From contig JAFLKN010000030.1 of the NCBI GenBank assembly GCA_019163175.1, positions 1-64,000 on the forward strand: a stretch of 64,000 bases of DNA, given 5' to 3'. Below the pieces are notes generated by a model. That model was not told the origin of the DNA. It was given only the letters and a program-made list of their open reading frames with translations, and did not search any database. The DNA comes from Prolixibacteraceae bacterium (GTDB taxonomy: Bacteria > Bacteroidota > Bacteroidia > Bacteroidales > Prolixibacteraceae). Made by a program: the position numbers and the translations under genes. Each line of letters opens with the position of its first letter. Within the stretch, counting starts at the first letter, position 1. This document shows positions 1-64,000 of the stretch, in pieces.

Positions 1-163
1 GGTGTTCCATGCCTTCGAGGTCCTCTTTGGTGTAAACTGGTTTCACCGGAATCTGTTCCGGAGTGATCCAGTTCTTTTCGATCTTATTGGCTGCATTCCA
101 CTCAGCTGTATTTGGCTGGGCTGCTGCCGTTTTGATGTTTATCTTTTGAAAATTAGGTTTCAT
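1..163 (-). CDS. mutB: Methylmalonyl-CoA mutase large subunit, N-terminal fragment (runs off window)
   Basis: Minus-strand ATG at 163-161 opens MKPNFQKINIKTAAAQPNTAEWNAANKIEKNWITPEQIPVKPVYTKEDLEGMEH..., typical of the mutase large-subunit N-terminus; lies downstream of mutA on the same strand. Confidence 0.8.
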   Translation of the reverse strand, partial: MKPNFQKINIKTAAAQPNTAEWNAANKIEKNWITPEQIPVKPVYTKEDLEGMEH

Positions 164-180
164 CTTTTTATGTTTTTGTA

Positions 181-207
181 TCAAGATTCAAGTATCAAGT
201 ATCAAGA
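181..207 (+). repeat. Inverted-repeat arm of cassette (contains the ORF stop codon)
   Basis: TCAAGATTCAAGTATCAAGTATCAAGA; itself built of the heptamer TATCAAG/TTCAAG; ORF TGA at 204-202. Confidence 0.75.
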
Positions 208-558
208 GCTTTTCAATTGTTGTTTGAAGCGAAAGATCATTCGTTGTATTTCCTGAATTTTAATCAGAAAGTCATTGAGTTCCGTTTCTGAAATATAATT
301 GAGATCAAAACACAAATAAAGTTGGGTTTCTACTTCGAATGCTGACCCATTGGCGATGGCCAGAAAGTGAGCAAATTCCTTTTCAGATTCCCGACCGGCC
401 CCTTCTGCAATGTTTGAAGGTATTGAAACTACAGCCCGACACAATTGAGAGGTAATCCCAAATTGCTCTTTTGCAGGGAATTTTGTTGTCAAAGCATAAA
501 CTTCTTTAACAATCTCTCTGCTCTTTTGCCATATTTTCAGTTCCTTGTAATTATGCAT
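202..558 (-). CDS. Four-helix-bundle protein (23S rRNA intervening-sequence / S23 family)
   Basis: 118 aa, MHNYKELKIWQKSREIVKEVY...FGITSQLCRAVVSIPSNIAEGAGRESEKEFAHFLAIANGSAFEVETQL; the SIPSNIAEG and GSAFEVETQL motifs are characteristic of the TIGR02436/PF05635 family. Confidence 0.9.
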   Translation of the reverse strand: MHNYKELKIWQKSREIVKEVYALTTKFPAKEQFGITSQLCRAVVSIPSNIAEGAGRESEKEFAHFLAIANGSAFEVETQLYLCFDLNYISETELNDFLIKIQEIQRMIFRFKQQLKSS

Positions 559-568
559 TTTGGCTTTG

Positions 569-595
569 TCTTGATACTTGTATCCTGATACTTGT
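569..595 (-). repeat. Inverted-repeat arm of cassette
   Basis: TCTTGATACTTGTATCCTGATACTTGT, inverted copy of 181-207. Confidence 0.75.
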
Positions 596-602
596 GTCCG
601 TA

Positions 603-2474
603 TTAAATTCCCAATGTTGACTGGTACGCTTTAAGTTCAGCGAGCAAATTGCTTTTTACATTGATGTAATTGGCAATGCCTTTGGCTTTCAATTCTTCGG
701 TACAGGCAGGAGCACCGGCAACCACGAAGATGGCTTTTCCGGCAACTGCTTCGAATGCGGCAGGAGCAAGTTCAGCATATTCGTCGTCGGAGCTACAAAT
801 AACCACGATTTGAGCGCCAGCTTCCTGAGCAGCTTTCCAGCCTTCTTCAACAGTCTTGAAACCATTGTTGTCGAGTACATCAAAACCAGCCACAGCAAAG
901 AAGTTGCAGGCAAATTGTGCACGGGCTTTGCGCATAGCAAGGTTACCAACCGGCATCATGAAAGCCAGCGGACGTTTGTTGCTTTTGGCGTAAACATCGG
1001 TTTTGTAACGAAGCGCTTCGAAAGCCTGGGCACCACGGTAAGGTTTCAGTGTTTCAATTTCAGCTTCTTCCGAAGTCAGATCAGCCGCAGCAAAAACAGA
1101 AGCGTCAACATCACCTTCAATCTTTTCTGTGAAATTCGGGAACTGGTTTACACCCAACAGATTTTCGCGACGGGTAGCGATGTTCATATCGCGTTTGGCC
1201 GCCATTTTTTTAATTTCAGCCTGAATGAATCCTTCGCGCAATGCGGCAAGGAATCCACCTTTATCCTGAACTTCTAGGAACAGTTTCCATGCCTGATCGG
1301 CAATAGAAGCAGTTAGTTCTTCAATGTAATAGGAACCTGCAGCAGGGTCGGCAATTTTCGAGAAATGCGATTCTTCTTTCAGCAACAACTGTTGGTTGCG
1401 GGCAATACGGTCAGAAAACTCGTTGCTTTCTTCGTAAGCGGCGTTGAAAGGAAGAACAGTGATTGAATCAGCACCTCCCAGAGAAGCACTCATCGCTTCG
1501 GTCTGTGTGCGGAGCATATTCACATAAGCATCGTAAACGGTTTTGTTCCAGCTTCCGGTTTCGGCGTGAATGGTCATTTTTGCTGAGCAATCGCATTTTG
1601 GTTCGTAAGCTTTCACGATTTGTGCCCATAGCAAACGGGCAGCACGCAGTTTAGCTATTTCGAGGAAATAGTTAGCGCTAACCGATAAGTTGAATTTCAT
1701 TTTTTTAGCCACTGTGTCCACTTCAGTGCCTTTTTCGGTCAAAACAGTCAGGTATTCAGCACCCAGAGCCAGTGAGTAAGCCAATTCCTGAACGATTGAT
1801 GATCCGGCGTTTCCGAAGTTTTTGCCATTCACGGCCAAAGTTTTGAACTTAGTCAGTTCAGAGGTTGAGTTGATCAATTTGATCGCATTCTCAATCACGT
1901 GTTCTGCGCCATTGCGGAGAACTCCGGTCAAAGCATATTTTCCAAATGGATCGTATTCAACTGACGCGCGGATCGTTTTCGGATCCCAACCACCTTGTTT
2001 CACGAACGCAGTGAAAGCTTCAGAAGCCCTGCGTGAGCAGCAGCCCACAAAGTTTACTTCAACGGCATCGAGACTAACATCTTTCAGCAAAACATCCAAA
2101 TCGGCAACCGACAATTCGGTCGATGCTTTAAATACGAAAGCCAACGAATCAACCCCTCTCATCAGATAATTCAGGGCTTTTTTGTTGGCTTCAGCGAGGT
2201 CGTTTACTACGATGCTCTGTCGAACTAACCATTCGTTGTTGTTCTTTTTGGTTCCGCGAACGTAAGGAAACTCTCCGGGAAGGCTGTTTAGATAATTCAG
2301 GCTTTCCAGGTCTTCGGCCCGGTAAAACGGCTGAACATCGATGCCTTCGTTTGTTTTCCATACCAATTTCCGGTTGAAATCGGCTCCTTTCAGGTCAGCA
2401 GTAACTTTGTCCATCCACTGCTGGGTGCTGACTGGCGGAAATTCTTCAAATAGGTTGTTATATTTTTCTGCCAT
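603..2474 (-). CDS. mutA: Methylmalonyl-CoA mutase small subunit
   Basis: ORF 603..2507; MAEKYNNLFEEFPPVSTQQWMDKVTADLKGADFNRKLVWKTNEGIDVQPFYRAEDLESL is a typical mutase small-subunit N-terminus, so the start is placed at the internal Met (2474). Confidence 0.93.
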   Translation of the reverse strand: MAEKYNNLFEEFPPVSTQQWMDKVTADLKGADFNRKLVWKTNEGIDVQPFYRAEDLESLNYLNSLPGEFPYVRGTKKNNNEWLVRQSIVVNDLAEANKKALNYLMRGVDSLAFVFKASTELSVADLDVLLKDVSLDAVEVNFVGCCSRRASEAFTAFVKQGGWDPKTIRASVEYDPFGKYALTGVLRNGAEHVIENAIKLINSTSELTKFKTLAVNGKNFGNAGSSIVQELAYSLALGAEYLTVLTEKGTEVDTVAKKMKFNLSVSANYFLEIAKLRAARLLWAQIVKAYEPKCDCSAKMTIHAETGSWNKTVYDAYVNMLRTQTEAMSASLGGADSITVLPFNAAYEESNEFSDRIARNQQLLLKEESHFSKIADPAAGSYYIEELTASIADQAWKLFLEVQDKGGFLAALREGFIQAEIKKMAAKRDMNIATRRENLLGVNQFPNFTEKIEGDVDASVFAAADLTSEEAEIETLKPYRGAQAFEALRYKTDVYAKSNKRPLAFMMPVGNLAMRKARAQFACNFFAVAGFDVLDNNGFKTVEEGWKAAQEAGAQIVVICSSDDEYAELAPAAFEAVAGKAIFVVAGAPACTEELKAKGIANYINVKSNLLAELKAYQSTLGI

Positions 2475-2504
2475 AATATAATGTAACTGTTTAGAAAATC
2501 GGGG

Positions 2505-2532
2505 CAAAATTAGTGCTTTTAATCAAGGGCAA
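2505..2532 (-). promoter_or_regulatory. Candidate Bacteroidota promoter for mutA
   Basis: Minus strand: TTG, 17 nt, TAATTTTG (matches TAnnTTTG), about 30 nt upstream of the mutA start. Confidence 0.5.
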
Positions 2533-2700
2533 GGACGATTCCTTTAAGTTTTTAATTATTAGGTAACATTTGCAGGTAATGGATATTCAGGTAGTTACAT
2601 ACGTTAATACTTAAATTCGGCAATTGTTGTTAAAAAGAGTGATTTATGTCATCAAAATCGACCGAATTGGAGTCGTTCGTACAAAAAGGCAAGTGTTATT

Positions 2701-3087
2701 CTATTTGTTGACAACCAACTCAAATGACAAGGCCTGAACTGTGATTCCGGGTGGGTTAGCAATATCAACAAGCTTATAGTTTACATGGTAATTCCCTGAC
2801 GTTAGTTTTCCAATCTCAATTGTATCGTTCTGAATCACACACGGCCATTTCATCATGCCATTGAATCGTTTTTCGATATCGATATTACGACCCGTTTGGG
2901 TAACACCGGAAAGTTTATTGTAGGTACAATCGTCATAAACAACCAATTTGATTTTGTCGTTGCTGGTTGGTTTTTCAGGAATAATTTTCATGTTGTACTT
3001 CGCAAGATCGTTCAATTGAACTTCAACTACCTGATCAGAGCAAGCAAACAAAAAGATAGCGAAAATAAGTAGAATAAGCGGTTTCAT
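2701..3087 (-). CDS. Hypothetical lipoprotein
   Basis: 128 aa with lipobox-like signal MKPLILLIFAIFLFACSDQ. Confidence 0.7.
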   Translation of the reverse strand: MKPLILLIFAIFLFACSDQVVEVQLNDLAKYNMKIIPEKPTSNDKIKLVVYDDCTYNKLSGVTQTGRNIDIEKRFNGMMKWPCVIQNDTIEIGKLTSGNYHVNYKLVDIANPPGITVQALSFELVVNK

Positions 3088-3150
3088 TATTCCTGATTTT
3101 AGAATATAGACTATTTTTCAAGCTAAAAGGTTGCGTAACGAACCTCTACT

Positions 3151-4404
3151 TTATTTTCCCGATTCGACCGCCCCTGGACTTCTCAAAGGCATAAACGAAC
3201 GATTATAAAAATCGGTTACCGGTTCTCCGGAAAATTTTATTTTCCTCTGGGTCGCGCTATCCCTCTTCAACCTGAAGTTTCCATTCTCTGCATCAACAAA
3301 TCCGGGATTCAGCCCGAAACTAATCGTTGAATCTTTGACAGGAATTAAAGGCGGGCGGGGCTGTGAAGCTGCAAAATCGAACCAAAAATTGTTGGCAAAC
3401 CTGAAGGTCTCCGGACGGGTATTTGCTCCAACATTGGTTTCTGTGCGCAGGTTTTCGTAATAAATCAGGTTATTGCTGAAGGTATTTTCACCGCACTGCG
3501 AAAATCGGGGATTGCTATTTTCCTGAAGAATTCGAACCACCCATCTTCCGGGTTTGTAAATGGTGTTGTTGACAACCATCGAGTTGACGCAACCTACAAA
3601 AGCAACGGGCGAATCGGAGCCTACAAAAATATTGGCATAAACTTCCAGGTTAGCAGCTTCAAAAGTTGCATCGATAGGCCTGAAAAATGGCAGCCCGGTG
3701 CTTCCGCCTAAATTAACTGAACGCTGACCGCCGTTTACAAACTTGTTCCGGATGATACGAATGTGTTGCGAACCGCCCTTTGCCTGAACCGAATTGCTTC
3801 CCAGATTTTTGAATTCGCAGGATTCGATGGTTCCCTGATGACAGCCAACCATATCGATTCCGCTGCCACCGGGCGAACCATTCCTGAATTGGCAACCGCT
3901 AATTTCGAAATGATCGAGTCCTGAAAGTTTCAGCAAATCGTTATTTCCGGTAGCTTTTATATTTCTGAATGTGCAGTTTTTAATCAACAGGTGATGTGCA
4001 GGTGTTGAATAGTCTCCACCATCGTCGATGTTCATTCCGTTGGCTGTTTGTTCTTCAAAAATAAAACCTTCGATCTGCAGATAAGCAGGGTCGGTGAATT
4101 GCCACGAAGTCGATCCTCCACGAATAATTACCGAATCGGAAACTGAAGCATACAAAGTAATCCAGCCCTTCTCTGTGCCCTTTAAGTCCTTTATAATTTG
4201 TCCTCCCGAATAAATTCCCTTTTGAAAACGAATGGTATCGCCCGGGACAGCAAGCGCAATTGCTTCAGCCAGATTTTTATTTGGCAATTCCGATCCGACC
4301 AAAATCGTTTTAGCCGAAAGCAGATTGCTATTCAGCAAGATCAAACAATAAATAAGAACAGGAATGCTAATTTTCAGAAATAGTACTGGTCGCAAGTTTA
4401 TCAT
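3151..4404 (-). CDS. Polysaccharide lyase family 6-like / right-handed beta-helix protein
   Basis: Signal peptide plus chondroitinase-B-like repeats (GDTIRFQKGIYSGGQIIKDLKGTEKGWITLYA; HHLLIKNCTFRNI; GIDMVGCHQGTIESCEFKNLGSNSVQAKGGSQHIRIIRNKF). Confidence 0.75.
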   Translation of the reverse strand: MINLRPVLFLKISIPVLIYCLILLNSNLLSAKTILVGSELPNKNLAEAIALAVPGDTIRFQKGIYSGGQIIKDLKGTEKGWITLYASVSDSVIIRGGSTSWQFTDPAYLQIEGFIFEEQTANGMNIDDGGDYSTPAHHLLIKNCTFRNIKATGNNDLLKLSGLDHFEISGCQFRNGSPGGSGIDMVGCHQGTIESCEFKNLGSNSVQAKGGSQHIRIIRNKFVNGGQRSVNLGGSTGLPFFRPIDATFEAANLEVYANIFVGSDSPVAFVGCVNSMVVNNTIYKPGRWVVRILQENSNPRFSQCGENTFSNNLIYYENLRTETNVGANTRPETFRFANNFWFDFAASQPRPPLIPVKDSTISFGLNPGFVDAENGNFRLKRDSATQRKIKFSGEPVTDFYNRSFMPLRSPGAVESGK

Positions 4405-5635
4405 GATTGGTCGTTATTTTTCCGGCACATTTTTCAACTTCACCGAATACCCTCAACAGATTTCCTCCCCATATTTTGCGAATCTCCTTTTCCGAGTAAC
4501 CACGACGAACTAATTCACGGGTGATGTTGGGAAACTGGGCGACATCGACACAATCCAATAATCCACCGCCGCCATCAAAGTCACTGCCAATACCCACATA
4601 ATCTACCCCAACCAGATTCTTTACATGATCGATATGATCGACCAGATTTTTAACAGTTGGCATGTCAGGTGTATTAAGTGCCTGCACTTCTTCCCATTTC
4701 TGCGAAAAAGCTTCCTTTTCCTTTTCGTTCATTTGGTTGAAGGTAGTCCGGTATATTTTTCGCAGCTTCTTCATCTCCTGAAATTTCACCGCAGTAGTGT
4801 CGGGTTCTTTAATGTAATCATCTAAAAGGCAAATCTGAATAACACCTCCCTTTTCGGCAAGTTTCTTAATCATTTCGTCAGTCATGTTGCGGTTGTGTTT
4901 GGCCACCGCCCGAACCGAGCTGTGCGAAGCAATGACCGGAGCTTTGCTCAGTTCAACAACATCAAAAAATGATTTATCGGAAGCATGCGAAACATCGATC
5001 ATCATACCCAGTCGGTTCATTTCGGCAATTACCTGTTTCCCAAAATTGCTAACTCCGTCGTGCTCGGCAGGTTTGGCATCACTCGACGAATCGCAAATAT
5101 CGTTGTGGTACGAATGGCAAAGCGTGATATAACGAACACCTTTCTTATAAAATTCTTCAACGCGTGACAAGTCTTTAGCCAACGGAAATCCATTTTCCAT
5201 ACCGATATAAATGGCGCGTTTCTCTGTCTTTTCAATTTGGGCCAGATCGCCGCTTCTCAAGGCCAGTGTTGCGATATCGCTATCTTTCTTCAACATGGCA
5301 TGAATGGAGTCGAGCATTTGGTTTGCCAAAGCATACGTTTTCTGGAAATTTTCTTCGGTACGTGGTTTTTGCCCGGTAAAAACCGCAAAAAACATCGCAT
5401 CCAAACCGCCCTTTTTCATTCGGGGTAAATCGACTCGACTTTTAGGTGCCTGGTGTTCTTCACGAATGTTGAATCCGGGCTTTATCATCTGCATCGGTGT
5501 ATCGCAATGTGTGTCAACTGTAAGGCATTTATCGTGAATTCGCTGTACTTTCTTTTCCAGCTTCGATTCTTTTTCGGTAGTAAAACTCATCAATATTCCT
5601 GAGATCAGGCAAAAAAACAGGGTTCTGGTCATCAT
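4367..5635 (-). CDS. Membrane dipeptidase (peptidase family M19)
   Basis: DTHCDTP, GMENGFPL, GVRYITLCHSYHNDICDSS, MIDVSHASD, VIASHSSVRAV, HIDHVKNLVGVDYVGIGSDFDGGGG: classic renal dipeptidase motifs. Confidence 0.93.
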   Translation of the reverse strand: MMTRTLFFCLISGILMSFTTEKESKLEKKVQRIHDKCLTVDTHCDTPMQMIKPGFNIREEHQAPKSRVDLPRMKKGGLDAMFFAVFTGQKPRTEENFQKTYALANQMLDSIHAMLKKDSDIATLALRSGDLAQIEKTEKRAIYIGMENGFPLAKDLSRVEEFYKKGVRYITLCHSYHNDICDSSSDAKPAEHDGVSNFGKQVIAEMNRLGMMIDVSHASDKSFFDVVELSKAPVIASHSSVRAVAKHNRNMTDEMIKKLAEKGGVIQICLLDDYIKEPDTTAVKFQEMKKLRKIYRTTFNQMNEKEKEAFSQKWEEVQALNTPDMPTVKNLVDHIDHVKNLVGVDYVGIGSDFDGGGGLLDCVDVAQFPNITRELVRRGYSEKEIRKIWGGNLLRVFGEVEKCAGKITTNHDKLATSTISEN

Positions 5636-5874
5636 TGGTATATATTTTAGGAAGCCAAATGTAATGAAAAACAGAAAAACCAAATCAATTCCCTTTTCAG
5701 AATAGCAAATGGCTTAAGGAATTGATCATGAAAGTTGATTTGGTAAAATATACAACATGCTTTATTGCTCCGGTGCAATCCAAAAAGTCAAAAAAAAGAC
5801 GAATTATCTGATTTTATCCGTATAAAACCGTATGAAATTAAGACAAATTCATCTTAATCTACGACTTTTATCGT

Positions 5875-5906
5875 ATTGAACACCGTCAATCTGCCCAATA
5901 TCTTTG
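5875..5906 (+). promoter_or_regulatory. Candidate Bacteroidota promoter for the 5941 gene
   Basis: TTG (5875-5877), 21 nt, TATCTTTG (5899-5906), 35 nt before the ATG. Confidence 0.5.
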
Positions 5907-5940
5907 GATCATAGAAATCACCTAAAAAAAAAACAATTCT

Positions 5941-6672
5941 ATGACAACCAAAAGAAAAAAAACCGGAGTGTTGATTCTCCTTTTGTTCTCGCTTGTTACA
6001 TTCAATTCGTGCGAGGATGCAGGTGAAACACCTGAAGCAAACAAAGTATCAACCACCCCAGCTATTAAAGGCTCTGCTGGAGTTTGTTGGGCACTGCGAA
6101 CAGTAACAACTGTAAATACAGGTGGAGTAAACATTGGCACCGACCTTACCATTGATGTAGGTACAGGTGTTGGAATTTTTATGGATAACGGGAAAAGTGT
6201 TGATGTGGGTACTGTTACACTCAATGGTCTGCCACTCGGAAAAGTGTCGAACAACTACATGACTACCGTGTCGGTGACCCAACCAACAGGAGTTGACTTT
6301 TCGAAAGGCATCAAATGGGCTATTACCGGAGGAAATGGCTTTGCAGCTTTCAATCATACGGTAACAAACTCCTTTCCTTACACCGGCACCTTTACCAGTG
6401 CTAAGACCTTAACTAAGGCTGATGGATACACCCTTGGCTTTTCAAGTGTTTCAGGAGCGGATTCCATCATTTTTGCCATTAATGATGTAGTTAAAACAGT
6501 TCCCGGAAACATAAAATCGTACACATTTACTGCAGCGCAACTAAGCAAATTGGCCAAAGGACCAGGAGTTGTTCAGGCAGTTCCGTACAACTACAAAATT
6601 GTAAACTACGGTGGCAAACCTATTGCCTTCGGAAACCAGGTCTCCTATTCACAAACAATCACAATCAATTAA
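5941..6672 (+). CDS. Hypothetical exported lipoprotein
   Basis: 243 aa; signal with lipobox-like LLLFSLVTFNSCEDA. Confidence 0.7.
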   Translation: MTTKRKKTGVLILLLFSLVTFNSCEDAGETPEANKVSTTPAIKGSAGVCWALRTVTTVNTGGVNIGTDLTIDVGTGVGIFMDNGKSVDVGTVTLNGLPLGKVSNNYMTTVSVTQPTGVDFSKGIKWAITGGNGFAAFNHTVTNSFPYTGTFTSAKTLTKADGYTLGFSSVSGADSIIFAINDVVKTVPGNIKSYTFTAAQLSKLAKGPGVVQAVPYNYKIVNYGGKPIAFGNQVSYSQTITIN

Positions 6673-6690
6673 TAATCAAATTATCAACCT

Positions 6691-7200
6691 ATGAAAAAGT
6701 TATTTTTACTATTTGCATTTGCCTTATTTTCAGCTGGAATCGTTTCAGCACAAGTTTACACTGAAGACTCAAAACTAGTCAATATCGGCATTGGGTTTGG
6801 TGGTGGTTACACTACCGGTAAAGTCGGAATTCCGCCAATTTCAGCTTCATTCGAAAAAGGAATTACCGAAAAAATAAGTGTAGGCGGTATTGCAGGATAC
6901 GCCGCTTCTAAATACGAGTTGATGGGTTTCAAATCAGAATATTCTTACATTCTGCTTGGAGCACGCGGTAGCTACCATTTCTACAACACCGATAAAATTG
7001 ATGGATATGCCGGAGCTATGCTTGGGTACAACATTGTAAGTGCAAAAGTAACCGGCCTGGGAGCAGCAGCTTCTTCAAGCGGTTTGGCCTATTCCGGGTT
7101 TGTTGGTGGCCGCTATTACTTTTCTGAAAAACTTGCTGCTTTTGCCGAAATCGGTTACGGAATCTCAGTGTTAACCTTTGGTGTATCATTCAAACTTTAA
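6691..7200 (+). CDS. Outer-membrane beta-barrel protein
   Basis: 169 aa; signal peptide, alternating beta-strands, GGRYYFSEKLAAFAEIGYGISVLTFGVSFKL C-terminus. Confidence 0.8.
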   Translation: MKKLFLLFAFALFSAGIVSAQVYTEDSKLVNIGIGFGGGYTTGKVGIPPISASFEKGITEKISVGGIAGYAASKYELMGFKSEYSYILLGARGSYHFYNTDKIDGYAGAMLGYNIVSAKVTGLGAAASSSGLAYSGFVGGRYYFSEKLAAFAEIGYGISVLTFGVSFKL

Positions 7201-7303
7201 TCAATCGAAACATTCTATATAGAGAATTTCCACCCCAAATTCAAAATAAACGAAGTTCGCAAATCCTGATTCTTGATTCAAACAAATCTTTGGGTTTAAC
7301 ATT

Positions 7304-7348
7304 AAACCGGGCGAATATCCTTAGAGGGAAGGATATTTTGCCCGGTTT
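7304..7348 (+). terminator. Rho-independent terminator-like hairpin
   Basis: AAACCGGGCgAATATCCTTagagggAAGGATATTttGCCCGGTTT followed by a T-rich tract. Confidence 0.7.
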
Positions 7349-7477
7349 CTATTTTCCGGGAAGTCCGGATAAGAGCCATTTTACTTCCCCATCGAAAAAA
7401 CAGGGAGTTTCATCGAAAAATGTTTCGGGTCGGTTGTATTCAGTCTATCTTCGGTTCAGGAATTAAAACCCACGATT

Positions 7478-8194
7478 ATGAAACTGAGAAAACTACTGAT
7501 CGTCTTCGGAATCCTCTTGTTTATTTCAGGATGTTCCGATTTTATCATGATTTGCTCGCTAAACCCCTACTACCTCGAAAAAGACATTACGCTTTCTCCT
7601 GAAATTGAAGGAAGTTGGTCAGCTAAAGCCATTCAATGTAAATCTGATTCGACCGACAAAAACAGCAGCCATTGGGAATTGGCCGACACAACATCTGTCT
7701 GGCAAATCAAACAATTCATATCCGAAGAAAAAGTGAAGACCAAACAGGGCAAAGACTCAACGGTTTTCAAGCCACAAAATCATTATGTGGTAAAACTTGT
7801 TGGTAATAATCCGGATTCAGCACAATACCAGTTTCGATTAGTCCTCTTTCGTGTAAAAAATGTGCTTTATGCCGATTTCAGTCCGCGCGAAACTCTCGCC
7901 ATTAAGAACAGCCGGATGGCAAAGGAGAACTATTTTACGGTTCACACCCTTGCCCGAATTACTTTTGACAACAAACAGATGAAAGTATCGTGGCTTGGCT
8001 CCGACTACATGAAAGGGATGATTGAAGAAAAACGGGTCAGGATCAAATACCGGTACGTACCTGATGCCGGCAGATTGCTACTTACGGCTTCGTCTGAAGA
8101 ATTGACTAAAATGATTGAACGCTATGCCTGCGAAAAACGATTTATCGACTGGGATGATCAGCAAGCTATGCTAAAATTAACCCGACTAAATTAA
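7478..8194 (+). CDS. Hypothetical lipoprotein
   Basis: 238 aa; MKLRKLLIVFGILLFISGCSDF lipobox. Confidence 0.75.
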   Translation: MKLRKLLIVFGILLFISGCSDFIMICSLNPYYLEKDITLSPEIEGSWSAKAIQCKSDSTDKNSSHWELADTTSVWQIKQFISEEKVKTKQGKDSTVFKPQNHYVVKLVGNNPDSAQYQFRLVLFRVKNVLYADFSPRETLAIKNSRMAKENYFTVHTLARITFDNKQMKVSWLGSDYMKGMIEEKRVRIKYRYVPDAGRLLLTASSEELTKMIERYACEKRFIDWDDQQAMLKLTRLN

Positions 8195-8199
8195 CTGCC

Positions 8200-9453
8200 A
8201 TGAAAATACTGCAATTAAAAAAACAGCTTATTCCCTCTTTGAATCTGCTTTTTTGGTTTGTTTCATTTAATTTCTGGAATGTCATTTTTAATCCGGGCGT
8301 CGAATCAACCAGTGTTATTAGGGGATTTGAGGTGGGGTGGGATTTAATTCTGTTGGTCAATTTTCTCTTTCTGCTTTACTGTTCTCTTCCATTCGTTTGG
8401 TTGATCAGGAAAAAATGGCTTTGGGTTAAAATACCAGTTTCAGTGCTATTTATAGTGCCATTAGGATACGTTATCCTGCAAGGAATTAAACCCGATGGAA
8501 ACAATGAAGATGTAGCAGTCTTTGTTGAATACTTTGTAAAAAGCTTCCTTTATGTGCTTGTTTTTCACCTGACTATTGTTGCTGCAGTTTACTTAAACCT
8601 GAAAGTTTTGATTGTTCGATTTCTGAATAAAAGCAGATTTTCATTGTACTTGCTCTACGTGATTGGAATAACTGTTTTATCAGCGACACTTAATTTTACC
8701 CTGTTCGATTTTTTCATCGACAAACTATTTCCCTCCCTGTTTTTCATTTCCTATTTCAGGATTTGGGAGCTTATTCTGATTGTTGCCGCCTACCTTATCT
8801 TCACCAGCGTTTTGTTCCTGATCTGGCAATATGCGTTGGTGCTGGTGGCCAATCGTGATGCCGCACGCAACGAATTGTCGGCACTGAAAGCACAAATAAA
8901 CCCGCACTTTCTGTTCAACAACCTAAATACGATTTATTCGATGGCCTCACAAAAAGACGAACGTACAACCGAAGTGATCCTGAAGCTTTCTGATTTTCTG
9001 CGGTATGTGCTTTACGATACCAGCTGCGAAACCATTCCACTTGAAAAAGAGGTTGAGATTATCCAAACTTATGTGGGTCTACAGAAAGAGCGCGTTAATC
9101 CAGAACTTATTCAGGTAAGTCTTACTATTGAAGGTGATTTTTCAGGAGCAACTATTAGTCCTCTGCTTTTGCTCCCTCTGGCCGAAAACTGTTTCAAGCA
9201 CGGCATAGGAAAAGGCCAGAGCAAAATTGAGATTTTAATACGTTTTGATAGGAAACAACTACTTTTTAAAACGGTGAACAACATTGCCAAACGCGAAAAA
9301 ACTGACACTGAAAAGAATGGTGGAATTGGCATAAAAAACGTAGAAACAAGATTAAATTTGATATATCCTGATCGCCATTCCCTTAGTTATAGAGAAAAAG
9401 ACGGTAATTTCCAGTTAGAAATGAAAGTTGAACTCGCGAATAACAAGGGTTAA
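8200..9453 (+). CDS. LytS/YehU-type sensor histidine kinase
   Basis: Multi-TM N-terminus, then ALKAQINPHFLFNNLNTIYSMAS (PF06580) and an ATPase region GGIGIKNVETRLNLIY. Confidence 0.9.
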   Translation: MKILQLKKQLIPSLNLLFWFVSFNFWNVIFNPGVESTSVIRGFEVGWDLILLVNFLFLLYCSLPFVWLIRKKWLWVKIPVSVLFIVPLGYVILQGIKPDGNNEDVAVFVEYFVKSFLYVLVFHLTIVAAVYLNLKVLIVRFLNKSRFSLYLLYVIGITVLSATLNFTLFDFFIDKLFPSLFFISYFRIWELILIVAAYLIFTSVLFLIWQYALVLVANRDAARNELSALKAQINPHFLFNNLNTIYSMASQKDERTTEVILKLSDFLRYVLYDTSCETIPLEKEVEIIQTYVGLQKERVNPELIQVSLTIEGDFSGATISPLLLLPLAENCFKHGIGKGQSKIEILIRFDRKQLLFKTVNNIAKREKTDTEKNGGIGIKNVETRLNLIYPDRHSLSYREKDGNFQLEMKVELANNKG

Positions 9454-10088
9454 TGTTTCAGGCTTTCATAATACAGGCAAACGGTGTTCATTGGGCAAAT
9501 ACCGCATTTTGGATTGGTGGGCCGGCAAAGTTCTCGTCCAAGAAACGAAATCGCCATTCCGGCCTCGTTCCAATATTCTTTTGGAACTACTGCCATGAAT
9601 TGTTTTTCAACTTTTTCTGGCTTTGCGGCATCAGCTTCGGCAGCAATCCCCAAACGCGGAGCCACGCGTAAAACGTGCAGGTCAACAATCACACCTTCAG
9701 CCTCATCACCCGATTCGCGGATAATCACATTGGCGGATTTTCTTCCAAGTCCGGGTAATTTGGTCAATTGATCCATTGTTCTTGGAATATTTTCGTCTTC
9801 GCCAATAGTCTGTGCCAACTTGACCAGCCATTTGGCTTTATTACCCCAGTTCCTGACCGAACCAATATGATGCTGAAGATCCGCCTCAGTCGCATGAGAA
9901 AGCGAATTCATTGTTGGATACGCCGCGAAGATGTCCGGAGCCAGTTCATTGATATGCTTATCCGAATCCTGAGCTGAAAGGATAACCATAACGACCAATT
10001 GGTAACGATTTTGATAGTCGAGCGGATGTTTGCGCTTTCCGTATTGCTGAAATAAGGGTTGAAGCGCCTGTGTCCAATTTGTTTCCAT
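9450..10088 (-). CDS. nth: Endonuclease III
   Basis: LPGLGRKSANVI HhH motif, VIVDLHVLRVAPRLG, and a C-terminal CRPTNPKCGICPMNTVC FeS cluster motif. Confidence 0.93.
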   Translation of the reverse strand: METNWTQALQPLFQQYGKRKHPLDYQNRYQLVVMVILSAQDSDKHINELAPDIFAAYPTMNSLSHATEADLQHHIGSVRNWGNKAKWLVKLAQTIGEDENIPRTMDQLTKLPGLGRKSANVIIRESGDEAEGVIVDLHVLRVAPRLGIAAEADAAKPEKVEKQFMAVVPKEYWNEAGMAISFLGRELCRPTNPKCGICPMNTVCLYYESLKH

Positions 10089-10163
10089 GATTTAATTATT
10101 TTTGATTAAACTTAAAATTACCAAATTTATTGATTCGATATCATTCTTTTTAGTAAATGCTTA

Positions 10164-10192
10164 TTGCAGAACGAACTAAATCGCGTATCTTG
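10164..10192 (+). promoter_or_regulatory. Candidate promoter for the LytTR response regulator
   Basis: TTG (10164-10166), 19 nt, TATCTTG (10186-10192). Confidence 0.4.
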
Positions 10193-10230
10193 TATATCAA
10201 TAGGGACCAGAACCTGGAAATCGAAACTTT

Positions 10231-10917
10231 ATGAACTGTATCATTATCGAAGATGAACCTGCTGCGCAATCCATTCTGGAGCATTACATAGAACTTTGCC
10301 CCGGACTGACCAGTGTCGGAACTTTTCGTGATGTGTTTTCTGCGCAGGCATTTCTTGATAACAATAACATTGACCTAATGTTTTTAGATATCAATCTGCC
10401 TGAAATGTCCGGGGTGAGTTTCCTTCGTTCCCTGGTACATCCACCGCTTGTCATATTTACAACCGCTTATTCGCAATATGCAGTTGATGGTTTCGATCTC
10501 GAAGCCGTCGATTTTCTGCTGAAACCCTTTTCTTTTGAACGGTTCTGTAAGGCCGTGAATAAGGCCAAAGACCGTTTCAATGCTAACCCTACCAAGCCTG
10601 TAAACGGAAAAATTACAGTAAAATCTGATCGTCGCATTTACCAGATTAACATGGGCGACATACTGTTCGTTGAATCCTGTGGCGATTATGTCACCATCCA
10701 TTGTACCGATAAAAAACTGGTGGTACACGGAACCATGAAAAGCTGGGACGAGAAACTGCAAAGCTCTTTGTTCCTGAAGGTTCACCGGACAATCATTGTA
10801 AATCTCCAAAAAATTGATCACATCGAAGGTAACCAGGTTCACATTGGCACACATAAATTACCTTTAGCCGAACCCTTTAAATCGCAGTTGCTCGAAAAAA
10901 TGTACAACACACAATAA
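10231..10917 (+). CDS. LytTR-family response regulator
   Basis: Receiver domain (IIEDEPAAQSILEHYI, LMFLDINLPEMSG, KPFSFERF) plus LytTR output (ILFVESCGDYVTIHC, FLKVHRTIIVNLQKID). Confidence 0.93.
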   Translation: MNCIIIEDEPAAQSILEHYIELCPGLTSVGTFRDVFSAQAFLDNNNIDLMFLDINLPEMSGVSFLRSLVHPPLVIFTTAYSQYAVDGFDLEAVDFLLKPFSFERFCKAVNKAKDRFNANPTKPVNGKITVKSDRRIYQINMGDILFVESCGDYVTIHCTDKKLVVHGTMKSWDEKLQSSLFLKVHRTIIVNLQKIDHIEGNQVHIGTHKLPLAEPFKSQLLEKMYNTQ

Positions 10918-10968
10918 GAAAGTCAATAAATTGACCCACACCCAAAACTGCACACTTAACCACAAAAA

Positions 10969-11007
10969 AAAGACTCTGCTGAACTGGAATGGTTCAACAG
11001 AGTCTTT
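10969..11007. terminator. Bidirectional terminator hairpin between convergent genes
   Basis: AAAGACTCTGCTGAAC-tggaatg-GTTCAACAGAGTCTTT with A-rich left and T-rich right flanks. Confidence 0.75.
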
Positions 11008-11030
11008 CAATTTAAATCCGATGATTGAGC

Positions 11031-11768
11031 CTATTTTACAAGCTTGGCGTCTTCCATAATTAATTCATAGAAATAGCCGTAGCCGAAATCCTTTTTCAGG
11101 GAAATTGTTCCTTCAAAAGTAACGACATCGTCTAATTTCACCTTGTCAAGAGTAGTAATAGTCAGATCAAAGTTTTCGCCATCTTTGGTTCCATCCTGAA
11201 TGTGAATCCAGTTTTTACCCATTACCTCATCGTTGATTTTTACAACCTGACCCTTCATTTTGATTTTTTTCCCACCAAAATCATTTCTGGATGCAAACAA
11301 TTGAGCAATAGAAACGCTTCCCTCAGCCGGTGCAACCGAAATATCTGCGTTCTGGGCATCGGTAGCTTTGCCAGTGTGCCCGGCAGCCATTCCACCACCC
11401 ATAGCACCACCCATTGCACCACCTGCAGCGTCGGCAGCACCAATAGGTTGTTTACTTAAACCCTGAACAAAATAGATGGTTTCGAATGTACGATCGAGCT
11501 CTTTACTTTTGAAATTTTTCATTTCAAGCGCTTGATCATAGTAATAAACTTCTCCGGCAGCAGCTTCCTGACTGGTTACTGCAATCCAGTTTTCGGTACC
11601 GTTATCGCTCACTTTCAGGTAAGTGTAGTTCGAAGTCTGAATAACTTCATTTACTTTTACCTCATGCATAGCTGGATTAGCAACATTCTGGGCTGTTGGT
11701 ACTTTGTTCTTTTTAACACAACCAGAAAAACCCACCAAAAGGACAAGAATAACAAAAAATGATCTCAT
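11031..11768 (-). CDS. Lipoprotein with C-terminal OB-fold-like domain
   Basis: Signal ...LLVGFSGCVKK; GGAMGGAMGGGM linker; C-terminal KIKMKGQVVKINDEVMGKNWIHIQDGTKDGENFDLTITT resembles an OB-fold. Confidence 0.7.
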   Translation of the reverse strand: MRSFFVILVLLVGFSGCVKKNKVPTAQNVANPAMHEVKVNEVIQTSNYTYLKVSDNGTENWIAVTSQEAAAGEVYYYDQALEMKNFKSKELDRTFETIYFVQGLSKQPIGAADAAGGAMGGAMGGGMAAGHTGKATDAQNADISVAPAEGSVSIAQLFASRNDFGGKKIKMKGQVVKINDEVMGKNWIHIQDGTKDGENFDLTITTLDKVKLDDVVTFEGTISLKKDFGYGYFYELIMEDAKLVK

Positions 11769-11952
11769 GACTTATAAATTTTTATAATTTTTGACTTTAC
11801 TATTGTGCGAAATTGCTGAATTCAAAAACTTTAGCTCTCAAACAATTTTCGGCACAATTAGTTGTAATTTTAGTTGATTTTTCAATGCATCCCAAACTCA
11901 ATGACATAAATCAATACTGAACCGGTACTTAATTTACAATTTAACTACACGT

Positions 11953-12510
11953 TTAAAATATCCGTTTCCTGCTGGCACTGGCTGCAATCAATTTTTCGAG
12001 TCGTGCATTCTGCGTAGCTTGCTGCTTGGCACTCATCACCCAAAAAAAAATGGTTTTCTTGTATGATGTTGACTGCGAATTGAAAAAATCCCACGCCTGT
12101 TCATCCTCTTTGAAGCGGATTTCCATCTCTTCAGCAAGCTTCTCAGGCTTATTCTCGTAACTGTAAATGGCCGACCGGTCTTCCCTACGTTTCTCAAAGG
12201 CCGCCAAACCTGCCGGTGTCATTTTCCCCACCCGAATCAGCTCTTCCACTTTTTTGATGTTTATGGCACTCCAATTGCTTTTCGGATTACGCGGCGTGAA
12301 CCTGTTGCAATAGCTTTCATTGTCAATTGAGCGCCGGATACCGTCGATCCATCCAAAGCAAAGCGCTTCATCAACCGATTCCGACCAGGTCATGGTAGGT
12401 TTCCCAGTTCCCACTTTGTAATAACCCACCAGAACCTCTTTTTCGCTTTTATAATGGACTTCGAGCCATCTGCGGAAACTTAAAGCCGAATCAAAAAATA
12501 TTGGACTCAT
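11953..12510 (-). CDS. YdeI/OmpD-associated-like protein
   Basis: RRWLEVHYKSEKEVLVGYYK...TWSESVDEALCFGWIDGIRRSIDNESYCNRFTPRNPKSNWSAINIKKVEELI is typical of the YdeI-like family. Confidence 0.85.
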   Translation of the reverse strand: MSPIFFDSALSFRRWLEVHYKSEKEVLVGYYKVGTGKPTMTWSESVDEALCFGWIDGIRRSIDNESYCNRFTPRNPKSNWSAINIKKVEELIRVGKMTPAGLAAFEKRREDRSAIYSYENKPEKLAEEMEIRFKEDEQAWDFFNSQSTSYKKTIFFWVMSAKQQATQNARLEKLIAASASRKRIF

Positions 12511-12535
12511 TTTGGTTTGGATAATCAGTAAACTA

Positions 12536-13327
12536 CTATAAATGCTGTTTAAACATCCAGTTCAGCAACTCAGGTTCCTGGTAGGCATTGGTCCACGAAT
12601 CGTGTTTTACTCCCTTATACTCCGTATAAATTGGTGAGCCGCCATGTTTTTTTAGAACCTTGACCAGATTTCTGGAGTATTCAACCGAATTTATATCGTC
12701 GCTGTCGCCATGAAAAATCCACAGTGGAGTACTTTTCATTAAATCGACTTTGCTGGTGTCGGCAATTCCGCATACCGGAACTGCTGCTGCAAAAAAATGA
12801 GGTCTGCGGGTAATAATATCGAAAGTTCCCTCGCCACCCAGCGATAATCCGGTTACGTAGATTCGGGTTCTATCAATTTTCAGTTTACCAGCAAGTAAAT
12901 CAATGAGTTCCAAAGTTAATCTGCTGGCTTTACTTGGATCTTTTGCTGTCAGGCATAGCGGATATTGCGGAAACCAGGCCCAGGCATCGTCTCTGGGACA
13001 CTGCGGAGCCAGAACAAAACAGGCCTGTTTCTCACCCGCTGCTGCACGCTCCAACACTTGGGGCACCTCACTCAAGTGACTTTCATTGTCGTCACCCTGT
13101 GATCCGGCTCCGTGCAAAAACAAAACCAACGGATAGCTTTTGCTGGAATCATAACCTTTGGGATACAACAGCCGGTAGGGTAGTTTTTCCTTAATCCGGT
13201 TCGTAAATATTTCCTTTGTGTATTGCCCGACAGGCAAAGATTTTTGCTGCCCACAACACAGAAAACAAATTAAGCTAATACCAACCAACAGTAATGAAAG
13301 TTTAAACATGACAATTCCTGATTTCAT
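12536..13327 (-). CDS. Alpha/beta hydrolase (phospholipase/carboxylesterase-like), lipoprotein
   Basis: LPYRLLYPKGYDSSKSYPLVLFLHGAGSQGDDN; nucleophile motif GLSLGGEGTFD; KHDSW catalytic His region; lipobox CFLCCGQ. Confidence 0.85.
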   Translation of the reverse strand: MKSGIVMFKLSLLLVGISLICFLCCGQQKSLPVGQYTKEIFTNRIKEKLPYRLLYPKGYDSSKSYPLVLFLHGAGSQGDDNESHLSEVPQVLERAAAGEKQACFVLAPQCPRDDAWAWFPQYPLCLTAKDPSKASRLTLELIDLLAGKLKIDRTRIYVTGLSLGGEGTFDIITRRPHFFAAAVPVCGIADTSKVDLMKSTPLWIFHGDSDDINSVEYSRNLVKVLKKHGGSPIYTEYKGVKHDSWTNAYQEPELLNWMFKQHL

Positions 13328-14898
13328 TATTTGTTGACTTGCTCATTTCGTTTAAAATCCAGATCGTGAAAATCGTAACTGAAATCTGTGAGTGGCGAAA
13401 TGGCTTTCATCGTAAACCCGACAGCTTTTCCTTCCGGATCGAGGCTAAACAGCACAAAGGCATCCGCTTTCATGCTTCGGCTAATCCATTTTACGGCAAA
13501 TGTATTTCCTTTATAAAAACTCATTTCACCTTTAAGCTGGGGTGATCGAACTGCCTGAAACCAAAGTTTGCCATTTCTTTCAGAGATAGTTACTTTTCCC
13601 AGCCAATTATCTGAATATTCGCCAATAAATAATCCGGATTCGGGTTGGTTGCCTGCCACTTGAAGCGCCTTTTCTGTTTCGCTTTGAATTTTTGTAGAAA
13701 GTTCGAGTTCTTCCTTTTCGTTTTTATACAAACGCTCTTTGTAGAAAGCAATCCAATCTTCATTGGGCAATCCGAGGTAAGCATCCTTAATGGTATTCGT
13801 AACCGAGCTGAAAGCTGCTCCGTTCTCCTGATTCGTCAAAACTACAATTCCGAGTTTCATTTCAGGCAATAGAGTTACCTGAGTAACCATTCCTTCCATT
13901 CCACCTGTATGCGAAACCTGTTTGGTACCTTTCACATCGGTCAATCCCCAGCCCAACCCATAGGCGCTGAAATGACTGTTGTACTTGTCGGATCGTACTG
14001 GCATATTGGTTTGCGGGCTCCACATTTCCCGTTGTGCCAAAGCACTGAAAATTTGCTTATCCAGCTTCGAACCATATTTACCATTTTCGAGCTGACAGAT
14101 CATCCATTTGCTCATATCGCTTATGCTAGAATAGATTCCGCCAGCCGAACATTGTCCGGTTTTCAGATCATGGCGTGGTACAACCTGGAGCTTCCCGTCA
14201 ACAACCGTATGTCCATCAATCACATTAGCTTTATCTTTCATCCGTGCAAACGATGCTGCCGAACGATTCATTTCAAGTGGTTTCATAATCTGATCTTCCA
14301 CTACCTGCTCCCAAATTTTTCCTGAAACACGCGTCACTACTTCGCCAGCTACCATATACAACAGGTTGTCGTAGTCATATTTGGTGCGAAAAGGTGAGGT
14401 CTGCTTTAGGAACCGCAAATTGTAAATGATGTCTTTGATCTCAAAATTTGCAGAGTCAGGCCAGATCATCAGGTCGCCGGCACCAAGCCCCATGCCACTT
14501 CGGTGAGTCAACAAATCGCGTATGGTAAAATCTTCGGTAACATACGAATTATACAACCTGAATTCAGGAATATACTGGATTACCTTGTCATCCCACTTGA
14601 TCTTTCTGGCATCGACCAACTGGGCTAGTGTGGCCGAGGTAAATGCCTTGCTGTTGGAGGCAATTCCGAACAGCGTATTATCATCTACTTTAGATTGTGT
14701 CTTTAGCGAGCTTACGCCATAACCTTTGGAGTGGATTACTTTGCCATCTTTAACCAGCGCAACTGCCATTCCCGGAACCTGAAAGGTTTTCATGGTTCGT
14801 TCAACGAGTTTATCGATTTCAGCCGAGGAGAGGGATTGTGAAAACCCCGACAACCCAATGCAAAGCAGCATCAGAAACAGAATAAAAAACCTTTTCAT
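13327..14898 (-). CDS. Serine hydrolase, class C beta-lactamase family
   Basis: SNSKAFTS (SxxK), YDYDN (YxN), SHTGGMEG (HxG) motifs; start set at the internal Met preceding the signal peptide. Confidence 0.9.
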   Translation of the reverse strand: MKRFFILFLMLLCIGLSGFSQSLSSAEIDKLVERTMKTFQVPGMAVALVKDGKVIHSKGYGVSSLKTQSKVDDNTLFGIASNSKAFTSATLAQLVDARKIKWDDKVIQYIPEFRLYNSYVTEDFTIRDLLTHRSGMGLGAGDLMIWPDSANFEIKDIIYNLRFLKQTSPFRTKYDYDNLLYMVAGEVVTRVSGKIWEQVVEDQIMKPLEMNRSAASFARMKDKANVIDGHTVVDGKLQVVPRHDLKTGQCSAGGIYSSISDMSKWMICQLENGKYGSKLDKQIFSALAQREMWSPQTNMPVRSDKYNSHFSAYGLGWGLTDVKGTKQVSHTGGMEGMVTQVTLLPEMKLGIVVLTNQENGAAFSSVTNTIKDAYLGLPNEDWIAFYKERLYKNEKEELELSTKIQSETEKALQVAGNQPESGLFIGEYSDNWLGKVTISERNGKLWFQAVRSPQLKGEMSFYKGNTFAVKWISRSMKADAFVLFSLDPEGKAVGFTMKAISPLTDFSYDFHDLDFKRNEQVNK

Positions 14899-14954
14899 AT
14901 CAGCGGTTTTGAGGTGAGAAAATCCGGACAAATGCAATAATTTAACAGAAATGA

Positions 14955-15206
14955 TTAGTGTTTGAGTTTGCTAAATGCTCGTTTAATCAGTCGACCAACC
15001 AAAATTAATCCTAGCCCGGCGACCAAAAATGGCATCATCATTCCAATAAGGAAATCGTTCTTTCCCCAATTAATGAGGAGATACCCAAATGAGCCAACTA
15101 AAACCATAACTCCCAAAATTTGAAGGAACTGGCTGGCTCTTTCAGCAACCTGACGGTGTTTATTGTTTTCGTTATTCTGGTTACGAAGGAATCCTTTTTC
15201 AAGCAT
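14955..15206 (-). CDS. Small hypothetical membrane protein
   Basis: 83 aa, two predicted TM helices; intergenic spacing consistent with a gene. Confidence 0.55.
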   Translation of the reverse strand: MLEKGFLRNQNNENNKHRQVAERASQFLQILGVMVLVGSFGYLLINWGKNDFLIGMMMPFLVAGLGLILVGRLIKRAFSKLKH

Positions 15207-15301
15207 AATCGTTGATTTTATGAATTTGCAGCTAAATTAAACCAATTATCTGAATCTGTGAATGTGATAATATCGCCAATATCATATACTTTCTGCAAAA
15301 A

Positions 15302-15333
15302 AAGACCCTCTGCTCTTTCGAACAGAAGGTCTT
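15302..15333 (-). terminator. Rho-independent terminator (minus strand)
   Basis: AAGACCTTCTG-ttcgaaagag-CAGAGGGTCTT followed by T-run on the minus strand. Confidence 0.65.
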
Positions 15334-15365
15334 GGCTTATTTGATTTACTTCGTTTGGGTTTCTG

Positions 15366-18300
15366 TTATAAATCTTTAATGCGCAAATTCCTGAATTTCA
15401 GATTAGAGCCATGCCCGAGGAATCCGAGATATCCTTTGTTGCGCTGCAATCCCGGGTGATCTTTATGATCGAGTGTCCCATTTTTGCTGGCCTTTTTCAT
15501 GTTTCCTTCCAGAATGACAGTTCCGTTCAAAGTCACTTTCACGTCATCTCCCTTTATAACAACTTCTTCGTAGTTCCATTCGCCCACAGGTTTCAGGAAC
15601 CCACGTTTGGCCGGGATAATTCCATATACCGAACCATGATATTGATATGGTTCCAGATCCTTGTAAATATCAGCTTCATTATCCAAAATCTGAAGTTCCT
15701 TGCCCACATAGGCGGCATCGCCCTGAAGTGGTGCATGAATACCGAGACCGTTGTTGGCTCCGGGAGTCAATTGGAATTCGAAACGCATAATGAAGTTGGA
15801 GTATTCTCTTTCAGTGAAAATGTTACCATGAGCGCCTTCTTTTGGGCTAACTACGATCTCTCCATCGATGGCCGTGTAATCAACTTTATTACCTTGCCAG
15901 TTATCCAGATTTTTACCGTTGAAAAGTAGTTTAAATCCTTCGGCTTCTTCCTCAGCACTCAGTTTCACATCTTCCAGATTTAGTTCTTTCACAAAAATGT
16001 TGCGGAAAGCCAAATCAGTTCCGTGAGCCTGAAGTTCGATAGCATCTTTTACAAAAATCGGCATTGTGCGATCCCAGTAGTTTTCCATCACCACATTGTC
16101 AACTACAAGCACACCATTCAGGTAAACAGTTACGCGGTCGCCTTCCATTTTAATGCGGAAGGTATTCCAGTCGCCAATAGCATTGTCAGCCAAAACAAGC
16201 GGTTTGCTTTGATTTTTCTGGTTGTTGTACAAACCTCCAGACCCAACCTGGGCGCCAACATCAACACGGGCTGTATCCCAAATCTGAACCTGGGGAGTTC
16301 CGCGCAGATAAATACCACTGTCGCCGTTTTTACTGATTTTCCAGTCAACCAGCATTTCGAAATCGCCGTACATTTTTTTAGAACAAAGGTTGTCGCCTTT
16401 GCCGTTGAAAACAATACAGCCATCTTTTACCGACCAGTTATTTGCCACTTTGGCGTCGGCTTCAACCTGCGCTTTGGCAAGTTCTGCCGGAGTCATTTTT
16501 GCACGGGCAACCGGGTTTTTAACCAGACCCTGCCAGCCACTCAAATCTTTCCCATTGAAAATGCTGACCAGGCCTTTACTCTTTGGAATTTTCTCAAGAT
16601 ATTCGCGGATATCGATAATATCATACTGACTATCCTGGCCACTAATTTTACTCATCACCTTAGTCAAAACTTCGGTAACATATTCGCCAGTCATCCCATT
16701 CTTTTTTCCTGAAGAAGGCAAAGCTAATGCTTTGGCGGCAGCAGCGGCAGTAGCACTCAGGTCTGCATTGTCAAGATAAGCTGAAACAAACACCAGCGAC
16801 AGGAAAGTTTTTACATTGCGGGCAGCCTGAATGATCTGAATTTTTTCGGGTGCTGAAGCACATTCCGGCATAAGCTTTTCTATCATCAGTAATTTCTGGT
16901 CATCCGGAAGTTCAGATTCGAGCGTAATCCGGATGTATGATTTCAGCGCCTCCGAGCGGAATTGTTTCAGCTCTGCATTGGCAAAAACGCTGAACAAATG
17001 AGGTGCAGCTTTGGCATTCTTCCAATTGGCGAGCGATACAAATGCAGCTTCACGTTCAGCCGAATTGCTGCTTTTCAACAAACCAACCACGGTTTTCAGC
17101 GCTTTCGGATCGTTTAATGAAGACAATACCGGTATCAGCTTTTCGGTCATACCTCCGCTTTGAATTTCTTTCAATACCAAACCTGCATCTGGTTTTTCTG
17201 TTCCTGAATAAATATTAATCAAGGCGTTTTGCAGATTAGCGGCGGCCTTTTTATCGGATACCTGTTTGAGCATTCCGATCAAATCAACAGCATTTTCTGA
17301 TTTGGCAACAGTTTCGAGAGCGATAAACGCAGCTGCACTAACTTCAGGATTCGGTGAAGAACTCTGCTTTTTGATGAGTGGATAAGCTTCTGTAGCACGA
17401 CGGGCTCCGAGTACATTCATCAACACAATCTTACCGGCATCATTCATACCCTCCAGTTGAGCGGTGAGCAAACCGCTTTCTTTTACTGAAGTAGAAATCC
17501 GGAGAGCCTGTTCTATTTCGGCAACTTCAGCAGGGCTTTTTGCCTTTTTCAACTGATCAATCAGCGCAGGAACTGCATTGGCCTTTTGATTTAAAGCCAA
17601 TGAACGAATAGCTTCCAGACGTACAACTTCTTCTTTTGCTTTTAAAGCCGGAAGAATAGCCTTTTGCAGAACTACGGGTTCGCTGCGTTTTGCCAGAAAA
17701 TGCAAAATTTCAGCTTTCGTTTCGGCAGGAGCTTTTTTGGTGGCAGCAATCCAGCTTTCCACATTCCCACTGTTAAGTTGAGCCGAAGCGTTGTTCAATA
17801 CGGCATTCCGGTAGACCTTATTGCTGTTTTTAATTTCTTTCAGGAAAAGCTCATTGTTTCCAAATCCGGTAACTGCCAACGCTTCTGAGCGGTAGATCAT
17901 CTGATTTTCGTTGGTGCAATTTTTTAATACTACAGCACACAACTGATTACTTAAGCTGGTTTCGCCTTGTGCAGCCAATCGCTTAGCGAGTTGCATATAC
18001 GAAGCCATTGTTCCGGCCACATCAGGTTGGTATCCGACAGCCAACGCAGCAGCCTCGAAAGTAGGTACCGAAGCTTTTCCGCCGATGTTTGCCAATGCGG
18101 TATAGGTGTGTTGGAGCAATTCACCTTTAGCGGTTTTGGTCAGTTTAATTAACGAACTTTCAGCAGGCTGATATTTCAGCTGACCGAGTGTTTTAACCAT
18201 AGCCAATTGTTGCACTCCGGTTTTATTCGAGAGATTTTTCAGAACTAATGCGCCTGATTCTGGTTTTCCGATGCTGGTTAAAGCAGCTAGAGCTGGTGCA

Positions 18301-18749
18301 TACAATTCAGCCGAATTCAGGTATTTTTCCAATTTCGTAACCGACTCAGCTCCTCCACAATATTGCAGACGACGGATAAAAAATGCTTTTACATCCTTGT
18401 CAGGAGCTTTATCAATAGCCGCAAGCAAAGCACCTTCAACCACTTTTCTGTCTTTTTCGTGATTTGGGCCGCCAGCAAATTGAGCCAGACTTTCCAATGC
18501 CATTCGGGCCTGGGTATCATCACCGGTTCCGGGAGCCACAACTTTGTCGCAGAACTGAGCAATTCCGGGTGCTCCGGTTTCGAGTATCTCAACCATCAGT
18601 TTGGCAGTATGCTCAATACTTTGTGCCGGAAACTGAGCCAGCACATCGGCCACTTTGGTTTCCAACCGACGGTTGTCCTGCGCAAAAGCAGGAGTCATCA
18701 GGAAAAGGGCCAGTAAAACGGTCAGTATTTTTGATGTAACTTTTATCAT
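15366..18749 (-). CDS. HEAT-repeat protein with two C-terminal DUF1080 (3-keto-disaccharide hydrolase-like) domains
   Basis: N-terminal HEAT-like repeats (ALEAIRSLALNQKANAVPALIDQLK), then two FNGKxLxxWQG modules (GLVSIFNGKDLSGWQGL; GFKLLFNGKNLDNWQG), each with DUF1080-like body (GDFEMLVDWKISKNGDSGIYLRG; FIMRFEFQLTPGANNGLGIH). Confidence 0.88.
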   Translation of the reverse strand: MIKVTSKILTVLLALFLMTPAFAQDNRRLETKVADVLAQFPAQSIEHTAKLMVEILETGAPGIAQFCDKVVAPGTGDDTQARMALESLAQFAGGPNHEKDRKVVEGALLAAIDKAPDKDVKAFFIRRLQYCGGAESVTKLEKYLNSAELYAPALAALTSIGKPESGALVLKNLSNKTGVQQLAMVKTLGQLKYQPAESSLIKLTKTAKGELLQHTYTALANIGGKASVPTFEAAALAVGYQPDVAGTMASYMQLAKRLAAQGETSLSNQLCAVVLKNCTNENQMIYRSEALAVTGFGNNELFLKEIKNSNKVYRNAVLNNASAQLNSGNVESWIAATKKAPAETKAEILHFLAKRSEPVVLQKAILPALKAKEEVVRLEAIRSLALNQKANAVPALIDQLKKAKSPAEVAEIEQALRISTSVKESGLLTAQLEGMNDAGKIVLMNVLGARRATEAYPLIKKQSSSPNPEVSAAAFIALETVAKSENAVDLIGMLKQVSDKKAAANLQNALINIYSGTEKPDAGLVLKEIQSGGMTEKLIPVLSSLNDPKALKTVVGLLKSSNSAEREAAFVSLANWKNAKAAPHLFSVFANAELKQFRSEALKSYIRITLESELPDDQKLLMIEKLMPECASAPEKIQIIQAARNVKTFLSLVFVSAYLDNADLSATAAAAAKALALPSSGKKNGMTGEYVTEVLTKVMSKISGQDSQYDIIDIREYLEKIPKSKGLVSIFNGKDLSGWQGLVKNPVARAKMTPAELAKAQVEADAKVANNWSVKDGCIVFNGKGDNLCSKKMYGDFEMLVDWKISKNGDSGIYLRGTPQVQIWDTARVDVGAQVGSGGLYNNQKNQSKPLVLADNAIGDWNTFRIKMEGDRVTVYLNGVLVVDNVVMENYWDRTMPIFVKDAIELQAHGTDLAFRNIFVKELNLEDVKLSAEEEAEGFKLLFNGKNLDNWQGNKVDYTAIDGEIVVSPKEGAHGNIFTEREYSNFIMRFEFQLTPGANNGLGIHAPLQGDAAYVGKELQILDNEADIYKDLEPYQYHGSVYGIIPAKRGFLKPVGEWNYEEVVIKGDDVKVTLNGTVILEGNMKKASKNGTLDHKDHPGLQRNKGYLGFLGHGSNLKFRNLRIKDL

Positions 18750-18826
18750 TTGGTATATTTTTATATTCTCATTTTCAATCATTTTTGCTATTTCGTCCGA
18801 AAGTGAATTTTATCTCTAAAATTTGT

Positions 18827-18861
18827 CCCGGGGTTTCGTTCGTTCCTCACTACGCCCCGGG
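18827..18861. repeat. REP-like palindromic intergenic sequence
   Basis: CCCGGGG-(21 nt)-CCCCGGG, followed by a second small hairpin AGCTC-CTTCA-GAGCT at 18874-18888. Confidence 0.5.
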
Positions 18862-18921
18862 TTATTTAGATTCAGCTCCTTCAGAGCTAACTTGGAACTT
18901 GAAAACCGAAACTTGGAGCTC

Positions 18922-20190
18922 TTAAATCCTCCATTCTCCTCTCATCGGCTGATCGATCAGCTTATTGGCTTCGTCGTCATTGATGAAAGTTTGAGAAACA
19001 GGATCGAATTCGAGTGTGCGGCCAAGTCGCAAAGCAATAACGCCCATGTTGACAATGGTTGCCGAGCGATGTCCGTTCATTTCGTTCAGGGCAAATTTCT
19101 GGCGGGTTTTAACCGATTCGCTAAATAAACCAATTTGTGGTTCCGGATCTGGCAAGGTATCGATTAACGATTTCAGGTTTGGAATGTCGGATTTAAATCC
19201 GCGGTAGATCTTGCCTTTTGGTCCTTCGATGTAAGCCGCACTCTGATCTTTATTTTCTCCATCGAGAATAATCTGGCAACCGTCGGCATACGTGTAGGTT
19301 ATTTTACGCCATGTTCCGATGGCATCGTAATCTTGCTGTGGAGCGTCAATTTCCACTTTTACCGGACTGGTATTGTCTTTTCCGAGCATATACTGAACCG
19401 GGTCAATGTAATGTTGTCCCATATCGCCCAATCCGCCACCATCGTAATCCCAGTATCCGCGGAATGTTTGGTGAACACGATGTGGATGGTATGGTTTTTC
19501 GGGGGCCGGCCCGAGCCACATGTTGTAATCCAGTTCTGTCGGAACAGGAGTCGGAGTCAGGTTGGATTTGCCTACCCAGTAGAATTTCCAGTCGAACCCA
19601 GTTACCCCGCTGATGGTTACTTTGAGCGGCCAGCCCAAAACACCGCTGTCGATCACTTTTTTCAGCGGTTTTACCGGAGTTCCCAATCCGTAAAAATTGT
19701 CTTTAAACCGGAACCAGGTATTCAGGCGGAACATTTTACCGGTAGCATTGATGGCTTCCACCACACGTTTTCCTTCGCCAATGGTTCGGGTCATGGGTTT
19801 TTCGCACCACACATCTTTTCCGGCCTGAGCAGCCATTACCGACATAATTCCGTGCCAATGAGGAGGTGTGGCAATGTGTACAATGTCAATTTCCGGACGA
19901 AGCAGCAATTCCCTGAAATCGGAATATCCTTTTACTTCGTTTCCTACTTTTTGGAGGGTGCTGCTGAGGTGATTTTTGTCCACATCGCAGATGGCAAGCA
20001 GGCGTGTACCTTCGTAAACGATGTGCCCCTGCCCCATTCCACCAACTCCGATAATGGCTTTGGTTAATTGATCACTTGGAGCGAGGAACCCGTTTCCACC
20101 CAAAACATGCCGCGGAATGATCGTGATCCCTGCAGCAGCTACCAGCGACTTCTTCAGAAAGTCACGGCGATTGTTCATTTTTTCAGTCAT
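18922..20190 (-). CDS. Gfo/Idh/MocA-family oxidoreductase, Tat signal
   Basis: MNNRRDFLKKSLVAAAGITIIPRHVLGG Tat leader; Rossmann region AIIGVGGMGQGH; DIVHIATPPHWHGIMSVMAAQAGKDVWCEKPMTRTIGEG. Confidence 0.93.
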   Translation of the reverse strand: MTEKMNNRRDFLKKSLVAAAGITIIPRHVLGGNGFLAPSDQLTKAIIGVGGMGQGHIVYEGTRLLAICDVDKNHLSSTLQKVGNEVKGYSDFRELLLRPEIDIVHIATPPHWHGIMSVMAAQAGKDVWCEKPMTRTIGEGKRVVEAINATGKMFRLNTWFRFKDNFYGLGTPVKPLKKVIDSGVLGWPLKVTISGVTGFDWKFYWVGKSNLTPTPVPTELDYNMWLGPAPEKPYHPHRVHQTFRGYWDYDGGGLGDMGQHYIDPVQYMLGKDNTSPVKVEIDAPQQDYDAIGTWRKITYTYADGCQIILDGENKDQSAAYIEGPKGKIYRGFKSDIPNLKSLIDTLPDPEPQIGLFSESVKTRQKFALNEMNGHRSATIVNMGVIALRLGRTLEFDPVSQTFINDDEANKLIDQPMRGEWRI

Positions 20191-20428
20191 ATATACATTG
20201 ATTTAGCAGTGTTCTGGTTTGAACTGATGAATTTACAGCAAATTAAGCATCCGATGTATAAAATGAGGGGTAATAAATGGGGTAATGCCAAAAAAAAGTC
20301 GGTTATGAAAGTTGAACTGGCTTTTTTTGTTTAAAAATGGTGTTCTACAGTTGCTTCTCCACAATAATCGATAGTTTTCATAAGTTATAGAGAAAAACCC
20401 AAACCTTGAACTACAAGCCTGACCAACC

Positions 20429-21679
20429 ATGAGAAAACCTTCTTTTTTACTACTATTCTGCATCATTTTACTTACCATACCTTACATTGGCTTTTCACAG
20501 GATAAAACAAATCAAGACCGGAACCAGCTTAACTTCTTTTTCGATTGTGAGGATTGTGATCTGACTTTTGTGCGTCAGAAGCTACCATTTGTTTCATTTG
20601 TCAGAGATCCGAAATTAGCTGACATACATGTTTTGGTTTCAGATTCACCCATGGGAAGTGGTGGCCGGAAATATTTCATGCATTTTATTGGAATCGGGAG
20701 TCAGGCAGAGCAAAATTTCGAACTTGAGTTTTTATCCAATCCGTCGGATACCGAAGATGATCTCCGGAAAGGTTTGTTGAAAATATTTAAGGTCGGAATG
20801 CTATCAGTTATGGCACAGGCAGGAAGTCTGGACAATCTGAAGCTTGACATTCAGGAAGTCAATGGTACAAAAGCCGATGAGATGACCAATGATCCTTGGA
20901 AAAAATGGGTCTTTCAAATTGAGTCGGGAGGCGAATTTCAGAAGGAGGAAAGTCAGAATGAATATTCGTTGCGAACTGAAATTAGGGGCGATAAAATTAC
21001 CAATGCATGGAAGACAAGGATGGAAGCCAGTTACGAGCTTAATCGTGAGAATTACTATGACGATGGCGAACGCTTTACGAACAAACAGAATGAGCAGCAA
21101 ATAAAGGCCGATTTCATTAAAAGTTTAAGTTCGCATTTGTCATTGGGTTTGTTTGGCGAATATTCGGCCAATACCTACATGAACATTTCAAATTCCTTTA
21201 GTTTTGACGGTGCTGTTGAATATAACTTCTTCGACTGGGATGAAAGTAACAGACGGGTATTCTCGCTGTCGTGGGCCGCTGGCCTGCGTACTTTCGATTA
21301 CAAGGAAGAAACCATTTACAGCAAAATGAATGAAAAACTACCCTTTGAAGCAGCCAGAATAAAACTCGAACTTGTTCAACCGTGGGGTACCGTGGAAACA
21401 AGCCTTGAAGGTCGACATTTTTTTAACGATTTTTCGAAATACCGCATTACCCTCGATTCTGAATTCGCCATTCGCCTGACCAAACAACTTTCGGTATACA
21501 GCGAGATCGAGTCAGAAATCATACACGACCAGCTCTACCTTCCTAAAGGAGATTCATCAGTTGAAGATTTATTATTGAAGCGCCGAAAGTTGGCAACCAC
21601 CTACGAAATAAGTGGCGAGATGGGTATCCGTTTTACTTTCGGATCGGCTTTTAACAATGTGGTTAACGAACGTTTTTAA
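20429..21679 (+). CDS. Hypothetical exported protein, probable outer-membrane barrel with N-terminal domain
   Basis: 416 aa; signal peptide, then NFFFDCEDCDLTFVRQKLPFVSFVRDP...; C-terminal half of alternating beta-strands. Confidence 0.7.
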   Translation: MRKPSFLLLFCIILLTIPYIGFSQDKTNQDRNQLNFFFDCEDCDLTFVRQKLPFVSFVRDPKLADIHVLVSDSPMGSGGRKYFMHFIGIGSQAEQNFELEFLSNPSDTEDDLRKGLLKIFKVGMLSVMAQAGSLDNLKLDIQEVNGTKADEMTNDPWKKWVFQIESGGEFQKEESQNEYSLRTEIRGDKITNAWKTRMEASYELNRENYYDDGERFTNKQNEQQIKADFIKSLSSHLSLGLFGEYSANTYMNISNSFSFDGAVEYNFFDWDESNRRVFSLSWAAGLRTFDYKEETIYSKMNEKLPFEAARIKLELVQPWGTVETSLEGRHFFNDFSKYRITLDSEFAIRLTKQLSVYSEIESEIIHDQLYLPKGDSSVEDLLLKRRKLATTYEISGEMGIRFTFGSAFNNVVNERF

Positions 21680-21861
21680 TGATGAGTCCTATATTTTACA
21701 GATTTTCGCTTTGTTATTCAAACACAGTCAATCGTTGCAATTAATAAGCAGATGATTCAATTTATAGCTAAAAAATAAGCAAAATCAATGTTTTATGAAT
21801 CATTCATTAGTTCATGTGAGATTTTTTGCATTATTTTAAGAACCCAAAAATCTCTTAAAAA

Positions 21862-23070
21862 ATGAACAAATCGACTAACAAACAAGGTTGGATCATCACC
21901 TTTGCCGCATTGGGCATAAATCTGGTCATGGGCGTTCTCTATTCGTGGGGCGTCATCAAAAAAGCTTTGGTAAGCGACTGGGGCTGGACCAACACCGATG
22001 CCGCACTTCCATTTACCGTTTCAGCCGCAGTTTTTGCAGTAACCATGATTTTTGCCGGACGCGCCCAGGATAAATTCGGGCCACGGCCAGTAACTATTTT
22101 CAGTGGGTTGATGCTTGGCAGCGGATTGATCGCTTCCGGCTTTGCAACCAGTCTTGCCATGATGGTTTTTACCTTTGGAGTAGTTAGTGCAATCGGAATC
22201 GGTCTGGGATATTCGGCCGCCACGCCATGCGCCATGAAATGGTTTGAATCATCGAAAAAGGGAATGATCGCCGGAATCGTGGTTGCCGGAGTAGGACTTT
22301 CGCCTGTTTACATTACCCCAATTACCGCCAGTTTATTGAAAACTTACGGAATCAGCAATACCTTCATTATTTTGGGTGTATTTGCTATTGTAGCAGTGGT
22401 ATTCTTTGCCATGTTCCTGAAAAATCCACCTGAAGTTGAAGTGCCAAAAGCGGCTAACAATCAGGCTGCGCCAGCTCCTAAAGGGAATAATTTTACCTGG
22501 GACGAAGTGGCCAAAACACCTCAATTCTATTTGTTGTGGATCATGTATTTGCTGGCGGCTACTGCCGGACTAATGCTGATTGCGCACCTTCCGAGTATTG
22601 CTGTAGTACAGGCCGACTGGAAAACTGCCGGGTTTTTGCTGGTTGTTATCCTCTCCGTTTTCAATGCGCTTGGACGCCTTGGAGCAGGAGTTTTATCTGA
22701 TAAAGTTGGACGTACCCGCGCCATGATGATTATCTTTTTGCTTCAGGCCATCAATATGTTCCTTTTTGCATTCTATACCACCTTACCAACGCTCATTATC
22801 GGTTCAGCTGTTGCCGGTTTGGCTTACGGAGCGGTTTTTTCATTGTTCCCAACCACTACCGCCGAATTCTTTGGCATGAAAAACCTGGGAGTGAACTATG
22901 GAATGATCTTTACCGGATGGGGAATTGCCGGAGTGATTGGCCCAATGCTGGGCGGCATGGTAGCCGATAAAACGGGAGCATACAGCAATGGATACCTCGT
23001 AGCTGCTGTATTCCTTGTTATTGCAACCATTTTGGTGGGTATCCTGAAAGCGCCTACTGTAAGAAAGTAG
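21862..23070 (+). CDS. MFS transporter, oxalate/formate antiporter (OFA)-like
   Basis: GVLYSWGVIKKALVSDWGWTNTDAALPFTVS; 12-TM pattern; GRLGAGVLSDKVGRTRAM; typical OFA/MCT-like layout. Confidence 0.88.
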   Translation: MNKSTNKQGWIITFAALGINLVMGVLYSWGVIKKALVSDWGWTNTDAALPFTVSAAVFAVTMIFAGRAQDKFGPRPVTIFSGLMLGSGLIASGFATSLAMMVFTFGVVSAIGIGLGYSAATPCAMKWFESSKKGMIAGIVVAGVGLSPVYITPITASLLKTYGISNTFIILGVFAIVAVVFFAMFLKNPPEVEVPKAANNQAAPAPKGNNFTWDEVAKTPQFYLLWIMYLLAATAGLMLIAHLPSIAVVQADWKTAGFLLVVILSVFNALGRLGAGVLSDKVGRTRAMMIIFLLQAINMFLFAFYTTLPTLIIGSAVAGLAYGAVFSLFPTTTAEFFGMKNLGVNYGMIFTGWGIAGVIGPMLGGMVADKTGAYSNGYLVAAVFLVIATILVGILKAPTVRK

Positions 23071-23071
23071 G

Positions 23072-23110
23072 CAGTCGCAATTTTCAGTCACAGTCGCAGT
23101 TTTCAGTTAA
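23072..23110 (+). repeat. Two-copy tandem repeat of ~19-20 bp
   Basis: CAGTCGCAATTTTCAGTCA followed by CAGTCGCAGTTTTTCAGTTA, starting 2 nt after the MFS stop codon. Confidence 0.6.
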
Positions 23111-23146
23111 AACAGCAGTTCGGATGGATTTCCGGGCTGCTGTTTT
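23111..23146 (+). terminator. Rho-independent terminator
   Basis: AAACAGCAG...CTGCTGTTT perfect 9-bp stem with T7 tract. Confidence 0.75.
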
Positions 23147-23294
23147 TTTATTCATTTATGAAATAACTTTTTGCAATCGGCTTTTTAAGTCGTCCAAAGA
23201 TGACTATCTCATTTCTTAACCCAAGTCAATGAGATTGGAAAACCTCAGAAGTAATTTTGCCCTATCAAATTCATTTAATTAACAATCAAAAACA

Positions 23295-23972
23295 ATGAAC
23301 TCAAACAAAATTGCCGCAAGATCTTTTGGGATAGCCTTTCTGATAGGATATATTTCCTACGGACTGGGGTTTGGACTTTTAAATTCTGTTATTAATTCTC
23401 CGGGTGGACTCGCTACTATTTATGCAAATAAAAATCAGGTGATTTTTGAAGCTGCAATCATGATGGCTGTATTTGCTACTATCAATATCGGTTTGGGGAT
23501 AATAATGACTCCTGTTTTAAAACCATATAACAAAACACTGACTTACGGTTACTTAAGTGCGGCAATAGCTTCAACGGTAATGCTTATTGTTGGTGCCATT
23601 TTCCTGCTATTGTTAGTTCCGTTAAGCGAAGAATTTGTAACCGCTGGCGCAGGTGATACGACCTATTTTCAAACCTTAGGCATACTATGTAAGAAAGCAA
23701 ATTTCTTTTCTTATCAAATTGGGATGGTTATCTGGGGTCTTGGCGGATTACTTTTTTGTTATTTGCTATACTTGTCGAAACTGGTTCCTCGATGGATGTC
23801 GGTTTGGGGTTTCATCGGGTATATCATTTTTATATCAGGCGCCTTTTTTGCACTTTTCGGAATAAGTATTGATGTTATTTTGGATATTCCCGGAGGTCTG
23901 TTTGAGATATTTCTAAGCTTCTGGTTAATATTCAAAGGCTTTAATGGTAAAGCTGCTGAACTTTCTAAATAG
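23295..23972 (+). CDS. DUF4386-like membrane protein
   Basis: 225 aa, ~6 TM; layout resembles the DUF4386 family. Confidence 0.65.
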   Translation: MNSNKIAARSFGIAFLIGYISYGLGFGLLNSVINSPGGLATIYANKNQVIFEAAIMMAVFATINIGLGIIMTPVLKPYNKTLTYGYLSAAIASTVMLIVGAIFLLLLVPLSEEFVTAGAGDTTYFQTLGILCKKANFFSYQIGMVIWGLGGLLFCYLLYLSKLVPRWMSVWGFIGYIIFISGAFFALFGISIDVILDIPGGLFEIFLSFWLIFKGFNGKAAELSK

Positions 23973-23999
23973 TGTTTAAATTTTAAAATCTCATCCGAA

Positions 24000-24857
24000 A
24001 TGGCAATACATGTATTTGTAACTCCCTATAACAAAATCAGAAATGTCTGGTGGGTGGTGATATTTTTCCTGATCCTCACTTCTTTTCTATTTCCGTTGAT
24101 CATTTTGGCTGATCGCTTTTCGTTCGAAATAACCATGTTGCATCAGCTTTTCTTGATTTTAGTCGTTTCAATAATCTGCCAACTCTTAAGGCGTAAACCA
24201 ATAAGTGATTTAACTGGAAAATTTAATTTTGATTGGATAAAACAACTTTACACCGGACTCATGATTGGGGCTGTGCTAATGGGTTTACCGGTTTTGCTAC
24301 TAACCATTTTGGGATACATTCATTGGCAGGTAGATGTTTTTTCCTTTTCAACTCTCGCTTCAGGAATTCAATTGTTTCTGTTTGCTGCAATAGCCGAAGA
24401 GCTATTATTCAGAGGGTTTATGTTTCAGCGGCTGATTCATGCATTTGGGAATTGGCCGGCTCAAATACTGGTAGCGGGGTTGTTTTTATTAACCCATATC
24501 AATAATCCCGGCATGACAGGAATTGTAAAAACATTGGCAGGTATTAATATTTTTACGGCTTCCATCCTTTTTGGAATTGCATTTATCAAGACTAAAAGTC
24601 TGGCAATGCCTTTGGGACTTCATTTTATGGCAAATTTTATGCAGGGAACCGTTCTTGGCTTTGGAGTGAGTGGGGGGAAAGACCCTGGTTTATTGAAACC
24701 GGGTTTCGATAATGCACCTGTTTGGCTTAGTGGCGGAGATTTTGGAATAGAAGCTAGTCTCTTTGGATTGACTTTTGTAATCCTGATTTCAGTTTTTCTC
24801 TACTTGTGGAATCCCCAAAAAGATAAAACAAAAGTAGAAACATTAAAAATGGAATAA
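24000..24857 (+). CDS. CPBP-family intramembrane glutamic endopeptidase
   Basis: AIAEELLFRGFMFQRL motif, later LFLLTHINN and LHFMANF within TM helices. Confidence 0.88.
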   Translation: MAIHVFVTPYNKIRNVWWVVIFFLILTSFLFPLIILADRFSFEITMLHQLFLILVVSIICQLLRRKPISDLTGKFNFDWIKQLYTGLMIGAVLMGLPVLLLTILGYIHWQVDVFSFSTLASGIQLFLFAAIAEELLFRGFMFQRLIHAFGNWPAQILVAGLFLLTHINNPGMTGIVKTLAGINIFTASILFGIAFIKTKSLAMPLGLHFMANFMQGTVLGFGVSGGKDPGLLKPGFDNAPVWLSGGDFGIEASLFGLTFVILISVFLYLWNPQKDKTKVETLKME

Positions 24858-24866
24858 CCGAAAAAC

Positions 24867-25451
24867 CTAACTGGCACCATTACGGATAATTCTTTTCCTT
24901 ATCCTGCTCAAGGATTCAGGTTTAACTCCAATATAACTTGCCAATTGATATTGTGGAATCCGTTGAAATAAATCGGGTCTGGATTTTAATAATTTCAGAT
25001 AACGTTGCTCCGGTGAGTCAGTAAGATAGGACGTCAACAATTTCTTCTGCTCGACAAAATCAGCTTCTACAATAGCTCTGGCTATTGTTTCAAATCTTGG
25101 AAAACTTTTAAACATGATCTGAGCTTGTTCTTCATTTCCTACACTTACCGTTGTGTCTTCGACACAGACCAAATTGCTTTCTGAACGGGTTCGGGAACCA
25201 AAGTTGTTAAGAGAAATGACCCATTGTTCTTCTGCGAAAAAATTAGTCGTTTTTTCTTCTCCGTCAATTACAATATATTCTCTCACTAATCCTTCCAGAA
25301 TAAAATAAGTATCAATTGAAACCTGACCTTCTTTCAATAAAAAAGCACCTTTCTGAAAAGTCTTGACACACATATTTTCCGCAATAGCATTTGATTCTGC
25401 TTCGGTAAGAGGCGATATCCTTGAAAAATAATTTACAAATTTGTTGTCCAT
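24867..25451 (-). CDS. Crp/Fnr-family transcriptional regulator
   Basis: cNMP-binding fold (FQKGAFLLKEGQVSIDTYFILEGLVREY) plus C-terminal HTH (IPQYQLASYIGVKPESLSRIRKRI). Confidence 0.88.
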   Translation of the reverse strand: MDNKFVNYFSRISPLTEAESNAIAENMCVKTFQKGAFLLKEGQVSIDTYFILEGLVREYIVIDGEEKTTNFFAEEQWVISLNNFGSRTRSESNLVCVEDTTVSVGNEEQAQIMFKSFPRFETIARAIVEADFVEQKKLLTSYLTDSPEQRYLKLLKSRPDLFQRIPQYQLASYIGVKPESLSRIRKRIIRNGAS

Positions 25452-25664
25452 TCTTAGCTTTGTTGCTTTTAAGCTGCCGTATAAATTGAATATCGATCTG
25501 ATAAGATCAGCTATTATTAACATAGGTCTGACGATCATCAGTCTTTATTTCCTTGATAAATATAAAACATTCTAATCATACAATCTTAGTGACTGAAAAC
25601 AATCTCCTTTTTTGAGGGGAATGCAGTATATTTGTTCAAGATAAATAATTGACGTAAGACCTCC

Positions 25665-28139
25665 ATGCAATACCAATCCAACCCTCAACTCGAGCTCGCT
25701 TTTGACTTTTTGCAATATACCAATCAGAATATTTTTCTAACCGGAAAAGCCGGAACCGGGAAAACCACTTTTTTGCGGAACCTGAAGAAGTTGTCGCCCA
25801 AACGAATGGTGGTGGTTGCACCAACCGGTGTGGCAGCTATTAATGCGGGCGGGGCTACTATTCATTCGTTTTTCCAGATGTCGTTTGGTCCTCAAATACC
25901 GGTCGATCCCGATCATCAGCGGCAAGTGGCAGTGCCTGCCGATGGCAATGTGGCTGCCGGAATCAAACGTTTCAGCCGTGAGAAAATCAATATTATCCGG
26001 AGTTTGGATTTGTTGGTGATCGACGAAATTTCGATGGTTCGCACCGATATTCTGGATGGGATTGACGAAGTTTTACGTCGCTATAAAAACCGCTACCAGC
26101 CTTTTGGTGGCGTGCAGTTGCTCATGATTGGCGATTTGCAGCAATTGGCTCCGGTGGTGAAAGATGATGAATGGCAAATTCTGAAACCCTATTACGACAC
26201 CTGTTTTTTCTTTAGCAGTCACGCGCTAAAACGCTCCAAATTCATCGGGATTGAGCTGACCCACATCTTCCGGCAAAGCGATCAACGGTTTATCGATTTG
26301 CTGAACAAAGTGCGCGAAAACCGCATGGACGAAGCCACTCTTCAGGAACTCAACCAGCGCTACATTCCGAATTTTGATCCGGATGAGAAAGAAGGATACA
26401 TCACGCTGACCACGCACAATTACCAGTCGCAGCAAATTAATGAAGCCAAATTGGGCAAGTTGGGCACCCGTTCGCACCGTTTTAGAGCTGAAGTGCAGGG
26501 CGAATTTCCGGAGTATTCTTACCCTACCGATCAAGAGTTGGAACTGAAAGTTGGCGCGCAGGTCATGTTTGTAAAAAACGACATCTCGCTCGAAAAGCGA
26601 TTCTACAATGGCAAAATCGGTAAAATTACAGGCATTGGTGACGATGAAATTGAAGTGCTTTGCCCCGGCGACAGCGAATCGATTGAGGTGGAAAAAGCCG
26701 AATGGCAAAATGCCAAATACACCCTGAACGAAACCACGCAGGAAATTGAAGAAGAGGTAATCGGACAGTTCACGCAGTTTCCGCTCAAATTGGCCTGGGC
26801 CATTACCATTCACAAAAGCCAGGGATTGACCTTTGAAAAAGCGATTATAGATGCACGCGCATCGTTTGCACACGGTCAGGTCTACGTTGCGCTTAGCCGC
26901 TGCAAAACATTGGAAGGACTGGTTTTAAGTTCGTCAATTGCTTCGCACAGCGTTAAAAACGACACAACCGTTATTCAATTTTCTGATGATGTGGAGCGGA
27001 ATCAGCCCGGACAGGCCGAACTGGAAAAATCGCGCAAAGAATACGTTCAGTACCTGCTCGCCGAACTTTTCGATTTTAAACCCATGCAGCGCCAGATTCA
27101 TTACCTGCAAAAACTGTGTGAAGAACATTCGGCACAATTGCTTGGCACGCTAAAAACCCAGTTGCACAGCATGACTCAGCCTCTCCAGACCGAACTAATT
27201 GAGGTGGCCGACAAATTTGGGAATCAGCTCAGGCAAATCATATCGGCAGAGGCCAGCGCCGAAGAGAACCAACAACTTCAGGAGCGGGTAAAAAAGGCTT
27301 CCGATTATTTCTCCGGAAAGTTTTTTTCAATTATCGAACAGCCTTTTTCAGCGGCTTCGTTTGATACCGACAACAAAGCCATTCGTAAAAGTTTTAACGA
27401 AGCTGCCGACAAGCTCCGGAAAGAAATCAACACCAAAAAGGTTTGTCTCGAGTTGTGCAAAAACGGATTTTCGATCAAAACTTATCTCGAAACCAAATCG
27501 AAGGCAGCCATCGAAGTTCCGGAGTCCGGAAGCAAAGGTCATTCTACCGGCAGTTCATCGTCATTCACCATGTATCCCGAATTCTATTCGCTCCTGAAGA
27601 AGTGGCGCGACGAAAAAGCCGATTTGCTTAATGTAGAGATTCGGCGGGTACTTCCGCAAAAAACACTGCACGAAATTGTGCAGACCTTGCCCGCATCGAG
27701 AACCGAACTAAAAGCTGTAAAAGGCATGGGCGGCACCCGAATGCAGCAATTTGGTAAGGAAATTCTGGAACTTGTGTTTGCTTTCCGCCGCCAGAAAAGT
27801 ATGGATTTGCCGGTAGAAGCCGAAAAGGAAGTCAAACAAGCGGGACTCAGTACCCAGGAAGCCAGTTTTGAACTTTTTAAAAGTGGCAAAACTATTCCAG
27901 AAATTGCACACGGGCGGGGCATGGCTGTTTCGACTATTGAAGGACATTTGGCACATTTTGTTGGGACCGGCGAACTGCAACTTAATCAGGTGGTTGATCC
28001 GAAAAAATCAAAAGCAATTTTGGATTATATGGAGAAGCACAAAACGCGTGGAATGAACGAAATACGCGCTGGTTTAGGCAACGATTACAGCTATTCAGAA
28101 ATCAGATTCGTGATTAAACATTTGGAGGCTAGCCGGTAA
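25665..28139 (+). CDS. PIF1-like helicase with C-terminal HRDC and helix-turn-helix regions
   Basis: Walker A LTGKAGTGKTTFLR, Walker B LLVIDEISMVR, LAWAITIHKSQGLTF, VYVALSRCKTLEGL; C-terminal HRDC-like LPASRTELKAVKGMG and HTH SGKTIPEIAHGRGMAVSTIEGHL. Confidence 0.9.
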   Translation: MQYQSNPQLELAFDFLQYTNQNIFLTGKAGTGKTTFLRNLKKLSPKRMVVVAPTGVAAINAGGATIHSFFQMSFGPQIPVDPDHQRQVAVPADGNVAAGIKRFSREKINIIRSLDLLVIDEISMVRTDILDGIDEVLRRYKNRYQPFGGVQLLMIGDLQQLAPVVKDDEWQILKPYYDTCFFFSSHALKRSKFIGIELTHIFRQSDQRFIDLLNKVRENRMDEATLQELNQRYIPNFDPDEKEGYITLTTHNYQSQQINEAKLGKLGTRSHRFRAEVQGEFPEYSYPTDQELELKVGAQVMFVKNDISLEKRFYNGKIGKITGIGDDEIEVLCPGDSESIEVEKAEWQNAKYTLNETTQEIEEEVIGQFTQFPLKLAWAITIHKSQGLTFEKAIIDARASFAHGQVYVALSRCKTLEGLVLSSSIASHSVKNDTTVIQFSDDVERNQPGQAELEKSRKEYVQYLLAELFDFKPMQRQIHYLQKLCEEHSAQLLGTLKTQLHSMTQPLQTELIEVADKFGNQLRQIISAEASAEENQQLQERVKKASDYFSGKFFSIIEQPFSAASFDTDNKAIRKSFNEAADKLRKEINTKKVCLELCKNGFSIKTYLETKSKAAIEVPESGSKGHSTGSSSSFTMYPEFYSLLKKWRDEKADLLNVEIRRVLPQKTLHEIVQTLPASRTELKAVKGMGGTRMQQFGKEILELVFAFRRQKSMDLPVEAEKEVKQAGLSTQEASFELFKSGKTIPEIAHGRGMAVSTIEGHLAHFVGTGELQLNQVVDPKKSKAILDYMEKHKTRGMNEIRAGLGNDYSYSEIRFVIKHLEASR

Positions 28140-28185
28140 AGACTTTAGGTAACTATTTGCGTTATTACCTTTAAACTCTGAGCAG

Positions 28186-30006
28186 TTACTTGCTGAAATA
28201 CTTTTCAATTAATCTTCGTAATTCGGCATTTTTGATTGGTTTTGCAATATAATCATTGCATCCTGCTTCTATGGCCTTTTCTCTATCACCCGACAATCCA
28301 AAAGCGGTTTGTGCAATGATAACAACTTCTTTATTCATCTGCCGGATTTGACGTGTTGCCTCATATCCGTCCATTCCGGGCATTTGAATATCCATTAGGA
28401 TTAAATCAATGTCGGGATTATTACGAAAAGCTACAACTGCTTCAAATCCTGTTCTAACTCTTATAATTTCTTTGCTAAGCTTTTTTACTTCTATGCCCAA
28501 TAACCTTTCCGATGCTTCATCATCCTCCGCAATCAGAACTTTTAATCGCAGTACTTCAGAAGGAATAACATTCTCTGAATTTTCAGCTCTATCTTTTTGA
28601 ATTGCAATTTTTTCAGGCCCGATATTGTATGGCAAAGAAAAATAAAATGTTGAGCCATTTCCCAGTTCACTTTCTACCCATAATCTTCCACCAAGCATTT
28701 CAATATATGCTTTCGATATGGAGAGACCCAATCCGGCTCCCTGCCTTGCCTGTAAATCGGCAATGTCGGCCTGAACAAATCGTTCAAAAATGGCTTCCTG
28801 CCTGTCTTTTGCAATCCCAATTCCGTCATCTTTCACATAAAATTCGAGGAAATCACCCTTTTTTAAATACCCAAATTCTATTGCACCCTTATGGCTGTAT
28901 TTTATGGCATTTTTAACAAGATTGGTTAAAATGGCATACGTTTTTTCGCGATCTGTATAAACAATAGATTCTTCTGTGGGCAATGAATTTCTATAAGAGA
29001 GCATCATTCCTTTAGCTTCAACTTCAGGCTTAAAAAAGGTAAAAATATACTTGATCTGCTCATTGATATTCGATTCCCTTATATCAAGCTTTACCAGGCC
29101 AGCTTCAATTTTTGAAATGTCGACAATATCGTTGATGATGTTGAGCATACGAGCCCCACTTTTTTCTATAATACTTAAATACTCTTGTTGCTGGTCACTG
29201 GTCAGATCAGGTTCTTTCAAAATCTCTGCAAAACCCAGTATTCCGTTCATTGGTGTGCGGATTTCGTGACTCATATTGGCAAGAAAAGCTGATTTGAGCC
29301 GGTCGCTTTCTTCTGCACGTTCCTTGGCTCTTTGAAGCTCATTGGTCCGCTCTTCTATCGTTTTTTCAAGGTTTTTATTAATATCTTCAATAAGTAACTT
29401 CTCATGGTCAAGTTCATAGTTCAGGAAGAAGTTGCGACGTGCATAATACTCTATGTTGTATGCGGCAAACATTCCGATGATGTTTGCACTTACAAAAAAG
29501 AAATTGTTGTTAATGATTAAAATAATGGGGGTCTGTGCATAATATATCGCTCCGATATTGTAGATAAGAAGTGTGGCCCAACCTGCAATTGAAGCCAAAA
29601 AGAAACGGAGTTTAATAAAAAAGTAACCTGCAGAAAAGATCAACATCATACCGGCATAATAGGTATAATTTTCAGGCACAAGCATTGTCATAATGCTGAT
29701 GCCGAACGCACCTATAATAAAACTGATGAGCAACAATGCTTGCCAGATTTTCTGAAATACTTTAGTAAATGATAATAGAAATACCAGGGAAAGAAAAGGA
29801 ACAACAAATAAATAGCGGATAATATGGAAAACTCTTGCATACTCCGGAAACATTATTGAATCGAGAATTCCAAATATTCCATAAAGGAATGTGACCAATA
29901 CAAAAGACACTCTAACCTGGAAAAGAGAATCAAAAAAATATTTTTGCAGAAATAGCTTTTCCTCTTTTTCAGGAAAGGCAAGGGTAATTTTATTATATAT
30001 CATCAT
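28186..30006 (-). CDS. Hybrid sensor histidine kinase / response regulator
   Basis: Multi-TM N-terminus; FLANMSHEIRTPMNGILGFAEIL; GAGLGLSISKAYIEMLGG; receiver LKVLIAEDDEAS...LILMDIQMPGMDGYEATRQI. Confidence 0.93.
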   Translation of the reverse strand: MMIYNKITLAFPEKEEKLFLQKYFFDSLFQVRVSFVLVTFLYGIFGILDSIMFPEYARVFHIIRYLFVVPFLSLVFLLSFTKVFQKIWQALLLISFIIGAFGISIMTMLVPENYTYYAGMMLIFSAGYFFIKLRFFLASIAGWATLLIYNIGAIYYAQTPIILIINNNFFFVSANIIGMFAAYNIEYYARRNFFLNYELDHEKLLIEDINKNLEKTIEERTNELQRAKERAEESDRLKSAFLANMSHEIRTPMNGILGFAEILKEPDLTSDQQQEYLSIIEKSGARMLNIINDIVDISKIEAGLVKLDIRESNINEQIKYIFTFFKPEVEAKGMMLSYRNSLPTEESIVYTDREKTYAILTNLVKNAIKYSHKGAIEFGYLKKGDFLEFYVKDDGIGIAKDRQEAIFERFVQADIADLQARQGAGLGLSISKAYIEMLGGRLWVESELGNGSTFYFSLPYNIGPEKIAIQKDRAENSENVIPSEVLRLKVLIAEDDEASERLLGIEVKKLSKEIIRVRTGFEAVVAFRNNPDIDLILMDIQMPGMDGYEATRQIRQMNKEVVIIAQTAFGLSGDREKAIEAGCNDYIAKPIKNAELRRLIEKYFSK

Positions 30007-30184
30007 TCACTAAATAACAAACCAATATCACTATCTGCAGACTGGATATTTTTTCATATTGAACCAGATAAATCCCCCAACTACATTTGATACAAAAACC
30101 AAATGTAATAAAAATATAAGCCAAAGCTATTTTAGAACAAATTGAAAAGCTTCAGATTTACTGAAATAAGGAAATCCAAACTCA

Positions 30185-30220
30185 CCCTGTGAAATTACTT
30201 CCGTAATTCTGAAAACAGGG
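30185..30220. promoter_or_regulatory. Dyad-symmetric element between divergent genes
   Basis: CCCTGTgaAATTACttccGTAATTctgaaaACAGGG: outer 6-bp and inner 6-bp complementary arms. Confidence 0.4.
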
Positions 30221-30349
30221 TAATATTTAAGCATCTGGAAGCAACCCACTAAAAATATTTCTCATTTTGCTGATTTTTCGAAAAAGTTGCTGAAATTAAC
30301 GGTCTGATTTTGAACTGAACCAAACGACCAACAACCCAAGCTAACTAAC

Positions 30350-31906
30350 ATGGAACCTCAGCAAAAAACATTTTACAACCGATTATTTATTACCATTCTC
30401 CGCGTTGCCATTGGCTGGCACTTTCTGTACGAAGGCTTATCAAAAATCCTTCAGGGCAACTGGACCGCTTCCGGATTTCTCCTGAACACTTCCGGATTTT
30501 TCTCCGGATTTTATCACTGGGTAGCCAGTTCTCCGGCAATTCTTCATGCAAGTGATTTCCTGAATATGTATGGATTACTCCTGATTGGATTGGCCCTTTT
30601 TATTGGACTTTTCAGCCGAATTGCTTCCTTGTGCGGAGCTTTGCTGCTTACGCTGTATTATTTTGCCTATCCGCCATTTGGCAGTCCGCTGATGAATGCT
30701 TCGGAAGGACATTTGTTCATTGTCGATAAACTGTTTATCGAAGCCGCAGCACTTATTTTCCTGTTCTTTTATCCTGAAAAAGGATTCAGCCTCGATACCC
30801 TGCTCGAAATCTTTCGCCAACGGAAAAAGGCTGTTATTCCTGAACCGGAAGGGAGTTCGTCGCGCCGCGAAGTCTTAAAAAACCTAGCCACGTTACCCGT
30901 TTTGGGCGCAATGGGTTGGGGTGCGGTAAGTAACATTAAAACCTATGGCGTTGATGTGATGTCGGGCGCAACCATTCAGGTAAAACAAATGTCCCTAAAT
31001 GAATTGAAAGGCGAACTTCCGAAAGGAAAAATTGGCAAACACGAGATCAGCCGGTTAATTGCCGGTGGAAACCTGATTGGTGGCTGGGCTCACTCCCGCG
31101 ACTTGATCTATGTTTCAACCTTATTTAAAGCCTACAATACCGAGCAAAAAGTATACGAAACCTTGATGCTGGGCGAACAAGCCGGAATAAACACCATCAA
31201 TATTGGGTTTGCCTCGAACCCGCTTTTGGCGAAATACAAAAAGATGACCGGAAGCAAAATCAAGGTGATTACGCAGGTTGCACCAAACCTGAACAATAAA
31301 GAACTCTCGAAAGTGGGACCAGGCACCGACAAAAAATTGTTTTTTGAAAATATCGACAAGGCTATCGATTTTGGAGTGGATATCATTCAGGTGCAGGGAA
31401 ACTGGTGCGACTGGCTGGTGCGCGACAATAAACTTGAGGTGATACATGAAATGCTGGAACACATCCGGCAGCAAGGTTATACCGCCGGTCTTGGCGCTCA
31501 CTCGGTTGAATCATTGATTGCCTGTGCTGATCAGGGAATCATTCCCGATTATTACATGAAAACCATGCATCATGATCAGTATTGGTCGGCTCACCCGCGC
31601 GAAAACCGGTTTCCGTTTGAAGTGGATGGCAAAGAATACCTCGACCACAACCGGTTCCACAACAACATGTTCTGCCTATTCCCCGAACGCACTGTTGAGT
31701 TTGTAAGTAAAGCCAAAGTTCCGGTTATGGGATTCAAAGTACTGGCTGCCGGGGCCATCGAACCCAAAGACGGATTTCAATGGGCTTACGACAATGGCGC
31801 TGATTTTATTTGTGTGGGTATGTTCGATTTTCAGGTGGTCAGCAATGTGAATACTGCCATCAATTGTTTAAATAAAACCAACCGGACACGGGAGTGGGTT
31901 GGGTAA
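30350..31906 (+). CDS. DoxX-family membrane domain fused to TIM-barrel (aldo-keto-reductase-like) domain
   Basis: Residues ~1-150: DoxX-like TM region (RVAIGWHFLYEGLSKILQGNW...); then SSRREVLKNLATLPVLGAMGW (Tat-like/anchor); then soluble TIM-barrel-like domain to the C-terminus. Confidence 0.75.
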   Translation: MEPQQKTFYNRLFITILRVAIGWHFLYEGLSKILQGNWTASGFLLNTSGFFSGFYHWVASSPAILHASDFLNMYGLLLIGLALFIGLFSRIASLCGALLLTLYYFAYPPFGSPLMNASEGHLFIVDKLFIEAAALIFLFFYPEKGFSLDTLLEIFRQRKKAVIPEPEGSSSRREVLKNLATLPVLGAMGWGAVSNIKTYGVDVMSGATIQVKQMSLNELKGELPKGKIGKHEISRLIAGGNLIGGWAHSRDLIYVSTLFKAYNTEQKVYETLMLGEQAGINTINIGFASNPLLAKYKKMTGSKIKVITQVAPNLNNKELSKVGPGTDKKLFFENIDKAIDFGVDIIQVQGNWCDWLVRDNKLEVIHEMLEHIRQQGYTAGLGAHSVESLIACADQGIIPDYYMKTMHHDQYWSAHPRENRFPFEVDGKEYLDHNRFHNNMFCLFPERTVEFVSKAKVPVMGFKVLAAGAIEPKDGFQWAYDNGADFICVGMFDFQVVSNVNTAINCLNKTNRTREWVG

Positions 31907-31932
31907 TTGGTTATCCAAAAAATTAAATCTAA

Positions 31933-33027
31933 ATGAAAAAACAGTCTTTCTACTCTTGTATACTTGCTAAACTTTTGGGTGGAATCTTTTTTCTTGCAAT
32001 TTACTCCTGTAAATCCGAATATTACACCGAAGCCGATTATTTTAAAGTGCCTAAAATTGATGCACACGTTCATTTTCTCACTACCGATGCTTCGATCTTT
32101 GAACAGGCCGCTAAGGAAAATCTGACGTTTATAACCATTAATGTGAATGCCGGCGAAAACGTATCTAGGCAGCGGGACACAGCCAAGGCGTTGACGAAAA
32201 AATTTCCCCGCCAGATAAATTACCTCGCCACTTTTGCTTTCGACACAGCCGTTTGGAATGGCGACAATTGGGAAGAGAAAACCATTGCTGAACTCGAAAA
32301 TAACATTTCGGGCGGAGCTGTGGGCGTAAAACTCTGGAAAAACATTGGCATGACCGAAAAGGACAGAGCCGGAAATTTCATCATGGTGAGCAACGGCCGT
32401 TTTGATCCGGTGATTTCATTCATCGAACAGAAAGGGCTTCCTGTAACAGGACATTTGGGTGAACCCCGGAACTGCTGGTTACCCACCGATTCGATGACGG
32501 TTAATAACGACAAAAGCTATTTTACCCGACATCCGGAATACCACATGTACCTGCATCCGGAATATCCAAGTTATCAGGAGCAACTTGCTGCACGCGACAG
32601 TATGCTGACGAAACATCCAAACCTGAAGTTTATTGGATGCCATTTGGGAAGTCTGGAATGGAGCGTGGACGAATTGGCCAAAACACTTGACCGCTTTCCG
32701 AACATGGCGGTTGATTTGGCTGCACGCATTTGTCATTTGCAATACCAAAGTGCCAAAGACAAGAACAAGGTTCGCGATTTCCTGATTAAATACCAGGATC
32801 GGATTTTGTATGGAACCGATATTTCGTATTCGGAAAGTAAACTGGACAGCAGCTTTTTTGCCGGTATTCAAGCCACCAGAATCAAAGACTGGAATTACTT
32901 TTCCGGCGAAATGGAATTAAAATCGCGCGACGTAGATGGTGCATTTACCGGACTCCATCTTCCGAAACAAGTAGTTGACAAGATTTTTTACCTAAATACC
33001 GTAAAGTGGTACAAGCTGGAGGAATAG
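31933..33027 (+). CDS. Amidohydrolase-family (metal-dependent TIM barrel) lipoprotein
   Basis: KIDAHVHFLTTD, GLPVTGHLGEP, NLKFIGCHLGSLEW, RILYGTDISYSE; lipobox-like FFLAIYSCKSE. Confidence 0.85.
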   Translation: MKKQSFYSCILAKLLGGIFFLAIYSCKSEYYTEADYFKVPKIDAHVHFLTTDASIFEQAAKENLTFITINVNAGENVSRQRDTAKALTKKFPRQINYLATFAFDTAVWNGDNWEEKTIAELENNISGGAVGVKLWKNIGMTEKDRAGNFIMVSNGRFDPVISFIEQKGLPVTGHLGEPRNCWLPTDSMTVNNDKSYFTRHPEYHMYLHPEYPSYQEQLAARDSMLTKHPNLKFIGCHLGSLEWSVDELAKTLDRFPNMAVDLAARICHLQYQSAKDKNKVRDFLIKYQDRILYGTDISYSESKLDSSFFAGIQATRIKDWNYFSGEMELKSRDVDGAFTGLHLPKQVVDKIFYLNTVKWYKLEE

Positions 33028-33040
33028 CCTTGAAAAAAAA

Positions 33041-33063
33041 TCAATCTTTGTTTTTCAGATTGA
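33041..33063 (-). terminator. Terminator hairpin overlapping the stop codon of the beta-barrel gene
   Basis: Minus strand: TCAATCT-gaaaaacaa-AGATTGA then T8; the TGA stop codon is in the 3' stem arm. Confidence 0.6.
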
Positions 33064-33751
33064 AAAAATAGCTGAAAGATAGGACCAGAGCCGAATCAAA
33101 ATTTAAAGTTCTGATTTGGTTTGTAGTAAAATCCGATTTATCACTAAATCTTTCTCTGGTATGCTGAACCTTTGCAAAAAGATTAACCTTTAGGCTTTTA
33201 ATAATTGAATAGGAGGCGCCTACTGATCCGGATAAATAGAATAGATTTTTCTTTTCCGTAAATGTATAAGTTCCTCCTCCAGAAGAAGATTCCAAACCGC
33301 TCTTGCTCGTTGAAAATCCAAAGCCTGTTCCAGCTTCAATGAAAGGTATTATTCTTTTGTTTCCCAGATACTCCCGCATAAAAATACCATATTGGCATGT
33401 AGTATATTTTGGAAAATCATCTGATGCATATTTTATAGTATTCATCCGATATTTTATATCTGTACCAACCGCCAGATTTCTGAAAAGAAAGTATCCAATC
33501 CTTGGTGCAACGGCAAAATTCATTCGTTGATCGAAACTCCAGTACTTTTCAATTTTGGTTGAGTAATCTTGGACAAAAAGATCACTTCTTCCAAATGATA
33601 CCCCAAAGCCTTCGGTAAAAGGTTTTGAATCATAAGCCCAATTTCCACCAAGATTAATCCCTCCTTCTATCATTAAAGCGCCTTTCTGTATCTGCGCTGT
33701 CAAACTTAGAGAAACCACTAAAAATAAGGAAAACAATAGGAATCGTTTCAT
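33041..33751 (-). CDS. Outer-membrane beta-barrel protein
   Basis: 236 aa; signal peptide, alternating hydrophobic strands, C-terminal ALVLSFSYFFNLKNKD. Confidence 0.8.
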   Translation of the reverse strand: MKRFLLFSLFLVVSLSLTAQIQKGALMIEGGINLGGNWAYDSKPFTEGFGVSFGRSDLFVQDYSTKIEKYWSFDQRMNFAVAPRIGYFLFRNLAVGTDIKYRMNTIKYASDDFPKYTTCQYGIFMREYLGNKRIIPFIEAGTGFGFSTSKSGLESSSGGGTYTFTEKKNLFYLSGSVGASYSIIKSLKVNLFAKVQHTRERFSDKSDFTTNQIRTLNFDSALVLSFSYFFNLKNKD

Positions 33752-33847
33752 AGCTTATGAATTAGACTTTCCCAAAATTAAACATAAACAATCGGATTAC
33801 TTGAAAAAGAGAAAGAATAATAGCAATGCGAAAAAAGAATCCTGAAT

Positions 33848-35518
33848 TTATTTTGTAGCCACTTTTGGAAGCGCCAGCACCTGACCACGTTCCAGCAGTT
33901 TTTCTTTCAAGGCTTCGTAAGGAATATCCTGAACGGCATGGTCAATATCAATGGCTTTACAGGCAGCAATGGCAGCCGATTGCCCCAAAATCATAAATAC
34001 AGGTTCCATGCGGATAGAACCGTATGCAATGTGGCTCGACGACACACAAACCGGAACCAACAAATTCTGGCATTCATCGCGCTTTGGAATGATTGAGCCA
34101 TACGAAATAGCATAAGGAGCTTCCGGATGAACGCCAACATCGCCTTCATTCTGCACAAAACCCTCAGAAGTTACGTAGCGCTGAATATTGTGCGAGTCCA
34201 TGGCGTACGAACCCATTCCTACCGAACCTGGAACCTCGCTTTTGGCCAGCACATCATTTTCGGTGGTTACATACACACCCAGCAAACGACGTGCTTCGCG
34301 CACATAAATCTGTCGCGACCAGTTTCCATTGTCATGAAATTCATCTTTCGCCAAGCCCCAGGTTTGCATTTCCTGCTGAATTTCTTTTGGAACATGTGGA
34401 TCGTTCGAAACAAAGTATAGCAAGCCCTTCTGGTAATCTTCGTGCGCTTTGATAATTTCTTTCCGGCGTTCGTACGATGCTTCCGGGTAATCGTAATTCA
34501 TTCCAATGAAATCGCTGCTGAACGGGCCGTGGTTGTTGGTGTCGGTTTTCCGGTTCGGAATCAGGTCGAACTTACCAAACCATTCGCGCCAGCCGGCATC
34601 AAACACACGACCAAGCAATTCATAGTTCTCCGGATTATAATTTTCAGGCTTTGGGAAAGGCACACGATTATCGGGGTGATTGCTCATGCACAACCTGAAA
34701 CAATAGGCTTGAATCTTGTTATCGCCGGTGCAGTTGGCGGCTATCGGATCAGGAGAAATACCATACAGTAAGCCGCTTTCGGGCTTTCCGGGAATTTTAT
34801 ACGGATCAATTTTATCCTTGAAAAAGTGACCATGATGCCGGGCATCAGCCTGAACTCCGTTCCAGGTTTCGTTATATTCCGAACAGGCTTCGCGCCCAAC
34901 ACGATAGGAAACTCCGGCCGCAGCCATCAAATCGCCTTCGTAGGTGGCATCAATAAACATTTTTCCGGAGAAAGTTTTTCCTGAAAGGGTTTTAAATGAT
35001 TCGATCTTTTCGTCTTTCTTGATTACGCCCGAAGAGCGATCGAGCCATTCGTTGCGCAAAACGGTAATTTTATTTTCTGAAATAAAGTCTTCGAAAACCT
35101 GCTCGGCTACATGCGGTTCGAATATCCACATGGTTCGGTTTTCTCCATCCATCGCCACCGTTCCCTGACCTTTATTGCCGTATTCCGAATGCTTTTGCCA
35201 TTTCCATGCAGCCGAATCACTATAGTGCTGCCAAACGCGATGATAGAATTCGCGAGAAAGTCCGCCGATGGTCGATTTATTGCCCGTATCGGTGTAACCC
35301 AATCCTCCTGATGAAAGTCCGCCAAGATGGGTGTCGGGAGAGACAACAAGCACGGTTTTGCCCGACTGAACGGCCTCAACAGCAGCGGTTACCGCAGCCG
35401 AAGTTCCACCATAAATAATGATATCAGCTGAATATTCGTTGGGATTTTTGGGTTGACTGGCGCAGCTACTTAGCAAAATGCCAGTAGACAGACACAGAAA
35501 AAGAAAAAGTTTGATCAT
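33848..35518 (-). CDS. FAD-dependent oxidoreductase (FAD_oxidored; often annotated xanthan lyase-like), lipoprotein
   Basis: ADIIIYGGTSAAVTAAVEAVQSGKTVLVVSPDTHLGGLSSGGLGYTDTG; MFIDATYEGDLMAAAGVSYRVGREACSEYNETWNGVQ; VPVCVSSSHIAYGSIRMEPVFMILGQSAAIAA. Confidence 0.88.
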   Translation of the reverse strand: MIKLFLFLCLSTGILLSSCASQPKNPNEYSADIIIYGGTSAAVTAAVEAVQSGKTVLVVSPDTHLGGLSSGGLGYTDTGNKSTIGGLSREFYHRVWQHYSDSAAWKWQKHSEYGNKGQGTVAMDGENRTMWIFEPHVAEQVFEDFISENKITVLRNEWLDRSSGVIKKDEKIESFKTLSGKTFSGKMFIDATYEGDLMAAAGVSYRVGREACSEYNETWNGVQADARHHGHFFKDKIDPYKIPGKPESGLLYGISPDPIAANCTGDNKIQAYCFRLCMSNHPDNRVPFPKPENYNPENYELLGRVFDAGWREWFGKFDLIPNRKTDTNNHGPFSSDFIGMNYDYPEASYERRKEIIKAHEDYQKGLLYFVSNDPHVPKEIQQEMQTWGLAKDEFHDNGNWSRQIYVREARRLLGVYVTTENDVLAKSEVPGSVGMGSYAMDSHNIQRYVTSEGFVQNEGDVGVHPEAPYAISYGSIIPKRDECQNLLVPVCVSSSHIAYGSIRMEPVFMILGQSAAIAACKAIDIDHAVQDIPYEALKEKLLERGQVLALPKVATK

Positions 35519-35610
35519 GCTTTTCGGTTGAAGGTTCAGGTTAAAACTGCTTAAAGATAAAAATAAACTGTTGATCGCTCCGACCTTTTCAGCAAAGTAG
35601 ATTCCTTCTT

Positions 35611-36378
35611 TTAAAACTTGATCCTTTTTTCAACCTGTTTCAACCATTCTCTTGCCATAAGTTCATGCCCGGCAACAGTCGGATGAACGCCATCCCAAAT
35701 CCAGTAATCGGCAGGCGCTTTTTCACAAGCTTTATCGAAAACTTCCTGAAAACTCACAAACACCGCATTGTATTTTGCTGCCAGTTTGCGAACTACTGTC
35801 TGACGCTGAACAATATCGGTATGATATTTTTGCCAGTTTTCCTTTACCCGGCCAACCTGAAGAATAAATGGCTCACACAATACAAAAAGGATGGTCGGAA
35901 ATGTAGCCTTGGTTTGTTCAAGCAGAGAAGTGTAAATTTCTTCATATTTTTCTACTGAAATAAACGGCTCTCTTTTGAGAACAACCGAACTCGAATCATT
36001 TACACCAACCAGGATGCTCAATACGTCTGGTTTCAAATCAAGGGTTTCAGCCTGCCAGCGTTTCTCGAGATCGTTCACCTTATTACCGCTGATTCCGCGA
36101 TTGTAGAACTGATATCGCTTTTCAGGATAATCTGCACCTACTCTACTGGCGATACTGAATGCGTAACCATGCCCCATAATGTGATTGGGATCGGTATTTC
36201 TACCACGGTTTCCATCGGTAATCGAATCGCCCTGAAATAAAATAGCAGCGCCACTTTTTAAGCTTTGATTCCGCACTTGCACAGCTGCTGCAAAGGACTC
36301 TGATGACGGCAGGCAATAGGCAGCAATACTGGTCAAAGCTGCTCCCTTTATAAATTTCCGGCGCGAATTGGTTTCCAT
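35611..36378 (-). CDS. SGNH/GDSL hydrolase with Tat-like signal
   Basis: METNSRRKFIKGAALTSIAAYCL leader; FQGDSITDGNR (block I), VGVNDS, WDGVHPTVAGHELMA (block V). Confidence 0.92.
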   Translation of the reverse strand: METNSRRKFIKGAALTSIAAYCLPSSESFAAAVQVRNQSLKSGAAILFQGDSITDGNRGRNTDPNHIMGHGYAFSIASRVGADYPEKRYQFYNRGISGNKVNDLEKRWQAETLDLKPDVLSILVGVNDSSSVVLKREPFISVEKYEEIYTSLLEQTKATFPTILFVLCEPFILQVGRVKENWQKYHTDIVQRQTVVRKLAAKYNAVFVSFQEVFDKACEKAPADYWIWDGVHPTVAGHELMAREWLKQVEKRIKF

Positions 36379-36385
36379 AATCTGA

Positions 36386-38077
36386 TTACTTAACTGGTGT
36401 GAGTTTCCCATGCAGCACAACCGGCTGTTTAGTATCCGGATTAACCGTTACTTTGAAAGTATACTCAACACCCGTATCGAAAAACTTTCCACAGCTAAGT
36501 GTAACCGTTGTTTTTTCGTACGGTTTAAGTGCAGGAATAGCGCCTGAGGCAAGATCAATTTCATTGTTATCTTTCATGTAGGCTACTTTCAGTTTTGCCT
36601 TTTTTGATGCTACCTGACCAAAGTTCTGGACTTCAACTTTCAAGTTGAATCCGCTGTTGCTGGCAGTGATTACAGGCATTAGAGGTGAAAGAACAGGCTC
36701 AATAAATTCGACTCCCGGCAGACGGGCATACCCAAAAAGAAGCTTTCCAGTGGTAGTTTTACCTAACATTTTTGCGGCAAATTCATCCTCCGGAAATTGG
36801 GTCGCTGTGGCATCAAAAGTCACAATCAGATCGGCTCCCGACTTTTCAGTTTTAAGCACTTTACCTCCTTTGCCAAAATTTACAGCTTCGGGTTCGCCAA
36901 ATTGCAACGCGTTCAGATCAATATCGGTTTGAGGATTAAAATCAGCTTCGGCAGCAATTTTTACCCGGATCGTTTTTGTGCTCGCCGTAATTGGTTTTTT
37001 GTCGAGAATAGTTAGCAAACGCCCCACCGTAAGCGGAATGCCAATGTTCTTCGAGCTGTGACTGTCACTGGCTTTATCGAATTTCTTCTCCACATCAATT
37101 ACTGCGAAATTGCCTTGTGTTGCCCGTCCGTATTTATCCTGAAAGATTTTCAAGCGTTCATATTTCCACCAGCCTTCAACCGATCCATCCTGACGCAAAG
37201 AAACGCCGGGTAAGTAGGCTTCTCCAGACTCTACTTTCCAGTTTACACCATCTTTTGAGCGTTCGTAAACGGCGATGCGCCCCAACCAGTCGTTCACAAT
37301 CAGGTTGTACTGCACGTTATCGCGCCAAACTACCGGATCTTCGAAATTTCCGGGCCTTTGCGGATAGGCTCGCATTGGAATTACTTTATTTCCCTCGAGC
37401 CGCGTTCCGGTAACCTGGTTGTATGCAGAAAGTCCGGTCTGGCTGAACCATTGACCGCCTCCACGGCAAATCATCAGGTACGAACCATCTTCGCGTTGGG
37501 CAAAAGTGAAATTCGAATTGCCTTCGATCAAACGCCGGTCGCGGTTATTGAATTCGAATTTTCCATACTTCCACGGGCCATTCGCACCATCGGCGATATA
37601 ATAACCATCAATAACATACAGCACGTATCGGCCGTCTTTTAGCCTGAAAATTTCAGGATTATGGCCTTTCCCAATGGTATCTTTTACGACATAAGGCCCG
37701 ATTGAATTATCGGAAACAGCATGAAATACAGTTGAATTAGGCCATTCGTTGTGACCTTTTGGCGAACTTTCGAGCCAGCCACAGACATAAAAATGATATT
37801 TGCCATCTTCGCCCAGTTTAATGTTTCCTCCCCAGAAAGACCACTTTCGGCTTTCGATACCATTGTCGGTATAACGGGGCAACACATTATCGGCACCCCA
37901 GGTATCGCGTGTTAGTTGACCAACATTGGGCATCGGAAGAAAACGATCCATAAACCGGCCACCAAAAACCAGGTTATTCCACTCTGCCGGACGTGGGCGC
38001 TCAGTGGTTTGAGCAGTTGTTTCAAAGACTGAAATGGAAGAAATTAGCAAGGCAAAAAATAAGTTTTTAAATCTCAT
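36386..38077 (-). CDS. GH43-like five-bladed beta-propeller protein
   Basis: WSFWGGNIKLGEDGKYHFYVCGWLESS, GHNPEIFRLKDGRYVLYVIDGYYIADGANGPWKYGKFEF, NFEDPVVWRDNVQYNLIVNDW; C-terminal CARDB/Ig-like region. Start moved from 38266 to the Met before the signal peptide. Confidence 0.75.
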   Translation of the reverse strand: MRFKNLFFALLISSISVFETTAQTTERPRPAEWNNLVFGGRFMDRFLPMPNVGQLTRDTWGADNVLPRYTDNGIESRKWSFWGGNIKLGEDGKYHFYVCGWLESSPKGHNEWPNSTVFHAVSDNSIGPYVVKDTIGKGHNPEIFRLKDGRYVLYVIDGYYIADGANGPWKYGKFEFNNRDRRLIEGNSNFTFAQREDGSYLMICRGGGQWFSQTGLSAYNQVTGTRLEGNKVIPMRAYPQRPGNFEDPVVWRDNVQYNLIVNDWLGRIAVYERSKDGVNWKVESGEAYLPGVSLRQDGSVEGWWKYERLKIFQDKYGRATQGNFAVIDVEKKFDKASDSHSSKNIGIPLTVGRLLTILDKKPITASTKTIRVKIAAEADFNPQTDIDLNALQFGEPEAVNFGKGGKVLKTEKSGADLIVTFDATATQFPEDEFAAKMLGKTTTGKLLFGYARLPGVEFIEPVLSPLMPVITASNSGFNLKVEVQNFGQVASKKAKLKVAYMKDNNEIDLASGAIPALKPYEKTTVTLSCGKFFDTGVEYTFKVTVNPDTKQPVVLHGKLTPVK

Positions 38078-38121
38078 GGTATTGTAAGTTATTCGGTTTT
38101 GTGTAATGGCCCCATCCCCAA

Positions 38122-38144
38122 CCCTTCCCCAAAATAGGGAAGGG
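38122..38144. repeat. REP-like hairpin, first of a pair
   Basis: CCCTTCCC-caaaata-GGGAAGGG. Confidence 0.5.
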
Positions 38145-38216
38145 AGGCTGGGAAACGCAGATTCTGAAAATATGTCAATTAGTGAAAATACATTTAGAAC
38201 TTGCAGGAACCCAAGT

Positions 38217-38230
38217 CCCCCGTTAGGGGG
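38217..38230. repeat. REP-like hairpin, second of a pair
   Basis: CCCCC-gtta-GGGGG followed by ATTTAGGGGGC. Confidence 0.5.
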
Positions 38231-38266
38231 ATTTAGGGGGCTGGTTGTTAGGCATCTGAAATACAA

Positions 38267-39499
38267 CTATCTAAAAATCTGCTGAGCGAAATAATACAAA
38301 TCACTTTTCCATACATTAAAGTCGTGAACACCGGGTTCAACATGCCAGATATGCGGTACTGTATTTTCTTTGCAGTACTGATGAAGCTTTTGGCTGAAGA
38401 TAATCAGACCATCTTTATCGCCGCACGAAATCCAGAGCAGTTTAAGTTTCGAAGCCGTTTCGGCTGGATTCGGCACCAGTAATTCAGGAGATTTGGTATT
38501 CGGAGCTGATGAAAATCCACCTACCCAGGCAAATATGTCGAGATTGCCCAAGCCGAAGTTGAGCGATTGACCGCCGCCCATTGAAAGACCAGCCAATGCG
38601 CGGTTTTCGCGATTCTTGATTACGGGATACTTCGATTCGATAAAAGGAATCAGATCGTTGACCAGATCTTTTTCGAAGGTAGCGAATGAGGCCGCTTTTT
38701 CAGGATCGAAGACATTTCCTTCCGCGCGGTCGTTTTTCATTGCTCGCCCGTTGGGAAGTACGACAATCATCGGTGCAATTTTCTTTTCGGCATACAAATT
38801 ATCGAGAATGATTTCGGGATGACCATTGCGCAACCATTCAAACTCGTCGCCACCAATGCCATGCAAGAGATACAAAACCGGATATTTTTTGTTTTTGTTG
38901 TAAGCCGGAGGCAGGTAAATCAATGTGGTTCGGGTTGTGCCAACTGTTGTAGATTGGTATTGAATGGTGTCAAGATTTCCGCGCTTAATGTTTTCGCGCT
39001 GTTGATCGTAGCCAGATGGCGCCACAGGAAAGGCTGGCTTATCATCTTCCGCCAGAACAATGGGGCGAGACAGATTTCTCCGGGCTTCCTGAACGGAGTG
39101 ATCTTCGGGATTAGCTCGTTTGGCAACTACTTGTTCGGTAGCAAAATCGCCAACCTGACGGGTAAATTTAATTTCGTTCCCGATCTGATTTCCGGTGTAG
39201 GTAATCTTAATCTGCTGGTCATTCATGGAAAGATTTTCAGCAAATGAAATTGACCCATCTTTAATCTTTCCTTCGATTAAATCAAGTTCGGTTTTCTCGC
39301 CATCTTTTTCACGAATAATTTTTCCGGTGATAATTTCGCCTGCCTGCTGAATAAGATATGTGTATTTAAACAAGCCAACCGGAGTCTCGATTTCGGTTTT
39401 CCATGTTCCTGAAGCATTTACAGGCTGAGCCGATAGCCTCGAATTGAAGCTATCGAAAAGCATGGCAATCATAACTAAAAGAAGAAGTCTTGCTTTCAT
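38267..39499 (-). CDS. Esterase (EsterD/feruloyl-esterase-like) with N-terminal beta-rich domain
   Basis: TTLIYLPPAYNKNKKYPVLYLLHGIGGDEFEW; MIVVLPNGRA; ALAGLSMGGGQSLNFGL nucleophile elbow; C-terminal VHDFNVWKSDLYYF His region. Confidence 0.9.
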   Translation of the reverse strand: MKARLLLLVMIAMLFDSFNSRLSAQPVNASGTWKTEIETPVGLFKYTYLIQQAGEIITGKIIREKDGEKTELDLIEGKIKDGSISFAENLSMNDQQIKITYTGNQIGNEIKFTRQVGDFATEQVVAKRANPEDHSVQEARRNLSRPIVLAEDDKPAFPVAPSGYDQQRENIKRGNLDTIQYQSTTVGTTRTTLIYLPPAYNKNKKYPVLYLLHGIGGDEFEWLRNGHPEIILDNLYAEKKIAPMIVVLPNGRAMKNDRAEGNVFDPEKAASFATFEKDLVNDLIPFIESKYPVIKNRENRALAGLSMGGGQSLNFGLGNLDIFAWVGGFSSAPNTKSPELLVPNPAETASKLKLLWISCGDKDGLIIFSQKLHQYCKENTVPHIWHVEPGVHDFNVWKSDLYYFAQQIFR

Positions 39500-39595
39500 A
39501 GGTTTGATATAAATATATGTGAACATTACAAAACTCAACAATCAAAACCAGATTATCAATAGACGTTTATACTGACATGAGCCGCAAAGCATTGT

Positions 39596-39607
39596 GCAAA
39601 GCTTTGC
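39596..39607. promoter_or_regulatory. 12-bp perfect palindrome GCAAAGCTTTGC with an extra upstream half-site
   Basis: GCAAAGC at 39584-39590 and GCAAAGCTTTGC at 39596-39607, in the SusD-esterase gap. Confidence 0.35.
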
Positions 39608-39710
39608 GAACCTGGTAAATATGTTGCGAAACAGATAGATTCTGGCATAAACCAATTTTGATGGTTTCGTTCTTTATAAAAAAAAGAAAAAAGACACCTG
39701 TACGATAAAA

Positions 39711-39742
39711 AAAGGGGAAATACTTATTGGTATTCCCCCTTT
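39711..39742 (-). terminator. Rho-independent terminator after susD
   Basis: Minus: AAAGGGGGAATAC-caataa-GTATTTCCCCTTT then T-run. Confidence 0.75.
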
Positions 39743-39805
39743 CGTTTTTCATAGAATTATCAAGATAATACTTGATTACAAAAAATGTAATCTAATGTCT
39801 TAGCA

Positions 39806-41638
39806 TTATTTATAAGCCTCATTTTGATCGCACAATTTGTTTTTCAACAACTCATCAGTTGGAATGGGCATATCCATCCTTTTGAGGTTGAAATCAAAAT
39901 TGCGGTATGTTTGCCATGCATCTTGAATTTTAGGGTCATTCATCGGATAACCTACCCCTTTTGGATAATTGATTTTAATATGATCTTCCATAAAACCAGA
40001 ACGAATCAAATCCTGTGCAAGACACCATTCAGCATTGAATTCCTTACGACGTTCCTGACCCAGAGCTACCAACCATACCGGAGAAGTAAAACCTTTAGTA
40101 GATTTTAATGAGGTATAATAAGTCTTGGCATCAGGCACATTTACTGTTTTTGTATTGAATGGAAGAGGATAAGTAGTTGGCTTTACGATATCTGTAGCGC
40201 CATTACCGATAAAGAATTGCGCCATGTTTTGATAATAAGGAAGGTAAGTAGCAGTTAAAGTTGCTTCTTTACCAACTTCCATATTGCCCCAGGCACGTTC
40301 ACGAATTTGATTAATATATCCCCAGGCAGTTGCATCATTTTCACCATTCAAATGGAAAAGACATTCTGCATAGTCTAACAAAACATTTGCATAACGTTTA
40401 TAATAAATCTGTTGAGGAGCCCACGGAGCCTGATAGTTTGCACGGGTTGTACGGAAATACTTTAAAGTCCAGATAGAAGGAGCTGCTTCACCACCCATGG
40501 AGAAATGATAATGAGTATTTAATGAATCACCAACTGAATATTTTACCTGATTGTATGGATTGTAACCATAGTTAGTGGCAGATTTCCATGCAGGATCAAT
40601 TTTTGTTACTTTACCTGTTACAGCTGAAGCTTCACGACGTTTATCGCCAGGTTCGTAACAACTCCACCATTCCCATGAAAGATACAAAGTACCCCATCCA
40701 CCGACAGATGGAGGAGCTACAAAATGAACCATCCAGTTGTGGGCTTGGGATAAATTTGACCATTGGTTCCATTGTGAACCTTCGTCAAGAACTTCTTCCC
40801 AAATACATTCTTTTGTCCATACAGCTCCTGGATCAAACAAAGTGGTGAAAGATGGATTTAATTCATATTTTCCACTTTGGATAACTTTCAACAAAGCGTC
40901 TTTAGCTAAAGTATAGTTCTCAGTTGCTTTTTCCGGAACACGATAGGCTTTCCACATATAAGCTTCGCCCAGGTATGAAAGAGCGAACCCTTTAGTGCAG
41001 CGTCCATACTGGCCTGACATTGGATCCCAGTCAAGTTCATCAACTGCTGCTTTCAAATCAGCAATAATGAAATCCCACATTTCTGTGAATGTTGCAGCCC
41101 TGGCTTTGTCCGGAGTGTTAATATAGGTTTCGCCTGTTGCCAACATTGGTACACGGCCAAAAGCTTTTGCTAACCACATATAGTAGAAAGCACGGATGCA
41201 TCTGGCTTGACCATCGAGTGAAGTTTTTACTCCAGCAGAAACTTTATCTGCTTTAGCAAGACCAGCAAGAAAATCATTGCAACGAGAGATTGCTGTATAG
41301 GCCTGTTTCCAACCGCCTAATAGTTCCGGACTTCCAGGAGTCCAATTTTGCGTGTTCCAGTCTTTGTCCCATCCTGTTGCCTGAGTATCCATGGTTGGGT
41401 GACCACCAATAAACAGGTTTGGTTTAATACCCCAGTCTCCGTCTATATCTGTCGGAAGCATCATTGTGTAGCATCCAACAAGACCAGCCTTGGCATCATC
41501 GTCAGACTTAAACATTTGATCGGCAGCCAAAATGGAATAGTGATCCACTGTCAAAAAGTCCTCATTGTTGCAGGAACTTATTCCTAGCAGGAATAAAACA
41601 CTCGCAAGTGTAAATAATGTTTTTGATATATTTTTCAT
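39806..41638 (-). CDS. RagB/SusD-family nutrient-uptake outer-membrane lipoprotein
   Basis: FLLGISSCNNEDFLTVDHYSILAADQMFKSDDDAKAGLVGCY; SRCNDFLAGL; ARCIRAFYYMWLAKAFGRVPML; NVLLDYAECLFHLNGENDATAWGYINQIRERA; GQERRKEFNAE. Confidence 0.95.
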   Translation of the reverse strand: MKNISKTLFTLASVLFLLGISSCNNEDFLTVDHYSILAADQMFKSDDDAKAGLVGCYTMMLPTDIDGDWGIKPNLFIGGHPTMDTQATGWDKDWNTQNWTPGSPELLGGWKQAYTAISRCNDFLAGLAKADKVSAGVKTSLDGQARCIRAFYYMWLAKAFGRVPMLATGETYINTPDKARAATFTEMWDFIIADLKAAVDELDWDPMSGQYGRCTKGFALSYLGEAYMWKAYRVPEKATENYTLAKDALLKVIQSGKYELNPSFTTLFDPGAVWTKECIWEEVLDEGSQWNQWSNLSQAHNWMVHFVAPPSVGGWGTLYLSWEWWSCYEPGDKRREASAVTGKVTKIDPAWKSATNYGYNPYNQVKYSVGDSLNTHYHFSMGGEAAPSIWTLKYFRTTRANYQAPWAPQQIYYKRYANVLLDYAECLFHLNGENDATAWGYINQIRERAWGNMEVGKEATLTATYLPYYQNMAQFFIGNGATDIVKPTTYPLPFNTKTVNVPDAKTYYTSLKSTKGFTSPVWLVALGQERRKEFNAEWCLAQDLIRSGFMEDHIKINYPKGVGYPMNDPKIQDAWQTYRNFDFNLKRMDMPIPTDELLKNKLCDQNEAYK

Positions 41639-41666
41639 AGTATTAATCTATATTTAAGTGGAACAA

Positions 41667-44600
41667 TTAGAATTGTATGTTCAAACCAATGGCATAAGTG
41701 CGTGAGTTAGGGTAACGGCCCGTATCTAACCCGGTATAGAGCACACTTCCCTGTCCCGCTTCAGGATCACCATATTTGTTGTAGCTAGAGATGCAGAGCA
41801 AGTTTTGGATAGAAAAGTTAACCCGTGCACCTTCAACATGAATTACCTTCAACAGGTTCTTGTCAAAATTATAACCAACCTGAAGATTACTGATTTTCAA
41901 GAAATCACCATTTTTAACCCATGCGTCAGAACCACGCATGTTGTAATTCAAATCCAGGAATGACAATCTTGGCACTGTGGTGCTGGGATTAGTAGCAGTC
42001 CAGGCATTTTGTGCAACCTCTTTTAACACGTTAGGAGTGGTACCATTATCACTCGGGAACATGTTCGATAATGTCATTGCAGAGTAAGAATAGATTTGTG
42101 CTCCAAGTACTCCATAGGAGTATATTGAGAAATCCCAATTCTTATATGAAGCGTTTAAGGTTAAACCGTAATTTAACTTAGGGAAACCATTTCCTAATAT
42201 CGTCATATCCTTATCACTAAGATATCCATCTCCATCAAGGTCTTTGAACTTAAAATCACCGGGAACAGTCTTTGACCCATTATTGTATCCACCTGAGTGA
42301 CCAGCAGCTATTGCTGCAGCGTTGGCAGCATTGATTTCTGCCTGAGATTGGTATATACCCTCTACCTGGTAACCGTAGAATGAACCCACTGCATAGCCTT
42401 CACGGCAAATTGAGTGACCATTCCAGTGTGTTCCGGCAGGAGCGCCTACTGCACCCTGGTTAGAACCATCATTGGTAGTGCTTGTGTTTTCACTGAATAA
42501 ATCAGAGCCCATTTTTACAACCTTATTTTTTAAGGTTGAACCAGTTAATGAAGCGCTGAAATTCCAATCCTGATTAATTTGCTTCTTATAATTTGCAGAG
42601 AACTCAAGACCTTTATTCTCAATTTCGCCATAGTTAGTATATACCTGGGTGTAACCCGATGAAGGGCGTATTGACTGATAAAGTAACAAATCTTTAGATT
42701 TCCGGATGAAATAATCCATGGTAAAATTCAGGTTATTATTGAATAGTCCCAGGTCAATCCCGATGTTACTTTGTTCATTGGTCTCCCATTTCAATCTCGG
42801 ATCAGTTAATGTAGGAGCATATCCGGTAGCTAATTGCCGTGTAGTATTCATACCTGATTGTCCATTCTGCCCGTAATAAAAATATTGAATTTTATTCGTA
42901 GTCAATGCCGTAACAGATAAATCTGTTGGACCACCGGAGTTACCTGTTTGTCCCCAACCCAGACGAAGTTTCAAATTACTGATAGTAGGAATTGTTTTCA
43001 GGAAATTTTCTTCTGAAATACGCCAAGCGGCGGCAGCTGATGGGAAATTACCCCAACGGTTCTCCGAGCCAAAGTTTGAAGAACCATCACGACGCATTGT
43101 CCCTGTTAAGATATAACGATCCTTCAAGCTATATTGAAGGCGACCAAAATAAGATAATCCACGAGATTCAAGATTATAAGCGCCAAGACCAGTTCTTGCA
43201 ACAGGATCATTAGTCAAACTAATATCACGGATATTATCCCCGGGGAAACCATTCCCGGAAGCATTACTCCAGTTTCCGAAGCCTTTGCTTACAGAATTAC
43301 CTGCCATTACAGTCAAATTGTGAATATCATTCTTCCAATTGTAAGTCAAATAATTTTCAATGGCAAGGTTGTTATAATTACTATTATTAATTCCTAAATA
43401 ATACTTGGCATCGTAATTATACAACTTAACGAGTGTTCCGTCAGGGAAGTAACGTTTTTTGTTGCCCCAGAAGTTATACCAATTACCTGCGGTAAAATTA
43501 TATGATGCTATTGACTTGAAAGTTAATCCTTTATATAATTTAATATTGGCATAAGCGCTGAGAAGTACCTGGTTATTTTTGTTTATCCCAGTATTCTCCA
43601 TCTGTTCAGCATAAATGTTATTTCCCAAATTCGAATCGTTTGAACCAACATCGCCTTGTTCAGGAGAACCATAAGTTCCGTTCGGGTTTTTAACTTTAGG
43701 ACTTACAATTTTATTCGTTACCGGGTCTACATAATCCATCGTAGGAGCTGTGAAAGCCCAGTCGCGGATAGAAGAAAGGTTACCGTTATTGCCGAGACCA
43801 GCATTGCTACCGTGTGATTCTGTATGAGAAAAACTGAGGTCGCTACCAAGCTCAAGGAAATTAGACATTTTGGTAACTACATTAGCACGTGCGGTCAAAC
43901 GGTTATAATTTGAATTGATAACAATTCCATCGTTATTCAAGTAACTTAATGAGAAGTTCGACTGAGTCTTTTCAGTACCGCCTGAAGCAGAAAGATTGTA
44001 TTGTTGTTTAAGGGAAGTACGTGTCATTTCCTTTTGCCAATCAATGTTGTTTCTTTTACCGTCATATTGTGTAGCGAAAATTTGATTAGCCAGAATTCCA
44101 CCATCATTAGCACGTGCCTGACGAATATTTGCTGCATACTGATCTACATTTCCAACATCCAATGTTGAAGATAAAGTTTGGACACCATAATCTGCGGAAA
44201 AAGTAATATGAGTTGAACCTACCCTACCCTTTTTAGTTGTAATCATGATAACGCCATTAGCTCCGGCCGAACCATAAATAGCCGTAGCAGAAGCATCTTT
44301 CAATATTTCAATGCTCTCTATATCGCTAGGATTAACAAAATTGGCATTTAAAGCTACTTGCTTACCATCTACGATAGTACTTGTACGTAACTGTACACCA
44401 TCAATGACATAAAGCGGATCGGCAATACCATTTATAGTTGCAACACCACGAATACGAATAGCTGCATTTGCATCAGGTGCTCCGTCTTGTGCTGAAACAA
44501 TTACACCGGCTGCTGATCCTTGTAAGCCTTGCAGAATGTTGGTAGGAGCTTTTTTCATCATTTCCTCTCTGTTAACTGAAACAACAGATCCAGAAATATC

Positions 44601-45269
44601 GCTTTTTCTGGAAGTACCATAACCAATCGCTACTACTTCTTCAATTCCAATTGCATCTTCAGTAAGTGTAACATTGATAACGGTTTTTCCTCCAATTAAT
44701 ACCTCTTCCATTTTCATTCCTACAAACGAAAACTGCAAAGTTGCATCAGCAGGGGTATCAGACACTTTATAGTTTCCATTGACATCGGTAATCGCCCCAT
44801 TGGTAGTACCTTTTACGACAACTGAAACACCAGGTAGCGCTGCTCCCGTGGAATCGGTGACTTTTCCTGAAACGGATTTCTGCTGTTGCAATAAAGCATT
44901 GCTCTGATTTTCATTAAAAAGTAAAATCTGACGATTTACCACCTTGTAATTCGTTTCTGTTCCTTCAAAAAGCTTCTCAAGAACCTGATCGATAGTAGTG
45001 GACTCCATCTTCAGGCTGACTTTGCGTTCAACATCCACCTGATTGTTGTCGTACATGAAAAAGAATTCACTCTGGTTTTCAATCTCGTTCAAAACTTCTT
45101 TTACCTGAGAATTTTGAACCATAAGATTCAACTTGGTTTTCTGTGCATAGCTGCTCGAGAAAGCACTTAATACACTCATTACCATTAGGAAAAGTGTTAG
45201 TCGCATAACTAAAAGAATTTTTTGTGCGAGCAGATTGACCCGCCACACGTGCATTAATTTTTTTTTCAT
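41667..45269 (-). CDS. SusC/RagA-family TonB-linked outer-membrane protein with N-terminal STN domain
   Basis: STN-like KEVLNEIENQSEFFFMYDNNQVDVERKVSLKMESTTIDQVLEKLF; carboxypeptidase-D-like KSVSGKVTDSTGAALPGVSVVVKGTTNGAITDVNGNY; plug IGYGTSRKSDISGSV...DPLYVIDGVQ...IEILKDASATAIYGSAGANGVIMITTKKG. Confidence 0.97.
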   Translation of the reverse strand: MKKKLMHVWRVNLLAQKILLVMRLTLFLMVMSVLSAFSSSYAQKTKLNLMVQNSQVKEVLNEIENQSEFFFMYDNNQVDVERKVSLKMESTTIDQVLEKLFEGTETNYKVVNRQILLFNENQSNALLQQQKSVSGKVTDSTGAALPGVSVVVKGTTNGAITDVNGNYKVSDTPADATLQFSFVGMKMEEVLIGGKTVINVTLTEDAIGIEEVVAIGYGTSRKSDISGSVVSVNREEMMKKAPTNILQGLQGSAAGVIVSAQDGAPDANAAIRIRGVATINGIADPLYVIDGVQLRTSTIVDGKQVALNANFVNPSDIESIEILKDASATAIYGSAGANGVIMITTKKGRVGSTHITFSADYGVQTLSSTLDVGNVDQYAANIRQARANDGGILANQIFATQYDGKRNNIDWQKEMTRTSLKQQYNLSASGGTEKTQSNFSLSYLNNDGIVINSNYNRLTARANVVTKMSNFLELGSDLSFSHTESHGSNAGLGNNGNLSSIRDWAFTAPTMDYVDPVTNKIVSPKVKNPNGTYGSPEQGDVGSNDSNLGNNIYAEQMENTGINKNNQVLLSAYANIKLYKGLTFKSIASYNFTAGNWYNFWGNKKRYFPDGTLVKLYNYDAKYYLGINNSNYNNLAIENYLTYNWKNDIHNLTVMAGNSVSKGFGNWSNASGNGFPGDNIRDISLTNDPVARTGLGAYNLESRGLSYFGRLQYSLKDRYILTGTMRRDGSSNFGSENRWGNFPSAAAAWRISEENFLKTIPTISNLKLRLGWGQTGNSGGPTDLSVTALTTNKIQYFYYGQNGQSGMNTTRQLATGYAPTLTDPRLKWETNEQSNIGIDLGLFNNNLNFTMDYFIRKSKDLLLYQSIRPSSGYTQVYTNYGEIENKGLEFSANYKKQINQDWNFSASLTGSTLKNKVVKMGSDLFSENTSTTNDGSNQGAVGAPAGTHWNGHSICREGYAVGSFYGYQVEGIYQSQAEINAANAAAIAAGHSGGYNNGSKTVPGDFKFKDLDGDGYLSDKDMTILGNGFPKLNYGLTLNASYKNWDFSIYSYGVLGAQIYSYSAMTLSNMFPSDNGTTPNVLKEVAQNAWTATNPSTTVPRLSFLDLNYNMRGSDAWVKNGDFLKISNLQVGYNFDKNLLKVIHVEGARVNFSIQNLLCISSYNKYGDPEAGQGSVLYTGLDTGRYPNSRTYAIGLNIQF

Positions 45270-45366
45270 AATTTTGAATGATTTAGTTTTTGAATTTATG
45301 ATGCAGTACTTTTTCTCAGGAAGCCATTTGCATCGCAAATTCGGTTCAACAATAAAACTAACTTAG

Positions 45367-45399
45367 AAACAGGGAGCCTCGAACGCTTCCTGTTTTTTT
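45367..45399 (+). terminator. Plus-strand intrinsic terminator with no plus-strand gene upstream
   Basis: AAACAGGGAGC-ctcgaac-GCTTCCTGTTT (11 bp, one G-U) with T7; U-tract is on the plus side only. Confidence 0.7.
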
Positions 45400-45412
45400 A
45401 AACCGTATTACT

Positions 45413-46411
45413 TCATCTTTTTTTGTATTTAATGGTTACTTGTTCTCCTTCAATTTTATACTGAATTGGTGTAATTACCGAAATCAGTTCCATAACTTCT
45501 CTCAGGCTTTCGGTTTTTACTTTAAACGTATAGTTGTGGCTATAGTATAATTCGTGATCGAGCTGGATTTTTACCCCGTACCATTTTTCAAGATAATGAA
45601 TAACTTCCTCGAAAGGTTGGTTGTCAAATATCAGCATGTTATTCAGCCATGCAGTCAGGGCTTCAAGATTTTCAGCCTGTTGTAAATGGCACTTCCCGTC
45701 ACGACAAACAAATTGTTGCCCTGGATTTAGTTCCGAAATCAGTTTGTCCTGAAGATTGAGAACCTGAACTTTTCCGGAAACTAAGGTTACATCAGCCATA
45801 TTTTTGGCCATGTCTTCGTTCACATTAAAACGGGTACCAAAAACCTTAACCTGAAACTTTGAGCCTTTTACTACAAACGGATGCTTTGGGTCTTTCACCA
45901 CATCAAAAAAACATTCACCCTTCATTAGTACTTCACGCTTTTGAGCTGAATAATCTGAAGCGTATTGTAATTCGGAACCTGAGTTAAGCCAAACATAGGT
46001 ACTGTCGGGCAAAACAATTTGCGTTTTATTACCTTCAGGAGCAATAATCTTGGTGTAACTTACCGAATTGGATTGTTTCAAAAAACCATCACCTAATCCC
46101 AGCCCAGCCAGAAAAACGAGTACCAGAATTGCTGCAGCAGCAGCCCAGCGAAGATAAATTGCCTTCTGATTTTTATGTTTTTCGCGGTAATCAATTCTAC
46201 TCATTAGTTTTTCCCAGTTCAAATCCATATCCGGCTGGTAAAATTCAGTCTTACGTTGGGTAATTGTCCAGGTATTTACGATTTCTGACAGAATCAACTG
46301 ATGTTCCGGCGAACTATCCAGCCAATCCTGAATTTGTTTGATCTGCTCCTCATCAGCTATGTTTTTTAACTTAGCCGAAATAGCCTCCCACGGTATGTTT
46401 TGTTGTTGCAT
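45413..46411 (-). CDS. FecR-family anti-sigma factor
   Basis: N-terminal cytoplasmic region, single TM (AAAAAILVLVFLAGLGLGDGFL), FecR domain IIAPEGNKTQIVLPDSTYVWLNSGSELQYASDYSAQKREVLMKGECFFDVVKDPKHPFVVKGSKFQVKVFGTRFNV. Confidence 0.95.
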   Translation of the reverse strand: MQQQNIPWEAISAKLKNIADEEQIKQIQDWLDSSPEHQLILSEIVNTWTITQRKTEFYQPDMDLNWEKLMSRIDYREKHKNQKAIYLRWAAAAAILVLVFLAGLGLGDGFLKQSNSVSYTKIIAPEGNKTQIVLPDSTYVWLNSGSELQYASDYSAQKREVLMKGECFFDVVKDPKHPFVVKGSKFQVKVFGTRFNVNEDMAKNMADVTLVSGKVQVLNLQDKLISELNPGQQFVCRDGKCHLQQAENLEALTAWLNNMLIFDNQPFEEVIHYLEKWYGVKIQLDHELYYSHNYTFKVKTESLREVMELISVITPIQYKIEGEQVTIKYKKR

Positions 46412-46446
46412 AATTTGGTCTTACGTGTATATGTCGTAATAAATGA

Positions 46447-46478
46447 AAAAATCCCTCAATCGAAATTAGGGGATTTTT
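46447..46478 (-). terminator. Terminator-like hairpin between GH3 and fecR
   Basis: Minus: AAAAATCCC...GGGATTTTTT, 9-bp stem with T-run. Confidence 0.5.
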
Positions 46479-46518
46479 AAACTTTTTTATTATTCTGGAA
46501 ATAAAAACTGAAAATCAA

Positions 46519-48621
46519 CTATTTATATCTCAATCCCTCGTTATAATTGAAAAGTGAATAGCCCTTCTCTTCCAGATAACCGGGCACATCTTCCTTTTGA
46601 TTGGTAACTGCTTCATCAGAAATAGGTGTAGAGAATGGCATTTTCCCGCTTGGGTTAAACTTTCCGGTTACCACATCCAAAAGGGCATCGGTGGTAGTTC
46701 CAAATGTTGCCAACACAGCTTCAATATTGCCTTTGGTTTTGTCATTGTAAATCTCATTAATGACCCACGGATTGGTATAATTAACTACTAAAACTGTTGG
46801 TTTTTTAGCCGTTAAGTTGTTCACATAGTCCACATCCACCGAGCATTTTGACAATGAAATGGAGACAGGTGCACCGGTAGAACCAAACAATGAATTTCCG
46901 GTAGGAACAAGCCATAAAAGCACCACATCTGCTTCTTCAGGTGTATTCACAAATGTTACAGGATACTTGTTGTCATTTGCGCTATAAATAATTCCCGGAT
47001 CAGACAGTTTATCTTTTGAACCTTTCGAATACGTCTCAAAATAGATTTTGGTTTTCGGTTGAACAGGCAATGTCTTGTTTTCATTTTGCAACAAAACAAT
47101 TGATTTGCGCAGCGCTAAATCGGCCCTTTCTTTAAACTTCGCATTGTTGACTATTTTTTCCGCTGCATTTTCATCAACATATGGATTTTCAAACAATCCC
47201 AATTCAAATTTTTCTTTCAACAGACGAACCACAGAGTTGTCGATGTAACTCATATCAACCATGCCTTTATTGATAACTTCGAGCAGCATAGCAGGATCGG
47301 ATTCTCCTGAAAAGAGGTTTACTCCTGCTTCTATTGCTTTTTTGTAGCGTTCCTGCTTGGTCAGTTTTTCAACTCCCCAAGGCATCCCGGTAAGTGGTCC
47401 GGTATCGGAGTTAATGATTCCTTTGAAACCCATTTCATTCCGGAGCAAATCGGTGATAGCGCCTTTATTGAAAGCAAAACCAACCTCTTCGTATTTGGTG
47501 CCCGAAGGAAGTGAATAATAAGGCATCATTGACGAAGTGCCGGCTTTGATGGCCGCTTTGAAAGGAATCAGATTATTTTCAAACATACCACCCGGGTAGA
47601 CTTCTTTTTTGCCCCACTCAAAGTGCGAATCCTGCCCATCTTCACCCGAGCCACCGCCCGGAAAGTGTTTGGTTGTTAATGCAACCGAACTGGCGCTTAA
47701 TTTTTCTCCCTGAAAACCATAAATCACTTCGATGATCATTTTAGCAACCCATTCTGCATCTTCGCCAAATGTTCCGTTCACCCTTGACCATCTTGGTTCT
47801 GTAGCCAGATCGGCCATATACATATATCCTTTTCGCAATCCTACTGCCAGCCACTCCTGACGGGCCATATCAGCAAATTCCCTTGTTAATTTCAGGTCGC
47901 GCATAGCCGATAGGCCCAGTTCTCCGGGCCAGGCTGAAAAAACAGATGTTCCGGCACTGGTGCCGAGCGATGCATTCATGGTAACATTATTCCGAGGATT
48001 TGACGCAATAATTGCCGGAATTCCCAAAGGCTGGCTTTCGCAAAGCGCCTGTAACTTATTCGTCCATTCAGCAGTATTTCTTACACTTTCGTTCATCCGG
48101 TAGATAAAATGACGATTGTTATACTCCTTAACAAATTTGGTTACACCTCCGCCTCCACTCATATTTGCAAGTACTCCGGCAACACCTGTTGCACCGGTTG
48201 TTGTTTGAGTTCTACCTTCTGCTCGATTTGTTGGTTCGCCCCCAAAACCACCACGGCCCTGCCCTCCTGTTTCATTAAAATCGCTGGCCACTAGACCTTC
48301 AGCTGCAGCTTTCCTAGCTCCAATCATGGATACCGTGTTGATGAGCATGAAACCAGCTTTTTCTTCTACTGACATTTTTGAAAGCAGATCAGCACTTCTT
48401 TCTTCTGGCGATAACCGCCAATCTTCGTATTTGTCGAGTTGGTGATTTTTATTGAGGTCTTTAAATTCCAGATTTCCTATTTTCAGGATATCGACACTCC
48501 GATGACCTAAAACGGGTTGTGCTACTTTTTGGCCAAATGAATCAGGTGAGAATACTAGAATCAATAAAACAAGATGCCCCATCAATCTAAAAACGATTGA
48601 AAATGGATTAACAGTTTTCAT
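46519..48621 (-). CDS. Glycoside hydrolase family 3 protein
   Basis: MSVEEKAGFMLI; DLATEPRWSRVNGTFGEDAEWVAKMI; TTKHFPGGGSGEDGQDSHF; GFKGIINSDTGPLTG (nucleophile region); C-terminal ALRKSIVLLQNENKTLPV. Confidence 0.92.
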   Translation of the reverse strand: MKTVNPFSIVFRLMGHLVLLILVFSPDSFGQKVAQPVLGHRSVDILKIGNLEFKDLNKNHQLDKYEDWRLSPEERSADLLSKMSVEEKAGFMLINTVSMIGARKAAAEGLVASDFNETGGQGRGGFGGEPTNRAEGRTQTTTGATGVAGVLANMSGGGGVTKFVKEYNNRHFIYRMNESVRNTAEWTNKLQALCESQPLGIPAIIASNPRNNVTMNASLGTSAGTSVFSAWPGELGLSAMRDLKLTREFADMARQEWLAVGLRKGYMYMADLATEPRWSRVNGTFGEDAEWVAKMIIEVIYGFQGEKLSASSVALTTKHFPGGGSGEDGQDSHFEWGKKEVYPGGMFENNLIPFKAAIKAGTSSMMPYYSLPSGTKYEEVGFAFNKGAITDLLRNEMGFKGIINSDTGPLTGMPWGVEKLTKQERYKKAIEAGVNLFSGESDPAMLLEVINKGMVDMSYIDNSVVRLLKEKFELGLFENPYVDENAAEKIVNNAKFKERADLALRKSIVLLQNENKTLPVQPKTKIYFETYSKGSKDKLSDPGIIYSANDNKYPVTFVNTPEEADVVLLWLVPTGNSLFGSTGAPVSISLSKCSVDVDYVNNLTAKKPTVLVVNYTNPWVINEIYNDKTKGNIEAVLATFGTTTDALLDVVTGKFNPSGKMPFSTPISDEAVTNQKEDVPGYLEEKGYSLFNYNEGLRYK

Positions 48622-48733
48622 ATGCTTAGCGAATTAGTTAGTGAATAAAGCCGCCCCAATTTACCTTATTTTCTGCACTTTCACTCAAAAATATTTCCAG
48701 ATTTAGATCGACTCAAAACTGAAGTTCTGATCG

Positions 48734-49330
48734 CTATTTCATCAATAGCTGAGCTACACAGATCATAAATATCTGTTTGTAATACGGTTTTAGCAATTCG
48801 CGAAGTTTGCGCAGAGCAATGCCTACATGGTTTTCTACAGTTTTTGGGGTAATTCCGAGTTGCTCGGCAATCTCTTTGTGCGATAGGTTTTCTTCCCAGG
48901 CCAATTGGTAAATCTGTCGGCTTTTCTCCGGGAGTTTGCTTATAGCGTCATCAATAATTTCGCGCAATTCATTGTTCTCCATAAACTGATGCGCACCCGA
49001 AACATCTGGCATCAAATAGTCGCCCACCTGAAGCGAAGTGAACACCGTTTTGTGCTCTTTCCGGTAATGACTAATCGCTTTGTTTTTTGCCGAAGCAAAC
49101 AGGAAGGATTTAAAGTTCGATTTGATCTGAAGAGTTTCACGCTTTTCCCAAATGTAGGTAAACAGTTCAAGGGCAATTTCTTCGGAAAGTTCTTTGGAAT
49201 GGAGGTAAATCAGCAGAAAATTGCACAAATCGGCAAAATGAGTATCGAACAAGAACCGATAGGCAGTAATGTTTCCATCCGCCATTTGCAGCAATGCTTC
49301 CGTATCGTTCATGAAATTTTGCTTCGACAT
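48734..49330 (-). CDS. ECF RNA polymerase sigma-70 factor (FecI-like)
   Basis: Region 2 YRFLFDTHFADLCNFLLIYLHSKELSEEIALELFTYIWEKRE; region 4 LPEKSRQIYQLAWEENLSHKEIAEQLGITPKTVENHVGIALRKL. Confidence 0.95.
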   Translation of the reverse strand: MSKQNFMNDTEALLQMADGNITAYRFLFDTHFADLCNFLLIYLHSKELSEEIALELFTYIWEKRETLQIKSNFKSFLFASAKNKAISHYRKEHKTVFTSLQVGDYLMPDVSGAHQFMENNELREIIDDAISKLPEKSRQIYQLAWEENLSHKEIAEQLGITPKTVENHVGIALRKLRELLKPYYKQIFMICVAQLLMK

Positions 49331-49365
49331 ACCTTATTCGTTGATCCTGAACTGTTGGATGTTGG

Positions 49366-49373
49366 CAAATATA
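49366..49373 (-). promoter_or_regulatory. Candidate -7 element (TATATTTG) upstream of the ECF sigma gene
   Basis: Minus strand TATATTTG matches TAnnTTTG 36 nt before the ATG; no clearly spaced -33 TTG seen. Confidence 0.3.
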
Positions 49374-49449
49374 GCAATTCGAGACTTATAACGGTATTTC
49401 TTCAATCTTACCTACACGCGTTACCTGTTAACAATTCCGCTTGCCAAAG

Positions 49450-51714
49450 TTAATCGTTATCTATCAACGATTTAAAGTCACCCGAATACTTTTCCTGATA
49501 CAACTCGAGGTACAATTTGGTAAAATTATCGAAAACGGAATGGGCCAGACTTAACTTACCTTGCCGGGTTAGAATACTTATTTTTTTACGAAGGGCTGGC
49601 TCATTCAGCGAATCATTTAAGCTGAGTACCTCAGCAACTTCGAGGAGCAATGAACCATGTTTTTCTTCATTGAGCAACCTAAAAACATTTAGACCAAATT
49701 CAAGAATGCGGTTGCTCATGGCATTGATGTACGGATCGACCCACGATTCGCTCATGTTGGGAAAAAGCGTACCTTTTTTGAGAATCGGCAGTAGGTCAGC
49801 GAGTTCTTCAACCAGCTTTTCCTCATCCGTGTTCGACTCCAATTCAATTAGTTTAGCTTCGGCAAAAGCATAATCAACAAAATAGTTTTCGGCAAATTCA
49901 AGCAGCCAAAGTTTATCCTGAAAGACCAGCTTCATTCCGGCACACGGTGCCAGCAATGCTTTCAGGTTCTGAATGTTGGTACCCCGTATATTCTTGGCAT
50001 TTTGCGGACTTACTCCCGGCCATAAACAGTCAGACAATTTGTTGGAGCTTATACCTTTTCGTCCACCAACACTGTGCAATAAAATAAGTACAAACAATTG
50101 CTTGATTTTAGGCGAAAACTTCAGGCTGATGTCTTTTCCTTCCGGTGTAAAAACCTTTAGCCCTCCAAAACAAGAGATTTGTTCCGCCACCACTTTGGGT
50201 TTGCCTGGTTCCGGAGCAGTTAATTTTTTAGGATGATTTTCTGTCTCTTTAGGCAATAACCTGCGCCGAAGCAAAAAGCCCAGAGCCAGCAGAAAAAGGA
50301 AAATACCCAGAAGCCAGCCTCTGCTCAGGCTAAAATGTGAATCATTTCTTTTGGTGAATTCGTTCCTGATTTCCTCATCGTTCAGTTCGCGTTCCCATAT
50401 TTTAATTTCAGACATGTAGCCTTTGAAAAATTCTTCCCAAAGGTTACTACCAATTAGCATGGTATAGTCGGATGCGTTGTATGGAGTTAGCAATTGAACC
50501 TGCTCGGTTAGTTCGCCGTTCAGGTAAAAACGAATGTGGTTATCGGCTTCCGAATGCACCAAACTGACGAACGACCAGCGATTAACCGGAATCATTGTTC
50601 GCGCCGAACGATAATCTTTAACTCCCTGAACCGTAAATGTCAATTCTCCCTGATGAATTTTCAATACAAAATCTTTCCCTTTAGCCAGTATACAATTGTT
50701 GTTTCCCAGCTCTGTCGGCTTTATCCAGGCCGTAATGCTGAAATTGGATTTCAGCGCTGTACAACTTTTCAAACCGCCATCCAAATAAGCTTTTCCGGCA
50801 AAAAAAGCACAATTTCCACGCTCTGCATCTTTTGCGAAATCGAGCCCGTACAGAATTATTTCGTTGTCGTTTTTCCGGTAAAGGTTCCTGACTTTTCCTG
50901 AAAAAGTGAACCGGTCAGTCAGCCCAAAATCAGGATCAAGTGGCAGCGCATTGAATACTTTCAGGTTTTGAAGGTTCTCGGGCGAAGGAAGGATAATGTC
51001 GGGTGAAAATCGATAGCCTGACTTGTAGGGAGCCAGCGCAAAATGATTGTCGGAACCAATCGGGAAACTGAAGAACCCGCTTGTTTTACGCCCGGGGTAT
51101 TCTTTCCACGACACATCAGTCAGCAATTGATCTCCATTGCGAACCACCCCGAAAATCCTTGAATGGCTATTCAATGCCTTTACTATGGCTATGGTTTGCT
51201 GAATCTTGTCGTTAGGAGGAGATACAAAATTTGGCATCCTGCCATTTTGCTCCCATATCTCAATAAATCTACCAATTTGCCACATAGAATCGGGTAGCGT
51301 TTCAATCCAAAGGAAAGACGATTGTTGAAGTTGCCTTTCAGGTCCGAATCGTTGCAATTCAGCTAAATCCAAAACCAGTAATTTCTTATTTGTCCGATTC
51401 GGAAAATTGTGATTATCTGCTGAAATAATTACTAAAGGTAGCACATTACGATGCATTCGATCAGTCAATTTGTTGGCCCATTCACTTGATTTTCCGGTTG
51501 ACTCCAAAGCTAAAGGAACACGACTTTTCAGCAAAGAATCAATTAATTCAGAAGGCATTTCATCTGGCTGAATAAGCAGGTGCGTTCTAAATAAAATGGA
51601 CTGCCTGATACTGTCTCCAGTATCTAAAACCTCCTGACTTTCAGCCTGAAATTCAATCAGAAAAAAGAAAATCAGAAAAACCCAACCAAGTTTATATGTT
51701 TTCAGATCAACCAA
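49450..51714 (-). CDS. Membrane-spanning LamG-domain protein with C-terminal winged-helix (BTAD/OmpR-like) region
   Basis: Signal/TM start; LamG-like AFFAGKAYLDGGLKSCTALKSNFSITAWIKPTELG...HIRFYLNGELTEQ...GYMSEIKIWERELNDEEI; TM SRGWLLGIFLFLLALGFLLRRRLL; C-terminal SCFGGLKVFTPEGKDISLKFSPKIKQLFVLILLHSVGGRKGISSNKLSDCLWPG. Confidence 0.8.
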   Translation of the reverse strand: MVDLKTYKLGWVFLIFFFLIEFQAESQEVLDTGDSIRQSILFRTHLLIQPDEMPSELIDSLLKSRVPLALESTGKSSEWANKLTDRMHRNVLPLVIISADNHNFPNRTNKKLLVLDLAELQRFGPERQLQQSSFLWIETLPDSMWQIGRFIEIWEQNGRMPNFVSPPNDKIQQTIAIVKALNSHSRIFGVVRNGDQLLTDVSWKEYPGRKTSGFFSFPIGSDNHFALAPYKSGYRFSPDIILPSPENLQNLKVFNALPLDPDFGLTDRFTFSGKVRNLYRKNDNEIILYGLDFAKDAERGNCAFFAGKAYLDGGLKSCTALKSNFSITAWIKPTELGNNNCILAKGKDFVLKIHQGELTFTVQGVKDYRSARTMIPVNRWSFVSLVHSEADNHIRFYLNGELTEQVQLLTPYNASDYTMLIGSNLWEEFFKGYMSEIKIWERELNDEEIRNEFTKRNDSHFSLSRGWLLGIFLFLLALGFLLRRRLLPKETENHPKKLTAPEPGKPKVVAEQISCFGGLKVFTPEGKDISLKFSPKIKQLFVLILLHSVGGRKGISSNKLSDCLWPGVSPQNAKNIRGTNIQNLKALLAPCAGMKLVFQDKLWLLEFAENYFVDYAFAEAKLIELESNTDEEKLVEELADLLPILKKGTLFPNMSESWVDPYINAMSNRILEFGLNVFRLLNEEKHGSLLLEVAEVLSLNDSLNEPALRKKISILTRQGKLSLAHSVFDNFTKLYLELYQEKYSGDFKSLIDND

Positions 51715-51760
51715 ATTACCGAAATTTAAAATATATGTTCATTGATCGAATTTTTGAAGC

Positions 51761-52930
51761 ATGAAAAATAGGCAAAAAAACCGATTATTGTCAGCCAAAA
51801 ATCCTGATCTTCGCTTGCGGAATTTTTTAAAAGTTATGGCAAAAAACACATTCAGAACAACCCTTTTCGGCAGAGCAGCCTTACCAGTTTGGTTGGCGTT
51901 GATAACCTTTGGATTGACTGAACTTTTTTCAAGCTATCCTCAATTAACCGAAACGGTTTATTCACAGACACTTTATCCGCTGTTTGCATCCGTGCTTTCA
52001 TTCATCAGCAAATGGGTTTCCTTCTCGCTCGACGATGTATTTTATGCCCTGTTAACTGTCTTCCTGATTTCACTGCTCATCCTCCCGCTTTTTACCAAAC
52101 TCAAATGGGGAAAATCATTGTTCCTTTTCCTTCAAACAGCAGCAATTTGTTATGCTTTATTTTATTGGTTTTGGGGGTTCAATTATTACCGAAGCGGGAT
52201 TAACGAACGACTTTCGATAGCCAAATCGAAACCCGATACCCTGCAATTGGTTCGGGTTTTTGAAAAGCTGATTGCTGAAACGAATGCCTCGTATTGTTCG
52301 TTAGACAGTATTTCGAAACCTGAAATGGTTGGTATGGTCGAATCGTCGTATAAACAACATGCCTCTTTCTTGAAAATCAATTATCCGCAAGGGACACGTG
52401 TTCCAAAGCCAATAACCTTGAGCTCATTTTTTGCCAAAGCTTCCATTGCAGGTTACTATGGGCCATTTTTTGGCGAGGCACACGTAAACGACAGTTTACT
52501 GATGATGGAATACCCGGCAGTGCTTGCCCATGAATTCGCACACCAATTTGGCGTAACCAGCGAAGCCGAAGCCAATTTTTACAGTTGGTTAGTTTGCTCG
52601 CACAGCAATTCGAAACATCTACGCTACAGCTCCAATCTGGGCACGATCAACTATTTTCTTTCTCAATCCAGGCATCTGCATAATTTTGCTGATTTGGTTC
52701 ATCAAATCGACAAACCTGTAATTGACGACATCCGGAAAGTACAGAAACACTGGGCTGACATGCGAAATGAGCAAATAGACAAAGCTGCCGGAAAGGTGAA
52801 TGATGTGTACCTGAAAACCCACAAAATTGAAAAAGGTATTGAAGATTATTTTGGCGTAGTTCAGTTTGTGATGGACTTTGAAACTGATTCGGTGGCACAA
52901 AAGAGAGTGTTCAGTAGCAGTTTGCAGTGA
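51761..52930 (+). CDS. DUF3810-like membrane protein with zinc-protease motif
   Basis: Three N-terminal TM helices; AVLAHEFAHQFGVTSEAEANFYSWLVC (HExxH). Confidence 0.85.
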   Translation: MKNRQKNRLLSAKNPDLRLRNFLKVMAKNTFRTTLFGRAALPVWLALITFGLTELFSSYPQLTETVYSQTLYPLFASVLSFISKWVSFSLDDVFYALLTVFLISLLILPLFTKLKWGKSLFLFLQTAAICYALFYWFWGFNYYRSGINERLSIAKSKPDTLQLVRVFEKLIAETNASYCSLDSISKPEMVGMVESSYKQHASFLKINYPQGTRVPKPITLSSFFAKASIAGYYGPFFGEAHVNDSLLMMEYPAVLAHEFAHQFGVTSEAEANFYSWLVCSHSNSKHLRYSSNLGTINYFLSQSRHLHNFADLVHQIDKPVIDDIRKVQKHWADMRNEQIDKAAGKVNDVYLKTHKIEKGIEDYFGVVQFVMDFETDSVAQKRVFSSSLQ

Positions 52931-53020
52931 TCAAAAAGCGACAATTGTTTGTTCTCCTGAATACTGAGACTGACCACTGTTAACTTTTTCTATTTTTGTC
53001 CCAATTAAAATTTCAGACCC

Positions 53021-53845
53021 ATGCAATTACACCCAATATATGCCGGAAACTTTAGCTGCGATGGAGGCTCGCTGTTCAGCGTTATCCCCAAGGCCATGTG
53101 GAGCAAAGTTTATCCGGCTGACGAAAATAATGTGACCAAACTAAGCCTGCGCTGTTTGTTGGCTGATTTAGGTAAGCAAAAAATCCTGATAGAGGCCGGA
53201 GTTGGAAATCACTATCCGGAGAAAGTACGTAAAAATAGCGGGCACGAAGATACCGACGCGATTGAAAAATCGTTGGCTGAAAAAGGCTATCGTGCCGAAG
53301 ATATTACCGATGTACTTTTCACCCACCTGCATTGGGACCACTGCAATGGCGCTGTGCTCAACGAAAATGGAAAACTCAAACTTCAGTTTCCGAATGCCAC
53401 ACACTGGTGCAGCCGGAAGCAATGGGAACATTCTAAAATCTCGAACATCCGTGAGCGGGCTGCTTACTATCCTGAAATTCTGAACTTTCTGAAAACCGAG
53501 GGAAATATGCAGTTGGTTAACGGAGAATGTGAACTGTTTCCCGGAATTTCAGTCCGCATGTTCGATGGGCACACACCCGGACAAATGATTCCCTTCATTA
53601 AGTATGAAGCGAAAACCTACGTTTACATGTCAGATTTAATTCCCACGGCAGCCAATATTCCGATTGTGTGGCTGGCTTCGTACGATTTATATCCGGTGAC
53701 TGCGCTGGAAGAAAAAGAAATCTTCCTGAAAGAAGTAGCAGAAAAGGAATACATTCTCTTTTTTGAACACGACTTTTACACCGAATGTGCCACGGTTGAA
53801 TGGGGAGAAAAAGGTCCGAAGGTGAAAGAAAGGTTAAGGTTTTAG
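53021..53845 (+). CDS. MBL-fold metallo-hydrolase
   Basis: DVLFTHLHWDHCNGAV; MFDGHTPGQMIPFI; YMSDLIPTAAN; LFFEHDFYTECATV. Confidence 0.93.
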   Translation: MQLHPIYAGNFSCDGGSLFSVIPKAMWSKVYPADENNVTKLSLRCLLADLGKQKILIEAGVGNHYPEKVRKNSGHEDTDAIEKSLAEKGYRAEDITDVLFTHLHWDHCNGAVLNENGKLKLQFPNATHWCSRKQWEHSKISNIRERAAYYPEILNFLKTEGNMQLVNGECELFPGISVRMFDGHTPGQMIPFIKYEAKTYVYMSDLIPTAANIPIVWLASYDLYPVTALEEKEIFLKEVAEKEYILFFEHDFYTECATVEWGEKGPKVKERLRF

Positions 53846-53847
53846 CG

Positions 53848-54261
53848 CTATTCAACCAATTCCAGCTCAATATATCCCCATTGCGGAACATTCAGTTTTA
53901 AGGTTTTCCCTTCAATATCGAATGAAGTAACTCTCGAAATTGTCAATGCCAGCTTTTCGGAGAATTTACTGTCACAACAAGCTTCGGTGCAGGCTGGCGA
54001 TACTATTAAAAGCTGGTTGTCGTTGCCTGAAGTAAAAGCTCCGCCGCAATTATTAATGTCCAACTTCAAACTGTAAGTCCCATCTTTTCTAAAAGTCACC
54101 AGAATGGGTTTGTTCTCGTTTTTTGGATAAGCAACCGATTCAAGCGACATAAAATTTTTTGCCTCCCAAGTCTGGCAAAGGTTGTTTATTGAATCTTCAT
54201 CTTCCTTACAGGAAGTCAGAGTTAAAAGTAGAATCAGGATGGACAGAAATGATGTTTTCAT
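53848..54261 (-). CDS. Hypothetical lipoprotein
   Basis: ILILLLTLTSCKEDED lipobox; 137 aa. Confidence 0.75.
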   Translation of the reverse strand: MKTSFLSILILLLTLTSCKEDEDSINNLCQTWEAKNFMSLESVAYPKNENKPILVTFRKDGTYSLKLDINNCGGAFTSGNDNQLLIVSPACTEACCDSKFSEKLALTISRVTSFDIEGKTLKLNVPQWGYIELELVE

Positions 54262-54323
54262 ACATAGATTTTCTTAAAGATGCAAAATGTTGAGGTAAAG
54301 TTGCGTTCAAAATCCATTATTTT

Positions 54324-55091
54324 TCAGCTGTTTAGCCAATTCTTAAAATCGGAAACACGTTCGCGGCTGACAAGCACATCGGTTTCAGGATCCGGACGAA
54401 GCTGCAATTTTAGCCGATTGTTGAAATAGGTATGTATTTTCTCTATCGCCTCAGGCCTGACAATAAATTTTCGGTTGATCCTATAAAACATTTTGGGATC
54501 GAACATTTGCTCAATTTCGTCAAGTGAATAATCAACAGGCAAACGGTTTTTGGCAAAGGTAACCGCCCAGCACATGCCCTCGTTAAATAAAAAGTAAGCA
54601 ATATCTTCCGTATTTACCTGCTTCAACTGTTCTCCAATCTTAACAAGTAGCCTTTTTTTATACTGACTATTTTGAATTAGCCGCGAATAAACCTGGTCGT
54701 AAATCTGTTCGGGATTAAAAGTTCTCTTCTTCCCTTGTTTCCTGAACTTTTCGAATGCCAGCTTTAATTCCTGAAAATCGATTGGTTTAAGTAGATAGTC
54801 AATACTGTTCACCTTAAAAGCCTGAACAGCATATTCGTTATAGGCAGTGGTAAAAATTACCGGGATATCCTGGCTGATTTGCTTAAAGAGCTCAAAGCAA
54901 GAGCCATCCGAAAGCTGAATATCCATTAAAAGCAGGTCAGGTTCCGGATGATTGTTAAGCCATTCCACTCCTTGTTTTACTGATTCCATGATCCCCTGTA
55001 TTTCAACGGAAGAGTCATAGCGGTTGATCAGGTTCACCAGGTGTTCAGCCGATAGGCTTTCATCTTCAAATATCAATAGTTTTAAGCTCAC
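54324..55091 (-). CDS. LytTR-family response regulator
   Basis: Receiver LLIFEDESLSAEHL, LLLMDIQLSDGSCFELF, KPIDFQEL; LytTR C-terminus FYRINRKFIVRPEAIEKIHTYFNNRLKLQL. Confidence 0.93.
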   Translation of the reverse strand: MSLKLLIFEDESLSAEHLVNLINRYDSSVEIQGIMESVKQGVEWLNNHPEPDLLLMDIQLSDGSCFELFKQISQDIPVIFTTAYNEYAVQAFKVNSIDYLLKPIDFQELKLAFEKFRKQGKKRTFNPEQIYDQVYSRLIQNSQYKKRLLVKIGEQLKQVNTEDIAYFLFNEGMCWAVTFAKNRLPVDYSLDEIEQMFDPKMFYRINRKFIVRPEAIEKIHTYFNNRLKLQLRPDPETDVLVSRERVSDFKNWLNS

Positions 55092-56154
55092 TTTTTTCGA
55101 GTTTAGGTAGTTTTACACAAAAAGTCAATGATGTTTCCTGAATCTCAATTGCTTTGTCCGAGATCAATTCATAGCGCTTACGGATGTTTTCAAGGCCAAT
55201 TCCTGATGATCCTTCAATTAGTTCCCGGCGATCTAAATTATTTAGTACCCTGACATAATTGTCTTCTTCAGAAATTCTTACCAGTAAGGGTTTTTCTTTA
55301 GAAAATCGATTGTGTTTGATGACATTTTCGGCCAGTAGTTGCAATGAGTTTTTTGGAATATAAGTGTATTTTCGGCTTTCGTCGCTAATTTCAATGATAA
55401 AACGGATACTATCGTTGTGCCTCATAGTCATTAAAAAAATGTACGCATTCAGAAATTCGAGTTCCTGTTCGAGAGGTACTACAGTCTGATCTTTACCATC
55501 GAGAATGTAACGATACATTTTCGACAGTTGTGCGATGTATGAGGCCGATAAATCTGCATCTTTATAGACCAGCGAAGTCAATACGCTCAAACTGTTAAAG
55601 AAAAAATGAGGTTCAATCTGATGTTTCAGTGCCTCAAACTGCGAACGGATATTCTCTTTTTGTAAACGTTCTGCCGTTAACTCAGCATCCTGCCAACTTT
55701 TGAAATAGTAAATAAATGAATTAAACCCGAGAATGAGCATAAAAAGAATGAACATCATTATTGTAAAATCCCTGTCAAGCAAATGATAATCGGGCCAGGC
55801 ACTTTCCAGATTAAAGCAGACAAAGAAAAGCCGATAGTACACTTCACCATAGAGGGTTGAAAAAGCAATACCATAAATAACTAACATCAAACCCAAAACC
55901 ACAAAACGAAGGTTTTGTCTAAAATGCTTGCCAAGTTTTTTATACGTTGACTGGGTTAAGGCGATTCCTGTTACCCAAATGATTAAACCATAAACCACAA
56001 AAAATAAATGAAATAAGATTCCCCTTTCGTTATACTCCAAAATGGATTCAAATGAACGGTCGTAAAACTTAAACAGGTAATGCATCAAGTTCAACACCAC
56101 AAACATTGAAATGTATTTTACCAATACATTGGGGAATCTTTTTAACTGCTTCAT
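55066..56154 (-). CDS. LytS-type sensor histidine kinase
   Basis: 4-5 TM helices; EALKHQIEPHFFFNSLSVLTSLV (PF06580), SSGIGLENIRKRYELI; 26-nt overlap with the response regulator. Confidence 0.92.
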   Translation of the reverse strand: MKQLKRFPNVLVKYISMFVVLNLMHYLFKFYDRSFESILEYNERGILFHLFFVVYGLIIWVTGIALTQSTYKKLGKHFRQNLRFVVLGLMLVIYGIAFSTLYGEVYYRLFFVCFNLESAWPDYHLLDRDFTIMMFILFMLILGFNSFIYYFKSWQDAELTAERLQKENIRSQFEALKHQIEPHFFFNSLSVLTSLVYKDADLSASYIAQLSKMYRYILDGKDQTVVPLEQELEFLNAYIFLMTMRHNDSIRFIIEISDESRKYTYIPKNSLQLLAENVIKHNRFSKEKPLLVRISEEDNYVRVLNNLDRRELIEGSSGIGLENIRKRYELISDKAIEIQETSLTFCVKLPKLEKSELKTIDI

Positions 56155-56194
56155 ACTGGTTGTTTTCTACGAAAGTACAAAAAAAGATTCCTTT

Positions 56195-57175
56195 TCACAG
56201 GTAACCATACTGGCTAAACCATTCCATCGCATCTTCTATTGCCTGCGAAACAGGTGTTTGCGCTAAATTCAGGTTCTGCACTGCTTTTTGTGATGAATAA
56301 TAATTGTCGGTACAAAGCAGCTGGGCATTCACCGAGTTCAGCTTAGCGGGTTTTCCTGAAAGGTTTTCATATAAACTGCCCAAATTTCCGGCCAGACGAA
56401 TCGCTGCACGAGGTATCCGCGCCAGCCTTTGGGGATGGCCGTGGACCAAGCGCAATTTTTCAAAGAACTCGCGATAGCTAAGATTTTCTCCTGCCAGTAA
56501 ATAACATTCGCCTGGGATTCCCAACGAAATAGCATTCGCGATACCACGGGCCACATCGGCCACATGCACAAAATTTTTACCTCCCGGCGGATAAATCATC
56601 ATCTTCTTTTGCTGCGCCATAAGGATAATCTGGCCCGAACTGGGTTTCGCATCGTATTTCCCCAGCATAAATGTTGGGTTTACCACTACTGTCGGAAGCC
56701 CACTTCTGCGAAATTCACCCAACACTAGTTCTTGCGCCACTTGTTTGCTCAGCATATAGCCTGATTTCCCTTTCATACTGAAAGGCGATTCTTCGGTGCC
56801 GGGATTTGCTTTGGTTCCCGAATCGAACGCATTGGCCGAACTTACAAAAATGAACTTTTCAATTCCCCTGCGAACGGCTTCGTCCAAAAGCAATTGGGTG
56901 ACATCGACATTTGTTTTTTTGTAAGCTTCGTAGTTTGTTGGCCATTGACTGGTGTTTGCTGCAGCATGAACAACTGCTTCGCAGCCTGCAAAAGCTTTTC
57001 GAATATCAGCAGTGTTCGTAATTTCACCTTTTAAAAGCTCCACATCTACATGCTTAAGAGCAAGTAAGTTGCTGTTCTCACGAACCATTCCGCGCACTTC
57101 ATATCCTGAATAGAGCAATTCACGAACCAGATTGCTTGCCAAAAGTCCGTTTGCTCCGGTGACTAGTACTTTCAT
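56195..57175 (-). CDS. NAD-dependent epimerase/dehydratase (extended SDR)
   Basis: MKVLVTGANGLLASNLVRELLYSGYEVRGMVR; YMLSKQVAQELVL (YxxxK). Confidence 0.92.
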   Translation of the reverse strand: MKVLVTGANGLLASNLVRELLYSGYEVRGMVRENSNLLALKHVDVELLKGEITNTADIRKAFAGCEAVVHAAANTSQWPTNYEAYKKTNVDVTQLLLDEAVRRGIEKFIFVSSANAFDSGTKANPGTEESPFSMKGKSGYMLSKQVAQELVLGEFRRSGLPTVVVNPTFMLGKYDAKPSSGQIILMAQQKKMMIYPPGGKNFVHVADVARGIANAISLGIPGECYLLAGENLSYREFFEKLRLVHGHPQRLARIPRAAIRLAGNLGSLYENLSGKPAKLNSVNAQLLCTDNYYSSQKAVQNLNLAQTPVSQAIEDAMEWFSQYGYL

Positions 57176-57206
57176 TTTCCTGAGTTTAAATGTTAGTTGA
57201 AGTTGA

Positions 57207-58001
57207 TTACTGTAGTTCTCGCTGAACAACCCGGACGCTAAGCGAAAGCTTTATTCCGGAAGGAATAAGGTTCATCAGGAAAACATTAATTTGATTCAGA
57301 AAGCCGGGAATAATCACAGCTTTACCTTTAATTAGATTCTTCACCGAAATTCGGGCTATGGATGATGCAGAGACAAGCGCAAGTTGCCCGAGTTTTCCTT
57401 GTTTCAGTATTCGGCTTGTTACATCTGCATTGGTCATGATCGGACCGGGGTTAACCACGCTCACTTTAATATTTGTGTTCCGAAGTTCAGCTTTTAAACC
57501 GCGGGTGAAGTGGTAAATGAATGCCTTTGATGCCGGATAAACAGTTTTATAGGGAAGTGGAGAGAATGCTGCCATGCTCGACACATTCAAGATGTATGCT
57601 TTTCGGTGCATCTTAAGTTCAGGAATCAATAGCCTGGTAATTAACGTAGTAGCCCGAATATTGAGTTGAATAAGCCGGTCGAGGTATTCGGTTGGTGTCG
57701 TTTCGAATGAACGTGTTCCACCGATACCGGCATTGTTGATAAGTACATTTACCGAAAAATTGGCAACGACCCATTCAGTCAGTCGCTCTACCTGTTTCAT
57801 ATCTGTCAGATCAGCTTCGTAATGGAAAGCAGAAACCTGATAATTCTCGGACAGATTAAAGCATAATTCGGGCAGGTTTTCGCCCGGAAGAGAAACCAGG
57901 ATCAGATTCATTTTCCTGCGGGCACATTCAATGGCAAGTTCTTTTCCTAGTCCAGTGCTTGCTCCGGTAATTAAAGTGTATAGACATTGTTTTGTTTTCA
58001 T
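57207..58001 (-). CDS. Short-chain dehydrogenase/reductase
   Basis: LITGASTGLGKELAIECARR; VLINNAGIGG; YPASKAFIYHFTRGL (YxxxK). Confidence 0.93.
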   Translation of the reverse strand: MKTKQCLYTLITGASTGLGKELAIECARRKMNLILVSLPGENLPELCFNLSENYQVSAFHYEADLTDMKQVERLTEWVVANFSVNVLINNAGIGGTRSFETTPTEYLDRLIQLNIRATTLITRLLIPELKMHRKAYILNVSSMAAFSPLPYKTVYPASKAFIYHFTRGLKAELRNTNIKVSVVNPGPIMTNADVTSRILKQGKLGQLALVSASSIARISVKNLIKGKAVIIPGFLNQINVFLMNLIPSGIKLSLSVRVVQRELQ

Positions 58002-58014
58002 GGCTGTTTTGTTT

Positions 58015-58476
58015 TTAGTTTCTGTATTTCTTAATGGTACGATAAGTAAGTTGATAAGCGAAAAAGGCAAATGGAATTCCAAGTATAAGACCTCCTATGG
58101 CCAAAGTCATCAGAACTTCAGAGCTATTCAGGAAAAGTTCTTTTAAGAAGTTGAAGGTGAGCTCTTCAGGAAACGTAAAAGGATGACTGCAACCTGTAAT
58201 TTGTTTGCCAACCAGATAATTTAGCCCGAAGAAGAAAGGAGCTGTTAGCGGATTGATGTTGAATACCCCGATTCCGGCAGCCAGTTTGTTCCACTTGAAA
58301 AACGAGGCAATAGCTACTGCAATGAAGGCTTTTACACCAACCAAAGGCATCATCCCGATGAAAATACCAAGTGAATAACCACTGGCAATATTCTTAGGAT
58401 CACCTTCCATTTTCCGGATTAGATTGCCAACACTAAACTTGCTGGCAAACCATCCTTTTACTGACTTTGCATTCAT
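58015..58476 (-). CDS. DUF2062-like membrane protein
   Basis: GDPKNIASGYSLGIFIGMMPLVGVKAFIAVAIASFFKWNKLAAGIGVFNINPLTAPFFFGLNYLVGK. Confidence 0.85.
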   Translation of the reverse strand: MNAKSVKGWFASKFSVGNLIRKMEGDPKNIASGYSLGIFIGMMPLVGVKAFIAVAIASFFKWNKLAAGIGVFNINPLTAPFFFGLNYLVGKQITGCSHPFTFPEELTFNFLKELFLNSSEVLMTLAIGGLILGIPFAFFAYQLTYRTIKKYRN

Positions 58477-59237
58477 GAATTCTCTGCCAGTTGTTTCACA
58501 TTTACCACGCAGTTTTTCAGTTCTCCAAAAACAAACGGATCGGTCATCCAGCGAGGTAAAAAGGGTTTGGTTTTCGAAAACATGTAATACCGAATGCGGG
58601 TGTGATTGTTATCGGTTGGTGTAAATTCCCATTGCCCGTCGAAATGCGAAAGTCTCCTGTATTTTTCTTCTTCAGGTAAATAATCTGGCACACCGGAGAT
58701 TCCAATCGTGACCGTCTGGGTTGCTGCATTTACCTTCATTTCATTTCGTGTAACAAGATCGAACCGTAGGGCAGGTAGAAAATCGAATTTGGAATAAGCA
58801 TACCATTCCTGCTCAGAACTCTGCTTCAGGACTTTGTATTCATCGGCAATCGACAACCATTTGGTTCCGTACTTTTCGTCACGAATAATTTGAGATAATT
58901 CTTCTGGTTTTGCGGCTACAACCAGCTCAGCATAGAGTTCTCGGGCTTTTCGGCCAGGTTCAGCTTCTATCCATCGCTGGTAAATATAAACCTCATCCTC
59001 ATGCTTGCATAATTCCCAATTACTGGATTCAGAAGATGCTTCAACAGTTTTTTCTTCAGATGCTTCTTCAAAAGAATCATTGTTTAATTCTAGATAAGAA
59101 TCTTCAGTTATTACTGTCTGCATTTCGGCAGTTACTTCAACCGGATTTCCGGCAAATTCAATTTTTGCTGCTTTTTCGGCATGTGCATGTCCGAAATGAC
59201 GTAGGAGCAACACTAATAAAATAATCATGGCTTTCAT
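58473..59237 (-). CDS. START-domain (lipid-transfer fold) protein, exported
   Basis: WELCKHEDEVYIYQRWIEAEPGRKARELYAELVVAAKPEELSQIIRDEKYGTKWLSIADEYKVLKQSSEQEWYAYSKFDFLPALRFDLVTRNEM; signal peptide. Confidence 0.8.
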   Translation of the reverse strand: MKAMIILLVLLLRHFGHAHAEKAAKIEFAGNPVEVTAEMQTVITEDSYLELNNDSFEEASEEKTVEASSESSNWELCKHEDEVYIYQRWIEAEPGRKARELYAELVVAAKPEELSQIIRDEKYGTKWLSIADEYKVLKQSSEQEWYAYSKFDFLPALRFDLVTRNEMKVNAATQTVTIGISGVPDYLPEEEKYRRLSHFDGQWEFTPTDNNHTRIRYYMFSKTKPFLPRWMTDPFVFGELKNCVVNVKQLAENS

Positions 59238-59671
59238 TGTTTTTTGTTTACTGAATAAAATTGTTTCAGCAAAGCAAATCACAATTAATTGGTCTTTAAA
59301 GCGATAAAAAATGAACCGTAGTTCGGATTATTTGAAGTGTTGTATTTTGGGGTTGAGTTGTAAAAAGGAATTGAGAAAAATGTGGAATTTCAGGATATTT
59401 GTTTTTAATCCATTAAAATCACAATTCTTGATTTCCTGAAAGAAGGTTGAAAGATTTTCCGGTTCAGATAGATTAAATCAATCCCCACTTTCCAGCATAT
59501 TGCACTGTATCAGTCTTATTAGTTACATTCTGTTAATAATCTGTTGACACTGCAAAATCATTTCAGGCAGGCGAAATCAATGATAAAACTGGGCTTCCTG
59601 AGAAAAAATTTGACCGGATTTTAGTTCCAAATCTGAGTTATAAAATTGAGTTTTGAACCAAGCTAAAAAAA

Positions 59672-59704
59672 ACTGACTGGGTGACTTGAAGTCACCCAGT
59701 CAGT
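59672..59704 (-). terminator. Rho-independent terminator of the hexokinase gene
   Basis: ACTGACTGGGTGAC-TTGAA-GTCACCCAGTCAGT perfect 14-bp stem; T-run on the minus strand. Confidence 0.85.
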
Positions 59705-59726
59705 AAAATTATATGCGAATATTCGA

Positions 59727-60926
59727 TTACGACAATACCGACATTGCAGCGCCGATCAGGTTAGCGTTTTCAATACGCGAAATTGCAACAGTAGATTCGA
59801 TACCAGCTTCAGCTAGCAATTCTTTCAAAGTTGCATTTACGATATCAACATAAGCGGCATTGTTGGTTTTTACCTTACTCCAGAATAAACTTCCTTCTGC
59901 CAAAACCTGAACGGTTTTCACCGATGGATAAGCCGAATTCAGGTTTAAAACCAAACCGGCGATTGATCCGGCAACCAGTTTTGCTGAACGTTCGTAAATC
60001 TGGAAAGCGGTTTCAACATATTCGGCTTTGTAATCGGCCGGATTGTTCATCATGCGGCTCAATGCTGCTGCGTCGAGGCTTTCGTCAAAGCCATCGTTCG
60101 GATAAACAGCACGGAAAACGCGACCGAGGTACATACCCGAAATCGACTTTTCGAAACGCTGAAATCCCTTATTGTCGGACTCTTCATCCACTTTGGCATC
60201 AAAAGCGGTAAGGTGTGGTGGATTGTGGTTTCCTGATTCGAGGTTAACCGGAGTTTCGCCGCTCCAACCTTCCATTCCGGCGATTTTCGGAATATAGTCG
60301 GATGGGAAGAAAGTAGCCATGTTGGTTCCAGTTCCAACGATCAGGCCAATGTAAGCATCGTAGCCAGGATTGGCCAAACCTGCAAATAAGCTGGTGATGG
60401 TATCGTTTACCACAGCAATTTTACCGTTGAACCCGGCATTCAAAGTATCGTTCAGGTATTTTACCATTGGTGCCCCAATTGGTTTTCCGGCCATTCCCGG
60501 AATATTTACGCCTTTTGTCCAAACAATCAGTTCGGCATCGCCATTTAGCATGGGTTGTGCCGGATAGGAGAAACAATATCCGATTGACGAGTCAGCCGGT
60601 AGATTAAGCTGTTTGATGACTTCTGCTTCGGAGTTGTACAGATCTGTTTCTGTAAATCCGTCGTTTTTCATTTCGGTAATGTTCTTTTCGGCCAAACCGG
60701 TAATGGTTGTTTCCTGATCGACTGAAATAACGGCAGCCCGGAAATTGGTCCCGCCCAAATCGAAAACAGTAGCCTGACCTTTGATCCCATCTTTCTTAGG
60801 ATGAATATAGGTTGGTAAACATTTGATTTCAGTTCCGTCAGTCTGAAGTCCGGTTTCAATTTTTTGACGCAAGTCGTTGGCAATGTCGAGCAATTGGCTC
60901 GTTGTTAAAGCAAATGGATTACTCAT
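59727..60926 (-). CDS. Hexokinase family protein
   Basis: ATVFDLGGTNFRAAVISVDQ; YCFSYPAQP; IVNDTITSLFAGLANPGYDAYIGLIVGTGTNMAT; NLESGNHN. Confidence 0.9.
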   Translation of the reverse strand: MSNPFALTTSQLLDIANDLRQKIETGLQTDGTEIKCLPTYIHPKKDGIKGQATVFDLGGTNFRAAVISVDQETTITGLAEKNITEMKNDGFTETDLYNSEAEVIKQLNLPADSSIGYCFSYPAQPMLNGDAELIVWTKGVNIPGMAGKPIGAPMVKYLNDTLNAGFNGKIAVVNDTITSLFAGLANPGYDAYIGLIVGTGTNMATFFPSDYIPKIAGMEGWSGETPVNLESGNHNPPHLTAFDAKVDEESDNKGFQRFEKSISGMYLGRVFRAVYPNDGFDESLDAAALSRMMNNPADYKAEYVETAFQIYERSAKLVAGSIAGLVLNLNSAYPSVKTVQVLAEGSLFWSKVKTNNAAYVDIVNATLKELLAEAGIESTVAISRIENANLIGAAMSVLS

Positions 60927-60964
60927 GTTATATGTATTAGGTTTAATGAACGTTTATGATCGGA

Positions 60965-60995
60965 TAAAAATAGAAAATCCTCCTGCAACTGCAAA
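60965..60995 (-). promoter_or_regulatory. Candidate promoter for hexokinase
   Basis: Minus strand: TTTG, 19 nt, TATTTTTA (near TAnnTTTG). Confidence 0.35.
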
Positions 60996-61101
60996 AGGAT
61001 TTTCGGGTAGTAAAAGAAGTTTTATGAGGATTCGTATCGCGCCATATTTTCAAAATGAGTCAATATGTTGCAGTAAGGATATTCAATAGAGTTATATTTG
61101 A

Positions 61102-63738
61102 TCATCGACCAAGCCGGAATGACATTTTCAGGAGAAATACATTGTAGGGTTTATTATCAAACAAATCAGTAAGATCATTTCTGAAATTAAAGTTCCCACT
61201 GGTAATGGAATGATTGCGTGTCTGCGACCAAACCAGGAATATGGTTGAGCCGGGTTTATATTCCCACCGGACCACCATATTAGAGAGAAACTCCTTCACA
61301 TTAAAATCGGGCTGATCAAAAGAGTAGAGTAAATTTCCGCCTTGGGAAGAAACCGCGTATGATTCATTCGAGGCCTGATAAGTCAGGTCGCTGCTGTTCA
61401 AAATGCTAAATCTGTCGGAATAATGGTCGGCTCGACCATTGGTTATTCGTTTAAATTCGGTGTATTTCCCGCTGGCCAAAAATGGTTGCCCCCAGTATTG
61501 AATGCTTAAATCGGGCGTAATGTTGTAATTAACCCGCACCGATGCACTTAATGTTTTCTGATTAATCCGGGCAAAAATATAGTCGGTTTTGTTGGCATAA
61601 TCCTGCTGGGTTACATATTGAAGCTCGTCGTTATTGTGTGTAAAATCAGGAGAAAGTGTAATTTTTAGACTTTTTGATGGCCGGTATCCAAGGCTGATTC
61701 CACAGTTGATCATGCTTTTCGAATTTTCAACGTTCCCACCCAAGGTCATAAATTGCATTTCTCCGGTAATCTTTTTCTGTTCATTTGATCCGAAAGCAAA
61801 CCAGATATTTTTAGTGCCGGAATAGCGAAGAGCCGGGCCTCCTCTCAATTCGGTGGTCGAAAGCCCAGCCCCGTTTATATTTCCTCCCAAATGTAAATTC
61901 CAATAATTTTTTAGCTGGGCATGCAGGTTAATATTTCCTCCGGGGCCGGTTAAATCACCGGCAAAATTCCACTCTGTCCATTGGTTAAAATTCAGATTCA
62001 GATTCCGGAATATCGAGAAAGGTTCATAAATCCGGTAGCCAACCCAAATCACTTCCAGTATGTTATCAGCCTGACGCATGTAGCCCAAATCATTCAATTC
62101 CAATCCGGGCGACTTCCAGGTTGTTGCGGCCATAAATTTTAATTTTCCACCTATCTTCGACAGTACAATTTTTCCGCCTTGACCAGATAAACTAGTGCGG
62201 GTTGTATCAAGCTGAACATGTGTTGCATCGGGCCGCTGAAATCCATGAATCCACGATTGTTGTGTATTGGTTATGGCTTCGGCGCTACCCTCTACCCTGC
62301 TAAAATAGCTGCTCAGGTCAAATTCCCAGTCTTTGTTATGCCATTTATGCACAAAATCAAAACCGCCCGTTAAGGCTGTTTTATGCAGATAATTAAGTTG
62401 TTCTTCTTCTACATTCCGGTTTACCATGGTAAACATACCTCCCAAAATCGTATTCCCTTTATCGAAATCTTTTTGTACACGTCCGATGGAATAATTGGTA
62501 AAAGGTTCAATCATTTCTGTTCGCCGATGGCCATTGCTTATGTCTGCAAATTCTTCTGAAGTCAGGCTTTCCAAAATTCCAAGCGACCAGCCTTTTTTAG
62601 TTTTTCCGGTAATTTTAGCAGCACCCAAAATGCTTGTAAATTCAGGAGCATCAAGATATTCGTTATCATTTAATTCGGGACTATTGTGTGGCCGACGACC
62701 AATACGGCGCGAATAAAACAGATTTTCAGCAGCTAAATCTCCATCACCAAACATCAGCGGGAAACTCAGAATGTTTTTCCCTTCGATAAAGAACGGGCGC
62801 TTTTCCTGAAAAAATGTTTCAAACGAAGTCAGATTTACTTCTGAAGGATCGGCCTCAACCTGTCCGAAATCCGGATTAATTGTGAAATCGAGCGTGAGAT
62901 TATTCGTTAGCCCAATCTTGCCATCGAGTCCAACATCGAGCTGATTTTTTTTGCCCGATTGTTTGAATGGATTGCCCTGTTCCTTCTCGTAACGGTCGGT
63001 CCGGGCCACTACATACGGTGTTAAATCGGCAATTTTTCTCGACTTCAGATTTTTCAGTCCTTTCAATTCGCCAAATTGCGATGCCCAGCCTGCTGTTTTT
63101 TTTGATGATGGCTGCCAAAGACTTACCTCCTGTTTTCTGAAAAGCGAACGTCCAACCTGCAAGCCCCAGGTTTGTTCACTGTTTCCTTCAAACCGCAGCT
63201 GTGTAAGTGGAATACGCATCTCGGCATACCAACCCGACTGATCGCGACTGGTTTTGACCAACCAAATTGGATCCCAGGTTGTATCCTCATTTCCGCCGTC
63301 GTTGCTCGATATAAAATCATATTTGGTTCCTGCAGCATTTACAAAAAACGAAAAGGCAGTTCGCTTGTCGAAATACGAATCGAATTGAACCAATACCAGG
63401 TCGCCGTCTATTTCGTCACGTCGGGTGAGGCGTTGCACAATGCTATCGGCACTGGTATCCCAGGCTTTAAAACCAACATAGATGTAATTTTCGTCGAGCA
63501 AAATAGCAAACTCAGTTTTTTGCCCGGGCTTTTTTCCTTCTGAAGGTTCAAACTGGATAAAATCATCTTGCCAGACGGCTTTTTGCCAGGCAGTTTCGTT
63601 TAAACTTCCGTCTATCGAAAGTTCATTTTTGCTGCATTCGCCTGCATAATATTCTTTTTTAGGCTGAGCTTGGGCAAATGAATAAGTAGTAGTGAATAAA
63701 TATACACTAAGCGCGAGGAATCTTGTTTTCATGAACAT
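61102..63738 (-). CDS. DUF5916-like outer-membrane protein with N-terminal CBM9-like domain
   Basis: SIDGSLNETAWQKAVWQDDFIQFEPSEGKKPGQKTEFAILLDENYIYVGFKAWD; EVNLTSFETFFQEKRPFFIEGKNIL; LFYSRRIGRRP; C-terminal barrel strands. Confidence 0.88.
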   Translation of the reverse strand: MFMKTRFLALSVYLFTTTYSFAQAQPKKEYYAGECSKNELSIDGSLNETAWQKAVWQDDFIQFEPSEGKKPGQKTEFAILLDENYIYVGFKAWDTSADSIVQRLTRRDEIDGDLVLVQFDSYFDKRTAFSFFVNAAGTKYDFISSNDGGNEDTTWDPIWLVKTSRDQSGWYAEMRIPLTQLRFEGNSEQTWGLQVGRSLFRKQEVSLWQPSSKKTAGWASQFGELKGLKNLKSRKIADLTPYVVARTDRYEKEQGNPFKQSGKKNQLDVGLDGKIGLTNNLTLDFTINPDFGQVEADPSEVNLTSFETFFQEKRPFFIEGKNILSFPLMFGDGDLAAENLFYSRRIGRRPHNSPELNDNEYLDAPEFTSILGAAKITGKTKKGWSLGILESLTSEEFADISNGHRRTEMIEPFTNYSIGRVQKDFDKGNTILGGMFTMVNRNVEEEQLNYLHKTALTGGFDFVHKWHNKDWEFDLSSYFSRVEGSAEAITNTQQSWIHGFQRPDATHVQLDTTRTSLSGQGGKIVLSKIGGKLKFMAATTWKSPGLELNDLGYMRQADNILEVIWVGYRIYEPFSIFRNLNLNFNQWTEWNFAGDLTGPGGNINLHAQLKNYWNLHLGGNINGAGLSTTELRGGPALRYSGTKNIWFAFGSNEQKKITGEMQFMTLGGNVENSKSMINCGISLGYRPSKSLKITLSPDFTHNNDELQYVTQQDYANKTDYIFARINQKTLSASVRVNYNITPDLSIQYWGQPFLASGKYTEFKRITNGRADHYSDRFSILNSSDLTYQASNESYAVSSQGGNLLYSFDQPDFNVKEFLSNMVVRWEYKPGSTIFLVWSQTRNHSITSGNFNFRNDLTDLFDNKPYNVFLLKMSFRLGR

Positions 63739-63855
63739 CGTTTAATAACCTACAAGACTCCCGAAAATTAGTTTCGTTACAACAATTTTTGATTTTTTTG
63801 AAAAAAGATGGAAGTTGGCTCTGACGGAAATGCAATCAATCTCTACCTATTGTCT

Positions 63856-64000
63856 TCATTTCAACTTACTTCCTTCTATAATCAATATCCAATCTTCCAT
63901 TCCGCTATGGTTCATTCCCGGGGTAGAAATAAGTACCGATTTTTTCTTTTTCTTCGGAAACCTCATGTCGATAGGGCTGTATTTTCCTGTGATTGGATCG
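63856..64000 (-). CDS. C-terminal fragment of an unidentified CDS (runs off window)
   Basis: Minus-strand open frame DPITGKYSPIDMRFPKKKKKSVLISTPGMNHSGMEDWILIIEGSKLK* ending with TGA at 63858-63856; family not recognised. Confidence 0.5.
   Translation of the reverse strand, partial: DPITGKYSPIDMRFPKKKKKSVLISTPGMNHSGMEDWILIIEGSKLK

Follow-up and report, generated by a model that had tools for sequence, protein, structure and literature searches.

The described elements closest to the locus considered here are the intervening sequences (IVSs) of rRNA genes, the origin of which has been unsettled since 1990 (PMC4990558). In Coxiella, the 23S rRNA IVS is reported to combine a 28-bp terminal stem with a sense ORF, to be excised by RNase III and to carry three tandem GACAGAT heptamers just upstream of the S23p start, in a copy number that varies between strains (PMC4990558). 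The sole solved relative of the protein, the Xanthomonas homologue 2gsc, is a homopentameric torus (PMC4990558). Two further groups of sequences bear comparison, namely the Correia repeat enclosed elements (CREE), which RNase III is able to bind and cleave (PMC2649163), and the TAACTGA repeats, which are intergenic heptamers of some Bacteroidetes and Cyanobacteria (PMC4679880).

Genes for the IVP ("four helix bundle") family were recovered in 45 of the 61 Bacteroidota genomes sampled, with up to 16 in a single genome. To our knowledge, no function has been established for them.

The cassette between mutA and mutB

The window, i.e., the whole 64,000-nt stretch of Prolixibacteraceae DNA that was analysed, begins at base 1 of contig 13, and the mutB gene at its start is truncated by the contig end. 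Between this 5' end of mutB (2-163, minus strand; ATG at 161-163), the downstream large-subunit gene that matches full mutB in relatives, and the upstream gene mutA for the methylmalonyl-CoA mutase small subunit (603-2480, minus strand; PF01642, E=9e-149; stop at 603-605) lies an ORF of 118 aa (202-558, minus strand), which has the same orientation as both genes of this metabolic operon. The initial annotation had placed a co-oriented IVS-type ORF between the two genes, and family models confirm it (PF05635, E=2e-42; TIGR02436, E=2e-39): the product is a 23S rRNA-intervening-sequence-type four-helix-bundle protein (IVP/S23p). It has no match in PADLOC, and is under purifying selection, with a dN/dS of 0.16 against its orthologue in genome G012 and of 0.05-0.19 across the mut-site copies.

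Inverted TATCAAG heptamers lie on both sides of the ORF, forming with it a cassette of about 0.4 kb. The arm at the 3' side of the ORF (178-207) is the heptamer array GTATCAAGATTCAAGTATCAAGTATCAAGA, which fits the nnAGnnn rule described below and includes the TGA stop of the ORF (202-204); the arm at the 5' side (569-598), TCTTGATACTTGTATCCTGATACTTGTGTC, is an inverted copy of the 3'-arm heptamers. As both arms consist of tandem heptamers, the inverted repeat can be read in two overlapping registers, one joining 178-199 to 570-591 (22 nt, 91%) and the other 182-207 to 569-594 (26 nt, 77%), and pairing is perfect over the innermost 12 nt (196-207/569-580). The inverted repeats, their perfect inner dodecamer and the stop codon within one arm had all been described beforehand and are present in the sequence; of the limits then proposed, 181-207 and 569-595, the repeat itself stands but its exact extent does not, the arms reaching to about 178 and 598. 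On folding of the transcript, the arms close the predicted stem (-111.2 kcal/mol, z -4.2).

Flanking arms and the nnAGnnn rule

The flanks of IVP genes in general were compared in a first sample of 144 homologous loci, comprising 84 from named genomes (mostly Bacteroidota, with some from Clostridia, Treponema and Chlorobiota) and 60 from relatives, and in a separate phylum-wide sample of 79 loci drawn with the family model; as several loci are orthologous, they are not all independent. In the first sample, the score for inverted repeats between left and right flanks has a median of 15 at a locus's own flanks versus 8 for mismatched loci, and is at least 13 in 99/144 loci versus 5% of mismatched-locus pairs. 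Among control genes, i.e., ordinary ORFs of 90-220 aa from the genome of the window, such inverted flanks are seen in 3 of 73 (Fisher 5e-22), with no lag-7 signal. The phylum-wide sample behaves comparably, with arms in 49/79 loci versus 2% for mismatched ones. Further, base identity within the flanks of the 144 loci is 0.44, 0.41 and 0.37 at lags of 7, 14 and 21 nt, as against mostly 0.28-0.30 at other lags (0.32 at lag 8) and 0.25-0.30 in the distal flanks; the corresponding three values in the phylum-wide sample are 0.40, 0.38 and 0.35. Strong arms are missing at about a third of the loci; arms around homologous ORFs elsewhere, which the initial annotation would lead one to expect, are found at most. 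The inverted arrays at the mut site are not a product of chance, and cassettes consisting of an IVP gene plus inverted heptamers are widespread across Bacteroidota and beyond.

The genome of the window itself has seven PF05635 copies on its contigs, all of which, by eye, sit inside inverted arrays with a period of about 7 and a word that differs per locus. In its his operon (L002/L007, contig C2:28981-33478), two IVP cassettes with different arm words flank hisA. That solo heptad arrays form a general background was considered and set aside, as 464 kb of this genome contained only a modest excess of them at strict thresholds.

Analysis of the 114 loci with clear heptads yielded 90 consensus heptamers, in which, after rotation, two positions are constrained: an A (81%) followed by a G (81%). 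This gives the pattern nnAGnnn, with an alignment score of 327 versus 275-277 for position-permuted nulls. The heptamer is shared by both arms at any one locus and differs between loci, such that nnAGnnn is all that the loci have in common, and this strict grammar provides a concrete handle on what the IVP protein may recognise. The Coxiella heptamer GACAGAT, when rotated to ACAGATG, is consistent with the rule, a fit that, from one published case, would constitute the strongest tie of the cassettes to classical IVSs. The kinship with rRNA IVSs that had been suggested for the mut-site element is borne out by the protein family, the size and these reported heptamers (PMC4990558).

We put at roughly 0.6 the probability that the mut-site element belongs to a class of small mobile cassettes, in which an IVP-family ORF and inverted terminal arrays of a locus-private nnAGnnn heptamer are mobilised in trans.

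Alternative readings and the occupancy of operon junctions

The foremost alternative, which we regard as unlikely, is an RNA-level element: RNase III would excise the sense stem, mobility would go by way of the RNA, which would be reverse-transcribed and inserted, with the IVP in an Avd-like role, and the cassette would amount to a protein-coding IVS of mRNAs. The protein family and size held in common with rRNA IVSs agree with this, as do the stem, tandem GACAGAT, sense ORF and RNase III cut of the Coxiella IVS (PMC4990558) and the arm-closed stem of the folded transcript. In the first sample, moreover, 127 of the 144 loci are sense between two co-oriented genes and 1 is antisense to both. 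However, the obligate sense insertion suggested by this 127:1 ratio was rejected on two grounds: in the phylum-wide sample, sense outnumbers antisense 54:9, no different from the 41:9 of ordinary ORFs (p=0.61), and inspection identified genuine, well-armed cassettes lying antisense within the kdpA/kdpB and MacA/ABC operons. Additional heptad arrays are nested beside the antisense kdpA/kdpB cassette (L316, L319).

Were a sense-RNA stem under selection, the arms would also be expected to contain more G.U than A.C mismatches. For first-sample loci with a score of at least 12 the difference is in the opposite direction (G.U 106 versus A.C 164, p=0.0005), and pooling of the samples gives no enrichment (196 versus 231, p=0.10); because an A bias of the sense strand confounds the comparison, this is to be read as no support for the RNA model and not as its exclusion. 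The earlier suggestion of an IVS that had moved into an mRNA and acts as RNA is hence not supported: the wobble test lends it no backing, antisense insertions exist, and the intergenic form is the common one, against which rRNA IVSs appear rather as a single special location.

As for reverse transcription, the DGR accessory protein Avd (bAvd, PF22296) is a distant homologue of the IVP in the same four-helix fold family. The IVP matches the Avd model phrog_3206 with E=1e-7, is below the cut-off for NF033474, and falls under the curated Avd cut-offs (25.4 versus 40 bits; 30.1 versus 80 bits). This similarity, and the presence of one RT gene in the genome, speak for the RNA-level element; against it, no RT lies within or adjoining the cassette, nor is there any DGR-type RT, TR or VR beside it, and the single RT (PF00078), on contig C42, is away from every IVP copy. 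It is conceivable that this RT serves as a trans partner for the IVP. At the RT locus (L274, around C42:13048-13626), two paralogous small ORFs, by eye resembling DGR variable proteins, precede the RT.

Marginally less probable than the RNA-level element is a resident operon gene, inherited vertically and often lost, whose flanks drift to inverted heptamers that serve to stabilise or terminate the mRNA between cistrons. The purifying selection on the IVP is compatible with this, as are the occurrence of close IVPs at the same locus and of mut-site IVPs, with other words, in distant taxa (Chlorobiota, Adhaeribacter, Prolixibacteraceae). However, grouping of the mut-site IVPs in a single clade, and with it a single ancient insertion at this site, is disfavoured, if only moderately, by the one-clade test (p-AU 0.026). 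Control small genes, further, are without such arms, sister genomes hold unrelated cargo at the same junction, and arms together with ORF are common to different sites.

The junctions were compared in 20 same-genus genomes, with changes counted on the mutA tree. In these the mutA-mutB gap exists in five states: empty, at 12-13 bp, in five genomes (G003, G006, G011, G013, G017); filled by an IVP with TATCAAG arms in two (G000, G012); by an IVP with TTAGATA-type arms in five (G002, G009, G010, G014, G020); by a nuclease-like GxxExxY gene (TIGR04256, PD-(D/E)XK) with CACAAAGACA-type arms in a further five (G001, G005, G008, G015, G022); and by ORF-less hairpins in three (G018, G019, G021). The mutA tree requires 11 changes for these states, the minimum being 4. 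The hisH-hisA gap is either empty (6-9 bp) or contains one of two IVP types, and the hisA-hisF and yicC-gmk gaps are likewise polymorphic, the yicC-gmk IVP being found in G000 only. By eye, no target-site duplication is visible at empty/filled pairs, though the gaps there are short (5-13 bp) and diverged. Homologous exchange of a resident junction plus loss may account for some of the junction polymorphism. Other occupants of these gaps include ORF-less inverted CCTCCCC-rich elements, in the hisH-hisA (L235, L239) and hisA-hisF (L231) gaps, and an insert of ~0.77 kb in the yicC-gmk gap (L258, L263, L268, L269), the first ORF of which resembles, by eye, a minimal nucleotidyltransferase (LFGSYAYG motif); this insert is possibly a two-gene MNT/HEPN-like module.

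Evidence on movement comes from two pairs of homologous cassettes. Loci L041 (ABC permease/ABC ATPase) and L170 (lipoamide dehydrogenase lpd/pyruvate dehydrogenase) have unrelated flanks and IVPs that are 80% identical, and both have a TTCCAAGTT-type left arm and a ACTTGGAACTTGA-type right arm; L109 (MarR/fadB) and L138 (fadB/fadA), again at different sites, have TATACAA-type arms in common. Since both pairs preserve matching arms at different sites, the arms apparently travel with the ORF, and the identity of 80-84% indicates that these were not recent events. Near-identical IVPs are almost always at the same locus, which points to rare or slow movement. ORF-less TATCAAG hairpins are also present at other places in the genome of the window. 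The clean empty mutA-mutB sites in relatives, the arms elsewhere and the shared arms and ORF at unrelated sites support the original proposal of a minimal insert without a recognisable transposase.

The GxxExxY (TIGR04256, PDDEXK_3) loci, L195-L224 among them, make up a second class of armed cassettes in operon gaps, with CCACAGAG/CACAAAGAC-type arms. Inverted arms are present in 26 of 32 such loci, and all 29 for which both neighbours were determined are sense between co-oriented genes. A heptad reading of the arms was rejected, as they have a common CCACAGAG-type word at 8-10-nt spacing and the heptad period is absent (n=32). These loci resemble IVP cassettes in placing a short sense ORF within inverted arms in operon gaps, at the same junctions, but differ in the protein and in their non-heptad arms. 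The arm type thus tracks the cargo, with nnAGnnn heptads accompanying the IVP and CCACAGAG-type arms the GxxExxY protein, an indication that arms and cargo protein may act together. This pairing makes it very improbable that heptad hairpins are themselves the mobile or self-expanding entity, with IVP and GxxExxY genes as passengers captured between hairpin halves, even though ORF-less hairpins of both arm kinds exist and two cargo families occur in similar architecture.

A candidate mechanism and comparison with known elements

As a mobile cassette, the element would itself lack a catalytic enzyme. Its IVP, by way of a ring such as the pentamer of its one solved relative, might bind the heptad arms in their folded state, with each repeat contributing one AG step, and bring in an enzyme, from the host or acting in trans, by which the hairpin is copied or pasted. 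The mobile form would most likely be a DNA fold-back that enters intercistronic gaps where insertion is tolerated, with the IVP ORF usually being transcribed from the host operon. Slippage of the heptamers, together with template switching between the arms, could renew both arms at once, which would explain a word that differs by locus and matches within it. Hairpins that have such arms but no ORF might then be non-autonomous derivatives. A broader formulation, which we hold only tentatively and at somewhat less than even odds, is that these are phylum-spanning transposase-less elements, the ends of which present an inverted grammar of AG every 7 nt to a pentameric IVP ring; rRNA IVSs would be those copies that had inserted into rRNA genes, with the GxxExxY loci as a parallel class with another arm code. 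The cassettes could thereby offer an origin for rRNA intervening sequences, and they expose a source of rapid change at the junctions between core metabolic genes in operons.

A search of the open-access literature returned no account of IVP elements with heptad arms, and an earlier description elsewhere is possible; this is apparently a small mobile element class so far undescribed. The TAACTGA repeats have the 7-nt period and intergenic location of the cassette arms but are direct repeats of one fixed word, as opposed to paired inverted arms around an ORF, and the text of their description makes no mention of four-helix or IVS proteins (PMC4679880). The rRNA IVSs with an S23p ORF, as in Leptospira and Coxiella, have in common with the cassettes the protein family, the ~0.4 kb size, stem-forming terminal inverted repeats around an ORF that is usually sense, and sporadic presence. 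They differ in that the mut cassette lies between protein genes, the neighbours of the sampled loci being protein ORFs, and in that cassette arms are wholly heptad arrays of a locus-private word and some copies are antisense. The NEMIS/CREE-type elements, which are co-transcribed with their neighbours, and other MITEs are, like the cassettes, small, transposase-less, hairpin-forming and intergenic; dispersed copies (seven in the genome of the window) and presence/absence polymorphism are likewise MITE-like. However, a conserved terminal repeat across loci, as in those elements, was not found, the arms matching within a locus only: where NEMIS, CREE and MITEs have one conserved terminal repeat, the cassettes have a rule, nnAGnnn, with changing words, and they additionally encode a conserved protein.
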